From positions 1-64,000 of the forward strand of contig NZ_JANQCD010000026.1 in assembly GCF_026672275.1 (NCBI RefSeq): a stretch of DNA of 64,000 bases, given 5' to 3'. This document shows positions 1 through 64,000 of the stretch, one piece after another. The stretch's first letter is position 1. The number at the start of each line of letters is the position of its first letter. The notes under the pieces were generated by a model. It worked only from the letters and a program-made list of their open reading frames with translations. It searched no databases and was not told where the DNA came from. The translations under genes and the position numbers were made by a program. The DNA is from Marinifilum sp. D737 (GTDB lineage Bacteria; Bacteroidota; Bacteroidia; Bacteroidales; Marinifilaceae).

Positions 1-460
1 TCTAGTTTAGTCATCCCGTGACAAAATCAAAAATTCAAAGGGTGACTAATAAGCATCTTGTAAATTAGTCACCCCTTGACTGGTACATCTTCTAGGTTAG
101 CCATCCCGTGACAAAATCAAAAAGTCAAAGGGTGACTAATAAGCATCTTGTAAATTAATCACCCCTTGACTGGTACATCTTCTAGGTTAGCCATCCCGTG
201 ACAAAATCAAAAAGTCAAAGGGTGACTATTAAGCATCTTGTAAATTAGTCACCCCTTGACTGGTATTTAGATCTTTTAGATTAGTCATCCCATGACAAAA
301 TCCCTAAAAGTCAAAGGGTGACTAATAAGCATCTTGCAAATCAGTCACCCCTTGACTGGTATTTAGATCTTTTAGATTAGTCATCCCATGACAAAATCCC
401 TAAAAGTCAAAGGGTGACTATTAAGCATCTTGCAAATCAGTCACCCCTTGACTGGTAAAA
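1..460. repeat. Tandem array of five 90-96 bp hairpin units
   Basis: Five head-to-tail units start near 1, 91, 181, 275 and 371. The first three are 90-94 bp and nearly identical; the last two share extra bases (about 96 bp). Each unit holds three copies of one ~16 bp element related to TTAGTCACCCCTTGAC. In unit 1 these lie at 7-22 (direct), 34-50 (inverted) and 64-80 (direct). The second and third form a stem of about 17 bp with a 13 nt loop and one mismatch. The last element lies inside the 3' end of the ATP-grasp gene, whose TGA stop is formed by repeat sequence. The array begins at or before the window edge, so its full length is unknown. There are no unique spacers as in CRISPR. Confidence 0.93.
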
Positions 461-1513
461 TATTCTTGCAATTCCTTTTGCAATTTCTGGCAATGGATCT
501 TTTACAATGTATTGCCAGGATGAGGTTTTAAGTACAGAGAAACTTTTGCTTTGCAGAGCTGCTTTGGCCAGGTAAAATTTGGTTTTTTGGTATCCTTCAA
601 AACTAATTTCTTTATGATGTGCCCGGGAAATCATTAAACCTGGAAAATTAACTCCGGCATACAATGAACCTATCAATGTACTCCACATTCTTGGATTGAA
701 ATCAATAAGCAAATAGGAATCTGTTTCCTTTCGGTAAATAAAATCCAAATGAGCAATCCCACTCCAATTAAGTTGCTTGACTATGGCCTTGGTTGCATCC
801 AATAGTTTTTGATCTTCCAGGAATTCTATCCCTGTAGCAAAAGAGTAGGCTTCGCGTACCAAACCCTTTTGGATGGTATAGGCTAGAATTTCACCATTTT
901 CAGCAAGTAAACTGATATCAATATCTTCTCCGTTCAACTTTTCCTGAATCACATAGTCATCTGCTTTAAAATCAATATTGCTGATTTTTTCTTCGTATTC
1001 TTCTCTCGACTTACATTCCATAATTCTGTTCTCCTCGAAATCAGTTCTAGGTTTAAGAAGTAATGGAAAATTAAACTGCTGAATATTGTCGCCTGATATT
1101 TCTTTAGTTTTAGGACTTGGAAAAGAATTGTTTACTAAAAACTCTGCAAGAAAAAACTTATTGGTAACGGTAGCAAATGTACTTTGGGTAGGCATTGGTG
1201 GAAAAACCGAACCATTAAATAGCCTTCTGTACTTTGTTATAAATTGATAGTTAGAGAACTTAACAGGTAGAATCATATTAATATCCCATTTCTTTTCCAA
1301 AGCACTTATTTCTTGAATGATCTCTTTTGGATCCGAAGACTTTAGATATTGATATTTGGTTACATATCTCGAATAGGGAATGGTATTGAAATAAGTTTTC
1401 TTTTCGGGAGAAACCACAAAGATATTAACAGCCTGTTCATAACTCAGGCAGCGAATGGTGTCCAATAAATATGGGCCTCCATAATCATCTATTAGTAGTA
1501 CGTTGGTGGTCAT
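437..1513 (-). CDS. ATP-grasp domain protein
   Basis: A 358-residue ATP-grasp enzyme of the carbamoyl-phosphate-synthase/D-Ala ligase-like superfamily. Such enzymes join a carboxylate to an amine or thiol through an acyl-phosphate; the substrate here cannot be read. The N-terminus (MTTNVLLIDDYGG) looks like the pre-ATP-grasp Rossmann-type domain. The central part has FPLLLKPR (ATP-binding lysine) and QEKLNGEDIDIS, and the C-terminal part has HLDFIYR and LLIDFNPRMW, the usual metal-binding 'E/D-x-N-P-R' site with Asp for Glu. An upstream ATG at 1552 is in frame, but MTTNV at 1513 directly begins the conserved fold and was chosen. The last six codons lie in the tandem repeat array. The gene stands about 90 bp downstream of plsY. 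Confidence 0.82.
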   Translation of the reverse strand: MTTNVLLIDDYGGPYLLDTIRCLSYEQAVNIFVVSPEKKTYFNTIPYSRYVTKYQYLKSSDPKEIIQEISALEKKWDINMILPVKFSNYQFITKYRRLFNGSVFPPMPTQSTFATVTNKFFLAEFLVNNSFPSPKTKEISGDNIQQFNFPLLLKPRTDFEENRIMECKSREEYEEKISNIDFKADDYVIQEKLNGEDIDISLLAENGEILAYTIQKGLVREAYSFATGIEFLEDQKLLDATKAIVKQLNWSGIAHLDFIYRKETDSYLLIDFNPRMWSTLIGSLYAGVNFPGLMISRAHHKEISFEGYQKTKFYLAKAALQSKSFSVLKTSSWQYIVKDPLPEIAKGIARIFYQSRGD

Positions 1514-1601
1514 CCTATGAGTTAAGGTAGTAAATATCACAGAAAACTGCAACGTTCAATGTAAAATAAAAGATGTGTAGATCCTAAATTGAGGAGTGAT
1601 C

Positions 1602-2204
1602 TCAACTCAACTCGGTTCCTTTAAAAAGTCGTTTGATATTTGCAGTATGTCTTATAAATATGAATAGGGAACAAGTCAATAAATAAAGGATTATATTTTG
1701 ATCGTGTCCCAGAAAGTAGGCCGAAAGAGGAAGGCAAACCGCAATTGCCAATGAGCCTAGGGAAACAAACTTAAAGCCTTTTTTCACAATAAAATAAACT
1801 GCTACCGAGATGAAAACAGATATGGGTGCGATTAGAACTGAAGCCCCCAGAGTCGTATTAACACCCTTTCCGCCCTTAAACTTTAGAAGAAAACTAAAAT
1901 TGTGACCAAGTATTGCAGCCAGTGCTACAAAGTAAATTAGCGAAGGGGAAATTGTGAGGAATTGATATTCTTGGATGAGAAGGACAAAGAAGACAGGCAA
2001 TAATCCCTTGACCATATCGGTAATTTGTGTGTATATCGAAATTTTGCTGCCTGCGATTCTTTTTACATTGGTAGAACCAATGTTGCCACTCCCGAAATTA
2101 CGAATGTCTTTTCCGGTTGAGATTTTGGTATAGACATATCCTGCAGGGAAAGATCCAAGCATATAAGCTGTCAGAATTAGTAAGTAGTCCCAAAAGAATG
2201 TCAT
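1602..2204 (-). CDS. plsY: Glycerol-3-phosphate acyltransferase PlsY
   Basis: Transfers an acyl group from acyl-phosphate to glycerol-3-phosphate, the first step of phospholipid synthesis in the PlsX/PlsY pathway; integral inner-membrane enzyme. It has 200 residues with about five hydrophobic segments. The three family motifs are visible: LGSFPAGY with GSGNIGSTNVKR (motif 1), GHNFSFLLKFKGGKGVNT (motif 2) and a more diverged motif 3 near LFIFIRHTANIKR. Its ATG overlaps the TGA of the upstream peroxiredoxin gene as ATGA (2201-2204), so the two are probably translationally coupled. Length is normal for the family. Confidence 0.95.
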   Translation of the reverse strand: MTFFWDYLLILTAYMLGSFPAGYVYTKISTGKDIRNFGSGNIGSTNVKRIAGSKISIYTQITDMVKGLLPVFFVLLIQEYQFLTISPSLIYFVALAAILGHNFSFLLKFKGGKGVNTTLGASVLIAPISVFISVAVYFIVKKGFKFVSLGSLAIAVCLPLSAYFLGHDQNIILYLLTCSLFIFIRHTANIKRLFKGTELS

Positions 2205-2776
2205 TCAAGTTGTTTTAAAATGTTTTTGGCCTGATCAATGTGCTCCGTAGCTCGAAACTGTGAATTAAAGATATGAACAATTTTCCCCGATCGGTCAACA
2301 ACATAGGTAACTCTTCCCGGTAAAAGGCCAAAAAAGTTGGTGGGTACCCCAAATTGTTTGCGAACCGTATTGTTTACATCGCACAGAAGGTTGAAGTTCA
2401 GCTTGTGTTTTTCTGCAAACTCCTTATGACTGCTAACCGATTGACCACTGATGCCAAAAACTTCTGCGTTTAAATCATTAAAATCTTCGTACTGATCACG
2501 AAAACTACATGCCTGCTTTGTACAGCCTGGCGTATCATCTTTTGGGTAGAAATAGATTACCAGATTTTGCTTTCCAATAAAATTCTTGATATTGATGAGT
2601 TCTCCATCCTGGTTTTGAAGTTGAAAAACCGGAATTTGATCACCTACCTGTAATTCTTTTGATTTGTCTGCCATTGCCGAAAAAGGAAAAATAATTGTGA
2701 GTATTAAAATTAATGTCTTTATGTGCAGATCCCAAAGAAATTGGTTGGAATGATTTTGTATTGCTTTTTGTAACAT
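2201..2776 (-). CDS. Exported Bcp/PrxQ-type peroxiredoxin
   Basis: A thiol peroxidase of the AhpC/TSA superfamily, Bcp (PrxQ) group, which reduces peroxides with thioredoxin-like partners. The peroxidatic cysteine is in YPKDDTPGCTKQAC and the resolving cysteine follows five residues later, as in E. coli Bcp. Unlike the usual cytoplasmic Bcp (about 150 residues), this copy has an N-terminal hydrophobic segment (LILILTIIFPFSAMA), so it is probably secreted or membrane-anchored in the periplasm. A longer frame opens at 2833 but would overlap the upstream DUF1295 gene; the ATG at 2776 leaves a 16 bp gap and places the signal sequence near the N-terminus. It overlaps plsY by 4 bp. Confidence 0.88.
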   Translation of the reverse strand: MLQKAIQNHSNQFLWDLHIKTLILILTIIFPFSAMADKSKELQVGDQIPVFQLQNQDGELINIKNFIGKQNLVIYFYPKDDTPGCTKQACSFRDQYEDFNDLNAEVFGISGQSVSSHKEFAEKHKLNFNLLCDVNNTVRKQFGVPTNFFGLLPGRVTYVVDRSGKIVHIFNSQFRATEHIDQAKNILKQLE

Positions 2777-2792
2777 GATAAGGCCATTTGAT

Positions 2793-3575
2793 TTATTGCA
2801 CTTGCTTTTTAGGAAACCATGGGAAAAAGGCACTGGTTCTCTCTACATAATCCTTGTATGCAGGTTTATCGCTTGTAAGTGTTCTTTCCAACATGGCAAC
2901 ACCCGATATTTTAATGATGAGGTAAGTCATTAACAAGGAACCTAAAACAAACCAGTATTGTTGGGCTGCAATGGCAAATAGCGCATAACTCCACCACACA
3001 GCTGCATCACCAAAATAATTGGGATGCCTGGTATATTTCCAGAAACCTGATGAGAGCACTTCATTCTTGTTTTTTCTTTGTTTTCTAAATTTGGTCAATT
3101 GGTAATCACCACCTGCTTCGAAACTGATTCCGATAATCCAGACTGCCATAGCCACAAAATCAAACACATTTAAAGGAGTATTTTCTTCTGCAATATAAAC
3201 ACCAAACAAAGGAGAGGCAATCATTAACATTAATACTCCCTGTAAAAGGAAAACCTGGAAATAACTAAACCACCAATAGCGGTGTTCCCCGTAATCTTTC
3301 CTGAATTTTTGATATCTGAAATCTTCGGGTTTGCCTACGTTCCGAATGAATAAATGGATGGTGAGGCGCAATCCCCAAATGGAAACCAAAACAAATAAAA
3401 TGATTTGGCGCAGAAACAATTTATCGGCTGTAAAAAACAGGTAAGTTCCGATTACAACAAAACCAAATCCCCAGAAAATATCTACGATACTGGCATTTTT
3501 AATGTATACACTATACATCCATAGTAATGTTACCAATACGATAATTAGGATGCTTGCATTGAGATATAAAACCAT
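2793..3575 (-). CDS. DUF1295 membrane protein, steroid 5-alpha-reductase-like
   Basis: A 260-residue polytopic membrane protein with six to seven hydrophobic segments. The C-terminal block SGFWKYTRHPNYFGDAAVWW matches the RHPNYFGE signature of the DUF1295/steroid 5-alpha-reductase and isoprenylcysteine methyltransferase-like fold, which binds a nucleotide cofactor near this motif. DUF1295 members are presumed NADPH-dependent reductases of lipid-like substrates, but no substrate can be assigned from sequence. It is first in a tight minus-strand run with the exported peroxiredoxin and plsY (16 bp gap, then ATGA overlap), which hints at a membrane-lipid or envelope redox role. Confidence 0.87.
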   Translation of the reverse strand: MVLYLNASILIIVLVTLLWMYSVYIKNASIVDIFWGFGFVVIGTYLFFTADKLFLRQIILFVLVSIWGLRLTIHLFIRNVGKPEDFRYQKFRKDYGEHRYWWFSYFQVFLLQGVLMLMIASPLFGVYIAEENTPLNVFDFVAMAVWIIGISFEAGGDYQLTKFRKQRKNKNEVLSSGFWKYTRHPNYFGDAAVWWSYALFAIAAQQYWFVLGSLLMTYLIIKISGVAMLERTLTSDKPAYKDYVERTSAFFPWFPKKQVQ

Positions 3576-3706
3576 AATTTTAAGCTAATTGTTCATGTGT
3601 AAAACAATTTGGTAATAAAAAATGTTCTATTCCATTTTCTGAATTTTCAATACAATAAGGTTTTGATATCCTCACTCCGAATGAGATGATCAGGGCAAGG
3701 GGAGAT

Positions 3707-5491
3707 CTATTCGAATTGAAGGGCAACAGCAACAGTTCCTTCTCCTGCATTCATCCCAATAACTGGCGAAATGTTGATCACTTCAATCGGAGCTTTGCCC
3801 AAGAGATCATTCAAACGGTCGCCGTATTTTTTGGCCACCTCATGACTGTTGGCGTGCAGAATGATATAGTTCCAGATTTTTTGATCTTTCTTCAGATTCA
3901 GAACATGCTTAATGACTTTATTGATATTGGCTTTCTGACCAATGGCTTGTCCAAATAATTTAGATTCTCCCAATTCGTTGAGTGATACAATTGGATTAAT
4001 TCTTAGAAACATTGCAAGTTTTCCCACTGCAGGAGGAACACGACCTCCTTTAATCATGGCAGTTAAGTTTTTTACACTCACAAATATCTTGGTTTTATTC
4101 AACCACGAATCTAGCTGGGAAAGAATTGTTTCCATGTTTTCTCCTTGCTCAATCGCTTTCGCGATACGCAAAACTGCCAGACCTAATCCACCAGATACAT
4201 TACGAGAATTGATAACATGTATGGGAATGTTGAGTTCTTTTTGTACCCTTTCGGCTGCTTTTTGAGCACTGCGGAAGGTACCACTGAATTTCTCAGACAA
4301 ATGAATGGAGATGATGGCATCATAGTTTTGAGCCATCTGGGAATAGGTGTTTACAAAAGTATATTCATTAATTTGAGAGGTTGTAGGAAAGTGTTCCGAT
4401 TTATCTAAAAGCTCATAAAACTCTCTGGCTTTAAGGGTTACCCCATCGAGATATTGACTGTCGCCAAAAGAGAGATGCAAAGGCATTACATTCACCTGGT
4501 AAGAATCGATGATTTCCTGAGGCAGATCGCAGGTTGAATCGCTTACAATCCCAATTTTCCATTTTTGATTTTTGCTGATTTCACTCTGCCTTAGCATATC
4601 GTCAACCTTTGGAGAATTGATGATGGCAAAGTTTTCCAATTGATGAAAAAGTTCCGATGGATTGTTGGTATGTACATGAACTCTGCAAGAGGTTTTTCCT
4701 CCATTTATCACTACAGAATCGCCATTTTTATTTAAAATCTCTTTGATTTCTTTTAAGGAAATAGACGGTTCTTTAAGAATGGCTTCAGTGCAATATCGAT
4801 AATTGATATCTTCCAAATGATCAATGACAGCATTGGCAGAAGGAATGAAATTAGGCGACTTTATTCTATCGATAATGCCATGATTCACAAAATCCATAAC
4901 ACCCTCAATAAATACCACAAAACCTTTTGCTCCTGCATCTACAATGTTGTGCTTTTTTAAAACTGCCAGCTGATCGGTAGTTCTTTTAAGCGATGTTTCC
5001 AGTACTTGCATGGATTCATTCAGAACTTGTTTGAACTCTTCCAGTTGCTTTCGTTTCGAATAGAGAAATTCCGACCAGTCTTTAATTACCGTGAGCATGG
5101 TTCCTTCAACTGGTGTACCTATCGATTCATAGATGTATGGAATAGAAGATTGAACACTTTCGACAAATTCTAAGAAGCTGATGCTCTTTTTCTCTGATGT
5201 TTCACTGCTTAATCCGTACAGGAACTGGGCCATGATGATTCCTGAATTCCCTCTTGCGCCTACCTGTGCTGCTTCTGCAATCTGATCGACCATGAATTTG
5301 TAGGATACATTGGGCGAAATCCGATCCATTACCGATCGCATGGTAGATGCCATATTGCTGCCTGTATCCTTATCGGCAACAGGATAAACATTAATACGAT
5401 TCAGCTCATTTAAGTTTTTTATCAACTTATTGGCGCCCGCAAGAAAAGCGAAGTAGAGGTAACGACCATCGATATTTTGCATGGGATTCAT
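3707..5491 (-). CDS. DAK2-DegV fusion, fatty acid kinase-like (FakA N-terminal part + FakB)
   Basis: A 594-residue fusion. Residues ~1-200 form a DhaL/DAK2-type kinase domain (NVYPVADKDTGSNMAST is the Mg-ATP site; GARGNSGIIMAQFL follows). Residues ~210-310 match the FakA middle region (YRYCTEAIL, GDSVVINGGKTSCRVHVHT). Residues ~315-594 are a complete DegV fold (VSDSTCDLPQEII, TSQINEYTF, SEKFSGTFRSA, NSRNVSGGLGL). In Firmicutes the kinase FakA and the fatty-acid-binding FakB are separate proteins that together make acyl-phosphate for PlsX/PlsY; here they are one chain, upstream of a plsY on the same strand. That link to lipid synthesis is inference. Start M1 at 5491; M4 (5482) is an alternative. 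Confidence 0.88.
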   Translation of the reverse strand: MNPMQNIDGRYLYFAFLAGANKLIKNLNELNRINVYPVADKDTGSNMASTMRSVMDRISPNVSYKFMVDQIAEAAQVGARGNSGIIMAQFLYGLSSETSEKKSISFLEFVESVQSSIPYIYESIGTPVEGTMLTVIKDWSEFLYSKRKQLEEFKQVLNESMQVLETSLKRTTDQLAVLKKHNIVDAGAKGFVVFIEGVMDFVNHGIIDRIKSPNFIPSANAVIDHLEDINYRYCTEAILKEPSISLKEIKEILNKNGDSVVINGGKTSCRVHVHTNNPSELFHQLENFAIINSPKVDDMLRQSEISKNQKWKIGIVSDSTCDLPQEIIDSYQVNVMPLHLSFGDSQYLDGVTLKAREFYELLDKSEHFPTTSQINEYTFVNTYSQMAQNYDAIISIHLSEKFSGTFRSAQKAAERVQKELNIPIHVINSRNVSGGLGLAVLRIAKAIEQGENMETILSQLDSWLNKTKIFVSVKNLTAMIKGGRVPPAVGKLAMFLRINPIVSLNELGESKLFGQAIGQKANINKVIKHVLNLKKDQKIWNYIILHANSHEVAKKYGDRLNDLLGKAPIEVINISPVIGMNAGEGTVAVALQFE

Positions 5492-5680
5492 ATATGATTC
5501 TTAAGATTGACTTTAAGGTACTTATATTATTGCATTTTGAAAAATACTTGGCTATAAACAATTGTATCGACCGAAAAGTTTAATATCGAATTAACAAGCT
5601 AATTACCTTTTGATACATTAGTTTGCACAAGTCGGTTTATTATTTCTTACAACACCATAGGTATGGATCAGGTGTCATTT

Positions 5681-5758
5681 TTCGTCGAGAGATATTACAA
5701 TCTTCGACGAAGAGTGTAATATTTCTCGACGAAAAAATTATGAATCTTCGACGAAGAT
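5681..5758. repeat. Nested palindrome cluster based on TCTTCGACGAAGA
   Basis: Arms at 5681-5699 and 5715-5733 are inverted copies of 19 bp with one mismatch (TTCGTCGAGA...). Their 15 nt loop is itself a small palindrome, TCTTCGACGAAGA. A second palindrome, ATCTTCGACGAAGAT, follows at 5744-5758. No long T-run adjoins, so it does not look like a simple terminator; a protein-binding site or mobile hairpin repeat is possible. Confidence 0.8.
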
Positions 5759-5871
5759 TATACTGTAAACATTACGATTCCTTTACCTGTTCAAGTGAAT
5801 GAGCTTTGTTATGTGATGTTTGTCACAAGGGCAAACTCATATTCGATCGAAATCGCAAATGCAAGTGAGTA

Positions 5872-5913
5872 GACAAAAAGAAAGGAAGCTGTCACTAACA
5901 GACAGATTCCTTT
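5872..5913 (-). terminator. Terminator of the DUF2157/GDYXXLXY operon
   Basis: Arms 5881-5893 (AAAGGAAGCTGTC) and 5901-5913 pair over 13 bp with one mismatch and a 7 nt loop. Read on the minus strand, the hairpin runs into a T-rich stretch (TTTCTTTTTG), about 50 bp past the stop of the GDYXXLXY gene. Confidence 0.7.
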
Positions 5914-5963
5914 AGAGCTAATGCAAAATTTAATGCTTATGCGATTTTAAAAAAATAGGATGC

Positions 5964-6554
5964 TTATTTGAAGTCATTTACCGCATCTTTTATAGAAGTA
6001 TCGTTTATCATTACATCTTTAAGAGTTGCTTTCCCGTTTTTTAGGTTTACCAATGCATAAGTTGAAGTTTTGCTGTCTGTTGTTGATTTTCGATAAAGAT
6101 CTTCAGCTGCTTTGGCTTTTGTTTCCTCCATATAGTACCTGTTAAAAGGATACTGAATTGTAATTTCTTTATCAATGATATGATTGAATTGGTCTTTATT
6201 TGTTTTTACATTTTGAATTTTGGCAGTCAGATAATGTTTCTCATTCGTAGGTTCTTTTAACAAAGCGCGCAGGGGACTTGCAAATCCTTCTTTATTTTCT
6301 GTAATGACGACAAACACGTCCTGTCCTTTTGCCCAATCCTCGTAACTGCTCACTCTAATTGCATTTTCTTTAAATCGGAGAGCAATGTACTTTCCCCTAA
6401 AAGGATCATTTGGATCGACAGGAGCCGTTTGAAATTTAAATTCTTTTCCATGAGAAAGGATTTGCTCCTGATCGTAAATGCTTTTAACAGGAATACTTAA
6501 TTGAATTAGTGCAATTACAATGAATATTGGGAATATGATTTTCTTATGCATCAT
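5964..6554 (-). CDS. GDYXXLXY domain protein
   Basis: A 196-residue membrane-anchored protein with one N-terminal hydrophobic segment (IIFPIFIVIALIQLSIPV). The family motif appears as DPFRGKYIALRF, preceded by QTAPVDPNDPFRG, typical of this family of unknown function. Family members are usually encoded beside DUF2157 proteins, as here (11 bp overlap with the upstream gene), so the two products probably act together in the membrane. The second ATG, 3 bp in, is an equally good start. Confidence 0.87.
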   Translation of the reverse strand: MMHKKIIFPIFIVIALIQLSIPVKSIYDQEQILSHGKEFKFQTAPVDPNDPFRGKYIALRFKENAIRVSSYEDWAKGQDVFVVITENKEGFASPLRALLKEPTNEKHYLTAKIQNVKTNKDQFNHIIDKEITIQYPFNRYYMEETKAKAAEDLYRKSTTDSKTSTYALVNLKNGKATLKDVMINDTSIKDAVNDFK

Positions 6555-7818
6555 GTTTTTTCATCTTTAATAATTGATAATTGGCAATAAAGAATCCAAA
6601 TCCAATTGAAAGGAAAAGAATGCCTCTCACTACAAAACTTAAATCGGTATCGAAAAATCGGCAGATGATCAAAGCTGTAATAATGAGCAAACCAGAGTTC
6701 ATTGACTTTAAATTTCTTTGTATGGTTCCCGAAATAATAGTTATTAAACCTAGTGCAAAAACAAGAATATTGACCAAGATAAATGCGAAAGAAGTATGAG
6801 AACTTAGCAAGAAAATCAGTATCAATACAAAAAATAATATCTCATTTGTTTTAAGCTTATTTTTCGCCCAGTTTTGGTAAGCAAGAAATATTGCAATTAT
6901 TGAAGTTATGAAAGTAGAATAAACTTCCGGAGCATATTGCAAACTGGCATTATCGTAAATTTCTCTCCTGATATCTACCCACATATCATCGAAACTTAAA
7001 ATAAGAAGGATTACAATACTGCCAATCCAACCAATTATTTTAAATCCATTGCTTATGGCGGATTTCCTGGTGTAAAAATCTTTGCTACCCACTAAAGTGA
7101 AAATGCCAAACAAACTCATGTAGGCTAAGAACATGATTTCTTCATGACTATCAGCGAAAGTGCCCAGGCAAATGGTAAGCGAAAGGGGAATCATCCAATT
7201 GTGAAAAGAAATGCTGTTGCTTTCAGGATTTTGCTTTTTCTGATTTAGGTAGAAAAATATAGTAGTACCTATAAATAGAATGTACCAATAAGGGATGGTT
7301 TCAGTATGCTCCCAATATCCTACATTTATTGCATAAAATGAACTTCCTGTTAAAAATAATAGGGATCCTATTGAAGAACTCATAACAAAAGGAATTGGAA
7401 GAAATAGAATCATCCAAATAAAAAGAAATGATCCAAGTTCTCCGGGAATATTATAGATCTGGCTAATGAGAGAAATGCAGGATCCCAGTGCAAAGAATAA
7501 AAAACTTACACTTGCTTCTCTCCAGGCTTGTGAATTTTTCTTCTTTAGGATAGTAAACCCGCAGGCTGCTTGTCCAATGATGAGAGGGAACAATGCCAAA
7601 CTTGTTTTTAGTGGTCTTGCAAAATTATCCCAATTGTGAGCAACAATTAAAATGATGCCCAATCCGATTAAAATTGCACCTAAAGTTCCAAAAATTACCA
7701 GAAGTTTGTTTGGGGATGCTTGCTTCTTTGAAGTGTAATAGAGAATAATGTCATCAGCTGTACTTTGCGAAATGACATTTGCTTCAACAAGCTTAGGTAT
7801 TTCTCTGAGAATACTCAT
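6544..7818 (-). CDS. DUF2157 polytopic membrane protein
   Basis: A 424-residue protein whose N-terminal ~40 residues (LVEANVISQSTADDIILYY) are a soluble helical DUF2157 head, followed by about twelve hydrophobic segments from LLVIFGTLGAILIGLGIILIVAHNW onward. The function of the family is unknown. A longer frame starts at 7854, but the ATG at 7818 fits the family N-terminus (MSILREIPKL) and leaves room for a candidate promoter at 7842-7849. It overlaps the downstream GDYXXLXY gene, its standard partner. Confidence 0.86.
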   Translation of the reverse strand: MSILREIPKLVEANVISQSTADDIILYYTSKKQASPNKLLVIFGTLGAILIGLGIILIVAHNWDNFARPLKTSLALFPLIIGQAACGFTILKKKNSQAWREASVSFLFFALGSCISLISQIYNIPGELGSFLFIWMILFLPIPFVMSSSIGSLLFLTGSSFYAINVGYWEHTETIPYWYILFIGTTIFFYLNQKKQNPESNSISFHNWMIPLSLTICLGTFADSHEEIMFLAYMSLFGIFTLVGSKDFYTRKSAISNGFKIIGWIGSIVILLILSFDDMWVDIRREIYDNASLQYAPEVYSTFITSIIAIFLAYQNWAKNKLKTNEILFFVLILIFLLSSHTSFAFILVNILVFALGLITIISGTIQRNLKSMNSGLLIITALIICRFFDTDLSFVVRGILFLSIGFGFFIANYQLLKMKKHDA

Positions 7819-7841
7819 AATTAATAGGATTGGATTTAAAA

Positions 7842-7849
7842 CAAATCTA
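7842..7849 (-). promoter_or_regulatory. Candidate -7 element for the DUF2157 operon
   Basis: On the minus strand the sequence reads TAGATTTG, matching the Bacteroidota -7 consensus TAnnTTTG, 23 bp before the chosen DUF2157 start. A TTG lies upstream, but the spacing is about 24 bp against the usual ~19, so support is partial. Confidence 0.4.
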
Positions 7850-7883
7850 ATCATATTATACTTTTAGTGAAAACAATTAATAA

Positions 7884-7929
7884 AAAACCGAAAATTGCGG
7901 TGCCCCTATGCTGTGCAATTTTCGGTTTT
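7884..7929 (-). terminator. Strong 15 bp hairpin, terminator on the minus strand
   Basis: Arms 7884-7898 (AAAACCGAAAATTGC) and 7915-7929 pair perfectly over 15 bp with a 16 nt loop. On the minus strand the hairpin ends in GGTTTTTTATTAATT, a good U-tract. It would end transcripts coming from the Tricorn-like gene, or a small RNA lying between. Confidence 0.75.
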
Positions 7930-8165
7930 ATTTTGTCTGTTCAATGTATAGAAGAGGAGGGAGGAACAGACTCTTCCAAGGTGAGTTTCCTTTGGAAGGG
8001 GGTGTATTTGTTGTTGTCCATTTAAAGCGAGGACAAAGCTCAAATCATTTGAGGTGAAATGAGAAGTATTGAGCTTTGCCTCTTATTTTTTGCAGACAAT
8101 TAAGATTTCCCGAAAGCACAAACCCTATGTGAGCCGTGCTTTTCGGGGTATCTTGACTACACAGA
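7930..8165. other. Stretch of consecutive hairpins, possible structured RNA
   Basis: No ORF is supported. Inverted repeats follow one another: 7935-7942/7964-7971 (GTCTGTTC), 7973-7981/7989-7998 (CTTCCAAGG, one bulge), and a compound stem 8029-8082 made of GAGG/CCTC, AAAGCTCAA/TTGAGCTTT and TCATTT/AAATGA. A last stem lies at 8109-8148 (CCCGAAAGCAC, one bulge). The compound stem is followed on the plus strand by TTATTTTTTG (8083-8092), a U-tract for a plus-strand RNA; the minus strand ends at the 7884-7929 hairpin. The coding strand cannot be decided by eye. Confidence 0.5.
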
Positions 8166-11100
8166 CTAATTTTTGTTAATTTCTTCAAGTAGATGCTCCA
8201 CAGCTTTTTCAAGTTGTTGATCACGTCCTTGAATTACCATTTCGTAATCGTTGCGAACTTTAATGTCAGGTTCAATTTGTTGGTTCTCGATGTATTTTCC
8301 TTTCATATCTTTTACACCAACCATAGGCATTCCAAAATACAAGCTTCTGTCTTGTAAAGTTTCCCACCAAACGGCAGTCATTGTACCTGGTACAGGCATA
8401 CCAATTAACTTGCCAATTTTTAAAGTTTGATAGGCATATGGGAATGCACATGCATCAGAGTAATTTCCTTCACCGGTTAAAACAGCTGATGGTTTCTTCC
8501 ATTTGAACATTGGCTCTGTACCAAAGTCTTGCCCTCGAGGTGATAAAGTTGAATAGATTTGACCACTCAATAAGGTAACAAGATCATCGTGTAACCAACC
8601 TCCACCGTTAAATCTGGTATCAACAATAATTGCATCGCAAGTACCGTATTTGCCCAACATTTCAGAGTAGATTTTGCGATAGCTTGGAGAGTTCATACCT
8701 TGAACATGAACATATCCAATTTTACCATCAGATAAGCGTTTAACCTCTTCTTGACGACTTTTTACCCAACGTTCGTAAAGCAATGTCCTAACACTTGAAA
8801 CAGGTTTTACAACTTCTTCCCAGCGCTCTTTTGTATAAGGACTATATAAGCTCAATAATACCTTTTTACCAGCTTTGTGGTTAAGCATTGGATAATGACT
8901 CTTATTCTTTGTGATTGCAACACCATCAATTTTTTCGATGATTACACCTGCCTTAATTTTAGAATCAGCTAGGTTTAAAGGTCCTTTTTCCAGGATTTCA
9001 GCAATGCGTAATCCATCACCTTCATAATTCCAATCGTAGAATGCACCAAGTTTTGCAGTTCTATCTGCATTTTTTGAGCTGTGACGGTATCCAGAACCTG
9101 TATGAGAGGCATTTAATTCTCCCAACAATTCACTTAGCATTTCTGCAAAATCGAAATTGTTATTAATGTGCGGTAAAAACTTTTCGTATTCCGACTTGTA
9201 AAATTCCCAGTCAAGCTGATGCATCTCGGGATCGTAGAATTTTTTCTTCATGGTTGTCCAAACATGGTTGAACATGTATTCTCTTTCCTTTGATTTATCA
9301 AGATACATCTCGGCAGCGTAACTGATGTTTTTGCGCTTATTCGAAGCTACATCTACTTTAATAATACTTCTGCCTGACATTAGGAATAAATTCTTCGCAT
9401 CTTTATCGAACTGCATAGCTCCACCGCCACCTTTCAAATCTAGTACCTTTTTAGTCGATTTTTCTTCTAAATCGTTAACCCAAAGGTCATATCCATCTTC
9501 GAATTTACTTAGGTAGAATAATTTTTTTCCATCAGGAGTTAAAATTGCATCCGATAGGTTCGATGGATTTATGGTTAGACAAATCTGACGATCCTCCATT
9601 CCTGAGAATTCAATGTCAAGAGGAGTCTTTTCATCATCCTTCTTATCTTTTTTGTCTTTTTTATCCTTCTTGTCTTTTTTATCAGACTCTTCTTCTTTTT
9701 TACTTTCCTTTTTCGCTTTTTCTTCCTCTTTCACCAGTTCCTTCTCTTCTTTCGAAAGTTTGAAATCATCTAATGCTTTCTGATTGAAGAACTGTATGTA
9801 AACATCTGATTGAGAACCCCAGCTACCATGAGAACGATAACCCCTGCGGTCGGTGAACCATATCATTGCATTGCCTTTAAGCGACCATTTCGCATTTGAA
9901 TCGCTATAACCACTTTCGGTAATATTGATCATCTTGCCATTGCCTTGAGCATCTACAATTGCTACATCCGACATAAAAATGGTATGAGGATAAAAGTCAA
10001 CCAAGAACCATTTTCCATCGTTCGACCAATCGTAATGCTGATCGCCATCAGAGTATGAGTAGTTGTATTTTTTGCCTAAAATTTCGCGAACTTTCTTTGT
10101 TTTCAGATTTATCACTTTAAGAATTACTCTTTCTTCAAGGAAAGCCACCTCTTTTCCATCTGGAGAGAATTTAGGTTGGAAAGTTGCAGCAGGAGATTCT
10201 AAAATTACTTCTTCTTTTAGTGTAGTTGCATTTGAGAATTGAGTTTCTCCCTCACGAACCAATTTGGTTTGATATAGGTTCCAACTTCCATCTCGTTCCG
10301 ATGCGTATAATAATGCTTTGCCATCAGGACTAAAGCTAACCGATCTTTCCTGTTCAGGAGTATTGGTAATTCTTTTGGTAGTTCCATATTCTACAGAGGT
10401 TACAAACACTTCACCTCTAACAATAAAAGCAACTTCTTTGCCATTTGGAGATACGCTCATTTCTCTGGCTCCGCCACTTAACCTTTCGAAACTAACGGCA
10501 TTCTCTTTATTATCTGTAGTTAAACTTACTTTCAGCTTGACAGGATCTTTGCCTTTTTCCTGAGTGTAAATCTCACCATTGTAAGAATAACAAAGTTTGT
10601 TGTTGTTTGAAATGCTTAGGAATCTAACAGGGTGCTTATCGAAATTAGATACTTGAGTCAATTCAGATTTATTATCAACAGGAGCTTTCCAAACATTAAA
10701 ACTACCTGACTTTTCTGATAAGTAGTAAATCTCATTGTTATCAGCACTAAAAACCGGATACAAATCCTCACCATTAAATTCAGAGAACATGCTGTGTTTT
10801 TGAGTTTTGGTATTGTACAACCAAATGTCTCTTGTTACCGCAGATGTATGATGTTTTCTCCAGTGATCTTCATATCCTTTACTGTCGCGATATAGAATAT
10901 ATTCCATATTATTGCTGTACTTGGCATCCAATGCCGGAGTGGTAAGAATTTGTGATATTTTTCCACCATTGCTAGGTACGCTGTAAAGTTCAGATAAAGC
11001 ACCAGATGGGAACATTACATTTTTAGTATCATCGCTAATTAATGCTGAGAATAAAATGTGCTTGCCATCAGGAGTAAAAGAAGATGGAGATTCGCTACCA

Positions 11101-11426
11101 GAATAAAACGTTAGCCTTTCAGGAGTACCTCCATTAGCACCAACTTTGTAAATGTCGAAATTCCCAAATCTGTTCGATGCAAAAGCAATGGTAGAACCAT
11201 CAGGTGACCATACTGGTTTGTAGTCGTAAGCTGTGTTAGTTGTTAGTGGGTATGCAACACCACCTTCAGCCGAAACAGTAAATAGATCGCCACCGTATTC
11301 GAAAACAATGGTTTCACCATTTGGAGAGATTGCCGGATACCTAAGCCATAAAGGTGTATCCATTCCGAGTAAACTTTTTGCTAGCGCAATTAAAAAGGTT
11401 GTAAGAAAAAACAGTTTTTTAATCAT
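8166..11426 (-). CDS. Tricorn-like S41 family peptidase
   Basis: A large secreted protease of the Tricorn/S41 (C-terminal-processing) type, about 1086 residues from the chosen ATG at 11426, which starts a signal peptide (MIKKLFFLTTFLIALAKSLLG); the frame opens 20 codons earlier. The N-terminal half holds repeated beta-propeller blades of the WD40/TolB type (SPDGSTIAFASNRFGNFDIY, SPDGKALLYASERDGSWNLY). A PDZ-like region (IKAGVIIEKIDGVAI) precedes the catalytic part. Candidate catalytic residues are Ser-His in LNASHTGSG and Ser-Asp in NYSDACAFP, with Glu in IENQQIEPDI, by analogy with archaeal Tricorn. A lysine/aspartate/glutamate-rich stretch with repeated KDKKDKK joins the halves near residue 600. 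Two hairpins lie downstream. Confidence 0.9.
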   Translation of the reverse strand: MIKKLFFLTTFLIALAKSLLGMDTPLWLRYPAISPNGETIVFEYGGDLFTVSAEGGVAYPLTTNTAYDYKPVWSPDGSTIAFASNRFGNFDIYKVGANGGTPERLTFYSGSESPSSFTPDGKHILFSALISDDTKNVMFPSGALSELYSVPSNGGKISQILTTPALDAKYSNNMEYILYRDSKGYEDHWRKHHTSAVTRDIWLYNTKTQKHSMFSEFNGEDLYPVFSADNNEIYYLSEKSGSFNVWKAPVDNKSELTQVSNFDKHPVRFLSISNNNKLCYSYNGEIYTQEKGKDPVKLKVSLTTDNKENAVSFERLSGGAREMSVSPNGKEVAFIVRGEVFVTSVEYGTTKRITNTPEQERSVSFSPDGKALLYASERDGSWNLYQTKLVREGETQFSNATTLKEEVILESPAATFQPKFSPDGKEVAFLEERVILKVINLKTKKVREILGKKYNYSYSDGDQHYDWSNDGKWFLVDFYPHTIFMSDVAIVDAQGNGKMINITESGYSDSNAKWSLKGNAMIWFTDRRGYRSHGSWGSQSDVYIQFFNQKALDDFKLSKEEKELVKEEEKAKKESKKEEESDKKDKKDKKDKKDKKDDEKTPLDIEFSGMEDRQICLTINPSNLSDAILTPDGKKLFYLSKFEDGYDLWVNDLEEKSTKKVLDLKGGGGAMQFDKDAKNLFLMSGRSIIKVDVASNKRKNISYAAEMYLDKSKEREYMFNHVWTTMKKKFYDPEMHQLDWEFYKSEYEKFLPHINNNFDFAEMLSELLGELNASHTGSGYRHSSKNADRTAKLGAFYDWNYEGDGLRIAEILEKGPLNLADSKIKAGVIIEKIDGVAITKNKSHYPMLNHKAGKKVLLSLYSPYTKERWEEVVKPVSSVRTLLYERWVKSRQEEVKRLSDGKIGYVHVQGMNSPSYRKIYSEMLGKYGTCDAIIVDTRFNGGGWLHDDLVTLLSGQIYSTLSPRGQDFGTEPMFKWKKPSAVLTGEGNYSDACAFPYAYQTLKIGKLIGMPVPGTMTAVWWETLQDRSLYFGMPMVGVKDMKGKYIENQQIEPDIKVRNDYEMVIQGRDQQLEKAVEHLLEEINKN

Positions 11427-11707
11427 AACGAATTGGTCTAGTTTAAAAACTCTAAATTGTGACTTGATGTATTTTTGACAAAGCATTCTTATCAGATACT
11501 ATACCAAAAAACATAATGAAGTGATTATTAAGTGGATTATTGATTGAAATCTTGTTTTGAAAAAAAAAGTTGTTCGAATGTGAACAAAATCATGTTCGGT
11601 ATCGTACTATGGTATTGGAATCGTACTCACGTTAAGAATGATAAAATTGGATTTTAAAGAATTTCCGTTTTCTTTGTTTGATATTATATAGCTAAAAATC
11701 AATTGGA

Positions 11708-12019
11708 ATGTTAAATTTTCGAATACAAGAACAATCTGTAATTGCATCTTTAGAAGGAACACGCAGAATTAATAGTATGATTTCTGAAATGGTGAAGAAA
11801 GAAATTATTGATTTTATTGAAAAATCTGGAAAACAAGTTGTGCTGGATTTAAATGGGGTAAGCTTTATTGATTCGCAAGGATTTTCGGCATTAAAAGCCA
11901 TTGCAGAGCTAGCCAAAGCCAACGAGAAATTGTTTTCTTTAGCGAACCTTTCCGATGATGTTATTGAATTGGTAGATCTTGTTGGAATGAAAGAATCATT
12001 CGCTATTGGCAAGAACTGA
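11708..12019 (+). CDS. STAS domain anti-sigma factor antagonist-like protein
   Basis: A 103-residue single STAS domain. The conserved loop VVLDLNGVSFIDSQGFSAL carries the serine (FIDSQGF) that is phosphorylated in SpoIIAA/RsbV-type antagonists. Such proteins control partner-switching by binding an anti-sigma factor or a kinase, but no kinase or sigma gene is nearby, so the target is unknown. The gene is convergent with the GNAT gene (5 bp between stops). An antisense frame of similar length covers it but has no recognisable fold. Confidence 0.9.
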   Translation: MLNFRIQEQSVIASLEGTRRINSMISEMVKKEIIDFIEKSGKQVVLDLNGVSFIDSQGFSALKAIAELAKANEKLFSLANLSDDVIELVDLVGMKESFAIGKN

Positions 12020-12024
12020 AGCTA

Positions 12025-12543
12025 CTAAACTTCATCAAATTCTTTTGGATATTCAACGGTTCCTTCAACTGTTGACAAAGCACCTTTGACCATTTCCAAA
12101 GCCATAAATACATTTTCGGGAACATCGAATGGCGCGCTGATATTAAATGTATTAGCTGGTTTAAAACCAAATTTAGGATAGTAATTTTCGTGACCTAATA
12201 CGATTATGGATTCGTGACCTAGTTTTTTTGCTTTGGCAATACCCTTTTCAACCAATTGGCTTCCAATTCCCAAACCTTGCAATTCTGGAATAACCGACAT
12301 TGGCGCTAATGCCAAAGTGTTGAATTCTTTTTCATTTCCCTTAATTGTAATTGGAAAGAAAAGAATGTGGCCAATAATTTCGTTGCCCATACATGCCACC
12401 AAGGACAAGTCTTTTATAAATTTTTTATTCTTTCTTAATTTCTCTATCAATATACCTTCTGCTTCCTGACCAAAAGCCATATCATTTACCATTGATATTG
12501 TAGAGTAGTCATTTTTATTTTCCGGGCGGATAGAGATTTTCAT
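12025..12543 (-). CDS. GNAT family N-acetyltransferase (YhbS-like)
   Basis: A 172-residue acetyltransferase. The acetyl-CoA-binding motif A is seen as APMSVIPELQGLGIGSQLVEKGI (Q-x-x-G-x-G), and the following VLGHENYYPKFGFKPA is typical of the YhbS subgroup. Substrate is not predictable. It lies downstream of miaB, separated by a terminator-like hairpin, and converges on the STAS gene. Confidence 0.88.
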   Translation of the reverse strand: MKISIRPENKNDYSTISMVNDMAFGQEAEGILIEKLRKNKKFIKDLSLVACMGNEIIGHILFFPITIKGNEKEFNTLALAPMSVIPELQGLGIGSQLVEKGIAKAKKLGHESIIVLGHENYYPKFGFKPANTFNISAPFDVPENVFMALEMVKGALSTVEGTVEYPKEFDEV

Positions 12544-12577
12544 GGTAGAAGTATTGAAATAAATTTAAGAATAAAAC

Positions 12578-12605
12578 ATGAGCCATACATTTTGCATGGC
12601 TCAAT
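12578..12605 (-). terminator. Terminator downstream of miaB
   Basis: GAGCCAT at 12580-12586 pairs with ATGGCTC at 12596-12602, and the pairing extends into flanking CAT/ATG. On the minus strand it is followed by CATGTTTTATTC. It starts 5-8 bp after the miaB stop. Confidence 0.65.
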
Positions 12606-12609
12606 GAAA

Positions 12610-13941
12610 TTATACTGATTCTCCTCTTAATGTTGCTTGAGTACAATCGGTAACTTTTACCTGGACAAAATCACCAACTTTATAATCCTTTCTTGGGAAT
12701 ACAATAACTTTATTTTGAGAGCTTCTTCCATAAAGTTCTTCTTCAGATTTTTTAGAAACACCTTCAACTAAAACTTCAAAAACTTGTCCAATATCTTTTT
12801 GGTTACTTTCCAATGATAATTTATTCTGAAGTTCAATCATTTGAGTTAAACGCTCACTTTTAACATCTTCAGGGATGTTGTCTTCCAGATTTTTATAGGC
12901 AAATGTTCCTGGTCTTTCAGAGTATTTAAACATGAAAGCCAAATCGTATTTTGCCCATTTCATTAGGTCTAAAGTTTGTTTAAAATCTTCTTCACTTTCA
13001 TTGTGGAAACCACAGAAAATATCAGTAGAAATACCACAATCCGGTACAATTTCACGAATGGCTTCAATTCTGTTCGTGTACCATTCGCGAGTATATTTTC
13101 TGCGCATGTCTTTAAGAACCGAATCACTGCCAGATTGTACCGGCAAGTGAATGTGTTTACAGATATTTGAATATTTCGCGATTACTCTTAGGGTATCATC
13201 ACTCATATCTTTTGGATGCGAAGTTGCAAAACGAATTCTCATGTTAGGTTCTGCTTTGGCAACCATTTCCAATAATTCTGGGAAACTGATTTCTGAAACC
13301 GAGTTTTTAAATTTGAAAGAGTTTACATTTTGTCCAAGTAAGGTAACTTCTTTGTAACCTTTTTCAGCCAAATCTCTAACCTCTTTTATAATGCTTTCCG
13401 GGTTACGGCTTCTTTCTCTACCTCTTGTGTAGGGAACAATACAATAAGTACAGAAATTATTACAACCACGCATAATTGAAACGAATCCTGAAATAGCAGT
13501 TTCATCAATTCTTGAAGGACAAATGTCTTTGTAAGTTTCTGTTAGCGACAATTCTATATTTATGGCTTTTTCTCCACTTTCTGCTTTTTTTACCAACATA
13601 GGTAAATCCATATAAGCATCTGGACCAACCACAATATTTACATTTTTCTCTTGTTCAAAAAGTTTATCACCTAAACGTTCTGCCATGCAGCCAATAACTC
13701 CTACCAATAGTTTAGGGTTCTTTTTCTTAAGTTCCGAAAATCCCTGAACTCTTCCTCTAACCCTCTGCTCAGCATTTTCACGTACCGAACATGTATTAAC
13801 TAGAATTACATCTGCTTCTTCTCTTGTTTTGGTAATCTCAAATCCATCGTGTTGCATAATAGCAGCAACCACTTCACTGTCTGCCACATTCATTTGGCAT
13901 CCGTAAGTCTCCAAAAACAATTTCTTGCTCATTTCGCTCAT
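12610..13941 (-). CDS. miaB: tRNA-2-methylthio-N6-dimethylallyladenosine synthase MiaB
   Basis: Radical-SAM methylthiotransferase that adds a methylthio group to i6A at position 37 of tRNAs reading UNN codons. The 443 residues show the N-terminal UPF0004 domain with its three cluster cysteines (ETYGCQMN, NTCSVRENA, GCMAER), the radical-SAM motif CNNFCTYCIVPYTRGRERSR, HLPVQSGSDSVLKDMRRKYTR, and a C-terminal TRAM domain (VLVEGVSKK... VKVTDCTQATLRGE). Length and motifs favour MiaB over MtaB or RimO. M4 is an alternative start. A good promoter-like site lies just upstream. Confidence 0.96.
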   Translation of the reverse strand: MSEMSKKLFLETYGCQMNVADSEVVAAIMQHDGFEITKTREEADVILVNTCSVRENAEQRVRGRVQGFSELKKKNPKLLVGVIGCMAERLGDKLFEQEKNVNIVVGPDAYMDLPMLVKKAESGEKAINIELSLTETYKDICPSRIDETAISGFVSIMRGCNNFCTYCIVPYTRGRERSRNPESIIKEVRDLAEKGYKEVTLLGQNVNSFKFKNSVSEISFPELLEMVAKAEPNMRIRFATSHPKDMSDDTLRVIAKYSNICKHIHLPVQSGSDSVLKDMRRKYTREWYTNRIEAIREIVPDCGISTDIFCGFHNESEEDFKQTLDLMKWAKYDLAFMFKYSERPGTFAYKNLEDNIPEDVKSERLTQMIELQNKLSLESNQKDIGQVFEVLVEGVSKKSEEELYGRSSQNKVIVFPRKDYKVGDFVQVKVTDCTQATLRGESV

Positions 13942-13969
13942 TCTGATATCCTCAGTTTAAAATTTCGTG

Positions 13970-13999
13970 CAAAGGTACATTATCTCAATTGATTAACAA
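13970..13999 (-). promoter_or_regulatory. Promoter of miaB
   Basis: On the minus strand: TTG (13999-13997), 19 bp, then TACCTTTG (13977-13970). This is a perfect match to the Bacteroidota housekeeping consensus TTG-N19-TAnnTTTG, 29 bp before the miaB ATG. Confidence 0.65.
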
Positions 14000-14170
14000 G
14001 AGGAAATGCGATCATTTAGAATTGTTATAAAAACTCTATTGCTTAGGAATTAATTGAGTTTGAGTTAGAAAAATAGATGTCTCTTGTTCCCCGATAAATT
14101 TGTAAATTTAATGGTGTTGGCTTTTATTTTTCTCTAATTCATTTTGTTCTTTTTTTAAGAATGTCTTGGA

Positions 14171-14202
14171 TTGAAAATTGTGTTTGTAGCTAAATAATTT
14201 TG
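14171..14202 (+). promoter_or_regulatory. Candidate promoter of the universal stress protein gene
   Basis: TTG at 14171-14173, 21 bp, then TAATTTTG at 14195-14202 (TAnnTTTG). It lies about 150 bp before the chosen start at 14352, in the 410 bp divergent region between miaB and the stress protein gene. Nothing else was recognised in that region. Confidence 0.45.
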
Positions 14203-14351
14203 TGTATTTTTATCCCGCAAATTCAGCTTTTTAAAAGGCCTTGATATTGAGCGGGTTTAGAAATGAATTCTCTCGTCGTTGCCAATTTTGCTTATGTAAA
14301 TTGAAGTTGGGAACTGTATTTGTATCACAGAATAATGAAAAACTAAGAAAG

Positions 14352-15188
14352 ATGAAACGTATTTTGGTTCCAGTAGATTTTTCCGGTGATTCGCTCAAGG
14401 CTTTAAAGTTTGCGCTTAATTTGGCAAACCACCTCGGTACGGATTTGAGAATGATTCATGTGAAAAAATCAAAGAAATTTGAGATTCCATTTCACTTTAA
14501 TGAATTTGAGGATCAAATAGTGCATACCGTTCAAGAATATTTTGAAAAACTGATAGAACTTCATTCGCCTGCTTACCAAGTAGAGAATGGAGTTTTTGAT
14601 TTTAAAATAAGAACCGGTAGTGTGTATAGAGAGATCGTAAATCAAGCAAAGTATGGCGATTCTTACTTGATTGTGATGGGAGCTTATGGTGCATCGGGAT
14701 TTGAAGAGTTTTTTATTGGAAGCAATGCTTTTAAGGTGGTAAGCAATGCAAGTTGTCCTGTGATTACGGTTCGTGAAGAATTATTGAAGAGTGGGGTGGG
14801 TACGATTTTAATGCCATTTGATGCTAGTAATGAAACCAGAAAGAAAATTCCTTACGTAGCTGAATTGGCTGAAGCTTGTAGTGCAAAAGTTCATGTTTTA
14901 GGTGTTCATGAATCATCCGACGCTGCAATTGTTGGAAAGATTGAACACTATATGAGACAGGCTGAAGAATATTTGAATGAGAAAAATATAGAAGTGGTAA
15001 AAGAGATCCGTAAAGGAGATAATAATACCACAACCGCTCTTGAGTATGCAAGAGAAATTAATGCAGATTTAATTGCCATTATGACTGAACAGGCCGAAAC
15101 GACTTTTAGCATGTTTTTTGGATCTTATGCAGAACAAATGGTTAATAAATCGGAAGTGCCAATTCTTTCTGTTCCGAATTGGAAATAG
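14352..15188 (+). CDS. Two-domain universal stress protein (UspA family)
   Basis: A 278-residue protein with two tandem Usp domains, the common Bacteroidota form. Domain 1 (residues 1-145) starts MKRILVPVDFSGDSLKAL and ends with the ATP-binding-like run VMGAYGASGFEEFFIGSNAFKVV. Domain 2 (TILMPFDASNETRKKI to the end) has a less canonical loop, MTEQAETTFSMFFGSYAEQ. Members often bind ATP and respond to starvation or stress; the specific role is unknown. An in-frame opening extends to 14241, but ATG 14352 begins the fold and was chosen. Confidence 0.9.
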   Translation: MKRILVPVDFSGDSLKALKFALNLANHLGTDLRMIHVKKSKKFEIPFHFNEFEDQIVHTVQEYFEKLIELHSPAYQVENGVFDFKIRTGSVYREIVNQAKYGDSYLIVMGAYGASGFEEFFIGSNAFKVVSNASCPVITVREELLKSGVGTILMPFDASNETRKKIPYVAELAEACSAKVHVLGVHESSDAAIVGKIEHYMRQAEEYLNEKNIEVVKEIRKGDNNTTTALEYAREINADLIAIMTEQAETTFSMFFGSYAEQMVNKSEVPILSVPNWK

Positions 15189-15238
15189 ACAATTGGTTAT
15201 AGATGTAGAAGCTATTTATAATTTTTAAATATACATAT

Positions 15239-15721
15239 ATGAAGTATTGTTGGTTTATAGCAATTTTTGTTTTCATGTTGATTGGAGGTTCTGCGAAAGC
15301 TCAGAATTATGAAAGTGTTGAAACGAAGAACGATTCAATTGGGACAGTAAATATTCTTCAAGATGAACGAATTGATCAATTGCTTGAAACCGATAGTATC
15401 ATTAATTCTCAGAAACAAAGTTTCACAGGATATAGAATTCAGATATTTTTTGGAGGGAGCACCGATAGAGAAAAGGCTTTCCAAATAAAAGATGAGTTTT
15501 TGGAATTATTTCCAGAAGAAAGAGCCTATGTAGTGTATACAGCTCCTGATTTTAGAGTTCGTGTTGGCAATTTTAGAACAAAACTGGAATCAATAGAATT
15601 GTATAAAGCATGTTCTGAATTTTACCCAAATTGTTATCCGGTGAAAACGGAGATAATGTTTTCCGAAATGGAACCATTAAAAGAAGAGAAAGAGCTAATT
15701 GTTAATGACAATATAGAATAG
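15239..15721 (+). CDS. Secreted SPOR domain protein
   Basis: A 160-residue exported protein: signal peptide MKYCWFIAIFVFMLIGGSAKAQ, a short acidic linker, and one SPOR domain from ~60 to ~140 (GYRIQIFFGGSTDREKAFQI ... DFRVRVGNFRTKLESIELY). SPOR domains bind denuded glycan strands of peptidoglycan, often at division sites. It sits 37 bp before purF on the same strand, but a functional link to purine synthesis is not expected. Confidence 0.88.
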   Translation: MKYCWFIAIFVFMLIGGSAKAQNYESVETKNDSIGTVNILQDERIDQLLETDSIINSQKQSFTGYRIQIFFGGSTDREKAFQIKDEFLELFPEERAYVVYTAPDFRVRVGNFRTKLESIELYKACSEFYPNCYPVKTEIMFSEMEPLKEEKELIVNDNIE

Positions 15722-15758
15722 CAAAATACATACTAAATAACCATTTAAGAATAAAAGA

Positions 15759-17660
15759 ATGAGTGACCAATTAAAGCATGAGTGCGGGATAGCAATGATC
15801 CGACTGCTTAAACCTCTTGAATACTACAAGGAAAAATATGGATCCTGGCAATATGGTATTCAAAAGCTTTATTTGTTGATGGAAAAACAACACAATAGAG
15901 GACAAGAAGGTGCAGGTGTTGTTGGTTTGAAGTTAGATCAAAGTCCTGGAGAAAAGTACATTTCCAGAGAGAGATCGTGTGGAAACCAACCCATTAAAGA
16001 AGTTTTCGAAAACATTTATGGAAGATTGCGTGAAGGAGAAAAGAATAATCCAGAAAGCTTTAAAGATCCTGTGTGGGCAAAGGAAAACTTACCATTTGCA
16101 GGTGAATTGTATTTGGGGCATTTGAGATACGGAACTTTCGGGCGTAACAGTATTGATTTTGTTCATCCTGTAATGCGTGAAAACAACTGGAAGTCGAGAA
16201 ATTTAGTATTGGCAGGGAATTTTAACCTTACCAATGTTGATGAACTTTTTAACCTTTTGGTTGATTTGGGACAGCATCCTAAAGATTATACCGATACAGT
16301 TACTATTTTAGAAAAAGTTGGTCACTACCTGGATGAAGAAAATCAATTGTTATTCCGTCAGTATAAAAATGATGGATATTCAAATAGAGAGATTTCTCCT
16401 TTGATTGAAGACAGTATTGATATTCAAAAAATTCTTTCAAGTGCAAGTAGGTCCTGGGATGGAGGTTATGCAGTTGGAGGTATGTTTGGTCATGGCGATT
16501 CATTTGTAATGCGCGATCCATGGGGAATTCGTCCAGCATTTTATTATCAGGATGATGAAGTTGTTGTTGTTGCCTCGGAAAGACCAGTAATTCAAACAAC
16601 ATTTAATGTTCGTGCCAATACCATTAAGGAAATTACTCCTGGTAATGCGGTTATCATTAAGAAAGATGGTAAGATAGAAGAGGTTCCGGTTCGTGTTCCT
16701 CAGAAAAGAAGATCTTGTTCATTCGAAAGAATTTATTTCTCAAGAGGTAGCGATAAGGATATCTATTTAGAAAGAAAGAAATTAGGCCAATTGTTGACTC
16801 CCGCAATTCTTGATTCGGTAGATCACGATATTAAGAATACAGTATTTTCTTTTATTCCAAACACTGCTGAAACTGCCTTTTATGGTATGATGGAAGGGGT
16901 TCGTCAGAAGTTAATGGAAGAGAAAAAAGAGCAGATTCACGACTTAAATGGCAGTTGGACTGAAGAGAAATTACAGGAAATTATTTCTGTAGAGCCTCGT
17001 GTTGAGAAAATTGCAATTAAGGATGTTAAGCTTAGAACTTTTATTACCAACGACGAAGGAAGAGATGATTTGGTCGGTCATGTTTATGATGTGACCTATG
17101 GAGTTGTGAAGAATCAGGAAGATAATCTTGTTGTGATTGATGACTCTATTGTTCGTGGTACTACGCTTAAGAAAAGTATTTTAAGAATTTTAGATCGCTT
17201 ACATCCTAAAAAGATTGTTATTGTTTCTTCGGCTCCGCAAATTCGTTACCCTGACTGTTATGGTATAGATATGACAAGAATGGGTGAATTTATTGCCTTT
17301 AATGCAACAATTGCCATGCTTAAGGAGCGAGGAATGGAGAGTATTATTGAAGAGACTTACAAAAAGTGTAAAGCCCAGGAAAATCTTCCAAAAGAAGAGA
17401 TTGTGAATTACGTAAAGGAAATTTACAAGCCTTTTACTGCAGAGGAAATTTCAGCGAAAATTGCAGAACTGCTTACTCCGGAAGGTATTGAAGCTGAAGT
17501 ACAGATTGTGTATCAATCAATAGAAAATCTGCATGAAGCTTGCCCTGAGAATAATGGTGACTGGTATTTTACCGGAAACTATCCAACTCCTGGTGGAAAC
17601 AAAGTTGTGAATACTTCATTCATTAACTACGTGGAAGGAAATGATAAGAGATCTTATTAA
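15759..17660 (+). CDS. purF: Amidophosphoribosyltransferase-like protein, long PurF form
   Basis: Catalyses PRPP + glutamine to phosphoribosylamine, the first step of purine synthesis. The N-terminal class II amidotransferase begins after a short propeptide: the catalytic cysteine is C9 in KHECGIAMIRL, exposed when MSDQLKHE is removed as in Bacillus PurF. The loops QHNRGQEGAGVVG and LGHLRYGTFGRNSIDFVHP are present. The PRPP-binding motif NLVVIDDSIVRGTTLKKS lies near residue 465. At 633 residues it is well above the ~470-510 of classic PurF; several insertions and an extended C-terminus account for this. Such long forms occur in Bacteroidota, and a second shorter PurF may exist elsewhere, so the exact role is slightly uncertain. 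Confidence 0.87.
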   Translation: MSDQLKHECGIAMIRLLKPLEYYKEKYGSWQYGIQKLYLLMEKQHNRGQEGAGVVGLKLDQSPGEKYISRERSCGNQPIKEVFENIYGRLREGEKNNPESFKDPVWAKENLPFAGELYLGHLRYGTFGRNSIDFVHPVMRENNWKSRNLVLAGNFNLTNVDELFNLLVDLGQHPKDYTDTVTILEKVGHYLDEENQLLFRQYKNDGYSNREISPLIEDSIDIQKILSSASRSWDGGYAVGGMFGHGDSFVMRDPWGIRPAFYYQDDEVVVVASERPVIQTTFNVRANTIKEITPGNAVIIKKDGKIEEVPVRVPQKRRSCSFERIYFSRGSDKDIYLERKKLGQLLTPAILDSVDHDIKNTVFSFIPNTAETAFYGMMEGVRQKLMEEKKEQIHDLNGSWTEEKLQEIISVEPRVEKIAIKDVKLRTFITNDEGRDDLVGHVYDVTYGVVKNQEDNLVVIDDSIVRGTTLKKSILRILDRLHPKKIVIVSSAPQIRYPDCYGIDMTRMGEFIAFNATIAMLKERGMESIIEETYKKCKAQENLPKEEIVNYVKEIYKPFTAEEISAKIAELLTPEGIEAEVQIVYQSIENLHEACPENNGDWYFTGNYPTPGGNKVVNTSFINYVEGNDKRSY

Positions 17661-17680
17661 TAAGAAAAAAAATAGAAAAG

Positions 17681-17709
17681 AAAAGCCGATCCAATCGATC
17701 GGCTTTTTT
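17681..17709. terminator. Bidirectional terminator between purF and the GNAT acyltransferase gene
   Basis: AAAAGCCGATC at 17681-17691 pairs perfectly with 17697-17707 across a 5 nt loop, and T-runs follow on both strands (GGCTTTTTTA on plus, TTTTCTTTTC on minus). It separates two convergent genes. Confidence 0.85.
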
Positions 17710-17727
17710 ATTTTATAAAATTTAGTT

Positions 17728-18708
17728 TTATTTTTTCTTGAAGATATTCAGATTTGGTTTCTTAGGTAATTTGATCTTTAGAAACGATAAATATGACGAT
17801 GTGTGTCTGTCTATCTTCTGATCGTAAACATCTGCAATGGTAATCATGATTCCTGTTTCTTCAACATCACCAAAGTGCGTGTTCACTGCAGTGCCAAAAC
17901 ATTTCATCGTTGGCGATAAACCCATGTAAGCATTGATAAGAGGAGGAATATTTTCTCCATTTTTTCTTACATTTTGTGATAAGATTTTATAATTCTCATC
18001 GAAAGTTTCACCGCAAAAATCTTTCGCCAATTGCTCTTCATCCATGTTTGTTTGAAGCGGAGTAGTTGGCCAGGCCAATTTTTCTACATCATTAAACATT
18101 TTGTTCATGAAATACAGAATGTGATTTCTTGCATCTCTATTGTAATCAGGATACATGGTAACCTTGCCAAAGAAATATTTAATTTCAGGATAATCAACAA
18201 TTAAAGCACCAAGTCCATCCCATAAATTATCTAAAGCATACAAGCTTTTTCTTCCTTTTTTAATTGATTGATAATCCGGCTGAACAAAAGAACGGCCAAG
18301 CTCAATCATGTGTGGCATATAATTCTTTTTAAAATCATCTGAGAAGTTAAAAAGTCTCGATGTTGCCAAATAGATATCTCCATTTTCATCAACAGGAGCT
18401 TCGCTACACAAAATATAACGATAACCACCTAAAATTTCTTTGGCTTTAGGATCCCAAACAACTAATTGGTGATACGGTTTTTCATCAATGTCGAATTTAT
18501 CGATATCAAGCTCTTTACCGGTACCGCCACCAGCTTTTCTAAAAGTAATTTCTCTTAATCGACCAACCTCTTTCATTAAGTTAGGCGAGTCGTGATGAGT
18601 AAAGCAATAGATTTCATTAGACCCCTTGTTGGTCTTGCGCACAAATCTCTCTTCTGTTAGCTCCTTTTCAAGCTCTTCTCTTGGTACAGGGGGTATAATT
18701 TCTTTCAT
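17728..18708 (-). CDS. GNAT N-acyltransferase, GlsB-like (glycine lipid synthesis)
   Basis: A 326-residue GNAT-fold acyltransferase of the hemolysin/autoinducer-like group (LREITFRKAGGGTGKELDIDKFD, YRYILCSEAP, IELGRSFVQPDYQ). This group uses acyl-ACP or acyl-CoA to acylate amino acids. In Bacteroides, GlsB makes N-acyl-glycine from 3-hydroxyacyl chains and GlsA then O-acylates it to glycine lipids. The next upstream gene on the same strand is a PlsC-like acyltransferase, the expected GlsA partner. Assignment rests on family resemblance and this pairing. The 126 bp gap between the two leaves room for a separate promoter. Confidence 0.82.
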   Translation of the reverse strand: MKEIIPPVPREELEKELTEERFVRKTNKGSNEIYCFTHHDSPNLMKEVGRLREITFRKAGGGTGKELDIDKFDIDEKPYHQLVVWDPKAKEILGGYRYILCSEAPVDENGDIYLATSRLFNFSDDFKKNYMPHMIELGRSFVQPDYQSIKKGRKSLYALDNLWDGLGALIVDYPEIKYFFGKVTMYPDYNRDARNHILYFMNKMFNDVEKLAWPTTPLQTNMDEEQLAKDFCGETFDENYKILSQNVRKNGENIPPLINAYMGLSPTMKCFGTAVNTHFGDVEETGIMITIADVYDQKIDRHTSSYLSFLKIKLPKKPNLNIFKKK

Positions 18709-18834
18709 TCTAAAGTGGTGTTAATCCTAAGTAGGATGGTTTTATTTTTGGTTTTAATGGGCAATGAAATTAATCACTAATCGAAACAAATAATATTAAT
18801 GTTATTTAATTTTTGATAAAAGTAATTTTCGTTT

Positions 18835-19665
18835 TTAGTGATCTGCAAGTTTGTAAGATTCTCTTTTCATTTTGTCGGCCCACTTATCATACGATAAGCT
18901 CTTATCAAAAGTTTTATAAGAAACAGGCTTTCCAATTCTGACTGTAAATGTTTTGCCTCTTTGCTTAAATAGTTCGTTTGGCAAATATAACATTTCCAAA
19001 TTAGATTTTAATCCAAAGAATTTTCTCAAATTGGCTAAATTGTAGAAAAAGTTAGAGTTTCTGCCATCCATGTGTATGGGAACAATATCTCTTTTGTGCT
19101 TTATTGCTTTTGCAATAAAGCTTTTCTTCCATTCTAAATCCTCAATTTTTCCCTTTTGTTTTCGTGAAACTAAACCTGCAGGAAATGTTAGGATAGTAGA
19201 ATCGGATTGATATGCACTCTCTAATAAAATTGCAGCAGCTTTTGCTTGTCCTCCATGTTTGTTTATTGGAATAAATACATCGCTTAGGTTTTTGATATTC
19301 ATTAAGATATCATTTACCAAGAACCTGATGTTGCTAAATTCTTTTCCAAATATGCTAATTAGAATAATTCCATCGGGACCTCCAAGTGGATGATTGGAGG
19401 CAAATAAATATCTTCCGTTTTTATCGATATTTTCAAGCCCTTCAACTTTGAAATTGATATCGAGTTCTTCCAAAACACTATCGGCAAATTCAATGCCTTG
19501 TTTTTGATAATTTCTCGATAGAAAATCGTTGATTTCATCTTGATGAATGATACGTTTTAAATATCGCACAATAAAACCAGGAAGAAGTTTTGCCAGCTTT
19601 TCGCTTTTGCTTGCAAATACTTTTTCGATATCAATTTTCAAATAATTATCTGAATTACTTTCCAT
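18835..19665 (-). CDS. PlsC-like O-acyltransferase, GlsA-like (glycine lipid synthesis)
   Basis: A 276-residue lysophospholipid-acyltransferase-fold protein. The catalytic block is ASNHPLGGPDG: the histidine is followed by Asp six residues on, a spacing seen in the hemolysin-like acyltransferase subgroup rather than the strict HX4D of PlsC. The second block is FPAGLVSRKQKGKIED and the third is IVPIHMDGR. It probably O-acylates the hydroxyl of an N-acylated amino acid made by the downstream GNAT gene. It is divergent from mraZ across a 207 bp region. Confidence 0.82.
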   Translation of the reverse strand: MESNSDNYLKIDIEKVFASKSEKLAKLLPGFIVRYLKRIIHQDEINDFLSRNYQKQGIEFADSVLEELDINFKVEGLENIDKNGRYLFASNHPLGGPDGIILISIFGKEFSNIRFLVNDILMNIKNLSDVFIPINKHGGQAKAAAILLESAYQSDSTILTFPAGLVSRKQKGKIEDLEWKKSFIAKAIKHKRDIVPIHMDGRNSNFFYNLANLRKFFGLKSNLEMLYLPNELFKQRGKTFTVRIGKPVSYKTFDKSLSYDKWADKMKRESYKLADH

Positions 19666-19805
19666 AAAAGTTTAGCATAGATTATTTAGACCTGCAAATA
19701 TCGCAAATTTATTGCATTGTTAGTCCAATTTTAAGGACATAATAGACCTGTCTGCATAATAAATAATTGTTACAGCAAAGAAAAGTTATCAACAATACAA
19801 TAAAA

Positions 19806-19831
19806 GTGGGACTATGTGGTTGAAAGTGGGA
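19806..19831 (+). promoter_or_regulatory. MraZ operator: three direct repeats at 10 bp spacing
   Basis: GTGGGA (19806-19811), GTGGTT (19816-19821) and GTGGGA (19826-19831) recur with exact 10 bp phasing on one helix face. Known MraZ sites in E. coli and mycoplasmas are tandem GTGGG/TGGGA-type boxes with 10 bp period upstream of mraZ. The boxes overlap the -33 region of the putative mraZ promoter, so MraZ should repress its own operon. Confidence 0.85.
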
Positions 19832-19850
19832 GTTTTTTTCTCTAATTTTA
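19820..19850 (+). promoter_or_regulatory. Promoter of the dcw cluster (PmraZ)
   Basis: TTG at 19820-19822, 20 bp, then TAATTTTA at 19843-19850, one base off TAnnTTTG. The mraZ ATG follows 22 bp later. The -33 element sits among the MraZ boxes. Confidence 0.6.
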
Positions 19851-19872
19851 CAATTGTAAATCGGTTTTTTTA

Positions 19873-20337
19873 ATGCAAACATTCATAGGCGATTATAAAT
19901 GCAGATTAGACGCAAAAGGTCGTGTGTTGCTGCCTTCAGCGTTTCGGAAGCTTCTAAATGGAGATTCTGAGAATCGTTGTGTGCTTAGAAAAAACTTGCA
20001 TGACAAGTGTCTTGATTTGTATCCGATGAAAGAATGGGAAAGGCAAATTGAGATGGTTAGAGCCAGAGTAAATACCTTCAATAAAAAACATGCTGCTTTT
20101 ATGCGTGAATTTTACAGAGGTACTGCAGAGGTGCAAATTGATAGTAATGGAAGAATCTTAATTCCCAAAAAGTTTTTTGAGTTTGCAGGTTTTAGAAAGG
20201 ATATCACTTTAGCCGGGCAGGATGATAAGATCGAAATTTGGGATACTGAAGCCTACGAAAAACCAGCACTGTCAGACGATGATTTTAGCAGTCTGGCAAA
20301 TGAGATTTTAGGAGGGAGTATTAATCCTGAATTATAA
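19873..20337 (+). CDS. mraZ: Transcriptional regulator MraZ
   Basis: DNA-binding repressor that heads division/cell-wall clusters. Its 154 residues contain the two SpoVT-AbrB-like halves, each with the DXXXR signature: DAKGR near residue 13 and DSNGR near residue 91. Normal length. Upstream lie three GTGGGA-type boxes that fit autorepression. First gene of a collinear plus-strand dcw cluster running to about 37.07 kb. Confidence 0.96.
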   Translation: MQTFIGDYKCRLDAKGRVLLPSAFRKLLNGDSENRCVLRKNLHDKCLDLYPMKEWERQIEMVRARVNTFNKKHAAFMREFYRGTAEVQIDSNGRILIPKKFFEFAGFRKDITLAGQDDKIEIWDTEAYEKPALSDDDFSSLANEILGGSINPEL

Positions 20338-20401
20338 TTGATTTTGAGAAAAACATTGGCTTTCTTCGCGCTTGATTTAAATAGTGATTAAAAGATTAGA
20401 A

Positions 20402-21307
20402 ATGAGTGAATATCATATACCAGTTTTGTTGGATGAATGTATTGAGGGATTGAAAATCAATCCTGAGGGAATCTATGTGGATTTAACCTTTGGAGGAGGT
20501 GGTCACTCACGAGAAATATTGAAGCATTTAACTACTGGAAAATTGATCGGTTTTGATCAGGATGAAGATGCTGAAGCCAATGTTCCGGATGATGAAAATT
20601 TTATTTTCGTTCGTCACAATTTCAGATACTTCAAAAACTTTGTAAAGTACCTGGGGTATGAGAAGATCGATGGAATTTTAGCTGATTTAGGAGTTTCTTC
20701 TCACGAATTTGATGTTGCAGAGCGTGGTTTTTCTTTCCGTTTCGATGGTGATTTGGATATGAGGATGAACCAGAGTTCAGATTTTACGGCAGCTGATATT
20801 CTTAATGATTACGATGTTGAAGATTTGTTTAAGATTTTCAAAATGTATGGAGAAGTGAAGAATCCTGGTAAGTTGGTGAAATTGATTGAAAATTATCGCA
20901 AAGAGAACAATTTTGAAACCATTCAGCAGTTTAAAGAGGTGATCGCTCCATGTGTGCCAAAGTTTAAAGATCATAAATATTTGGCTCAGGTGTTTCAAGC
21001 ACTAAGAATTGAGGTGAACAAGGAAATGGATGTTCTCAAGGAAATGCTGGAGCAGTGTGCGGATGTATTGAAGCCTGAAGGTAGATTGGTAGTGATAACT
21101 TATCACTCGTTGGAGGATCGACTGGTGAAAAATTACATACGTGATGGTAAGTTTGAAGGAGGAGCTGAGAAAGATTTCTTTGGCAATGTTCAAACACCAC
21201 TGACAAGTGTAAATAGGAAAGTGATTTTGCCAGGCGAAGAAGAAATTGAAAGAAATGGCAGAGCAAGAAGTGCCAAGCTTCGAATTGCAAAACCAAATTT
21301 GAAATAG
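20402..21307 (+). CDS. rsmH: 16S rRNA (cytosine1402-N4)-methyltransferase RsmH (MraW)
   Basis: Methylates N4 of C1402 in the 16S rRNA decoding centre with SAM. Visible: YHIPVLLDECIEGL at the N-terminus, the SAM loop VDLTFGGGGHSREIL, GILADLGVSSHEFD, RGFSFRFDGDLDMRM and VITYHSLEDRLVKNY. The frame opens at 20384, but ATG 20402 (MSEYHIPVLL) is the standard family start. It is followed by the ftsL-like gene 1 bp after its stop. Confidence 0.97.
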   Translation: MSEYHIPVLLDECIEGLKINPEGIYVDLTFGGGGHSREILKHLTTGKLIGFDQDEDAEANVPDDENFIFVRHNFRYFKNFVKYLGYEKIDGILADLGVSSHEFDVAERGFSFRFDGDLDMRMNQSSDFTAADILNDYDVEDLFKIFKMYGEVKNPGKLVKLIENYRKENNFETIQQFKEVIAPCVPKFKDHKYLAQVFQALRIEVNKEMDVLKEMLEQCADVLKPEGRLVVITYHSLEDRLVKNYIRDGKFEGGAEKDFFGNVQTPLTSVNRKVILPGEEEIERNGRARSAKLRIAKPNLK

Positions 21308-21308
21308 C

Positions 21309-21689
21309 ATGTTTAGATTTAGAAAAAAATACAACGATTTTATAAGTCCTACCAAAGAACAGAAAGAGATTTCCAGTGCTTCGGTAAAGGATTTTATCGA
21401 CGGTAGTATTTTGACTAAATCGGCAGTTGTTCAGCAATTGCCATTTGTGCTTTTTTTGGTTTGTCTTGGTATTTTCTATATCAGTAATCGATATAAATCA
21501 GAAAAGGTTTATAGAGATATGGTTAGCCTTGAAAAGGAATTGAAAGATTTAAGATTCGAGTCGATTACAACGGCTTCGGATTTAATGTATATGAGTAAGC
21601 AATCGGAAGTTTTAAAACGAGTTCAAAAGGAAGGTTTGGGTTTGACTGAATCAACGGAACCTCCTGTAAAAATTTACATCGATAAATAG
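21309..21689 (+). CDS. ftsL: FtsL-like bitopic division protein
   Basis: A 126-residue protein with a cytoplasmic N-terminus of ~45 residues, one membrane helix (LPFVLFLVCLGIFYISNRY) and a periplasmic coiled-coil (EKVYRDMVSLEKELKDLRFE). Sequence identity in the FtsL family is low; assignment rests on topology and position between rsmH and ftsI. FtsL pairs with FtsB/FtsQ to activate FtsWI. Its TAG stop overlaps the GTG start of ftsI (TAGTG). Confidence 0.88.
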   Translation: MFRFRKKYNDFISPTKEQKEISSASVKDFIDGSILTKSAVVQQLPFVLFLVCLGIFYISNRYKSEKVYRDMVSLEKELKDLRFESITTASDLMYMSKQSEVLKRVQKEGLGLTESTEPPVKIYIDK

Positions 21690-23806
21690 TGCCAATAAAA
21701 AAAGATATCATATGGCGAGTTGGTTTGGTGTATGCAGTTGTAATGCTTTTTGCATTAATGATTGTAGGACGCGTTGTGACCTTACAATTGTTCGAAGGAG
21801 ATTATTGGAGAGGAAAGGCTCAAAAAATCTCACAACGAGATGTGATTGTTCGTGCCAATAGAGGAGATATTTGTGCTGAAGACGGTCGTATTTTAGCCAC
21901 TTCTTTGCCATATTATCAAATAAGAATGGACTTTAGAGCTTCAGGTTTAACCGATGAAGTATTTAAATCGAAAGTTGATTCCTTAGCTCTTTGTTTGTCA
22001 AGATTTTTCAATGACAAATCGAAGAATGAATATCGTAGATTCTTATGGAATTCAAAATACAAGAAAAAATCCAACCGTTATGTCCTGATTAATCGCCGTA
22101 AGGTAAATTACAATGAACTTAAGGTGATTAAAACTTTTCCATTGTTCCGATTGGGCAAAAACAAAGGAGGTTTAATTTGTGAACAAGAAAATAAACGGCA
22201 ACAACCTCATAGAAACCTAGCCACAAGAACCATTGGTTACCTGAATAAAGAGGATAACAACAAGTTGATTGGTAGAGTTGGCATGGAGGGTGCATTTGAA
22301 AGTGAGCTGAAAGGAGTTGATGGTGTCAGTATCATGCAAAAAATGTCGGGAAGATGGTTGCCTGTAAATATGGTGGAACCCAAGGATGGAAATGATCTGA
22401 TTACAACCATTGATGTCAATTATCAGGATGTGGCCGAGTCGGCTTTGTATCATCAGTTGGTCAAATATAATGCGCATCATGGATCAGCAATCTTAATGGA
22501 AGTGAAAACAGGAGCCATTAAAGCCATCGCCAACATTGGCTATGATGAGAAGAAAAAAGAGTATCGCGAGTTGTATAACTATGCTATTGGGGAGGCAACC
22601 GAACCTGGTTCAACCTTTAAGCTGGCATCTATGATGGCTTTGTTGGAAGATGGTTATGTTGGCCCAATGGATTCCGTTGATACTGGTAACGGAATTTACC
22701 GTTTTTACAATGCAAAAATGAGAGATTCTCATCATGGAGGATATGGAAAGATAACGGTTCAGGAAGCTTTTGAAAAATCTTCGAATGTTGGGATTTCGAG
22801 ATTGGTAGATGAGCACTATAAAAATAAACCAAGAGAATTTATTAATCGATTGTACGATTTTCGTTTAAATGAACCTCTTGGATTGGAAATTAGAGGTGAA
22901 GGTACGCCAAAAATAAAATATCCTGATGATCCAACCTGGTCCGGAATTTCATTGCCATGGATGTCCATAGGATATTCAGTGCATCAAACTCCATTACAAA
23001 CGCTAACTTTTTACAATGCAATTGCCAATGATGGTAAAATGATGAAACCGAAGTTTGTAAAAGAGATTAGATACCATGGTGAAGTGATCTCAAAGTTTGA
23101 TGAAGAAGTTTTAAAATCAAAAATTTGTTCAGGACAAACATTGGAAACCGTTCAGAATATGCTGGAAGGTGTAGTTTTGAGAGGAACAGCCAGGAACTTG
23201 AGAAATTCAAATTATAAGATTGCTGGAAAAACTGGTACAGCGCAAATTGCAGATGGCAAAAAAGGCTATGGTCATAAGGTTTATCAGGCATCATTTGTGG
23301 GCTATTTCCCTGCTGATGATCCTATGTACTCTTGTGTAGTAGTAATTAATCGCCCAAATAAAACGAAAGGGTTTTATGGAAATCAGGTTGCTGGTCCGGT
23401 TTTTAAATCAATTGCTGATAAGGTTTATGCAATGAGCTATTCCATGCATCCGGAAAGAAAAAATGAAGAAGAGGAAGGACCTAAAGTGCCAATTTCGCTT
23501 AACGGGAGCAAAGAAGATTTAGATTTGGTTTTTGATGATTTGAATATTGATATCACAAACCCGAAAATTCAAACAGAATGGGTCGTTACATCTCGTAAGG
23601 ACTCCGTGATTGAATACAAATACAGAAGAATAAAGAGCTTTTTGGTTCCGAATGTAAAAGGAATGGGAGTGCAAGATGCATTATATATATTGGAAAATGT
23701 AGGATTGAGAGTTCAAGTACGTGGAGTTGGTTCTGTTTCCAGACAATCTTTGCGTCCTGGTAGCAATTTCCGTTCGGGAGATAGAATAACTATTGATTTA
23801 TCTTAA
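21689..23806 (+). CDS. ftsI: Penicillin-binding protein 3 (FtsI) with C-terminal PASTA domain
   Basis: Septal peptidoglycan transpeptidase. One N-terminal membrane helix (LVYAVVMLFALMIVGRVV), a dimerisation/pedestal domain (RANRGDICAEDGRILATSLP), then the penicillin-binding domain with catalytic Ser in GSTFK (S308-K311), SSN in FEKSSNVG and KTG at 514-516 (AGKTGTAQ). The last ~60 residues form one PASTA domain (VPNVKGMGVQDALYILENVG), usual in Bacteroidota FtsI/SpoVD-type proteins of about 700 residues. The start is GTG at 21689, overlapping the ftsL stop by 1 nt; no ATG fits better. Confidence 0.95.
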   Translation: MPIKKDIIWRVGLVYAVVMLFALMIVGRVVTLQLFEGDYWRGKAQKISQRDVIVRANRGDICAEDGRILATSLPYYQIRMDFRASGLTDEVFKSKVDSLALCLSRFFNDKSKNEYRRFLWNSKYKKKSNRYVLINRRKVNYNELKVIKTFPLFRLGKNKGGLICEQENKRQQPHRNLATRTIGYLNKEDNNKLIGRVGMEGAFESELKGVDGVSIMQKMSGRWLPVNMVEPKDGNDLITTIDVNYQDVAESALYHQLVKYNAHHGSAILMEVKTGAIKAIANIGYDEKKKEYRELYNYAIGEATEPGSTFKLASMMALLEDGYVGPMDSVDTGNGIYRFYNAKMRDSHHGGYGKITVQEAFEKSSNVGISRLVDEHYKNKPREFINRLYDFRLNEPLGLEIRGEGTPKIKYPDDPTWSGISLPWMSIGYSVHQTPLQTLTFYNAIANDGKMMKPKFVKEIRYHGEVISKFDEEVLKSKICSGQTLETVQNMLEGVVLRGTARNLRNSNYKIAGKTGTAQIADGKKGYGHKVYQASFVGYFPADDPMYSCVVVINRPNKTKGFYGNQVAGPVFKSIADKVYAMSYSMHPERKNEEEEGPKVPISLNGSKEDLDLVFDDLNIDITNPKIQTEWVVTSRKDSVIEYKYRRIKSFLVPNVKGMGVQDALYILENVGLRVQVRGVGSVSRQSLRPGSNFRSGDRITIDLS

Positions 23807-23816
23807 AGAATAAGAT

Positions 23817-25274
23817 ATGAGTGTGAATATTAATGAACTTTTTAGTTCGGTTAAAATAGAAAGCCTAAAGGGGATGAGTGATGTTGAGATCAACAACATT
23901 CATTTTGATTCCCGAAAGGTAGAGGAAGGAGACCTGTTTGTAGCTTGCAGGGGTACTGTGAGTGATGGGCACAAGTATATTGCATCAGTAGAAGAGAAAG
24001 GTGTAAAAGTTGTTGTTTGTGAAGAGTTGCCAGAAGTTACAAACTCTGAAATTACATATATCATTGTTGAAGATTCATTGACTGTATTGTCTGAATTGGC
24101 ACACAATTACTACGGAAAACCAACACATGATATTCAACTGGTAGGTGTTACCGGTACAAATGGAAAAACAACAATTGCTACTTTATTGTATCGACTTTTC
24201 AAAAAGTTAGGGTACAAAGTGGGATTATTGTCAACGGTAAGAAATTATGTGGATGAGAAAGAAATTGCTGCTACTCATACCACTCCTGATCCATTGCAAT
24301 TAAATGCATTGCTTGCAGATATGGTTGCTGAAGGGTGTGAGTTTTGCTTTATGGAAGTAAGTTCACATGCAATTGATCAAAAACGAATTGGTGCATTGCA
24401 ATTTAAAGGAGGAATATTTACCAATATTACGCATGATCACTTGGATTATCACAAAACATTTGATGCGTACCTAAAAGTGAAGAAACGCTTTTTTGATGAT
24501 CTAGGTAAAACATCTTTTGCCATTACCAATGCTGACGACAAGAATGGAAAATTGATGCTGCAAAATACAAAAGCACATAAGTTTTTGTATTCATCGCGTT
24601 CTTTTGCTGATTTCAGATGTAAGATTTTGGAAAAGCACTTTACCGGAATGTTGATGGAGATTGATGGTGTTGAAACCTGGACCAATTTTATTGGTGACTT
24701 TAATGCACACAATTTATTGGCCGTATATGCAGCAGCCAGATTATTAAATCAGGAGAAGGAGGAAGTACTTCGTGGAATTAGCGAACTTACTTCGGTGGAC
24801 GGAAGGTTTGAGAGTATTATATCACCTGAAGGAATAATGGCTATTGTTGATTATGCCCATACTCCTGATGCTTTGAAAAATGTTTTAGAAACCATAGAGG
24901 CATTACGAACCAGAAACGAGCATGTGATAACTGTTGTTGGATGTGGTGGAGATAGAGACAAAACCAAGCGACCAACAATGGCAAAAATTAGTGCGAATTT
25001 AAGTGATAAGGTGATTTTGACTTCGGATAATCCAAGGTCGGAAGAACCGGATCAGATTATTTTGGATATGAAAGAAGGTGTTGATGCTAGTGACTTGAGA
25101 AAAGTTTTAGCAATTACCGATAGAAAAGAGGCCATTCGTACAGCTTGCATGTTGGCACAAAAAGGAGATATCATCCTGGTGGCAGGAAAAGGTCACGAGG
25201 ATTACCAGGAAATAAAAGGAGTGAAACATCATTTTGATGATAAAGAAGTAATACAAGAAATTTTTAAACTGTAG
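23817..25274 (+). CDS. murE: UDP-N-acetylmuramoyl-tripeptide synthetase MurE
   Basis: Adds the third amino acid to UDP-MurNAc-L-Ala-D-Glu. 485 residues with the Mur ligase ATP loop ([18 protein letters not shown]), the carbamylated-lysine region ([17 protein letters not shown]) and the motif SDNPRSEEP. The DNPR sequence is the meso-diaminopimelate recognition motif, so the peptidoglycan is probably mDAP type. The start lies 10 bp after ftsI. Confidence 0.97.
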
Positions 25275-25276
25275 GT

Positions 25277-26530
25277 ATGTTTTATTATTTGTTCAGATAT
25301 TTAAATCAGTTAGATTTTCCGGGTGCTGGAATGTTCGATTACATTTCATTTCGTGCGTCAATGGCAATTATGTTGTCCTTGTTTATATCAACGGTATTTG
25401 GGAAGAAAATCATTTTATTACTTCAAAAACAACAAATTGGTGAAATCGTTCGTGATTTGGGTTTAGCTGGTCAGCTTGAGAAAAAAGGTACGCCTACAAT
25501 GGGAGGAATTATCATTATCATTTCGATTTTGATTCCTGTTCTACTTTTTGCAAAACTAGAGAATACCTATATTATTTTAATGGTGATCACAACTGTTTGG
25601 CTTGGTTTTATTGGCTTTGTTGATGATTACATCAAAGTATTCAAGAAAGACAAAGAAGGTTTAAAAGGGAGATTTAAGGTTGCAGGACAGATTGGACTTG
25701 GATTAATTGTTGGTCTTACTCTTTATTTGAGTGATGATGTTGTAGTTCGCGAAAAAGCGGATATTGACGAAATTGGAGTGCAGACAGAATTGGTGGATGA
25801 GGGTTTTACTTCGGAACAACCTGGCACAACCAGATTAACTACCGATGTTAAATCAACCAAAACAACCATTCCTTTTTTTAAAAATAATGAGTTTGATTAT
25901 GAATATCTGGTAAGTTTTGCAGGAGAACATGCTCCTAAATTGGCTTGGTTGGTGTTTATAATTATCACAATATTTATTGTTACTGCCGTTTCCAATGGTG
26001 CAAATATTACCGATGGATTGGATGGTTTAGCAACTGGATCATCAGCAATTATTGGAGCTACATTGGGGATTTTAGCCTATGTGTCGGGGCACGTTGTTTA
26101 TGCTGATTATTTGAATATCATGTATATTCCAAATTCTGGAGAGCTGGTAGTGTTTATTGCTGCATTTATTGGTGCAACCATTGGATTTATGTGGTACAAT
26201 TCATTCCCTGCGCAAGTATTTATGGGGGATACAGGCTCATTATCATTGGGTGGAATCATTGCAGTATTTGCAATAATTATTCATAAAGAATTGCTGATTC
26301 CTATTTTATGTGGAATCTTCCTGGTAGAGAATATTTCGGTAATGATGCAGGTGTCATGGTTTAAATATACCAGGAAGAAATATGGAGAAGGTCGAAGAAT
26401 ATTTAGAATGGCTCCATTGCATCATCACTACCAAATGAAGGGATATCCTGAACCAAAAATTGTAACTCGTTTCTGGATTATCGGAATTTTCCTTGCGGTG
26501 ATCACGATTGTAACACTTAAAATAAGATAA
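25277..26530 (+). CDS. mraY: Phospho-N-acetylmuramoyl-pentapeptide-transferase MraY
   Basis: Makes lipid I from UDP-MurNAc-pentapeptide and undecaprenyl phosphate in the inner membrane. About ten transmembrane segments; the motifs [34 protein letters not shown] and [12 protein letters not shown], and [15 protein letters not shown] near the end, are all present. At 417 residues it exceeds the ~360 of E. coli because of a soluble insertion (~155-225) seen in Bacteroidota. It starts 2 bp after murE. Confidence 0.97.
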
Positions 26531-26610
26531 TTTTTTAATGATTAAGGTTTAATGGTCAACTGAAAGAGAATGCCATAAAAGATAAAAGTTTTGTTTTTGC
26601 AATTCGAATA

Positions 26611-26925
26611 GTGAAAATGTTTAGGTATTTGATCGAAGAGAAAAAGGAATTTATACTATCGAAGCAATTTTTAAGATCAGGAACTAGCGTTGGAGCAATG
26701 ATTAGAGAAGCTGAATTTGCAGAAACAAAGAAGGATTTTATCCATAAAATGGCTATCGGACAGAAAGAGATTAATGAAACAATGTATTGGTTGAAACTTT
26801 TAAAAGAAACAGATTACTTGAGTTTGGATCAATATGAAAATATAAATAAAGATGCGGTGGAGATCATTAAACTAATTACAAGTATTATTAAATCTGCTAA
26901 AGCATCATTAAACATTAAAAACTAA
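26611..26925 (+). CDS. Four-helix bundle (S23-type) protein, start uncertain
   Basis: A small protein of the four-helix bundle/IVP family, best known from intervening sequences in 23S rRNA genes but also scattered in genomes of this phylum; cellular role unknown. Motifs: SKQFLRSGTSVGAMIREAE and DFIHKMAIGQKEINETMYWLKLL. The coordinates use the only standard start, GTG 26611. The open frame, however, continues upstream to 26542 and encodes LKENAIKDKSFVFAIRIV, which is what family N-termini look like. No ATG, GTG or TTG precedes it: the real start would have to be CTG 26560 or ATA, or the 5' end has decayed. It interrupts an otherwise standard mraY-murD junction. Confidence 0.78.
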   Translation: MKMFRYLIEEKKEFILSKQFLRSGTSVGAMIREAEFAETKKDFIHKMAIGQKEINETMYWLKLLKETDYLSLDQYENINKDAVEIIKLITSIIKSAKASLNIKN

Positions 26926-26935
26926 GCATTATACA

Positions 26936-28273
26936 TTGAATAAGAGAATTGTCATATTAGGTGCAGGAGAAAGTGGAGTTGGAGCAGCAGTTCTTGCTCA
27001 GGCTAAAGGATTCGATGTGTTTGTATCTGATCTTGGAAAAATCAGTGATAAGTACAAAAAAGCTCTTCAAGAGTATAAAATAGATTTTGAAGAAGGAAAA
27101 CATAGCGAAGATAAAATACTTTTAGCTGGTGAAGTAGTGAAAAGCCCTGGAATTCCAGACACGGCGCCTTTAATTTTAAAGCTGAAGGATAAAGGGATTC
27201 CTGTAATCTCTGAAATTGAGTTTGCAGGAAGATATAGCAATGCAAAGATGATTTGCATTACTGGTAGTAACGGCAAAACCACGACAACATTAATGCTTTA
27301 TCATATGCTAAAAAAAGCAGGCTTAAATGTTGGTTTAGCTGGTAATGTCGGCGAAAGTTTAGCTTGGCAAGTTGCCGAGAAAAATTTTGATTACTATGTG
27401 CTTGAATTGAGCAGTTTTCAGCTGGATGGAATGTATCAGTTTAAAGCGGATATCGCGATCTTATTGAATATTACACCTGATCATTTAGATCGGTACGATT
27501 ATAAAATGCAGAACTATGTCGATTCGAAGTTTCGCATTATACAAAATCTTACAGAAAGAGATGCTTTTGTGTATTGTTGCGATGATGAAATCATCAGCAA
27601 AGAAATGGAGAATTGGAACTCTAAAGTTCAACTATTTCCTTTTTCAGTTAAAGAAGAACTGAAAACAGGTGGATGGCTTGAGAAAGAATTGTTAACAATT
27701 GATTGTAACGAATACAAAATATCTATGGATAAAAAGGATTTATCATTACCTGGAATACACAACGTATATAACTCATTGGCATCAGGAATTGCCGGAAGTG
27801 TATTAGGCATTAGAAAAGATGCAATACGTGAGAGTCTAAGTGATTTTCAGGGTGTAAATCACCGATTGGAAAAAGTTGTGAAAGTGCGTGGTATTCAGTT
27901 TATCAATGATTCAAAAGCTACAAACATTAATTCAACCTGGTATGCTTTGGAAAGCATGGAAGAGCCTGTTGTATGGATTGTTGGCGGTGTTGACAAGGGA
28001 AATGATTACTCAGTACTTTTTGACTTGGTTGATGAGAAAGTGAAGGGAATTGTGTGCTTAGGTGTTGATAATGAAAAAATCCATAAAGCTTTTGATGGAA
28101 GAGTGAAGACCATTGTAGATGCTGATTCGATGGAAAAAGCGGTGAAATTATCCTATGAAATCGCTAGTAAGGATGAGGTAGTATTGTTATCCCCTGCATG
28201 TGCAAGTTTCGATTTGTTTAAATCGTATGAAGACCGAGGTGATCAATTTAAAGAAGAAGTAAGAAATCTGTAA
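26936..28273 (+). CDS. murD: UDP-N-acetylmuramoylalanine--D-glutamate ligase MurD
   Basis: Adds D-glutamate to UDP-MurNAc-L-Ala. 445 residues: nucleotide-binding N-terminus (RIVILGAGESGVGAAVLA), the ATP loop ITGSNGKTTTTLMLYHML, NITPDHLDRYD, and the C-terminal FINDSKATNINSTWYALES and LLSPACASFDLFKSYEDRGDQF. The start codon is TTG at 26936, directly before the conserved NKRIVILGAG; no ATG lies closer. Confidence 0.96.
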   Translation: MNKRIVILGAGESGVGAAVLAQAKGFDVFVSDLGKISDKYKKALQEYKIDFEEGKHSEDKILLAGEVVKSPGIPDTAPLILKLKDKGIPVISEIEFAGRYSNAKMICITGSNGKTTTTLMLYHMLKKAGLNVGLAGNVGESLAWQVAEKNFDYYVLELSSFQLDGMYQFKADIAILLNITPDHLDRYDYKMQNYVDSKFRIIQNLTERDAFVYCCDDEIISKEMENWNSKVQLFPFSVKEELKTGGWLEKELLTIDCNEYKISMDKKDLSLPGIHNVYNSLASGIAGSVLGIRKDAIRESLSDFQGVNHRLEKVVKVRGIQFINDSKATNINSTWYALESMEEPVVWIVGGVDKGNDYSVLFDLVDEKVKGIVCLGVDNEKIHKAFDGRVKTIVDADSMEKAVKLSYEIASKDEVVLLSPACASFDLFKSYEDRGDQFKEEVRNL

Positions 28274-28288
28274 AAAGAGGAATAGTTT

Positions 28289-29479
28289 ATGCAGAACTGG
28301 CTGGCAAGAATGTGGAACTGGATTAAGAATCCTAGACTAAGAGGCGATAAAGTAATTTGGATTGTCATTTTGCTATTGTCTTTGGTTTCGTTGCTGGTGG
28401 TTTATAGCTCAACGGGAACCTTGGCTTATAAAGTTCGTGGAGGAAACACATCTTATTTCTTGATAAAGCAGTTGGTTTTATTGGGTGGATGTTTTGTCAT
28501 AATGTACTTTGTACATGCCATGCCACATCGATATTATTCCAGTTTTGCAAACATCATTCTGGTAATATCGGTTGGGATGCTAATATTGGCCAAATTAATA
28601 GGAACGAATTTGAATGATGCTTCCCGATGGATAACAATTCCAGGAATTGGATTTAATTTTCAACCCTCTGAATTGGCAAAGCTGGCTTTGATATTGCATG
28701 TTTCCAGGACTTTATCGAGGTTTCAAGGAAAGCTCGGATGTAGTAAAGAAGCTTTTATTCATCTGATTATTCCAATTGGAATAGTGTGCTTTCTGATATT
28801 TTTAGATGACTTTTCTACCTCAGTATTATTAGGAGGTATCTGTTATATTTTGATGTTTATAGGTCGTGTAGCTTATAAATATTTGTTTGGTAGTATTGCT
28901 GCTGTATTGCTGGTTTTGGTGTTGTTAATTGCATTGGCTCCGGTAATTCCAAGTTTAGGGCGTGTTCAAACGGTTCGTAGTAGAATCGAGAACTTTTTCG
29001 ATGAAGAACGAAGCATAAACAATAATCAAAACTACCAGGTGGAACAAGCAAAAATTGCAGTTGTTTCGGGGGGTATTTTTGGTAAAATGCCGGGCAATAG
29101 TACACAACGTAATTTTTTACCACATCCATATTCCGATTTTATTTATGCCATTATACTCGAGGAAATGGGATGGGTTGGAGGATTTGGAATTCTTGCCTTG
29201 TATCTGTTCTTACTGTATCGGGCCGGAATAATAGTTCGGAAATGTAGTAGAACATTTCCCGCATTTTTGGTCATAGGTTTAACCTTAAGTATCGTTTTTC
29301 AGGCTTTGACAAATATGGCTGTTTCGGTGAATTTAATTCCTGTAACAGGTCAGCCATTGCCTTTGGTAAGTATGGGAGGAACATCCTTGATATTTACCAG
29401 TGCCGCTTTGGGGATGATACTAAGTATTAGCAATTGGGCAAACGAAGAAGAAAAAAGATTAAATGAAGCAGAAAATTAA
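28289..29479 (+). CDS. ftsW: Septal peptidoglycan polymerase FtsW (SEDS family)
   Basis: Ten-helix SEDS glycosyltransferase that polymerises lipid II with FtsI. 396 residues. Seen: SLLVVYSSTGTLAYK, GFNFQPSELAKLALILH, the FLPHPYSDFIYAIILEEMGWVGG loop with its conserved acidic residues, and the C-terminal NLIPVTGQPLPLVSMGGTS. Position between murD and murG favours FtsW over RodA. The 3' end overlaps murG by 17 bp. Confidence 0.96.
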   Translation: MQNWLARMWNWIKNPRLRGDKVIWIVILLLSLVSLLVVYSSTGTLAYKVRGGNTSYFLIKQLVLLGGCFVIMYFVHAMPHRYYSSFANIILVISVGMLILAKLIGTNLNDASRWITIPGIGFNFQPSELAKLALILHVSRTLSRFQGKLGCSKEAFIHLIIPIGIVCFLIFLDDFSTSVLLGGICYILMFIGRVAYKYLFGSIAAVLLVLVLLIALAPVIPSLGRVQTVRSRIENFFDEERSINNNQNYQVEQAKIAVVSGGIFGKMPGNSTQRNFLPHPYSDFIYAIILEEMGWVGGFGILALYLFLLYRAGIIVRKCSRTFPAFLVIGLTLSIVFQALTNMAVSVNLIPVTGQPLPLVSMGGTSLIFTSAALGMILSISNWANEEEKRLNEAEN

Positions 29480-30563
29480 AATAATAGTTAGCGGCGGAGG
29501 AACCGGAGGACATATCTATCCGGCCATTTCTATTGCCAATGCCTTAAAACAAAAACATCAGGATTGTGAGATTTTGTTTGTAGGTGCCGAAGGAAAAATG
29601 GAAATGGAAAAAGTTCCTGCTGCTGGATATGATATAGTTGGATTGCCTATTCGCGGTTTGCAAAGAAGTTTATCGAAGGAGAATTTAAAGTTTTTCCCTC
29701 GCTTGTTAAAAAGTATATGGAAAGCAAAAGCAATTGTGAAGGGCTTTGAACCTGATGCTGTGGTTGGTGTTGGAGGTTATGCCAGCGGACCATTATTGCA
29801 TGTAGCTGCAAGACTAGGTGTGCCTGCATTAATTCAGGAACAAAACTCCTACGCCGGGATCACCAATAAATTACTAGCTAAAAAGGCTAAGAAAATTTGT
29901 GTTGCCTACGAAGGAATGGAGCGATTCTTTCCAAAAGAGAAGATTGTGTTGACAGGGAACCCTGTTCGGAAGGATTTGATGGAAATTGAATCGAAAAGAG
30001 AGGAAGCCTTAAAGCATTTTGACTTGAATCCTGATAAAAAAACCATATTGATTGTTGGAGGTAGCCTGGGTGCAAGAACCATAAACAATAGTGTTTTAAA
30101 TTCACTTGATGCCATTTCTCAATCAGGAGTTCAGGTGATTTGGCAAACAGGAAAGTTTTATATAGAAAAAGTAAAAAAAGAGCTTGAAAATTGGGATTTG
30201 CCTAATTTAAAGTTTACTGATTTTTTGAGCCGTATGGATTTGGCTTATGCTGCTGCTGATATTGTAATTTCAAGAGCAGGAGCAGGAACCATTTCTGAAT
30301 TGTGCTTGGTGGAGAAAGCATGTATTTTGGTGCCTTCGCCTAATGTTTCGGAAGATCATCAAACCAAAAATGCAATGGCATTGGTAAATAAAGATGCTGC
30401 GGTGATGGTAAAGGATGCTGAAGCAGAAGTGAATTTAATTCCACAAGCTTTAGACTTAATCAATAAGGAAGAAAAATGTGCTCAGTTGGCAAAAAATTGT
30501 AAGTTGCTTGCCAAACCTGATGCAGCAGATGATATAGCAGAACACATTCTTGCAATGATATAA
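29463..30563 (+). CDS. murG: UDP-GlcNAc--lipid I N-acetylglucosaminyltransferase MurG
   Basis: Converts lipid I to lipid II at the inner face of the membrane. 366 residues with the glycine-rich loops SGGGTGGHIYPAISIAN and VGGSLGARTINNSV, VVGVGGYASGPLL and SRAGAGTISELCLVEKACILVPSP (donor sugar site). Overlaps ftsW by 17 bp and is followed 1 bp later by murC. Confidence 0.97.
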   Translation: MKQKIKIIVSGGGTGGHIYPAISIANALKQKHQDCEILFVGAEGKMEMEKVPAAGYDIVGLPIRGLQRSLSKENLKFFPRLLKSIWKAKAIVKGFEPDAVVGVGGYASGPLLHVAARLGVPALIQEQNSYAGITNKLLAKKAKKICVAYEGMERFFPKEKIVLTGNPVRKDLMEIESKREEALKHFDLNPDKKTILIVGGSLGARTINNSVLNSLDAISQSGVQVIWQTGKFYIEKVKKELENWDLPNLKFTDFLSRMDLAYAAADIVISRAGAGTISELCLVEKACILVPSPNVSEDHQTKNAMALVNKDAAVMVKDAEAEVNLIPQALDLINKEEKCAQLAKNCKLLAKPDAADDIAEHILAMI

Positions 30564-30564
30564 T

Positions 30565-31929
30565 ATGAAGTTAGAAGATTTTAAAAATATTTATTTCGTT
30601 GGTATTGGAGGAATAGGAATGAGTGCAATTGCACGTTACTTCCATTCCATTGGTAAGAATGTGTTTGGATATGACAGGACATCCACCAAACTAACAGGTG
30701 AGCTTCTGGAAGAAGGTATTAAGATTACTTTCGAAGATGATTTGGATACCATCCCAAATGAATTTCTGATTAAGGAAAATACATTGGTGGTGTTTACACC
30801 TGCTATTCCAAAAGATCATCAGCAATTGAGCTATTTTAAATTGAATAGCTATACCATTATGAAACGATCTCAGGTTTTGGGTTTGCTTTCGGATGATTTA
30901 AATGGAATTGGAATTGCAGGTACTCACGGGAAAACTACGGTTTCAACCATAACAGCTCATATTTTTTACAATTCAAAAATGGGTTGTAATGCTTTTTTGG
31001 GAGGGATCTCCAGAAACTATCAGTCTAATCTTTTATTGAGTAAAGATAGTCCATGGGTAATTCTGGAAGCCGACGAGTTTGATCGATCATTTTTGCAGTT
31101 GCATCCTAAAATTGCATTGATTACATCAATGGATGCCGACCATTTGGATATTTATGGTGATAAATCTGAACTTGAAAAGAGTTTTCAGGAATATGCTGGT
31201 CAAATAAAGCAGGATGGAATATTAGTTCATAAAAAAGGGTTACATCTCGAAAATATAAAAGTTGAAAAGTATACTTATTCTCTTGATGAAGTTGCGGACT
31301 TTTATGCTAAAAACTTTACACTTGTGGAAGGATTCTATGAGTTTGATTTGGTTCATCCGAAAGGAGTATTTGAAAAGTTAAAATTCTCTTATCCAGGGAA
31401 AATAAATGTGGAAAATGCAATAGGAGCTTGTAGTGTCGCTATTCTTGGAGGAGTGAAGGAAGAAGAAATCAGAGCTGCCTTGTCATCATTTGAAGGGGTC
31501 AGAAGAAGATTCGATTATCAAATCAGAAAAGACAATTTGGTTTTTATAGATGATTATGCGCATCATCCAAAAGAGTTGAAAGAAAGTATATCATCGGTTA
31601 GAGACATTTATCCGAATAAGAAAATTACGGGAGTTTTTCAGCCGCATTTGTATACCAGGACCAGAGATTTTGCAGATGGTTTTGCGGAAAGTTTAAGCCT
31701 GTTGGATGAAGTAATCCTGCTGGATATATATCCTGCACGTGAATTACCAATCGAAGGGGTAAGCTCTGAGATGATCATGAAAAATATTACAGTTCCTGTG
31801 TGCACTTGCTCAAAAGAAGAGTTGATTGATTTGTTGGATCAAAAAGATTTGGAAGTTCTTTTGACCTTGGGTGCCGGGGATATAGATAAATTGGTTGAAC
31901 CAATCAAAAATATGTTGATAGAAAAATAA
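30565..31929 (+). CDS. murC: UDP-N-acetylmuramate--L-alanine ligase MurC
   Basis: First Mur ligase of the peptide stem. 454 residues: YFVGIGGIGMSAIARYFHS at the N-terminus, the ATP loop GIAGTHGKTTVSTITAHIF, LEADEFDRSFLQLHP, TSMDADHLDIYGD and VFIDDYAHHPKELKESI. GTHGKTT in place of GTNGKTT is diagnostic for MurC. No murB or ddl lies next to it, unlike proteobacterial clusters. Confidence 0.97.
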   Translation: MKLEDFKNIYFVGIGGIGMSAIARYFHSIGKNVFGYDRTSTKLTGELLEEGIKITFEDDLDTIPNEFLIKENTLVVFTPAIPKDHQQLSYFKLNSYTIMKRSQVLGLLSDDLNGIGIAGTHGKTTVSTITAHIFYNSKMGCNAFLGGISRNYQSNLLLSKDSPWVILEADEFDRSFLQLHPKIALITSMDADHLDIYGDKSELEKSFQEYAGQIKQDGILVHKKGLHLENIKVEKYTYSLDEVADFYAKNFTLVEGFYEFDLVHPKGVFEKLKFSYPGKINVENAIGACSVAILGGVKEEEIRAALSSFEGVRRRFDYQIRKDNLVFIDDYAHHPKELKESISSVRDIYPNKKITGVFQPHLYTRTRDFADGFAESLSLLDEVILLDIYPARELPIEGVSSEMIMKNITVPVCTCSKEELIDLLDQKDLEVLLTLGAGDIDKLVEPIKNMLIEK

Positions 31930-31933
31930 AAGC

Positions 31934-32665
31934 ATGCTTAAGAAAATTACTGTCATATTAATTTGGATATCGTTACTTGGATATTTGCTGGTAAGCTTCT
32001 CGTTTGTAGGTGAGAAGAGAGATGCTATTATCCTAAACGATATAAAAGTTAAGGTGAAAGATAGCATCGACAGTGGTTTTGTTAGTAATAAGGATGTTGA
32101 GAAGATTGTAAAAAAACAGTATCCAGACTGGGAAGGAAACTCTGTTTATGCGATAAATAAGGAAGTTTTAGAGGACAAGATCAATCGGGTTCCATATGTG
32201 AAAAAGTCAGAAATCTATTCTTCGCTTTCAGGAAATCTGATTGTTGAGATACATCAGAGAAATCCAATTGTTCGTATTTTACAGGGAAGAGGATATTATA
32301 TTGATGAGGAAGGAAAGAAAATGCCATTGTCCCCTAAATTTACATCAAGGGTTTTGGTGGTTTCGGGGGCAGTAAATGAGCAGTTGATAAAAGAAGAGCT
32401 TTTTGATTTGGTAAAATTTATTACAAATGATGAATTTTGGAAGTCGCAAATAACTCAAATACATGTTACACGCGGAAAAGAGTATGTTTTAGTACCTCGT
32501 GTAGGAGCACATAAAATTGAGTTGGGAAGCATTGAAAATTATCAGAAGAAATTCGAAAAATTGTATGCTTTGTACACCGATGGATTTACAAAAACCGGGT
32601 GGAACAGATACAAAAAAATCAACCTGAAATACGAAAATCAGGTGGTTTGTACAAAAAAGAACTAG
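31934..32665 (+). CDS. ftsQ: Cell division protein FtsQ
   Basis: A bitopic divisome protein of 243 residues: short cytoplasmic N-terminus, membrane helix (ITVILIWISLLGYLLVSFSFV), then a periplasmic POTRA-like region (SNKDVEKIVKKQYPDWEGN ... VPYVKKSEIYSSLSGNLIVEI) and a beta domain. It links FtsL/FtsB to the divisome. Family identity is low; topology and its place between murC and ftsA support the call. Confidence 0.92.
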   Translation: MLKKITVILIWISLLGYLLVSFSFVGEKRDAIILNDIKVKVKDSIDSGFVSNKDVEKIVKKQYPDWEGNSVYAINKEVLEDKINRVPYVKKSEIYSSLSGNLIVEIHQRNPIVRILQGRGYYIDEEGKKMPLSPKFTSRVLVVSGAVNEQLIKEELFDLVKFITNDEFWKSQITQIHVTRGKEYVLVPRVGAHKIELGSIENYQKKFEKLYALYTDGFTKTGWNRYKKINLKYENQVVCTKKN

Positions 32666-32666
32666 A

Positions 32667-33929
32667 ATGGTTGGGACGAATAATATAATAGCCGCAATTG
32701 ATATAGGAACAACAAAAATTGTTGCCATACTTGGTGAGATTTCCAATGATGGAAAGCTTAATATTTTGGGTATGGAGCGTACTGTTTCTAAAGGTGTAAA
32801 GCGTGGAGTAATTCATGATATTGAACTTACTATCGAGGCTATTAATGAAGCTGTGGCTCGTTTGAAAGAGAAAACCAATAAGGAATTTTCTACAGTTTAT
32901 GTGGGAATTGCCGGACAGCATATTCGTATAGTTAAAGAGAGAAAGTTTAAGTATATAGAAAATTCAGTTGAAGAAATTACAAAGGAAGATATTGAGCAGA
33001 TTACCAATGAAAATTACAAGCATCCTGTTGAAATTGGTGAGCAAATCTTACATGTAATTCCTCAGGAATTTGTTGTTGATAAAGAGCTTGGAATAAAGAA
33101 CCCTCTTGGAATGGCAGGACGTAGGTTAGATGGTCATTTCAATATTATCATTGGTAGAACCGCTTCAGCTAGAAATATCGAAAAATGTGTTCGTGAAGTT
33201 GGCCTGGATGTAGAAGAATTGGTTCTAGAACCCTTGGCATCATCCCTGGCGGTTTTAACTAAGGAAGAGAAAGAGGCAGGAGTTGTGCTTGTTGATATAG
33301 GCGGTGGAACCACAGATGTTACCGTTTATTTTGATGGCGTTTTAAAACATACTTCGGTTATTCCTTTTGGTGGTGACCATGTAACCAAAGATATCAAAGA
33401 AGCATGTTCGGTATTTTCACGTCAGGCCGAGGCATTGAAAGTGCAATTTGGTGAAGCTGTTGCTGATATGACTTCGGATGATAAAGTAGTTACTATTCCG
33501 GCAACCGGAGGATGGGATGAGAAGGACATTTCTTTTAAATTTCTTGCTCAAATTATCCAGTGTAGAATGGAGGAAATCATCGATTCTGTAAAATTCCAGG
33601 TTGAATCAACAGGTTTGAAAGATAAAATTGGAGCTGGAATTGTGTTAACTGGAGGGGGAGGTTTACTTACCAATCTGGATATTTTAACACAGCAAAGAAC
33701 GAATTTGGATGTAAGAATTGGTTTCCCTAGAAACTCAAAAGTCAATTTGGAAGAAAATATTGATCATCCAATGTACTCAACCTCTATTGGTCTTTTATTA
33801 AAAGGCATGGAAAAACCCAAAACAAAGCCTGTAGAAAAGACCAATTTAAATGGAAATAAACCAAAAAAGAAAAAAGGATTTACAGCATTCCTTGGATCTT
33901 TATTTGATACCCAAGATGTGGATATGTAA
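32667..33929 (+). CDS. ftsA: Cell division protein FtsA
   Basis: Actin-like ATPase that tethers FtsZ filaments to the membrane. 420 residues: ATP phosphate 1 loop AIDIGTTKIVAILGE, the 1C/SHS2 domain, phosphate 2 VLVDIGGGTTDVTVYFDG and the adenosine motif GIVLTGGGGLLTN. After a basic linker (PKKKK) the chain ends in a short amphipathic tail, GFTAFLGSLFDTQDVDM, the expected membrane-targeting sequence. It precedes two ftsZ genes. Confidence 0.97.
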   Translation: MVGTNNIIAAIDIGTTKIVAILGEISNDGKLNILGMERTVSKGVKRGVIHDIELTIEAINEAVARLKEKTNKEFSTVYVGIAGQHIRIVKERKFKYIENSVEEITKEDIEQITNENYKHPVEIGEQILHVIPQEFVVDKELGIKNPLGMAGRRLDGHFNIIIGRTASARNIEKCVREVGLDVEELVLEPLASSLAVLTKEEKEAGVVLVDIGGGTTDVTVYFDGVLKHTSVIPFGGDHVTKDIKEACSVFSRQAEALKVQFGEAVADMTSDDKVVTIPATGGWDEKDISFKFLAQIIQCRMEEIIDSVKFQVESTGLKDKIGAGIVLTGGGGLLTNLDILTQQRTNLDVRIGFPRNSKVNLEENIDHPMYSTSIGLLLKGMEKPKTKPVEKTNLNGNKPKKKKGFTAFLGSLFDTQDVDM

Positions 33930-33962
33930 AAAAAGATATTGTAACCCTAATACTGTGAGATC

Positions 33963-35282
33963 ATGATTGACGAATTATTACCGGTTAATTTTGAACCAAA
34001 AGAAAAATCCATAATAAAAGTAATTGGTGTGGGTGGCGGAGGAGGAAACGCTGTCAACCACATGTTAAAAGAAGGAATTACGGGGGTTGATTTTGTAATT
34101 TGTAATACTGATTCACAAGCACTCGAAAATAGTCCTGTACCCATTAAAGTTCAGTTGGGAAAATCGCTAACCGAAGGAAGAGGAGCAGGAAATAAGCCTG
34201 AACGAGGAAGAGAATCTGCAATCGAAAGTTTAGACGATATCAATAAGGTTTTGAGTGAAAAAACCAAAATGGTTTTCGTAACTGCTGGAATGGGTGGAGG
34301 AACCGGAACTGGTGCTGCACCTATTATTGCAGAAGCGGCTCGACAGCAAGATGTGCTTACGGTTGGGATTGTTACAATACCTTTTAGATTTGAAGGGAAG
34401 AAAAGAATTCAACAGGCTATGGAAGGAATTGAAAATCTTGAAAAGCATGTTGATGCATTGTTGATTATCAACAATGAAAAGTTGAGGTTAATGTATGGAG
34501 ATTTAAAGCTTTCCGATGCCTTTGCCGAAGCTGATAGTGTTCTGTCGGTAGCCGCAAAAAGTATTGCTGAAATCATAACCGTTGCCGGATATGTAAATGT
34601 CGATTTTGCAGATGTTGAAACCGTAATGAGAAATAGTGGTGTGGCTGTTATGGGATCAGCTACTGCTTCAGGTCCGGATAGATCAATTCGAGCCATTGAA
34701 GAAGCTTTAACATCACCTCTTTTAAATAGTAATAATATTGTTGGTGCTCGAAATATTCTTTTGAATATCATTTCGGGTGATGAGGAAGTTACCATGCAAG
34801 AGGTGAGTCAGATTACCGATTACGTGCAGGATGTTGTTGGAGATGATGTGAGTGTGATTTGGGGAAACGGTTATAATGAGAAGATGGGTGACGAGTTAAG
34901 TGTTACCATTATTGCAACTGGATTTTCTGAAAATCCTATTCCTGAATTAATGATTGAACCTCGGAAAAGAGATGAGGATGCTCCAAAATTGGAACTAATC
35001 ATTGAAAATCCGGCTGCAGAAGAGGAGAAAGCTGCAGCAAAAAGAAGAGAAGAAATTCAGCGTCGCGAAGAATTAATGCGTAAACGCTCCGAGGAAGAAA
35101 AAGAGGAAAATTTCGAAGTAAAAAGCAATAATACCAAGCCAGAATCCAAACCAAATCCTCAGGTCGAAAATAAGCAAGAGGATGATCATGAGGATGACTT
35201 CAAAGAAGGACAGGAAAGTTTAAATGGTTGGTTTAAGAAAAGTTTCTCAAATATATTTGATAACAAAGACACTCCTATGTAA
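33963..35282 (+). CDS. ftsZ: Cell division protein FtsZ, first copy, FtsA-like C-terminal tail
   Basis: Tubulin-like GTPase of the division ring. 439 residues: IKVIGVGGGGGNAVNHM, the tubulin signature GMGGGTGTGAAPII, and T7 loop NVDFADVETVM are intact, so it should bind and hydrolyse GTP and polymerise. After residue ~325 comes a long charged, helix-prone linker (EEEKAAAKRREEIQRREEL). The chain ends in LNGWFKKSFSNIFDNKDTPM. It lacks the usual IPAF/IPAYKRK C-terminal peptide that binds FtsA; its tail instead resembles the amphipathic tail of the adjacent FtsA. A second ftsZ follows 54 bp downstream. Which copy is the main ring-former cannot be told from sequence. Confidence 0.95.
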   Translation: MIDELLPVNFEPKEKSIIKVIGVGGGGGNAVNHMLKEGITGVDFVICNTDSQALENSPVPIKVQLGKSLTEGRGAGNKPERGRESAIESLDDINKVLSEKTKMVFVTAGMGGGTGTGAAPIIAEAARQQDVLTVGIVTIPFRFEGKKRIQQAMEGIENLEKHVDALLIINNEKLRLMYGDLKLSDAFAEADSVLSVAAKSIAEIITVAGYVNVDFADVETVMRNSGVAVMGSATASGPDRSIRAIEEALTSPLLNSNNIVGARNILLNIISGDEEVTMQEVSQITDYVQDVVGDDVSVIWGNGYNEKMGDELSVTIIATGFSENPIPELMIEPRKRDEDAPKLELIIENPAAEEEKAAAKRREEIQRREELMRKRSEEEKEENFEVKSNNTKPESKPNPQVENKQEDDHEDDFKEGQESLNGWFKKSFSNIFDNKDTPM

Positions 35283-35336
35283 GATCAATGATTTGATTTA
35301 GTGATTATAAATTAGGAGAGATTAGAAGTATAAAAA

Positions 35337-36560
35337 ATGGCAGAAGATTTAATTGATTTTAGCTTACCCGAGAATGAATCATCAATTATAAAGGTAATTG
35401 GTGTTGGTGGCGGTGGTGGTAATGCTGTAAATTACATGTTTCAGCAAGGCATTAAGGATGTAGATTTCGTGATTTGCAATACCGATGCACAAGCTTTGGA
35501 GAATAGCGAAATACCTGTTAAAATACAATTGGGAGAATCGTTAACCGAAGGAAGAGGAGCTGGAAATAAACCTGAACGTGGTGCACAATCGGCTATTGAA
35601 AATATTGATGATGTTAATGAAGTTTTAGCCGATAATACCAAAATGGTTTTCATTACCGCCGGAATGGGGGGTGGTACCGGTACTGGTGCTGCACCTGTAA
35701 TTGCTAAAGCTGCAAAAGAACAAGGAATATTAACTGTAGGAATTGTTACCATTCCTTTCCGTTTTGAAGGCCGCCAAAGGTTAAATCAAGCAATTGAGGG
35801 GATCAATAAATTAAAAGAGAATGTAGACTCATTATTGGTGATTAATAATGAGAAACTAAGCGAAATATACGGAGATTTAAAGCTCTCTACGGCTTTTGCC
35901 AAGGCAGATGACGTATTGGCTACAGCAGCCAAGGGGATTGCCGAAATTATTACCTTGCACGGATACATTAACGTGGATTTCGAAGATGTGAAAACCGTAA
36001 TGACCGATAGTGGTGTCGCGGTAATGGGATCAGCTTCGGCAGAAGGTGAAGATCGATCGGTAAATGCCATTCGTGAAGCTCTGACTTCTCCATTGTTGAA
36101 TAGCAATGATGTTCGTGGAGCAAGAAATATTCTTTTAAATATCAGCTCGGGAGAAGAGGAAGTTACCATGGATGAGGTTGGTCAAATTACTGACTACGTT
36201 CAGGAAGCCGTTGGTGACAGTGCATCTATTATTTGGGGAACAGGTCAGGATTTGGCTTTAGGAAATAGAGTGTCCGTTACCATTATTGCAACAGGATTCG
36301 AAAATGGAGGAATAACTGAAGAAGTGGAGAAGCCCAAAACCACTGCATTTAGAGGTGGAAGAGGTATGGCTCAACAAACCAAAATGGCTTTGGAAGAGGA
36401 ACCAAAGGTTGAAGAGAAAAAAGTGGTTCTTACCGATTTAAAGGATGCCGAAATTGATGAATTTGAAAGTATTCCAGCCTACAAAAGAAAACAACAGAAA
36501 CTGGATCAAAAGCGTTATCATTCAGGAAATGTGATTAAATTTACACTGGACGACGAATAA
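35337..36560 (+). CDS. ftsZ: Cell division protein FtsZ, second copy, canonical C-terminal peptide
   Basis: A second full-length FtsZ of 407 residues, collinear with the first through the whole GTPase domain: GMGGGTGTGAAPVI signature, RGAGNKPERG, T7 loop NVDFEDVKTVM. The two share long identical blocks (VGIVTIPFRFEG, EALTSPLLNSN) yet differ at many positions, so the duplication is not very recent. The C-terminus has FESIPAYKRKQQK, the conserved peptide expected to contact FtsA, followed by a further 22-residue tail (ending VIKFTLDDE). Same strand and probably same transcript as ftsA and the first ftsZ. Confidence 0.95.
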   Translation: MAEDLIDFSLPENESSIIKVIGVGGGGGNAVNYMFQQGIKDVDFVICNTDAQALENSEIPVKIQLGESLTEGRGAGNKPERGAQSAIENIDDVNEVLADNTKMVFITAGMGGGTGTGAAPVIAKAAKEQGILTVGIVTIPFRFEGRQRLNQAIEGINKLKENVDSLLVINNEKLSEIYGDLKLSTAFAKADDVLATAAKGIAEIITLHGYINVDFEDVKTVMTDSGVAVMGSASAEGEDRSVNAIREALTSPLLNSNDVRGARNILLNISSGEEEVTMDEVGQITDYVQEAVGDSASIIWGTGQDLALGNRVSVTIIATGFENGGITEEVEKPKTTAFRGGRGMAQQTKMALEEEPKVEEKKVVLTDLKDAEIDEFESIPAYKRKQQKLDQKRYHSGNVIKFTLDDE

Positions 36561-36622
36561 TTTGCCAGATAAGAGAATAAAAAAGCTGTTTGCTGACAGC
36601 TGAAAGCATTAAAATATACAAT

Positions 36623-37069
36623 ATGAGCTTACTTGAACAAATTAATGCAGATATGAAATCTGCAATGAAAGCAAAAGAAAAAGATAAGTTACAGGCAATA
36701 AGATCTGCAAAAACTGCTCTTACACTTGAAATGACTAAAACAGGAGCTTCGGAAATTGAAGATGCGGCAGCAGTTAAGATCATTCAGAAATTGGTGAAGC
36801 AACGTAAAGATGCGGCTGATACCTATAAGGGTGGTGGAAGAGAAGATTTGGCTGAAAAGGAATTGCTTGAAATGAGTTTCCTTGAAGTTTATTTACCAGC
36901 TCAAATGAGCGATGAGGAATTGACTGTAGCGGTTCAAAAAATTATTGCTGATACAGGAGCTTCATCAATGAAAGAAATGGGAAAAGTAATGGGAATGGCT
37001 ACAAAACAATTGGCAGGTAAAGCTGATGGAAAAGCCGTTGCTGATAAGGTAAAAGCTTTACTTTCCTAA
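36623..37069 (+). CDS. GatB/YqeY domain protein
   Basis: A 149-residue protein equivalent to the C-terminal helical domain of the amidotransferase subunit GatB (DMKSAMKAKEKDKLQAIRSA, LVKQRKDAADTYKGGGREDLAEKE, MGKVMGMATKQLAGKADGKAVADKVKALL). Free-standing YqeY proteins are presumed tRNA- or aminoacyl-tRNA-related, with unproved function. It commonly follows ftsZ in Bacteroidota. A frame opens at 36590, but ATG 36623 begins the conserved MSLLEQI. Last gene of the cluster, followed by a terminator. Confidence 0.92.
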   Translation: MSLLEQINADMKSAMKAKEKDKLQAIRSAKTALTLEMTKTGASEIEDAAAVKIIQKLVKQRKDAADTYKGGGREDLAEKELLEMSFLEVYLPAQMSDEELTVAVQKIIADTGASSMKEMGKVMGMATKQLAGKADGKAVADKVKALLS

Positions 37070-37093
37070 ATTCTTTTATTACACGATATTGAA

Positions 37094-37127
37094 AAGAGTT
37101 GTCATTTGTTGACAGCTCTTTTTTTTT
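37094..37127 (+). terminator. Terminator of the dcw cluster
   Basis: AAGAGTTGTCA (37094-37104) pairs with TGACAGCTCTT (37110-37120) with one G-T pair and a 5 nt loop, followed by an uninterrupted T-run to 37127. It lies 25 bp after the yqeY stop. Confidence 0.88.
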
Positions 37128-37233
37128 GTTCTTCCACTTGGTATTCTCTCTTTAAGTGAGATTGCGAATAATCCCATTTAAATTTTATAGTGAACTTTCG
37201 GCAAACTCAGCTTAATACAATCTATTACCCAAA

Positions 37234-37318
37234 GGTGTATTTTTCTTCCTGCAAGCTGCAGCAAAGAAAATACAGTGTGTAGAAATCGTCCTGCAGTCTG
37301 CAGCAAGAAAAATACACC
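37234..37318. repeat. 85 bp imperfect palindrome with internal direct repeats
   Basis: Outer arms 37234-37253 (GGTGTATTTTTCTTCCTGCA) and 37299-37318 are inverted copies with one mismatch. Inside, CTGCAAGCTGCAGC and CTGCAGTCTGCAGC form a second, direct-repeat relationship. It lies between the terminators of the dcw cluster and ppiD in a 330 bp region with no ORF. Confidence 0.75.
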
Positions 37319-37344
37319 ATGTAGCTACATCAACAATTTTGTGC

Positions 37345-37380
37345 AAAAAAAAAGCGAGATGAATGAATCACCTCGCTTTC
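37345..37380 (-). terminator. Terminator of ppiD
   Basis: AAAGCGAG (37351-37358) pairs with CTCGCTTT (37372-37379). On the minus strand the hairpin is followed by nine T residues. It lies about 20 bp past the ppiD stop. Confidence 0.8.
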
Positions 37381-37399
37381 TTTATGCATTTACTATTGT

Positions 37400-39523
37400 C
37401 TAGTAAAACTTATATCTTTTATCAACAACATTAGCATTTTCTCTTAATGCCTGGAATGCTTGATAGTTTGTACGATATTGGTATCCTTGTTCTAATCTTG
37501 CTTTGAAAGCTTCAACTGTATCATCAGTAACTTCATCAGTTGCTTCGTTGGTAACTAATACCATGTAAACACCTTGGTTACCTTCAATTGGAGCAGAAAT
37601 TTTTCCTTTTTCAAGAAGAGAAGCAGTACTGATTACATTAGGCTCAATACCTGCACCAGGAATCTGGAATGAAGAGAAGCTAACACCAGTTGCATTCTTT
37701 ACTTCAAGATTTGCTTTTTGTGCTACAGATAGAAGCGATTGAGCTCCCTGGCTGTTTTTCTTGAACTCAGCAATCATTTGCTCAGCTTTCTTTTCTTTTC
37801 TAACCTCACGTCTGATAGTAGAAGCTACATCATTGATGTTTGCGAAACCTTCTTCTTTGATGTCAGAAAGAACTGCAACAACAAATTTATCACCAAATTC
37901 AAATACTGCTGACTGGTCGTTGTTCATCAAAACATTTTCCATGTCTTCAGTTTGGTATGCTGATCTAACCAATTCTCTTGAGTTTTCAAGACCTGGAATG
38001 TTCTTGGTATCTCTTCTTAGGTTAGCAGTTCTTCTTTGTAAGTTTTGCTCCGATACAGCTTTTAAGAAAGACTCTTTGCTAAGGTTGTTACCAGCAAATG
38101 TACGTGCTTTTGCATAAGCTGTCTGAATCGTTTTATTGCTTGCTTCAACTTTACGATCAACAATTGCCAACTGTACTTTCTTAACAGATTTTCCTTTGTT
38201 GGTTACTTGTAAAACGTGAGCTCCAAATTGAGTTAAAACAACTTTGATTTCGTTTCTTTTTGAATCGAAAGCTGCTTCGCTAAATGGAAGAACCATTTGT
38301 CCTTGTTTAAACCATCCAAGATCACCACCATTAATTGCAGATCCTTGATCATCAGAATTAGCTTTTGCTAAATCATCGAAACGAGCACCTTTTTTAAGTA
38401 ATGTTTTTAAGCTATCTGCCTTAGCTTGTGCAGTAGCATAATCACCGTTTACCGGACGAATTAAGATATGACGTGCTTTAACAGAATCAGGAAGCATTTT
38501 AACTTCGTTGATTTTAGCTAATTTGTACGAATCACCTTCTGAGTATACATTACTAACATCACCTTTTTGGCCTGAGAATGCAAATTCTGCTAAATCAGCA
38601 TTTGTAATGTCTTCTTTTTTCAAATAAAGAGGATTGAAATCTGTATCAGCATTTAATTCTACAAATTGAGCGTTGTTGGTTTCAGCAGCAAAATCTGCTT
38701 TTAAATCAGCAATCGAATTTTCAGTAGCTTTATAATCATCAGTCGAAGGCTCAATCAAGAATGGAACGTAATCAATTCTTCTCGACTCAGTTTGTTCGAA
38801 TAAATCTTTGTGTTCGTTGTAATACTCTTTAATTTCAGAATCGCTTACAGTAATTGTACTATCTGGAATCAAGTTGTAATTTTTAACGATATAATTGATA
38901 TCTACTTTTTTGCTTCCTTTGGTAGCTAGATCTTTAACCATTGCATTAGGCATGTACAAACCTTTTTGAATTAAAGCATTGTACTTGGTTAAAGTTCTTT
39001 GAGTAGTCATTGCATTTTCGATGTTCAACCAATAGTTTTTTTGTGGAGTTCCCTTAGGAGCGTTAATTAACTGTTGAAGAGTTGCAACTACTTGTTCTTT
39101 GTTAAAAGTTCCGTCTTGACCTTGGAACATTTGACGAATTGTAGGATCGATATTTCTACCTTGAACCATGTCGAATAATTCATCAGAAGTTACTGAAATT
39201 CCTAATTCATCATATTCAACATTCATTACCATTTCTTGAACCATTTGCTGCCAAGTCTGTTCTCTTAATCTATCCATTTGTTCTGATGGAATTGAAGATT
39301 GACCAGACATCATTTTTGCTACTTCAATATTATGGTTGAATCGATTCTGAAAGTCTCGAATATTTACTGATTCACCTGCAATTTCTGCCATTTCATTTCG
39401 TGAATTCGTCAATAAGGAACCACCCGATTTTAGAGCGTCACCAGCAATAAATGCAAACAAAGCTCCCCCAATGATGATCCCAATAAACACACCACGGTTT
39501 CTTATTTTCTGTAATGTTGCCAT
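37400..39523 (-). CDS. ppiD: Peptidyl-prolyl isomerase PpiD/SurA-like
   Basis: Membrane-anchored periplasmic folding factor. 707 residues: cytoplasmic N-terminus, one membrane helix (GVFIGIIIGGALFAFIAGDAL), a long SurA-N/PpiD-type chaperone region (residues ~40-240), a parvulin domain at ~345-450 (VKARHILIRPVNGDY ... GGDLGWFKQGQMVLPFSEAAF ... VLTQFGAHVLQV) and a second degenerate parvulin-like segment towards the C-terminus. Acts on outer-membrane and secreted proteins at the translocon exit. It lies downstream of the coaX-lptC-hemolysin run after a 235 bp gap in which no promoter was recognised. Confidence 0.93.
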   Translation of the reverse strand: MATLQKIRNRGVFIGIIIGGALFAFIAGDALKSGGSLLTNSRNEMAEIAGESVNIRDFQNRFNHNIEVAKMMSGQSSIPSEQMDRLREQTWQQMVQEMVMNVEYDELGISVTSDELFDMVQGRNIDPTIRQMFQGQDGTFNKEQVVATLQQLINAPKGTPQKNYWLNIENAMTTQRTLTKYNALIQKGLYMPNAMVKDLATKGSKKVDINYIVKNYNLIPDSTITVSDSEIKEYYNEHKDLFEQTESRRIDYVPFLIEPSTDDYKATENSIADLKADFAAETNNAQFVELNADTDFNPLYLKKEDITNADLAEFAFSGQKGDVSNVYSEGDSYKLAKINEVKMLPDSVKARHILIRPVNGDYATAQAKADSLKTLLKKGARFDDLAKANSDDQGSAINGGDLGWFKQGQMVLPFSEAAFDSKRNEIKVVLTQFGAHVLQVTNKGKSVKKVQLAIVDRKVEASNKTIQTAYAKARTFAGNNLSKESFLKAVSEQNLQRRTANLRRDTKNIPGLENSRELVRSAYQTEDMENVLMNNDQSAVFEFGDKFVVAVLSDIKEEGFANINDVASTIRREVRKEKKAEQMIAEFKKNSQGAQSLLSVAQKANLEVKNATGVSFSSFQIPGAGIEPNVISTASLLEKGKISAPIEGNQGVYMVLVTNEATDEVTDDTVEAFKARLEQGYQYRTNYQAFQALRENANVVDKRYKFY

Positions 39524-39758
39524 CGAAAAAGATTTAAATATTTCTTAATTAGGCTACGAATATACAAAAAAATGGGAAATGATTGCTTTTTATAGCTATC
39601 AGTTTGGTGTCTTTTATAGTAAAGTAAAATTTACTTGATGAATGTTTTAAAAATGATGCTCAGATGAGACTTTTTCTCACCAATATCAATGGGGGGTGAT
39701 GAAATTGTATTTTGGTAGGATTTTGAGTCTAATGTTCAGTGGATGAGAAACAAAAAGA

Positions 39759-41018
39759 CTAAGTAATAATGGTTAGTTTAATCTTCTCGACCCTTGTATT
39801 ACTTACTTCTACAATCTTAAAATTAAAGTTCTCGATTCTGATGGTTTCGTTGTATTTAGGGATACTTTCGTGATTAAATAGAATGAATCCATTCAAGGTT
39901 TCGAAGTCTTCCGATTCAGGAAGGTTCAAATTATATTTGTCATTCAGGTAATCAATCTCTAATCGACCGGAGAATATAAATTCATTATCAGATAGAACTT
40001 CTTCTTCCAAATCGATATTATCATGTTCATCTTCAATTTCACCAAATATCTCTTCCATGATATCCTCAATGGTAACCATACCTGCGGTACCACCGAATTC
40101 ATCAACAACTACAGCAATGCTTTTTTGCTCCTTGGTAAATAGGTTTAGCAACTTATGTGCTGCCATGGTTTCCGGCACAAAAATAATTCGACTTAAAGCA
40201 GATTTAATACTTTGTGGCTTTTTGAAAATTACCGATGAATGAACATATCCAATAATGTTATCTATGGACTCTTTGTAGATTAAAATTCTTGAGTAGCCAG
40301 TTTCAATGAATCTTTGAGTTAAATCTTCAAGTTCACCATTTAATTCCATGGCTTCTATTTCATTCCTTGGAACGATACATTCGCGAAGTTTAACTTTGGA
40401 AAAATCCAATGCATTTCTAAAAATCTTGATATCATGCAATTCATCTTCAGCAATGGCTTGAGTATCCTGCCCCTCTTGTACCAAATGGTCAAGGTCAACT
40501 TTACCAAAAGCCTGCGTTTCCTCGTCTTCCGTAATTTTAGTGTTGAATAGTTTGTGAATAATGTTCTTCGATAGCATCATGGTTATTATTGTAACCGGAT
40601 AAAAAACGATATAAAAGAACATTACTGGCAGGGCAAAAAGGTTCAATGCAAAATTAGGGTTCAGCCTAAATAATGTTTTTGGAATAAACTCGGCCGTAAC
40701 CAGAATAAGAATTGTAGAAATAATCGTTTGTACGGTTAAAACCAATGATTCTGTATCAACCCAAAGTTCGATTGATGGTTTAAGTATTTTGGCCATATAA
40801 AGACCATAAACCACAAGAGCAATATTGTTACCAACCAACATTGTGCTGATATAGTGTCCTGGAAATCGGGAAAAGATGGATATAATTCTGGACGAAACCG
40901 TGTTTTTATTTCGATCCAATTCCATGCGCAATTTGTTGGCAGCAATAAAAGCAATTTCCATTCCTGAAAAAAAGGCTGAAAGCGCAAGCATGGCAAAAAT
41001 GATGATCAGATCATTCAT
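39759..41018 (-). CDS. Hemolysin family protein (DUF21-CBS-CorC)
   Basis: A CNNM/CorC-type membrane protein of 419 residues. The N-terminal DUF21 domain has about four membrane helices ([22 protein letters not shown]), followed by a CBS pair (residues ~205-320: [43 protein letters not shown]) and a C-terminal CorC_HlyC transporter-associated domain. Relatives transport or sense Mg/Co; a related protein, GldE, is tied to gliding in Bacteroidota, but that role cannot be assumed. Its ATG directly abuts the stop of the small membrane protein gene upstream. Confidence 0.92.
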
Positions 41019-41222
41019 TTACTTTGGGGATTGGTTTTTCTCTCGGGTTCGTCTAAGGTATCTACGCGATGTATACATTAGTGCTGCAAGAATAGCAATA
41101 ATGTACAATAAAATATTTTCGGAAAAATTGGTTTGCATGGTTCTGTATACCGCAAGACTAGCACTGCCAATCATTACAATCAACCAAACGATTTCTAATA
41201 CAAATGGTAATTTTTGATTCAC
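41019..41222 (-). CDS. Small membrane protein, 67 residues
   Basis: Not recognised as a named family. Two predicted membrane helices (VLEIVWLIVMIGSASLAVY and ILLYIIAILAALMYTSRR) and a basic C-terminal tail (RRYLRRTREKNQSPK). It is wedged between lptC (43 bp upstream) and the hemolysin-family gene (0 bp downstream) on the same strand, so it is very likely translated with them and may assist one of them. Confidence 0.8.
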   Translation of the reverse strand: MNQKLPFVLEIVWLIVMIGSASLAVYRTMQTNFSENILLYIIAILAALMYTSRRYLRRTREKNQSPK

Positions 41223-41265
41223 TTTAATCAGGTTTTGTTGTATGCAAGATAATAAGCTTTATTGA

Positions 41266-41850
41266 TTATTGCTCATTTTTATCCTCAAAATATACTTTTC
41301 CTGAGCCTTGTTTCAGTCTTAAATCATTCATGTCTTCATCAATTGAAAAGCTAGAGCCTTCCAATACTTGACCATCAGCTGTGATAATTCTGGTGTACTG
41401 ATTTGAATAAATTAACTGTTTGGTGTGATCCCAAAACATCAGTTCAGAACTAATTGTCTTGCCATCCGCACTTTTGGCAACCACATTATTTCTTAGTTCC
41501 CAAAGTTCCTCTTTAGGATAATGTTTTGCATAGTTGGCTTTAATTTCCCAGGCTATACTTTCATCTTTATCATACGAAATGATCTTGCCACCTTTGGGGA
41601 ATTCTTGAAGCATTCCGCTTTCTTCCGAATCCGTTTCAATAAATTCTACGGCAAAAGCTCGATATTGAATTTTAGTTGAATCGGTGAATATAAATTCAAC
41701 TTCTTTACCTTGTTGCAAAGGAAGATTCTCGTTGGTTGTAAGACTCTGCACCTCTTTCATGCTGTTCTCACAAGACAAAAGCATCGCAATCCCCGAAAGG
41801 ATTACAATGCTTTTGATAATATTGTATTTATTTTTTGGCGTACTATTCAT
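41266..41850 (-). CDS. lptC: LptC-like LPS export lipoprotein
   Basis: Periplasmic component of the Lpt bridge carrying LPS from the inner membrane to the outer membrane. 194 residues with N-terminal hydrophobic segment and lipobox (GIAMLLSCENS), so probably a lipoprotein in this phylum rather than a bitopic protein. The rest has the beta-jellyroll pattern of LptC/LptA (ANYAKHYPKEELWELRNNVVAKSADGKTISSELMFWD). Overlaps the upstream TPR gene by 8 bp. Confidence 0.9.
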   Translation of the reverse strand: MNSTPKNKYNIIKSIVILSGIAMLLSCENSMKEVQSLTTNENLPLQQGKEVEFIFTDSTKIQYRAFAVEFIETDSEESGMLQEFPKGGKIISYDKDESIAWEIKANYAKHYPKEELWELRNNVVAKSADGKTISSELMFWDHTKQLIYSNQYTRIITADGQVLEGSSFSIDEDMNDLRLKQGSGKVYFEDKNEQ

Positions 41851-43180
41851 TTAGTCTAGCCTTTGTAGTTTCGTTAACCCAACCACCTACAGTGATTACA
41901 TCTCCATCCTTAATACCTTCGAAGAAAGCATTTTCTTTATTTGGGAAATGCTTAGAATAAGTAGCGATTTGCTTTCTAGCTTCTTCTCCACACTCTGGAT
42001 CAACAGCTTTAGCTTTTTTAAATTTATCAACAGCTAACCAATACAAATATTTTTTCTCGATTGGCTTAGAACCGTATTTTGGCGCATATGCAGCATAAGC
42101 TTTACCAATTAGAATGTATGGCTCACCCCATCCTGATCTAAATTTAGCAGCTTTTAAAGCATTGGTTCTACAAGCACTAAGTTTACTCTGACTTAGTTGA
42201 ATGTATGCTAATTTGTAATGTAAGTCAGCCTTGATGTCAGCATCTTCTTCCAATTCAATTGCTTGCTCCAGGTATCCAATACTTTTACCAAATTCTTTTT
42301 TCTTGATAAACATTTTAGCCAAGTTGTGAGCTGCATCAGCATTTGGTTCTAACTCATATTTTCTTTCAGCAACCATTGCGTATAAAGCACCATCTTCACA
42401 TTCCTGACGATTCAACATACGAAGGATTTTGTTGATCAAAACCATATCGTCTTTGTTTGCTTCGAATTTAGGAGTAAAGATATTGCTTAATGTTTCGCAG
42501 TCAGCAACACCAGCTTTGAAGAAAATTTGCTCAACATTTTTACGAGCATTATCAAGGTTTTCTTTTTTCTTTTCATTGGTTTCAGCATCAATTTGCTTTT
42601 TAGCCATATCCATGAAAAGAAGGTAGTTGTCGATTACTTCTTCAGCTTCGATTTCTCCAGCTTTAACCAAAATACCTGAAGCTTCCATTGTGTAATTAAT
42701 TACAGTAGCTTCTGATTTTAATTGTTGCATTTCGATAGATTTCTTCAAAATGCTGTAAGCTTCTTTAACCGATGGGATATGTTTTTTCTTATACTTGAAT
42801 AAATCACCACCTTTACGGCCTAAAATCCATCCTTCAGGATATTTGCGGTCTTTTCCGAAATATTTGATACGCTGATCGTAAACCATCATTAAAGTATCAA
42901 TATACTTTGGGTTTTTGGTTTTACGTAGCATACCACGCATAATTGTTACACCTTTGATATAAGTTGTTTTTTGGAAAGCTGGAGCATTATTGTAAACGTA
43001 TCTCCATCCTTGAAGAGCCTCTTCATAATCTTTTTGCTTCACCATCTCAACATACAGAGAGGCGTTCAATACAGTCTGAGCACTATCCAATCCATATTTT
43101 GATTCCAAAGTCTGTGCCTTAAGGGTAAACATACTTGAAAGCAAAAGAACCACAGTTGCGATTGTAAATCTTGTTTTCAT
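41843..43180 (-). CDS. Secreted TPR repeat protein
   Basis: A 445-residue protein with signal peptide (MKTRFTIATVVLLLSSMFTLKAQ) and several tetratricopeptide repeats, clearest at residues ~270-350 (PNADAAHNLAKMFIKKKEFG, AIELEEDADIKADLHYKLAY) and around GEPYILIGKAYAAYAPKYG. TPR arrays scaffold protein complexes; no enzymatic domain is seen. It lies between coaX and lptC, a conserved arrangement in this phylum, and overlaps lptC, which suggests an envelope assembly role by context only. Confidence 0.85.
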   Translation of the reverse strand: MKTRFTIATVVLLLSSMFTLKAQTLESKYGLDSAQTVLNASLYVEMVKQKDYEEALQGWRYVYNNAPAFQKTTYIKGVTIMRGMLRKTKNPKYIDTLMMVYDQRIKYFGKDRKYPEGWILGRKGGDLFKYKKKHIPSVKEAYSILKKSIEMQQLKSEATVINYTMEASGILVKAGEIEAEEVIDNYLLFMDMAKKQIDAETNEKKKENLDNARKNVEQIFFKAGVADCETLSNIFTPKFEANKDDMVLINKILRMLNRQECEDGALYAMVAERKYELEPNADAAHNLAKMFIKKKEFGKSIGYLEQAIELEEDADIKADLHYKLAYIQLSQSKLSACRTNALKAAKFRSGWGEPYILIGKAYAAYAPKYGSKPIEKKYLYWLAVDKFKKAKAVDPECGEEARKQIATYSKHFPNKENAFFEGIKDGDVITVGGWVNETTKARLNE

Positions 43181-43434
43181 GTTATTAAATTTTTTATAAT
43201 CAAGTTTAATTGTTGCAAAACTATAAAAATGGGCTTTAGGATATCCTGAAAAATGTCATATCTATTAAGTCAGAATAAATATAACGAAAGTTTTAGTTTT
43301 GTTGGAACTAAAACTGCAAAACTCATACCAAAATTTCAGTATAAGTTTTGAATTCGTTCTAAATAACCATTTGAAAGCTCTAAAATTAGCTTCTTGCAAA
43401 ACTATAAATAAATTGGAAATCAACAAAAACTTTG

Positions 43435-44178
43435 TTAATTATTAGAGCGTTCCAAAATATTAAATTCGAGAATATGGTTTAGCCCTATTGCCAGTACATT
43501 CATTTCGAGAGTAGCAGTATTGGTAATACTTTTATACAAAAAAGGAGCGTCGCCTCCAGTTAATATTACTCTTAGATCTGCATGTTTCTCTTTTAATTGA
43601 TTGATATATGAATCTATTTCAAACACAATTCCATTTTGTACTCCTCCGGTTATTGCCTGGTTGGTGTTTTTCCCAATTAGTGGATAATCTTCATTTACAG
43701 AAAGCAGTGGTAGTTTCTTTGTAAAATGATTTAATGCTTTGTATCGCATACTTAAACCAGGAGAAATGCATCCACCAATGTATTGTCCTTTCTTATTTAA
43801 GAAATCGAAGGTTATGGCAGTTCCTGCATCAATAATCAAAATGTTCTGATTGGGAATCATAGCGTATGCTCCAATACATGCAGCTAATCTATCGTAACCC
43901 AATGTCTTTTTTGATTCATATAAATTTTCTACCGGTATAGGAAGTTTAGAGTCAAAAAATAAAACATGTGGGATTTTCGTTTTAAGAAAATTGATCAACT
44001 TATCGGGATATTCACGAACCGAAGCGATGATTACCTTTTCTATAGTCGTGAATTCTCCTAGTAATTCCTTTGCAAATTCGACATCCTCTTTTTCAGAAGC
44101 TTTGGTAGTATTTAATGCTCCTCTTAGGAAAATACTAGCTTTAATTTTTGTGTTGCCTATGTCAATTATAAGATTCAA
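43435..44178 (-). CDS. coaX: Type III pantothenate kinase CoaX
   Basis: Phosphorylates pantothenate in the first step of CoA synthesis; type III enzymes are actin/ASKHA-fold. 247 residues with the phosphate loop LIIDIGNTKIKASIF, GYDRLAACIGAYA, IIDAGTAITFDFL with GGCISPGLSMRYKAL, and GGVQNGIVFEIDSYI. Full length. First gene of the minus-strand coaX-TPR-lptC-small protein-hemolysin run; a 254 bp gap separates it from the TPR gene. Confidence 0.96.
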   Translation of the reverse strand: MNLIIDIGNTKIKASIFLRGALNTTKASEKEDVEFAKELLGEFTTIEKVIIASVREYPDKLINFLKTKIPHVLFFDSKLPIPVENLYESKKTLGYDRLAACIGAYAMIPNQNILIIDAGTAITFDFLNKKGQYIGGCISPGLSMRYKALNHFTKKLPLLSVNEDYPLIGKNTNQAITGGVQNGIVFEIDSYINQLKEKHADLRVILTGGDAPFLYKSITNTATLEMNVLAIGLNHILEFNILERSNN

Positions 44179-44383
44179 TGGAAAATAATTGAAGTGTATT
44201 ATTATAAATAGCTTGTAAAATCGCTTAAAATTAGTAAACTTTAGGCATATAAATTAAGTGCCCAACAGGTTTTTCAAAAGGAATTAATAAAGATTAATCC
44301 TCTTTAATTTTTTTAAAGGTGAATAACCCATGCTCTAGGTATTAAATGGTATTAGTATCGGTAAAATTTTCAATTACTGCTTA

Positions 44384-45850
44384 ATGAAAAAAAAGATTTT
44401 AATCGTTGAGGACGACAACTTAATTTCGACAATATTCCGAATGTTCTTAAAGGAATTAGGTTACGATTTGTTAGGAATTGTTGAAGATGGTAAAGAAGCC
44501 ATTCGTTTGTGTGAAAAATTAAATCCGGATATTGTTCTTATGGACGTTCATTTGGGAGGAGATCTGGATGGTATTCAAACAACCGAATTGATAAAATCTA
44601 AATTTGATATTCCGGTTATTTTCCTTTCCAGCGATACTGAAGAGTCTACCATCCAAAGAGTTATTAATACACATTCTTATGGATATCTGGTAAAACCAAT
44701 CGATAAAAAAGAGTTGGGAATATCAATTGAATTGGCTTTTTACAAGCATCAGTTTGATTTAGACCAGAAAATGAGAGAAAAGCGATTCCGTAATTTTATA
44801 ACCGATTCGCCAGAGGCAATTTTGGTGATTAATGAAGCAGGTGGAATTGAATATCTAAATTGTTTGGGATTAAAATTATTTCGAACAGCATATATTGAAG
44901 ACCTTATGGGACTTCAACTTCTTTCCTATATCAGTGAAGAGTATCAAGAGGAGTTTAAAGAAAAGTTCGATCGAGCTGTTCAGATGGGGCAGGGAATAGA
45001 ATATACTCACTTAAAATTTAAAACCATTCATGGTGACCCGTTTGATGTTGGCTTAACTGCTGCTCATATTGAGTTTAATGGAAAGAACAATCTTCAATTT
45101 ATTATTCGTGATATTACCCAGGAATATTCTTACCGGGAGATGTTGGCTGAAAAAGCAGATATTATCAACCATTTTCATGATGGAGTGGTAACCTTCGATT
45201 TAAATGGAATGGTTAAATCATGGAACAAAGGATGCGAAAGAATATTCGGTAAAAAGGAAAATGAAATCATTGGAAAGCCTTATAGCGATTTATCCTTATC
45301 GGGAAGAGAAAAATCATTTGCTGAAGATTTGTTGATTCCAACTGAAAAAAGTAGCAATTACGAAGTGGAACTTCTATTTGATATCGATGGTAAAGAAACT
45401 TATCTAAAGCTATACTCTTCGATGCTAAAAAACGAGAAGGGAATCGATAAAGGAATCGTTTGCTATGTAAGAGATGTAACGGTTCGCAAGAAAAGCCAGT
45501 TAATGTTAGAGGAAAGCGAGCGCAGAAATAAAGATTTAATCAATGCCATTCCTGATTTAATTTTTGTTGTGAATAAAGAGGGAATTTTTGAGGATTATAA
45601 AATGGAAGATGATTCTTTTTTAGCTCTTCCAAAAGATGAAATAATTGGTGCCCATTTAAAGAAAGTATTTTCAGGAGAAGTTTTGCAGTTGGCTGAAGCG
45701 AAAATAGAGAAAGTTTTGAGTGTTGGTTTTATGGAGAAATTCAAATACGAAATGAAAACAACTAAAGGAGAGCATTGGTATGAAGCTCGCATTACCAACC
45801 TGGGAAATGATAAGGTTTTGGTTTTGGTTAGGGAGATACACGAAGATTAA
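44384..45850 (+). CDS. Response regulator with three PAS domains and no output domain
   Basis: A 488-residue protein: REC domain (1-120) with acidic pocket E9-D10-D11, phosphoacceptor D54 (MDVHLGG) and YLVKP lysine; then PAS domains at ~133-250, ~258-370 (GVVTFDLNGMVKSWNKGCERIFG) and ~380-485 (IPDLIFVVNKEGIFEDYKM). The chain stops after the third PAS. No histidine kinase, GGDEF, EAL, HTH or phosphatase domain follows, and a terminator lies 24 bp after the stop, so it is not simply the 5' part of a broken kinase gene. It may work by protein contact with a separate kinase. Confidence 0.9.
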   Translation: MKKKILIVEDDNLISTIFRMFLKELGYDLLGIVEDGKEAIRLCEKLNPDIVLMDVHLGGDLDGIQTTELIKSKFDIPVIFLSSDTEESTIQRVINTHSYGYLVKPIDKKELGISIELAFYKHQFDLDQKMREKRFRNFITDSPEAILVINEAGGIEYLNCLGLKLFRTAYIEDLMGLQLLSYISEEYQEEFKEKFDRAVQMGQGIEYTHLKFKTIHGDPFDVGLTAAHIEFNGKNNLQFIIRDITQEYSYREMLAEKADIINHFHDGVVTFDLNGMVKSWNKGCERIFGKKENEIIGKPYSDLSLSGREKSFAEDLLIPTEKSSNYEVELLFDIDGKETYLKLYSSMLKNEKGIDKGIVCYVRDVTVRKKSQLMLEESERRNKDLINAIPDLIFVVNKEGIFEDYKMEDDSFLALPKDEIIGAHLKKVFSGEVLQLAEAKIEKVLSVGFMEKFKYEMKTTKGEHWYEARITNLGNDKVLVLVREIHED

Positions 45851-45873
45851 ATCATACACTAATAAAGAATTTT

Positions 45874-45908
45874 AAAGATCGCTGAGTATTGAACTTAGCG
45901 ATCTTTTT
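45874..45908. terminator. Bidirectional terminator between the REC-PAS gene and mfd
   Basis: AAAGATCGCTGAGT (45874-45887) pairs with ACTTAGCGATCTTT (45893-45906) with one mismatch; T-run on the plus strand (ATCTTTTTTTATC) and T-rich sequence on the minus strand. It separates convergent genes. Confidence 0.85.
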
Positions 45909-45914
45909 TTATCA

Positions 45915-48900
45915 TTATTCCTGAGTAATTTTCTTCAATATATCGGTAGCGGCAAGTATATTCGAAACTTTTTCGAAGCTTAAGCTCAGTCTGTTTTTTG
46001 CTTCTTTCATTTTACAAGGAACTGTTTGGGTTTGTAAAAATTGAAGCACTTTACTGAATTGTGGCGATTGATAGAATGGAGAATCCTGATCGGAAATGAA
46101 ATACAAAACCAGTTTGTTGCTTTTTAAAATCAGCTTTTCAATTCCCAGGTCAAGAGCCAACCATCTTAAACGAACCACGTTTAGCAATTCAATACTTGGT
46201 TCAGGCAAATCGCCAAAACGATCTTTTAGCTGGTCTTCGAATTTTTCGATTTCCTCTTCAGTTTGGATGTTATCCAATTCACGATACAGTCGAACTCTTT
46301 CCGAGATGCTTTCTACATATTCTTCAGGGAACAAAATTTCAAGATCTGTGTCAATCTGGCAATCGTTAATAAAACGGATGACCTCTTTTTCTTCCTCTTT
46401 CTTTTCGTCAGCAAAAACATCTTTGAATTCATTTTCCTTCAACTCAAGCATTGCTTCGCTCAAAATTCGTTGATAGGTTTCGTAACCAATATCAGTAATG
46501 AAACCAGATTGCTCGCCTCCCAGTAAGTTTCCAGCTCCACGAATGTCCAAATCTTGCATGGCAATGTTGAATCCGCTTCCCAGTTCAGAGAAGTTTTCGA
46601 TGGCTTGTAGTCTTTGTCTGGCTTCCTGGGTCATCGATTCCATTGGAGGAGTCAACAGGTAACAGAATGCCTTTTTGTTTGAACGACCAACACGACCTCG
46701 CAACTGATGCAATTCACTCAATCCAAAATTCTGACCATTGTTAATAATAATGGTATTGGCATTCGGAATATCTAAGCCCGATTCGATAATGGTTGTTGCA
46801 ATCAACACATCGTAATCGCCGCGAATAAATTCAAGCATGATTTTCTCCAACTTTGGTCCATCCATCTGACCATGGGCCACAACAGTTGAAACTCCAGGAA
46901 CCGTTCTGTGAATCATATCCTGAACTTCCTTTATGTTCTGAACCCTATTGTGGATAAAGAAAACCTGCCCGTTGCGCTCCACCTCGTATGAAATGGCTTC
47001 GCGAATAATGTCTTCGTTAAAATTGTGAACTTCGGTTACAATTGGATATCGGTTTGGCGGAGGCGTATTGATAATTGACAAATCGCGAGCACCCATTAAT
47101 GAGAATTGAAGTGTTCTTGGAATAGGTGTTGCTGTAAGGGTCAAGGTATCTACATTTACTTTCATCTGCTTCAACTTTTCCTTAACAGTTACACCAAACT
47201 TTTGCTCTTCATCAACAATCAGTAATCCCAAATCCTTAAAGTCAATATCTTTTCCAATAATTCGGTGCGTTCCGATTAAAATGTCGATTTGTCCAGCCTT
47301 AAGATCTTTTAATATTTCTCTTTGATCCTTGGCTTTTCGCATGCGGCTGATGTAATCAACACGACATGGGAAATTCTTTAACCGTTCGCTAAATGTTTTG
47401 TAGTGCTGGAAGGCCAGAATGGTTGTTGGAACCAAAACAGCAACCTGTTTGTTATCGGCTACAGCTTTAAAAGCTGCACGAATGGCAATTTCGGTTTTCC
47501 CAAAACCAACATCTCCACAAACCAATCGGTCCATTGGGAATGGCGATTCCATTCCTTCTTTGGTAGCCTTTGTAGCTTTTACCTGGTCTGGGGTATCTTC
47601 GTATATAAATGAAGCTTCCAATTCTTGTTGCATATACGAATCGGGACTGAACTGAAAACCTCTTTCGGCCTTACGTTTTGCATATAGGGCGATCAATTCT
47701 TTGGCAATGTCTTTAACCTTGCTCTTGGTTTTCTCTTTTAGTTTTTGCCATGCTCCGGTTCCCAATTTGTAAATTTTTGGAGCCGAGCCGTCTTTGCCTT
47801 TGTATTTCGAAATTTTGTGTAGCGAGTGCAAACTCACAAACAGTATGTCGTTGTCTTTGTATACCAAACGGATTGCTTCCTGATCTTTCCCATTCACATC
47901 AACCTTCTGTAAACCTCCAAATCGGCCAATACCATGATCGGCATGCACAATATAATCTCCCGGATGAAGTCGGTTGATTTCTTTTAGGGTAACCGATTCC
48001 TTTGCTTTGTGCACGGTAGCTGTTTTTAATCGGAACTTGTGGTAACGATCGAAGATTTGATGATCGGTAAATACGGAGATTCTCAAATCTCTGTCGGAAA
48101 AACCTTCGTGCAAGGTTTGATCCACAGGTTGGAATTCTACTTCAATGCCTTTGTCGTCGAAAATATTTTGAATACGCTCTATCTGTTTGGCATTATCAGA
48201 TAGAATGTAATTGCTTTCGGCTCTGGCATTGTTATTCAGTAAGTGCTCGCCCAATAAATCGAAATTTTTATTGAAAGCAGGTTGCGGTGCTTGGTTGAAC
48301 TGAATTTCATTCCCAGTTGGGAAAAAGAATTTTTGCCCAAACTCAATACACGAATATTGATTCAGATGATCGATAAAATCCAAACCTTTTATCAGGTAAT
48401 CTTTAGTGGCAACCGTATCTTCTCCCAATTCCAATGTAGGAACTTTCTCAATGGTATTTTCATAGATTGCCTGAATTCTATCGCTGATGAACTGCACATT
48501 CTTACACCAAAAAACAGAATTGCCTGGTGCGAAGTTCAGGAATGAGATTCTGGAATTTTTTAAAAGATTTTCCTGAATGTTTGGAATGATATCTACCGTA
48601 TCCAGCTTTTTAATGGACAATTGATTTTCTACATTGAACACACGAATGGATTCCACCTCTTCACCAAAGAAATCAATTCTGTAAGGATGTTCATCCGAAA
48701 AAGAAAAGATATCGATAATACTCCCACGAATCGAAAACTGGCCCGGCTCAACTACAAAGTCGGCCCGCTCGAATTCATAATCAACCAAAACTTCCTCTAC
48801 AAATTCAGGCGAGAGTTTTTCTCCAATCTTAATTTTAAGGGTATTTTCGGTCAGTTGATCCTGACTGATTACTTTCTCAACAATTGCCTCAGGAAAAGTT

Positions 48901-49265
48901 ACAATGTAGCTTGGTTGATGATTAGAATTTAATCGGTTTAAAGTTTCGGCGCGCAGAATGATATTGGAGCTATCCGTTTTTTCGTATTGTACCGAACGCT
49001 TGTATGATGATGGAAAAAAAAGAACCGAACTTTCGTTAATCAAACTGCACAAATCATTATAAAAATAGGCAGCTTCCTCCTTATCATTCAGAATAAATAG
49101 TTGAGGTGTAGTCTGGCTTTCCAATGATGAAACCATAACGGGCAAAGCCGAGCCTACCAATCCACGCAAGTGTAAATGAAAATTGCTGTTGCCATGTAAA
49201 TGTTTCTCAATGCTGAATCGTGCCGGATGCTCAGCAAAAATGTTTTTAAGTTCTTTTAATACCAT
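45915..49265 (-). CDS. mfd: Transcription-repair coupling factor Mfd
   Basis: ATP-dependent translocase that removes RNA polymerase stalled at DNA lesions and recruits UvrA. 1116 residues: N-terminal UvrB-like module (ERADFVVEPGQFSIRGSIIDIFSF), the RNA polymerase-binding CarD-like domain (GDYIVHADHGIGRFGGLQKV), a RecG-type helicase core (GDVGFGKTEIAIRAAFKAV Walker A, LLIVDEEQKFGV DEEQ box, ATTIIESGLDIPNANTII, QLRGRVGRSNKKAFCYLL) and the C-terminal TRCF domain. Complete and standard length. Confidence 0.97.
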   Translation of the reverse strand: MVLKELKNIFAEHPARFSIEKHLHGNSNFHLHLRGLVGSALPVMVSSLESQTTPQLFILNDKEEAAYFYNDLCSLINESSVLFFPSSYKRSVQYEKTDSSNIILRAETLNRLNSNHQPSYIVTFPEAIVEKVISQDQLTENTLKIKIGEKLSPEFVEEVLVDYEFERADFVVEPGQFSIRGSIIDIFSFSDEHPYRIDFFGEEVESIRVFNVENQLSIKKLDTVDIIPNIQENLLKNSRISFLNFAPGNSVFWCKNVQFISDRIQAIYENTIEKVPTLELGEDTVATKDYLIKGLDFIDHLNQYSCIEFGQKFFFPTGNEIQFNQAPQPAFNKNFDLLGEHLLNNNARAESNYILSDNAKQIERIQNIFDDKGIEVEFQPVDQTLHEGFSDRDLRISVFTDHQIFDRYHKFRLKTATVHKAKESVTLKEINRLHPGDYIVHADHGIGRFGGLQKVDVNGKDQEAIRLVYKDNDILFVSLHSLHKISKYKGKDGSAPKIYKLGTGAWQKLKEKTKSKVKDIAKELIALYAKRKAERGFQFSPDSYMQQELEASFIYEDTPDQVKATKATKEGMESPFPMDRLVCGDVGFGKTEIAIRAAFKAVADNKQVAVLVPTTILAFQHYKTFSERLKNFPCRVDYISRMRKAKDQREILKDLKAGQIDILIGTHRIIGKDIDFKDLGLLIVDEEQKFGVTVKEKLKQMKVNVDTLTLTATPIPRTLQFSLMGARDLSIINTPPPNRYPIVTEVHNFNEDIIREAISYEVERNGQVFFIHNRVQNIKEVQDMIHRTVPGVSTVVAHGQMDGPKLEKIMLEFIRGDYDVLIATTIIESGLDIPNANTIIINNGQNFGLSELHQLRGRVGRSNKKAFCYLLTPPMESMTQEARQRLQAIENFSELGSGFNIAMQDLDIRGAGNLLGGEQSGFITDIGYETYQRILSEAMLELKENEFKDVFADEKKEEEKEVIRFINDCQIDTDLEILFPEEYVESISERVRLYRELDNIQTEEEIEKFEDQLKDRFGDLPEPSIELLNVVRLRWLALDLGIEKLILKSNKLVLYFISDQDSPFYQSPQFSKVLQFLQTQTVPCKMKEAKNRLSLSFEKVSNILAATDILKKITQE

Positions 49266-49646
49266 TTATTTCCCTAAATTATGCAGGTATTATGCCGATA
49301 TGCATTTGAAAAACGTCTAGAAATACAGTGTACTAAATGGATATTCCAAATGATAATCGGTACAGTTCCAATGAATCCCTTTTTATTGATTGAGAGACAA
49401 ATTTAGAAGAAATCTTACAAACATGTTTGCTTCCTATTGAATTATTCGGAATTCATTATAAGTTATAGGATATGATCTATTAAAATTATACAAATAATCT
49501 TATTGTATTGTATTAAACTTATTGTTAGTAAGTGATTTTTTTTGTTATTTTACGATAAGTTTATTTTTGGTAAAGATGAATTTATCATTGGAAATGATAA
49601 ATTGAAGCTTTTGTGGATCGTTTCTAATTTGAAAAAGCACTTACAC
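49266..49646. other. 381 bp divergent intergenic region
   Basis: Between mfd (minus) and the transglutaminase-like gene (plus). Very AT-rich. An in-frame opening reaches 49542 for the right-hand gene, but no convincing promoter, hairpin or small gene was found. Confidence 0.5.
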
Positions 49647-50804
49647 ATGAATCTTAAATACTGCCTATTGGGCTTACTTCTCTTTAATCTCCTATTTTTT
49701 GTCGAAAACAAGGACGTATCAGCACAGGATAATTATCAGGATGTTTTGGCTCTGAATATTCCTGACTCTGTAACTTATTCGGTAGAAGACCTGGCTGGTT
49801 ATATTGATAGAAAAATTAACAAGGATGAAAATAAAGTTAGAGTTCTTTTTGTTTGGATTGTAAATAATATCAGCTATGATATTGAAAATGTTTACTCATT
49901 GGATAACAATGATCAGACAAGCAGTTCCAATACACTATTAAAAAGAAAAGGAATTTGTGATGGTTATGCTAGTCTCTTTCATGATGCATTGTCACTTTTA
50001 AATATTGAATCTCATATTGTAACTGGTTATACAAAAATTAAAAGAAGAATCAGTTCTGCACCACACTCCTGGTGTGTTGTAAAATTGGATTCGAATTGGA
50101 GTGTTTATGATCCTACCTGGGGTGCTGGGAATATCAATGAAACAAATTTTAGTCGTCAGGTAAATATGAATTACTACAAAATGAGACCACATAAAGCAAT
50201 TGCTACACATATGCCATTTGATCCTTTATGGCAATTGCTTGAATATCCTATTACATCTGTTGAGTTTCGACACTCGAAAAAAGGGAAAAAAAATGCAGAG
50301 AACTATTTCAATGTTAGCGATAGTCTTAAATTATATAGTCAACAATCAAATATCGAACGTTTAAAAAATACAAGGAGAAGAATAATTCAGAATATTGTTG
50401 TAGACTATATGACTTTTGTCCATGTAAAGGATATAGAGAATAACATGGTGCAATGGCAATATAATAATGTTGTATCTAAATACAATGATGCTCTTCTTTT
50501 TTATAAAGAAGGGATTTATACTTATAATCAGTTTATTGATTTTAGGAATAAATTATTCAAGCCTGATAAAGGAGATGAATATTTAATTGAAATGATGAAC
50601 AGTATGAAAACTTCTTTTCAATCTTCCCTTGAGTGTTTAAAAAAGATTGAAAATGCGGATCACAGCACTCTACGATTGATGCATCATTTAGATAAGTCTA
50701 TTAAAGCGGCAATGGAGAATGTTAAGATACAGGATATTTTTTTGAAAAAAGTATTGAGTACACCTAAAAACTACAGGAAATCATTGTTTTATAAAAAAAT
50801 GTAA
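49647..50804 (+). CDS. Secreted transglutaminase-like protein
   Basis: A 385-residue exported protein with signal peptide (MNLKYCLLGLLLFNLLFFVENKD). The transglutaminase-like core (residues ~55-160) shows the papain-type triad: Cys104 in RKGICDGYASLF, His near 140 in APHSWCVVK and Asp near 155 in VYDPTWGAG. The C-terminal ~200 residues are helical and unrecognised. Such proteins may act as peptidases or cross-linkers. A frame opens at 49542, but ATG 49647 starts the signal peptide. Lysine-rich and AT-rich compared with neighbours. Confidence 0.87.
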   Translation: MNLKYCLLGLLLFNLLFFVENKDVSAQDNYQDVLALNIPDSVTYSVEDLAGYIDRKINKDENKVRVLFVWIVNNISYDIENVYSLDNNDQTSSSNTLLKRKGICDGYASLFHDALSLLNIESHIVTGYTKIKRRISSAPHSWCVVKLDSNWSVYDPTWGAGNINETNFSRQVNMNYYKMRPHKAIATHMPFDPLWQLLEYPITSVEFRHSKKGKKNAENYFNVSDSLKLYSQQSNIERLKNTRRRIIQNIVVDYMTFVHVKDIENNMVQWQYNNVVSKYNDALLFYKEGIYTYNQFIDFRNKLFKPDKGDEYLIEMMNSMKTSFQSSLECLKKIENADHSTLRLMHHLDKSIKAAMENVKIQDIFLKKVLSTPKNYRKSLFYKKM

Positions 50805-50843
50805 GTCGTGAAACTGCTAATTCAGGAGTGGCAAAGTTGAGTT

Positions 50844-51416
50844 CTAAAATCCATAGCCAACAGGCCCATGCCCCGGCACACTCACATAACCTCTTGTATT
50901 GCCTTGATCGTAATTGCCGGAACTAAATCGTGTTGACCAAAAATTATCGCCACCACTTCCCTTGCCGCTGTAGCCATTTTGTTGTGCGGCCAAGTATAAA
51001 TTTACGGTAGGAATTGGATTTCCAACATAGCCAGCATTTCCCAAATGATCGAACCAGTAATTTCCCGGCTGAATGTAATAGCCCAAAACATAGCTCCAAA
51101 CCAGCCATTCGTTTTGTGGTAATTCCCTGCCATTAACAATCACATTGGTTTGCCCGTTCGAGGCATCACGCTTTAAGTGGCCTAAGTTATGGTTGGGCAG
51201 CATAAAACCAAATGAAGCATAGCCAACAACACCGTACAAACCACTGGTTTTATCGTACCAGTAATTACCCGGAAGAGGCTTGGTACCGTAATATTCTTCA
51301 AATTCTTCCATTTGACTTTGGTTCAACTCAATATTGTTGATAATTACTTTTTCTTCTTGCGATAGAGCTGGTATGGCAAAATGAAATAGCACTAATAGTA
51401 AGCATATCGTTTTCAT
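50844..51416 (-). CDS. Secreted protein with two GNYWYD-type repeats
   Basis: Not assigned to a function. 190 residues with signal peptide (MKTICLLLVLFHFAIPALS). Two similar modules follow: an NNIEL...YYGTKPLPGNYWYDKTSGLYG block (~25-65) and an NGREL...GYYIQPGNYWFDHLGNAGYVG block (~95-135). The PGNYWYD/PGNYWFD core is shared with secreted proteins of unknown role in several phyla. The last third is rich in Gly, Ser and Asn (SGKGSGGDNFWSTRFSSGNY). Convergent with the transglutaminase-like gene; 39 bp separate the stops. Confidence 0.78.
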   Translation of the reverse strand: MKTICLLLVLFHFAIPALSQEEKVIINNIELNQSQMEEFEEYYGTKPLPGNYWYDKTSGLYGVVGYASFGFMLPNHNLGHLKRDASNGQTNVIVNGRELPQNEWLVWSYVLGYYIQPGNYWFDHLGNAGYVGNPIPTVNLYLAAQQNGYSGKGSGGDNFWSTRFSSGNYDQGNTRGYVSVPGHGPVGYGF

Positions 51417-51543
51417 TTCTATAGGATTTTTAAAGTGAAAAAAAGTATGCTATAAGAAGTTATGAGATTGGTGTAGCTAAATTACAACAAAGAGGGAGGG
51501 ATGTCAATGATTACTTATATAGAATTACAGACAGAAATAAAAA

Positions 51544-51577
51544 CCAAAGCCACTTTTCAAACGAGAAGTGGCTTTGC
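51544..51577 (-). terminator. Terminator of fbp
   Basis: AAAGCCACTT (51546-51555) pairs perfectly with AAGTGGCTTT (51566-51575), followed on the minus strand by GGTTTTTATTT. It lies 30 bp past the fbp stop. Confidence 0.75.
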
Positions 51578-51605
51578 ATTTTGGATTTCTGGTTAGTTGT
51601 TGAAA

Positions 51606-52628
51606 TCAAATATTGTTGAAGAAGTGTAAAAATTCTTCTGTTTTTTTCACCATATTGGTCGAACCAGTATAGAAAGGCACACGTTGGTGTAACGAATCAG
51701 GAGTAATTTCCATAATTCTGCCATTTCCATCGGTAGCCATGCCACCTGCTTGCTCAGCAATAAATGCTACAGGATTACATTCATACATCAATCGCAACTT
51801 GCCATCGGGATTTTTATTGGTTTGTGGGTAAATAAAAATACCACCTTTTAACAAATTGCGGTGAAAATCGGCTACCAGAGAACCAATGTATCGCGAAGTA
51901 AATGGTCGTTTGCTGCGAGCATCTTTCTCCTGGCAATACTTAATGTATTTTTTTACTCCTTGTGGGAAATTAATGTAGTTCCCTTCGTTAATGGAATAAA
52001 TGGTTCCCGATTTTGGTGTTTTGATGTTTGGATGCGACAAACAGAATTCTCCGATTGATGGATCGAGGGTAAATCCGTTTACACCATTACCTGTGGTATA
52101 CACCAACATGGTTGATGATCCGTAGATTATATATCCCGCAGCAACCTGTTTGGTTCCTTCTTGTAAGAAGTCCTCCATGTTGGCAACTTGTCCGCGAGGT
52201 GTAATCCGTTCAAAAATCGAGAAAATGGTTCCAATGGAAACATTTACATCAATATTCGAAGAACCATCCAATGGATCCATACAGAAAACATACTTTCCGT
52301 TTTTGCACATCTCATCTTCGAAAATAATAATGTCTTCGTTCTCTTCCGAAGCTACAGCAGCACATTCGCCACTTGCTCTTAAGGCATCAATAAAGTGTGT
52401 ATCGGCAAAAACATCTAGCTTTTGCTGATCTTCCCCCTGAACATTCTGATCGCCGTGCTCGCCTAGAATATCTACCAAACCGGCTTTGTTTACAGCTCGG
52501 TTTACAATTTTGGCAGCAATTTCTACGTGATGAAGCAAACGAGATAACTCTCCTTTTGCTCCCGGATGATCAGACTGACGCTCAATAATAAATTGATTCA
52601 GGGTTTGAACATTATTGTGTTCAGTCAT
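51606..52628 (-). CDS. fbp: Class I fructose-1,6-bisphosphatase
   Basis: Gluconeogenic enzyme hydrolysing fructose-1,6-bisphosphate to fructose-6-phosphate. 340 residues: metal-binding EENEDIIIF and [22 protein letters not shown] (class I signature [10 protein letters not shown]), [23 protein letters not shown] and [20 protein letters not shown] near the C-terminus. Normal length. Divergent from the first aspartokinase gene across 289 bp, in which no clear promoter was found. Confidence 0.97.
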
Positions 52629-52917
52629 TTTAAAAAGGCTTTTGGTTTACATTCATTTGGTGGCATAAAGTTATGCTTTTTTATTTAATGCCAAACCCTT
52701 ATTTCAAACGTTGACAGAAAAGTTTTTTTAAAATCAAAATAGTGCTTTTTACGGTTAAATCATTTTGGAGCTGCTATACAGTGTTTTCTTATCTTAAAAA
52801 ATGTAAAAAAAGCAAAATGTTGAAAAATATTTTTGCTTTGCTCAAGCTTTATTTAGTACCTTCAATTTTTATTAAAAGTGGCGGAAGCCAAAAACAATAA
52901 AACTTAAGTAATTTTCC

Positions 52918-54174
52918 ATGAACATATTTAAATTTGGAGGTGCATCGGTAAATAGTGCCGAGGGTGTCAAAAATTTTGTAAAGATTGTTCAATCTTATAA
53001 AGACGAAACCATAATTGTTCTTTCGGCAATGGGTAAAACTACCAATGCCTTGGAGCAAATTACCGATGATTTTTGTGTAAAATCAGATTTGGTAGAATCA
53101 AAGTTTCGTGAGATAAAGTCTTATCATTTCGACATCATTAATGAGTTGTTTGCAAATAAGGAAGATGCGATTTATGAAAAAGTAAATCGATTGTTCGAGC
53201 AACTTCATGCTTATTTGCAAGGAGAACCAACTTTGGATTACGATTTTGATTACGATCAGATCGTTTCGTTTGGTGAGTTAATTTCAACTACCATTGTTTC
53301 GGAATATCTACGCAAAAGTGGATCGCCAAATAAATGGGTTGACATCAGAACCTGTTTAAAAACGGACAATAGTTACCGAGAAGGAAAAGTTGATTGGGAT
53401 CTTTCGCACAAGTTGGTGCATCAAACCTTTAGCTTTAACAGCACTTTTGTGTATGTTACTCAGGGTTTTTTGGGTGGAACAACCACCAATCAAACTACAA
53501 CTTTGGGTCGAGAAGGATCGGACTATACAGCTGCAATTCTATCCTACATTTTAGATGTGGATAAATTGTCAATCTGGAAAGATGTTCCTGGAATTATGAA
53601 TGCTGATCCAAAATGGTTGGATGATGCTCAGAAGCTGGATAGAATTTCGTACCAGGAAGCCATTGAGTTGGCATTTTATGGAGCAAAAGTGATTCATCCA
53701 AAAACCATTCAACCAATCAAGCGAAAGAAGATTCCTTTACAGGTACGATCCTTTATTAACTATAGCGAATCGGGTACTTTAATTAGCACTGCATCCAAGC
53801 AGATGGAAAAGCAATTGCCAGTTTTTATTCGCAAACAAGATCAGGTGTTGATATCCATTCGCCCAACTGATTTTTCTTTCATTTTGGAGGAAAATTTAAG
53901 TTCCTTGTTCGCTCTTTTTGCAAAGCATCGAATGAAGGTGAATTTAACTCAAAATTCGGCAATTAGCTTTTCGGTATGTGTCGATAAATCCGAAAGAAGA
54001 TTGAATAATTTGTTGGATGAAATTTCACAGGATTTTGAAGTGAAATACAACGATGATGTAGAACTAATTACCATTCGTCATCATGATGATGAGGCGGTGG
54101 AAAGAATGACTGCCGGAAGAGAAATTTTGTTGGAACAACGAAGCAGAGATACAGCTCAATTCGTGATTGTATAA
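52918..54174 (+). CDS. Aspartokinase, first copy (outside the SAM-regulated operon)
   Basis: Phosphorylates aspartate at the head of the Lys/Met/Thr pathway. 418 residues: N-terminal KFGGASV loop, VLSAMGKTTNAL, VSFGELISTTIV, TTTLGREGSDYTAAIL (kinase signature) and VIHPKTIQPIKRKKIPLQVRSF; the last ~130 residues form an ACT-like regulatory pair. It is paralogous to the copy at 58656-59915 but has its own terminator and lies upstream of the riboswitch promoter, so it is probably controlled differently. There is no fused homoserine dehydrogenase. Confidence 0.93.
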   Translation: MNIFKFGGASVNSAEGVKNFVKIVQSYKDETIIVLSAMGKTTNALEQITDDFCVKSDLVESKFREIKSYHFDIINELFANKEDAIYEKVNRLFEQLHAYLQGEPTLDYDFDYDQIVSFGELISTTIVSEYLRKSGSPNKWVDIRTCLKTDNSYREGKVDWDLSHKLVHQTFSFNSTFVYVTQGFLGGTTTNQTTTLGREGSDYTAAILSYILDVDKLSIWKDVPGIMNADPKWLDDAQKLDRISYQEAIELAFYGAKVIHPKTIQPIKRKKIPLQVRSFINYSESGTLISTASKQMEKQLPVFIRKQDQVLISIRPTDFSFILEENLSSLFALFAKHRMKVNLTQNSAISFSVCVDKSERRLNNLLDEISQDFEVKYNDDVELITIRHHDDEAVERMTAGREILLEQRSRDTAQFVIV

Positions 54175-54199
54175 ACAGATAGAAATTCATTATAACTTG

Positions 54200-54234
54200 C
54201 CCTGGGTTTTAACCTGGGGTTTTCTTTTTTAATT
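54200..54234 (+). terminator. Terminator of the first aspartokinase gene
   Basis: CCCTGGGTT (54200-54208) pairs with AACCTGGGG (54211-54219) with two G-T pairs, followed by a T-rich run. It separates this gene from the methionine operon. Confidence 0.75.
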
Positions 54235-54320
54235 TTTTTTACAAAAAAATCACCTTTGCATATATAAGGTATAGTTAGCACATTTTCAGGAGATAAAATT
54301 TAAGAGTATCGCCTCTTTTA

Positions 54321-54351
54321 TTTGGAGATTAAAAAATCATGCCTATATTTG
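54321..54351 (+). promoter_or_regulatory. Promoter of the methionine operon
   Basis: TTTG at 54321-54324 (TTG 54322-54324), exactly 19 bp, then TATATTTG at 54344-54351. This is a perfect match to TTG-N19-TAnnTTTG. Transcription should start near 54358, about 30 nt before the riboswitch P1 helix. Confidence 0.8.
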
Positions 54352-54389
54352 TTACAGATATTTAAGGTAATACTCGCAGGAGGATATCA

Positions 54390-54506
54390 TTAATTTATAC
54401 AGAAGAAGTGAGAGAACAGGCTCGATGACCTTCTGACAACCCCGGCAAAAACCAAAAGCTGAAAGGTGTCAAATCCTGACCATTTAATTTGGTGAATATA
54501 AATTAA
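54390..54506 (+). ncRNA. SAM riboswitch (SAM-I/S-box type) controlling methionine genes
   Basis: The order of conserved blocks fits the SAM-I class: GAGAGAACAGGCTCGATGA (K-turn/P2 region), CTTCTGACAACC (counterpart of GGCAACC), GGTGTCAAATCCTG (counterpart of GGTGCTAATTCC). The ends close in a 10 bp P1 helix: TTAATTTATA at 54390-54399 with 54497-54506. An alternative hairpin, TTTAATTT (54483-54490) with AAATTAAA (54500-54507), competes for the same 3' strand, as expected for a switch. The P1 3' strand ends 6 nt before an ATG (54513) of a methionine-rich leader ORF, so SAM binding may hide that start. The downstream genes are methionine synthesis genes. Confidence 0.82.
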
Positions 54507-54512
54507 AAGATC

Positions 54513-54632
54513 ATGAAGAAGACAGAAATTCACATTCAAAAGCAGGCTCAACCAGAGCAAAACATTCAGTTGCAAACTTTGGCATCTATTACCACTATGA
54601 TGCGAATGCAGCGAATGATGCGTATGCTGTAA
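54513..54632 (+). CDS. Methionine-rich leader peptide, 39 residues
   Basis: A small ORF starting 6 nt after the riboswitch P1 helix: ATG at 54513, TAA at 54630-54632. The first 28 residues are Gln-rich (KQAQPEQNIQLQ); the end reads MMRMQRMMRML, six methionines in eleven residues. Such codon clustering before an amino-acid operon is the hallmark of leader peptides where ribosome stalling reports the charge of the tRNA. The 5' arm of a small hairpin (54617-54623 with 54632-54638) lies on Met36-Arg37, and the 3' arm can instead pair with 54662-54678. It is too short for routine gene calling. Function is inferred from sequence only. Confidence 0.72.
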   Translation: MKKTEIHIQKQAQPEQNIQLQTLASITTMMRMQRMMRML

Positions 54633-56281
<1,649 letters not shown>

Positions 56282-56402
56282 TTCTTATAGCAATCTCGAT
56301 CGGAATTTAATAGATGAATTTCGATCGAGATACTCTTAACCTCATTATCACAAATGAGGAAATCAAAAAAACAAAATCAGCAATAAACAAAATTTTTAAC
56401 AA

Positions 56403-57437
56403 GTGAATCCAAATTGTTACATCCATAAAGAAGGTTTACAACTTGAATCGGGCGAACGCCTTAAGGAGTTGACCATTGCTTATCACACCTATGGGGAGTA
56501 CGATCCTTCGCGAAACAATGTGATTTGGGTTTGTCATGCACTTACTGCCAATTCTGATGTTTTTGATTGGTGGGCAGGGCTTTTTGGAGAGAATGATTTT
56601 TTTAATCCTAAAGATTATTTTATCGTATGTGCCAATTTTCTTGGTTCATGCTATGGAACTACGGGACCTCTTTCTCAAAATCCGGAAAACGGACAAGCTT
56701 ACTATCACGATTTTCCGCAACTGACCGTACGCGACTTGGTGGCGGCACACGAAATTTTACGAAAACATTTAAATATTAAGCGCATTCATATGATGATTGG
56801 GAGCTCACTGGGAGGCATGCAAGCCTTGGAGTGGGCTTACTTGTTGAATGGCAAGTTAAACAATTTGGTGGTTTTGGCATCGAATGCCAAGCACTCACCT
56901 TGGGGGATTGCCTTTAACGAATCGCAAAGAATGTCGATAGAAGTTGATCCGACCTGGAAGGAATCGAATGATGAGGCCGGGTTGAATGGTATGAGAGTAG
57001 CTCGGTCAATTGCACTGTTGAGTTACAGAACCTATGCAACTTACGATCATTCACAACAAGAGAATGAAAATGATAAGACGGATGATTATCGGGCAAGCTC
57101 TTATCAAAGATACCAAGGGGAAAAGCTAGCTCGACGATTTAATGCTTACTCATATTGGCACTTGTCAAAAATCATGGACAGCCATGATGTGGGAAGAAAT
57201 AGAGGTGGATTAGACAATGCTTTGAATGAAATCAAATCAAGAACACTTGTGATAGGAGTCGATTCGGATCAGATTTTCCCAATAAACGAACAAAAATTTA
57301 TTGCGGATCATATTCCGCAAGCTCAATATTTGGAAATCCATTCGCTGTATGGTCACGATGGATTCCTTTTAGAACAAGAACAATTAACCAAAGTATTACA
57401 ATCATTTTTAATCGAAAACAAAATCAATGAGCAATAA
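56403..57437 (+). CDS. metX: Homoserine O-acetyltransferase MetX
   Basis: Alpha/beta-hydrolase-fold enzyme that acetylates homoserine with acetyl-CoA, feeding MetY. 344 residues: IAYHTYGEYDPSRNNVIWVCHALTAN, nucleophile Ser in GSSLGGMQALEWA, Asp in VIGVDSDQIFP and His in YGHDGFLLE complete the triad. The start codon is GTG at 56403 (reading NPNCYIHKEG), 121 bp after metY; no ATG fits. It overlaps hom by 11 bp. The family also includes succinyltransferases; pairing with MetY favours acetyl. Confidence 0.94.
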   Translation: MNPNCYIHKEGLQLESGERLKELTIAYHTYGEYDPSRNNVIWVCHALTANSDVFDWWAGLFGENDFFNPKDYFIVCANFLGSCYGTTGPLSQNPENGQAYYHDFPQLTVRDLVAAHEILRKHLNIKRIHMMIGSSLGGMQALEWAYLLNGKLNNLVVLASNAKHSPWGIAFNESQRMSIEVDPTWKESNDEAGLNGMRVARSIALLSYRTYATYDHSQQENENDKTDDYRASSYQRYQGEKLARRFNAYSYWHLSKIMDSHDVGRNRGGLDNALNEIKSRTLVIGVDSDQIFPINEQKFIADHIPQAQYLEIHSLYGHDGFLLEQEQLTKVLQSFLIENKINEQ

Positions 57438-58617
57438 ACTTAAAATAGGTGTATTCGGATACGGAGTTGTTGGTTCCGGATTGGCCCACGTTCTGAAAAA
57501 TAGCAAAGGCTTGGATGCCTCTATTGTAAAGGTATGTGTAAGAGATGGTGAAAAGGAGCGAGATTTAGATTCAGAAGTTTTAACCACGAACCCTGATGAT
57601 ATATTAAACGATCCTGAAATTAATGTTGTTGCCGAATTGATTGATGATGCTGATGCAGCCTATCAGATTGTAAAAACAGCTTTGAAAAATGGAAAGCATG
57701 TGGTTTCAGCCAATAAAAAAATGTTGGCTTACCATATCGAGGAACTGATTCAATTGCAATGGCAGCACAAAGTTTCATTTGTATATGAAGCATCTGCTTG
57801 CGGTAGTATTCCAATTATAAGGAACCTGGAAGAATACTACGATAATGATTTGTTGCAATCGGTAAGTGGAATCCTGAATGGCTCATCGAATTATATTCTT
57901 ACGAAGATTTTTAATGAAAATTTGGATTATGATGTTGCCTTGAAGCAAGCACAAGACTTGGGATTTGCTGAAAGTGATCCAACATCTGATGTAGACGGAT
58001 TCGATACATTATATAAATTGATCATTTTAACCGTTCATGGTTTTGGACTTTTCGTTCATCCTGATCAGGTATTCAATTTTGGAATATCGAATCTATCGCC
58101 AAAGGATATCGAATTGGCATCGCAGAAAGGATATAAAATCAGATTGTTAGGGAAAGTAACTAAGGTAAATGGAAGCCATGTGAACCTTTTGGTTGCCCCT
58201 AAGTTTGTGAAACCCGAAGAGCATGCGTATACAGTAGAGAGTCATTACAATGGTGTGTTGATTCAAGGAAATTTCTACGATAACCAATTCATGTATGGAA
58301 AAGGAGCAGGAGCTCATCCAACAGGATCAGCCGTATTGTCTGATATCACAGCTTTGGCTTACGATTATAAATATGAGTACAAAAAGCTGAAATACTATGG
58401 AGGCTTAGAGTATACCAACGATATGGAGGTTGAAGTTTATTTGAGATATACGAACAAAGACGATTTGGCTTTGTTTGAGTTCAAAGAAATTAGAGAATCT
58501 CTTACAGGAAAAGAATTCAATTATGTGATTGGAACATTGAATCTTTCCCAATTGATAAAAATTCGTCAGCAAATTAAAGGGAGAGATATTTTCCTTGCCT
58601 ATTTGGGAGACGAATAA
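57427..58617 (+). CDS. hom: Homoserine dehydrogenase
   Basis: Reduces aspartate semialdehyde to homoserine. 396 residues: NAD(P)-binding IGVFGYGVVGSGLAHVLK, GKHVVSANKKMLAYH with catalytic Lys, GILNGSSNYILTKIF, and AQDLGFAESDPTSDVDGFDTLYKL with its conserved acidic residues. The C-terminal ~80 residues are an ACT-like region (VEVYLRYTNKDDLALFEF). Overlaps metX by 11 bp, so co-translated. It is separate from both aspartokinases, not a bifunctional ThrA. Confidence 0.95.
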   Translation: MSNKLKIGVFGYGVVGSGLAHVLKNSKGLDASIVKVCVRDGEKERDLDSEVLTTNPDDILNDPEINVVAELIDDADAAYQIVKTALKNGKHVVSANKKMLAYHIEELIQLQWQHKVSFVYEASACGSIPIIRNLEEYYDNDLLQSVSGILNGSSNYILTKIFNENLDYDVALKQAQDLGFAESDPTSDVDGFDTLYKLIILTVHGFGLFVHPDQVFNFGISNLSPKDIELASQKGYKIRLLGKVTKVNGSHVNLLVAPKFVKPEEHAYTVESHYNGVLIQGNFYDNQFMYGKGAGAHPTGSAVLSDITALAYDYKYEYKKLKYYGGLEYTNDMEVEVYLRYTNKDDLALFEFKEIRESLTGKEFNYVIGTLNLSQLIKIRQQIKGRDIFLAYLGDE

Positions 58618-58655
58618 TTGCTCGTGAAAAATCACACCTAAGATCAAGAAGTAAC

Positions 58656-59915
58656 ATGATAATATACAAATTCGGTGGTGTATCTGTTAAAGATGCTGCT
58701 GCCATACGAAACATCTGCCAGATAATAGCTAAGGTAAAGCGACCCCTTACTGTTGTGATTTCGGCAATAGGTTCAACCACAAACCTGCTGGAAGAACTGG
58801 TAGATGCATATTTTTCCGGAAGCGATGATGCCTGGAAGCACTTCGAGATACTGAAAAAGAACCACATTTCAGTACTCAACGAATTGTTCGAAGAAGTGCC
58901 AGAGCAAATTGCCTCGGAAGTAAACGCTCTTTTCGTCGAGCTGGAAACCAAAATTTCAAAACCATCATCTGATCAGTTCAATTTTGAATACGATCAGGTG
59001 ATTGGTTTTGGCGAGTTACTTTCAACAAGCATAATTTCTGGTTATTTGAATGAAACTGGACAAAAGAATCAATGGGTTGATATTAGAACTTGTTTGGATT
59101 CGGATGACAATTACGTTGATGCCAATATCAATTGGGAATCATCTAAGGAAAAAGCAAATGCAAAATTTGTTGATGATTCGCAAGCGCTTTATATCACTCA
59201 AGGCTTTATAGCTAGTGATGAGAAAGGATTTACAACCTCTCTGGGACGAGAAGGTTCAGATTATACGGCTGCAATCCTTGCTCATCTGCTTGGCGCTGAT
59301 AAAATGATCATTTGGAAGGATGTGTTGGGAATATTGAATGCTGATCCTGATTATTTTGAAACAACAACCAAATTGGATTTAATTCCATATCACGAAGCAA
59401 TAGAGTTGTCGTATTATGGGGCAAGGGTAATTCATCCCAAAACTATAAAACCATTGCAGGCAAAACAGATTCCTCTTTGGGTGAAATCATTTATCGATCC
59501 ATCGCAAAAAGGAACCTTGATTACAAAGGGAGAGCAGCCTCAACCCATGTTGCCAAACTATATTGTGAAGAAAAAACAAGTGATGGTGAACTTGAAACCC
59601 TTAAATTTTTCATTTATAGGCGAAAAAGATCTGGTTTTTATCTTTTCACTCGTGACAAAGTATAGAATTAAGCTTAATTTTACTCAAAACACTGCTGTTA
59701 GTTTTGCATTTTGTGCCAATAGTTCAGCTAGAAATATCGAGGAGCTAATTGGTGAATTGAGTAAAAAATATGAAGTAGACCTGAGTGAAGATTTGGAACT
59801 GATAACCGTTAGACATTATACACCAGCTACGATTGAAGAAATTCAAAACAAGCATCATGTTTTGGTAGAGCAAAAAAATAGCAACACAGCAATCTACCTG
59901 ACAGTAGCAAATTGA
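58656..59915 (+). CDS. Aspartokinase, second copy (inside the SAM-regulated operon)
   Basis: A 419-residue aspartate kinase with N-terminal YKFGGVSVKDAAAI, VISAIGSTTNLLEEL, VIGFGELLSTSIIS, TSLGREGSDYTAAIL and VIHPKTIKPLQAKQIPLWVKSF, and a C-terminal ACT-like pair. It aligns with the copy at 52918-54174 along its whole length, with the same motif order. Because it lies between hom and metH under the SAM riboswitch, it probably serves methionine synthesis, while the other copy may serve lysine/threonine; this division is inference. Confidence 0.93.
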   Translation: MIIYKFGGVSVKDAAAIRNICQIIAKVKRPLTVVISAIGSTTNLLEELVDAYFSGSDDAWKHFEILKKNHISVLNELFEEVPEQIASEVNALFVELETKISKPSSDQFNFEYDQVIGFGELLSTSIISGYLNETGQKNQWVDIRTCLDSDDNYVDANINWESSKEKANAKFVDDSQALYITQGFIASDEKGFTTSLGREGSDYTAAILAHLLGADKMIIWKDVLGILNADPDYFETTTKLDLIPYHEAIELSYYGARVIHPKTIKPLQAKQIPLWVKSFIDPSQKGTLITKGEQPQPMLPNYIVKKKQVMVNLKPLNFSFIGEKDLVFIFSLVTKYRIKLNFTQNTAVSFAFCANSSARNIEELIGELSKKYEVDLSEDLELITVRHYTPATIEEIQNKHHVLVEQKNSNTAIYLTVAN

Positions 59916-59968
59916 GATTATTAAAAAATACCAACAGCTAGTTGCTAAAGGCTAATAGCTATTATAAT

Positions 59969-62900
59969 ATGGAGCAAAATTTTACGATAAGAGAGGCATT
60001 AAAAAATCAGATTTTGGTTCTTGATGGAGCAATGGGAACCATGATTCAATCATATCAATTAGTTGAATCGGATTTTAGAGGAGAAAGATTTGCTAATATT
60101 TCAGCGGATCAAAAAGGTCACAATGATTTGTTAACGCTGACTCAGCCTGAAATCATTAAGAATATTCACCTGGAATTTTTAAAAGCAGGTGCCAATATCA
60201 TCGAGACCAATACTTTTAATGCAAATGCCATTTCTTTGATTGATTACCAATTGGAAGAGCTTGCTTATGAATTGAATCTGGAAGCAGTGAAGAATGCTCG
60301 CAGAGCAATTGATGAAATTCAGAAAATAGATCAACATACTCCAAGATGGATCGCTGGTGCCATTGGTCCAACAAACAAAACTACATCAATGTCTCCAAAA
60401 GTGGAAGATCCGGGTTATAGAGATGTAAGTTTTGATGATTTGGTAGAAATCTACACCGAACAAATTAAAGGTTTGCTTGATGGAGGTGTTGATGCCTTAT
60501 TGATAGAAACAATTTTCGATACATTGAATGCAAAAGCTGCTGTTTATGCTGCAGATCAACTTTTGGAAGAGAGAGGTTTGGACCTGCCAATCATGATTTC
60601 GGGAACAATTACCGATAACAGTGGAAGAACCTTATCAGGCCAGACATTGGAAGCTTTTGTAACTTCGATGAAATGTGACAGGTTGTTGAGTATTGGTTTG
60701 AATTGCGCTTTTGGTGCGAAAGATTTGATCCCATTTATTCAACAATTGGATACATTATTGCCTGTATATGTAAGTGTATATCCTAATGCTGGTTTGCCAA
60801 ACGAATTGGGTGAATACGATGAAACTCCTACCACCATGGTGGGTGATTTAAAGGAGCTATTGGAGAACAAAAAGGTAAATATTGTAGGAGGATGTTGCGG
60901 AACAAGACCTGATCATATTGCTGCTATTGCCAATTCTGTCAAAGATGCTGAACCTAGAGAAATTCCGGATGTGGATACGGAAACTCGCTTAAGCGGATTA
61001 GAGATGTTGCGCATCAACTCTATGAGCAACTTTGTAAATGTTGGTGAGCGTACCAATGTTGCAGGTTCTAGAAAGTTTGCAAGATTAATCCGTGAAGAAA
61101 AATACGAGGAGGCGCTGTCAATTGCTCGTTCGCAGGTCGAAAATGGTGCTCAAATTATTGATGTGAACATGGATGATGCCATGTTGGATGCCGAAAAAGA
61201 AATGGATGTATTTTTGAAACTCTTGGTTTCAGAACCTGAAATTTCTCGCGTTCCTGTTATGATTGATTCTTCGAAATGGTCTGTTCTGGAAGCTGGTTTA
61301 AAGTGTGTTCAAGGAAAATCCGTAGTAAATTCTATTTCTTTGAAAGAGGGAGAAGAGGAATTTATTAAATATGCTACCCAAATAAAAAGATATGGAGCTG
61401 CTGCAGTGGTAATGGCTTTCGATGAAAAAGGTCAGGCCGATACTTATGAACGCAGAATTGAAATATGCGGCAGAGCCTATAAAATACTAGCAGAAAAAGT
61501 GGGCTTCCCGCCAGAAGATATCATCTTCGACCCAAATGTATTGGCAATTGCTACAGGGATTGAAGAGCATAACAATTATGCTGTTGATTTTATCAAGACT
61601 GTAAAGTGGATCAAAGAGAATCTTCCACATGCAAAAATCAGTGGGGGAATTAGTAATCTGTCTTTCTCTTTCCGGGGGAACAATGTGGTTCGTGAAGCAA
61701 TGCATTCGGTTTTCCTATATCATGCAATAAAAGAAGGTTTGGATATGGGAATTGTAAATCCTGGAATGTTGCAGATTTACGATGAAATTGAACCGGAATT
61801 ACTAGAGAAGGTTGAAGACGTTGTACTAAACAGGAAGCCTGAAGCAACCGAAATCCTAATAGAATTTGCTGAAGGATTAAAATCAGCTGGTACGAGCAAG
61901 GTAAAAACTGATGCATGGAGAGAAAAATCTGTAAATGAGAGATTGTCTTACTCTTTGGTAAAAGGAATTACTGATTATATAGAAGAGGATGCAGAAGAGG
62001 CACGTCAAAACTATCCGAAAGCATTAGAGGTAATCGAAAAACCTTTAATGGATGGAATGAATATAGTTGGTGAGCTGTTTGGTGATGGGAAAATGTTCCT
62101 TCCCCAAGTGGTGAAATCTGCCAGGGTAATGAAAAAAGCAGTAGCCTATCTTCAGCCATTTATCGAAGAAGAAAAAAGCAATGCTGCCGATGCCAGGAAT
62201 GCGGGCAAGATATTAATGGCAACGGTAAAAGGAGATGTTCACGATATTGGTAAAAATATTGTTGATGTTGTACTGGGCTGTAACAATTTCGAGGTAATCG
62301 ATTTAGGTGTAATGGTTCCATGCTCGAAAATTCTTGAAATAGCCAAACAGGAAAATGTCGATGCCATAGGATTGAGTGGTTTGATTACACCATCTTTAGA
62401 AGAGATGTGTTTTGTTGCCGAAGAGATGCAACGCGAAGGATTCGATATTCCTTTGGTAGTAGGAGGAGCAACAACATCAGAATTGCATACGGCAGTGAAA
62501 ATTGAACCCAATTATAAGAATGGCGTTGTTCATGTGAGTGATGCTTCTCAGTCGGTAGGTATTTTCAAGAAATTGTGTGATAAAAACAAACGTGGCGATT
62601 ACCTGGATAGCGTGAAAGAACAATATCAAAAGGTGAGAGAGAATCATGCCAAACAGAAATCGGCTGAATACTATTCTTTGGAAGAAGCAAGAGAAAATGC
62701 AGAGGCAATTGATTGGATAAAATCACCAATATATAAACCAAAGAAAACAGGTTTGCAGGTACAGAAGAACTTCTCTATCAGTGAAATTAGAAAATATATC
62801 GATTGGACTTTCTTCTTTGTAGCTTGGGAATTGAAGTGCATGTATCCTGAAATCATGGAAGATCCGGATTACAAGGATGAGGCAAAAAAACTTTTCGAGG

Positions 62901-63637
62901 ATGCCAATAAAATGTTGGACCGAATTGAGAAAGAGAATCTTTTGGAAGCGAGTGCTGTTTATGGATTGTTCCCTGCAAATGCAGTGGGCGATGATATTGT
63001 GATTTATTCTGACGAGGCAAGAAGTTCGGAATTGAAGCGATTCACTCAAATTCGCCAGCAGGAGAAATTCTCAAAAGGATTAAGTAATTTGTGTTTGAGC
63101 GATTTTGTGGCTCCAATTGAATCTGGAAAAATAGATTATGTAGGCGCATTTGTAGTAACAGCCGGACTTGGTATAGAAGCGAGCCTGCAAAAATATGCTG
63201 AGCAAAATGATGATTACAACAGCATCATGATGAAGATTTTGGCAGATCGATTGGCAGAAGCTTACACAGAGTTATTGCATGAGCAAATCCGTAAGGAAGA
63301 TTGGGCATATGCAAATGGAGAAGACCTGAGCGTTGAAGAAATGTTGCGCGAAAAATACCAGGGAATTCGCCCGGCTTTTGGGTATCCATCATTGCCTGAA
63401 CATTCCGAAAAGAAAGTACTCTGGGACTTCTTGCAGGTTGAGGAGAATATTGGTGCTACATTAACAGAAAGCTATGCCATGTATCCTGCTGCTTCGGTAA
63501 GTGGATTGGTGTTGGCTCATCCCGATGCCATTTATTTTTCGATTGATAAAATCAAGGAAGACCAGCTAAAAGACTACGCTGAACGAAAAGGAATTTCAGA
63601 AGAGGAAGCCAGCAGGTTGTTGACGGCAATTTTGTAA
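59969..63637 (+). CDS. metH: Cobalamin-dependent methionine synthase MetH
   Basis: Transfers methyl from methyl-THF to homocysteine via cobalamin. 1222 residues with all four modules: homocysteine-binding ([12 protein letters not shown], zinc cysteines in LNCAFGAKD and [11 protein letters not shown]), pterin-binding ([44 protein letters not shown]), cobalamin-binding with the His ligand in [15 protein letters not shown] and [13 protein letters not shown], and a C-terminal SAM-dependent reactivation domain ([28 protein letters not shown]). A TTG opening at 59942 adds nine residues; ATG 59969 was chosen. Because it needs B12, a B12-independent MetE may be missing or elsewhere. Confidence 0.97.
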
Positions 63638-63701
63638 AAACATCAAATTATTAGAATACGATTTTTGAGATTTAATAAAATCTTACATCTAAAATTAACC
63701 A

Positions 63702-64000
63702 ATGAAAGTAATCGAACATTTAAATCAAGCAATTGAGAATAAAACCACACACTTCTCTTTTGAACTGTTACCTCCATTAAGGGGTAATAGTATATATAAG
63801 GTATTTAATACCATCGAAAAACTTCGGGAATTCGATCCGAAGTACATTAATATTACGGCACACCGCGATGAGGTGGTATTCGTGGAATCCCCAAATGGAG
63901 GATTCGAGAAAAAGATCACTCGCAAGCGTCCGGGTACTGTTGCAGTAGCAGCTGCCATTCAGAATAAATACAAACTTACAGTTGTTCCTCATGTAATCTG
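63702..64000 (+). CDS. metF: Methylenetetrahydrofolate reductase MetF (5' part, cut by window end)
   Basis: The first 99 codons of metF run off the window. Reading: MKVIEHLNQAIENK, then HFSFELLPPLRGNSIYKVF (family FEFFPP-like block with Glu), NITAHRDEVVFVE and TVAVAAAIQNKYKLTVVPHV (HLTC-type region with PHV). It makes the methyl-THF used by MetH, 64 bp upstream on the same strand, completing the methyl cycle in this operon. Confidence 0.9.
   Translation, partial: MKVIEHLNQAIENKTTHFSFELLPPLRGNSIYKVFNTIEKLREFDPKYINITAHRDEVVFVESPNGGFEKKITRKRPGTVAVAAAIQNKYKLTVVPHVI

Follow-up and report, generated by a model that had tools for sequence, protein, structure and literature searches.

The beginning of the window, the 64,000-nt stretch of Marinifilum sp. 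D737 DNA analysed here, raises the question of what kind of repeat has come to lie against the end of an ATP-grasp gene and to which genetic system it belongs. Positions 1–457 form a tandem array of five units of 90/96 bp (TRF score 667), with unit starts spaced 90, 90, 96 and 96 bp apart; because base 1 of the window is the end of contig C49 and falls inside the array, five is a lower bound. We consider it highly probable that this stretch is a tandemly expanded REP array of a REPtron, composed of a RAYT gene on a second contig and its cognate palindromes, inserted between the ATP-grasp gene and the convergent etfA in Marinifilum. The features, named according to that reading, are as follows.

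1–457, no strand: tandem REP array of five 90/96-bp units (the count is a lower bound)
33–81, plus strand: REP hairpin of unit 1
123–171, plus strand: REP hairpin of unit 2
213–261, plus strand: REP hairpin of unit 3 (folded against shuffles)
309–357, plus strand: REP hairpin of unit 4 (folded against shuffles)
405–453, plus strand: REP hairpin of unit 5, overlapping the ATP-grasp 3′ end (folded against shuffles)
7–22, plus strand: element 1, a solitary diverged arm, of unit 1 (arm match compared with shuffles)
97–112, plus strand: element 1 of unit 2 (arm match compared with shuffles)
187–202, plus strand: element 1 of unit 3 (arm match compared with shuffles)
281–296, plus strand: element 1 of unit 4 (arm match compared with shuffles)
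377–392, plus strand: element 1 of unit 5 (arm match compared with shuffles)
437–457, minus strand: final six codons and stop (YQSRGD*) of the ATP-grasp ORF, provided by the REP; left boundary of the insert
437–1552, minus strand: ATP-grasp gene with an apparently replaced 3′ end (Pfam ATPgrasp_Ter and ATP-grasp_3 above cut-off)
Contig C88:158–784 (locus L003/L101), outside the window: RAYT partner gene, a 208-aa ORF

Each unit holds a 16-bp element three times (direct, inverted, direct), an architecture that an earlier note on this DNA had recognised in all five units and that repeat and arm analysis confirmed. Element 1 stands alone, and elements 2 and 3 pair with each other to form a 49-nt hairpin with 15-nt arms (3′ arm AGTCACCCCTTGACT, ending in the TGACT type), a 19-nt loop and one A–C mismatch in the stem. 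Each arm also reads as an imperfect 5-5-5 palindrome (AGTCA-AGGGG-TGACT), and this explains why the earlier note took the 16-bp element as the unit. Element 1 (TTAGTCATCCCRTGAC, with the variant TTAGCCATCCCGTGAC in units 2–3) is a diverged copy of the arm, identical to it at 13–14 of 16 bases, and a 14/16 match was reached by none of 20,000 shuffles of one spacer. The hairpins are strong, as had been claimed: folding z-scores were −4 to −7 for the four stretches tested, and no shuffle folded equally well. Ordered drift between units 1–3 and units 4–5, also described beforehand, was borne out by two spacer types, one preceding hairpins 1–3 and the other preceding hairpins 4–5. A CRISPR was rejected, as the units repeat together with their spacers, and a search of window positions 1–8,000 against Rfam returned no family at gathering score.

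Extended leftwards, as the earlier note had advised, the array leaves contig C49 at base 1 and continues on contig C88, whose first 39 bases are the exact reverse complement of window 1–39. Further hairpins lie on C88 at 49, 768, 852 and 946, around the 208-aa ORF, and thus the same hairpin occurs on both sides of the RAYT. The 39-bp overlap and synteny together indicate that C88 probably adjoins C49. The C49 flank reads ATATTT|TACCAGTCAAGGGG on the minus strand and the C88 flank reads CCTTTGACT|AAAAAAAAGACCTGCC; the join is supported because flanks that are contiguous in a congener (G003) sit on either side of the block. Joined in this way, the block spans at least 1.41 kb (457 + 994 − 39). 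The spacer at C88:901–945 shares features with each of the two spacer types, consistent with an exchange of sequence between units.

Judged from its sequence and a predicted structure, the C88 ORF is a divergent RAYT, with an HUH motif and a single predicted catalytic tyrosine in a Y1 fold. Its best NCBIfam match was REP-associated tyrosine transposase (NF047646; E = 2e-12), with scores below the curated cut-offs (47.2 bits against 80 for NF047646, and 21.8 against 23 for Pfam Y1_Tnp). Escherichia coli TnpA_REP (4er8) was both the sole PDB sequence match (E = 0.005) and the best fold match of the AF2 model (E = 1.1e-6). Across 23 relatives, the HUH motif (NHFH), Tyr156 and Asn160 do not vary, and Tyr156 aligns with Tyr115 of 4er8; the Y motif is YIHQNP, and Phe stands at the Trp position. 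The genome holds one full-length intact copy of this gene, all remaining matches being at most 47% identical. Among these, a second homologue (L074/L098, C97:80969–81526; 47% identical) is broken by an in-frame TGA, and the palindromes on its flanks are of another family, GATACCCTCACT-AGG-AGTGAGAGCATC. A 181-aa RAYT of another group (L039, on C67), above the NF047646 cut-off, lies between two ~80-bp direct copies (AAAGGGCAAGCCCAAAGCCTGCCC...) at 1100–1170 and 1990–2070.

The same locus is empty, minimal or expanded in different members of the genus. In G003, the ATP-grasp gene runs via AAATAAAAAAGACCTGCC straight into the convergent etfA with nothing between them, and in G001 and G002 the ATP-grasp gene is followed by another gene and then by etfA, with no RAYT adjoining etfA. 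In Marinifilum breve JC075, the RAYT (90% identical) adjoins etfA and is bordered by a single hairpin on either side; tandem units are absent. The intervening gene of G001 and G002 (L092/L091) is absent from this position in G003 (L093) and in the window genome, and adjoins the RAYT in M. breve. A terminator-like hairpin (AAAAAAGACCTGCC...GGCAGGTCTTT) has been kept beside etfA and is intact on the far side of the block. Comparison among genomes documents that the block was inserted (or lost), that the element spread and that its tandem organisation varies. Array length, which the earlier note had proposed to compare among strains, ranges among congeners from the array of the window genome through the single hairpin per side of M. 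breve to none in G001–G003, and the stepwise expansion it suggested fits M. breve. The simplest reading of these sequences is that a smaller element expanded recently in the species of the window. The absence in G003 could reflect loss; we infer gain here instead, because the ATP-grasp C terminus is REP-encoded in the window genome and different in G001, G002 and G003.

That C terminus records the left edge of the insert. On the minus strand, window 437–457 reads TAC CAG TCA AGG GGT GAC TGA, encoding YQSRGD-stop, and so the last element does supply the final six codons and the stop of the ATP-grasp gene, as had been noticed. The homologue in G003 ends in IFK-stop, an end that, by sequence comparison, the insert appears to have replaced with YQSRGD-stop. 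Of the two directions once considered, that the array grew from or into coding sequence, the G003 gene end therefore speaks for growth into it and against growth from it. Under this scheme, the first REP would have replaced the ATP-grasp C terminus and stop, parting the gene from the terminator-like hairpin beside etfA, and the changed C terminus looks like a by-product of its arrival. Two further genes end inside the hairpin: the RAYT itself (YQSKGD-stop in the window genome, YQSRGD-stop in M. breve) and a gene on contig C50 (ELSVKG-stop). In total, a REP provides the stop codon of three genes in this genome, a simple way for elements of this kind to alter protein C termini.

The element is not confined to this locus; its occurrence here only was part of what the earlier note had set as refuting its reading. 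A model search of the genome, which that note had recommended, located about 26 hairpin sites on many contigs: 9 in the C49 and C88 blocks, 3 in an array on contigs C43 and C95, and 14 single copies. These are multiple dispersed, extragenic palindromic copies, as the term REP implies; each of the 14 single copies lies between genes or reaches only into the end of one, with a gene 3′ end on one or both sides (simple ORF scan, 90-aa minimum). We compared three single sites with congeners and found that presence varies at all three. The hairpin at C41:3455 is absent in G001, G002 and G003; in congeners, an unrelated stretch of ~28 bp occupies its place. At C50:24573, the hairpin is common to the window genome and G001 and absent in G003, and the C50 gene runs into it for its stop in both genomes that have it. 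The site at C86:69656 has one copy in the window genome, two tandem copies in G001, a half-element in G002 and no copy in G003 and G004. The empty sites revealed neither a rule for the target site nor a duplication of it. The second array, at the end of C43 (L015 1503–1640) and the start of C95 (L013 1–215), has at least three hairpins 113 bp apart; its spacer differs and holds another palindrome (ATTCGTAATCCGAACTGAAGTCGGAATACGAA), and it also coincides with a contig break, with a 78-bp end overlap. Hairpins occur without a close copy of the window RAYT in G001 (5 sites), G004 (2) and G009 (4), as if the repeats outlast the transposase or spread apart from it.

Within the window's own hairpin family, covariation is near nil (1 of 17 pairs), and the structural case therefore rests on relatives of the RAYT. 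We sampled 80 of these (47–90% identity, nearly all Bacteroidota), 72 with both flanks. Upstream and downstream flanks share a 12-mer or longer in half of the 72, compared with 7% of mismatched pairs, and a 14-mer or longer in 29, compared with 2.5%. When all occurrences of ACT-NNN-AGT up to 400 bp from a RAYT were tested for pairing, disregarding outer bases, the paired fraction was 0.60–0.87 at positions 4–15 from the loop, fell to 0.31 at position 16 and stayed about the same beyond; distant controls gave a weaker version of the same step after position 15. The motif GACT-N0-5-AGTC was 57-fold denser within 300 bp of a RAYT than beyond 900 bp. Near the RAYTs, 132 hairpins had at least 13 of 15 pairs, with a loop of exactly 3 nt in 104, and one was present at 54 of the 80 loci. 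The arm consensus among relatives is ANTSA-N5-TGACT. At 11 of the 15 pairs, both bases differ between families, in rows that were selected as perfect hairpins and so pair fully by selection; the ACT-NNN-AGT tip test is the fairer one.

In one relative, Plebeiobacterium marinum (L178), 17 loop bases of a hairpin are identical to those of the window hairpin (ATAAGCATCTTGCAAAT), and the arms are different yet complementary; from this alignment, the long loop looks homologous and the arms look to have changed together. Long-loop copies also fall within the span of the RAYT gene in L178 (3211 and 3244) and in a Marinifilaceae MAG (L203, 3177), resembling the in-gene REPs reported for subclass 2.4 (PMC6006769). 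We give an even chance to the broader proposal that this Bacteroidota RAYT clade owns a REP superfamily that is neither GTAG- nor CGTC-tagged, pairs two 15-bp arms matching ANTSA-N5-TGACT into a stem of fixed length, mostly closed by a 3-nt loop, and is recognised by its TGACT/AGTCA tip and stem length instead of a foot tetranucleotide, the Marinifilum family being a long-loop branch with a conserved loop and covarying arms. Neither the 15-3-15 rule nor the long-loop branch was found in the consulted passages of the REP/RAYT papers cited here, the supplements of which may hold an earlier description.

How the array is to be explained depends on which of these observations each account can accommodate. 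A series of bidirectional transcription terminators, kept for that function between the convergent ATP-grasp and etfA genes, would match the strong hairpins at this position, the gene 3′ ends beside all single copies and the reported action of REPs in termination (PMC6006769, PMC3733652). We nevertheless regard this option, one of those that the earlier note had raised, as very unlikely to be the primary nature of the array: by eye, none of the stems has a T-run of five or more immediately after it, a terminator scan of window 1–1,000 (which covers loops of 3–8 nt only) gave no hits, and the array is absent in congeners, with the terminator-like hairpin retained beside etfA. This account also leaves the RAYT unexplained. 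More improbable still is that array and RAYT are neighbours by chance, the array being a satellite grown by slippage and unrelated to the transposase. Both in the window genome and in M. breve, the RAYT has the same hairpin on either side; the arm type clusters around RAYT relatives, and dispersed hairpin copies lie on many contigs. In favour of chance are the near-identity of the units including their spacers, as slippage alone would yield, and the observation of element 1 only within the C49 and C88 blocks.

The least probable account, in which a DNA-bending or chromosome-organising host protein binds along the array, draws on the regular spacing and on the binding of proteobacterial REPs by IHF, DNA polymerase I and gyrase (PMC6006769), but the array is absent at the locus in G001–G003, M. 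breve has just a single hairpin on each side, the spacing of 90/96 bp here is 113 bp in the second array, and pairing has been kept through compensatory changes in relatives. A mobile hairpin repeat, among the options of the earlier note, is favoured because of the RAYT in the block, the empty site in G003, the dispersed copies and the variable presence at three sites, and the repeats very probably belong to the adjoining single-strand transposase gene. As a mobile hairpin repeat, the REP would be mobilised by the RAYT, which would recognise the hairpin as single-stranded DNA, cleave beside it and transfer it, thereby spreading single REPs; in vitro cleavage beside single-stranded REP has been reported for E. 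coli TnpA_REP (PMC8266576). Slippage, or recombination among the near-identical units, would then lengthen the tandem array.

Earlier work has described REPtrons, REPs and tandem REPIN clusters next to RAYT genes (PMC3116915, PMC6006769), and the Marinifilum system is of this known kind, in a poorly described Bacteroidota variant. Like the REPtron described for Pseudomonas fluorescens SBW25 (Bertels and Rainey 2011, PMC3116915), it places a RAYT beside clusters of its own palindromes, with tandem repeats that include flanking sequence and with dispersed intergenic copies; here too, units repeat with their spacers beside the RAYT, as in REPIN clusters. Unlike that system, it is found in Bacteroidota and has no GTAG foot, its repeat is a single hairpin, mostly of 15 bp and with a 19-nt loop, where SBW25 has two inverted GTAG REPs, so that the Marinifilum array lacks the REPIN form proper, and it occupies about 26 sites instead of hundreds (PMC3116915). 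The GTAG superfamily was rejected on the lack of a GT[AG]G foot within 8 nt on either side of all 17 dispersed copies. The CGTC superfamily (CGTC foot, 8–9-bp stem, 4–5-nt loop and no transposase gene) was rejected on the 15-nt arms, the 19-nt loop and the RAYT in the block.

Also among the closest described systems is TnpA_Y1 subclass 2.6 of Bacteroidetes, to which this RAYT may belong and for which ‘atypical secondary structures’ without GT[AG]G are reported (Quentin et al. 2018, PMC6006769). The two share the phylum, the YIH[QN]NP motif and flanking non-GTAG hairpins copied elsewhere in the genome; they differ in that the subclass table gives NH[LIV]H and WQ where the Marinifilum RAYT has NHFH and Phe at the Trp position, and in that the stems are strong in Marinifilum and described as weaker in the subclass. 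NHFH with Phe also occurs in a variant of subclass 2.1, for which the same study reports having found no REPs (PMC6006769). As in a TIRtron, a RAYT-like gene (TIRYT) is bordered by self-complementary repeat families (De Nocera et al. 2013, PMC3733652), and GGGGTGAC in the Marinifilum arm fits the TIR motif GGGGWSAS, a fit to the consensus only. Elements of the IS200/IS605 family (IS608, ISDra2) likewise combine a Y1 HUH fold, hairpins on both sides of the gene and an empty site. Membership of that family, whose insertion sequences are multicopy and near-identical with a Y-N3-Q motif, was rejected: Marinifilum has one intact RAYT copy, its hairpins spread without the gene, and its Y motif is YIHQNP, in contrast to Y[IV]ENQ.

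In the sources cited, knowledge of REPs and RAYTs comes chiefly from Proteobacteria, where the foot is GTAG, and those of Bacteroidota appear only as ‘atypical secondary structures’. Our data suggest a precise signature for the Bacteroidota repeats, 15 paired positions followed by background. The empty, minimal and expanded states of one locus within one genus make both the recognition rules and the growth of arrays testable.
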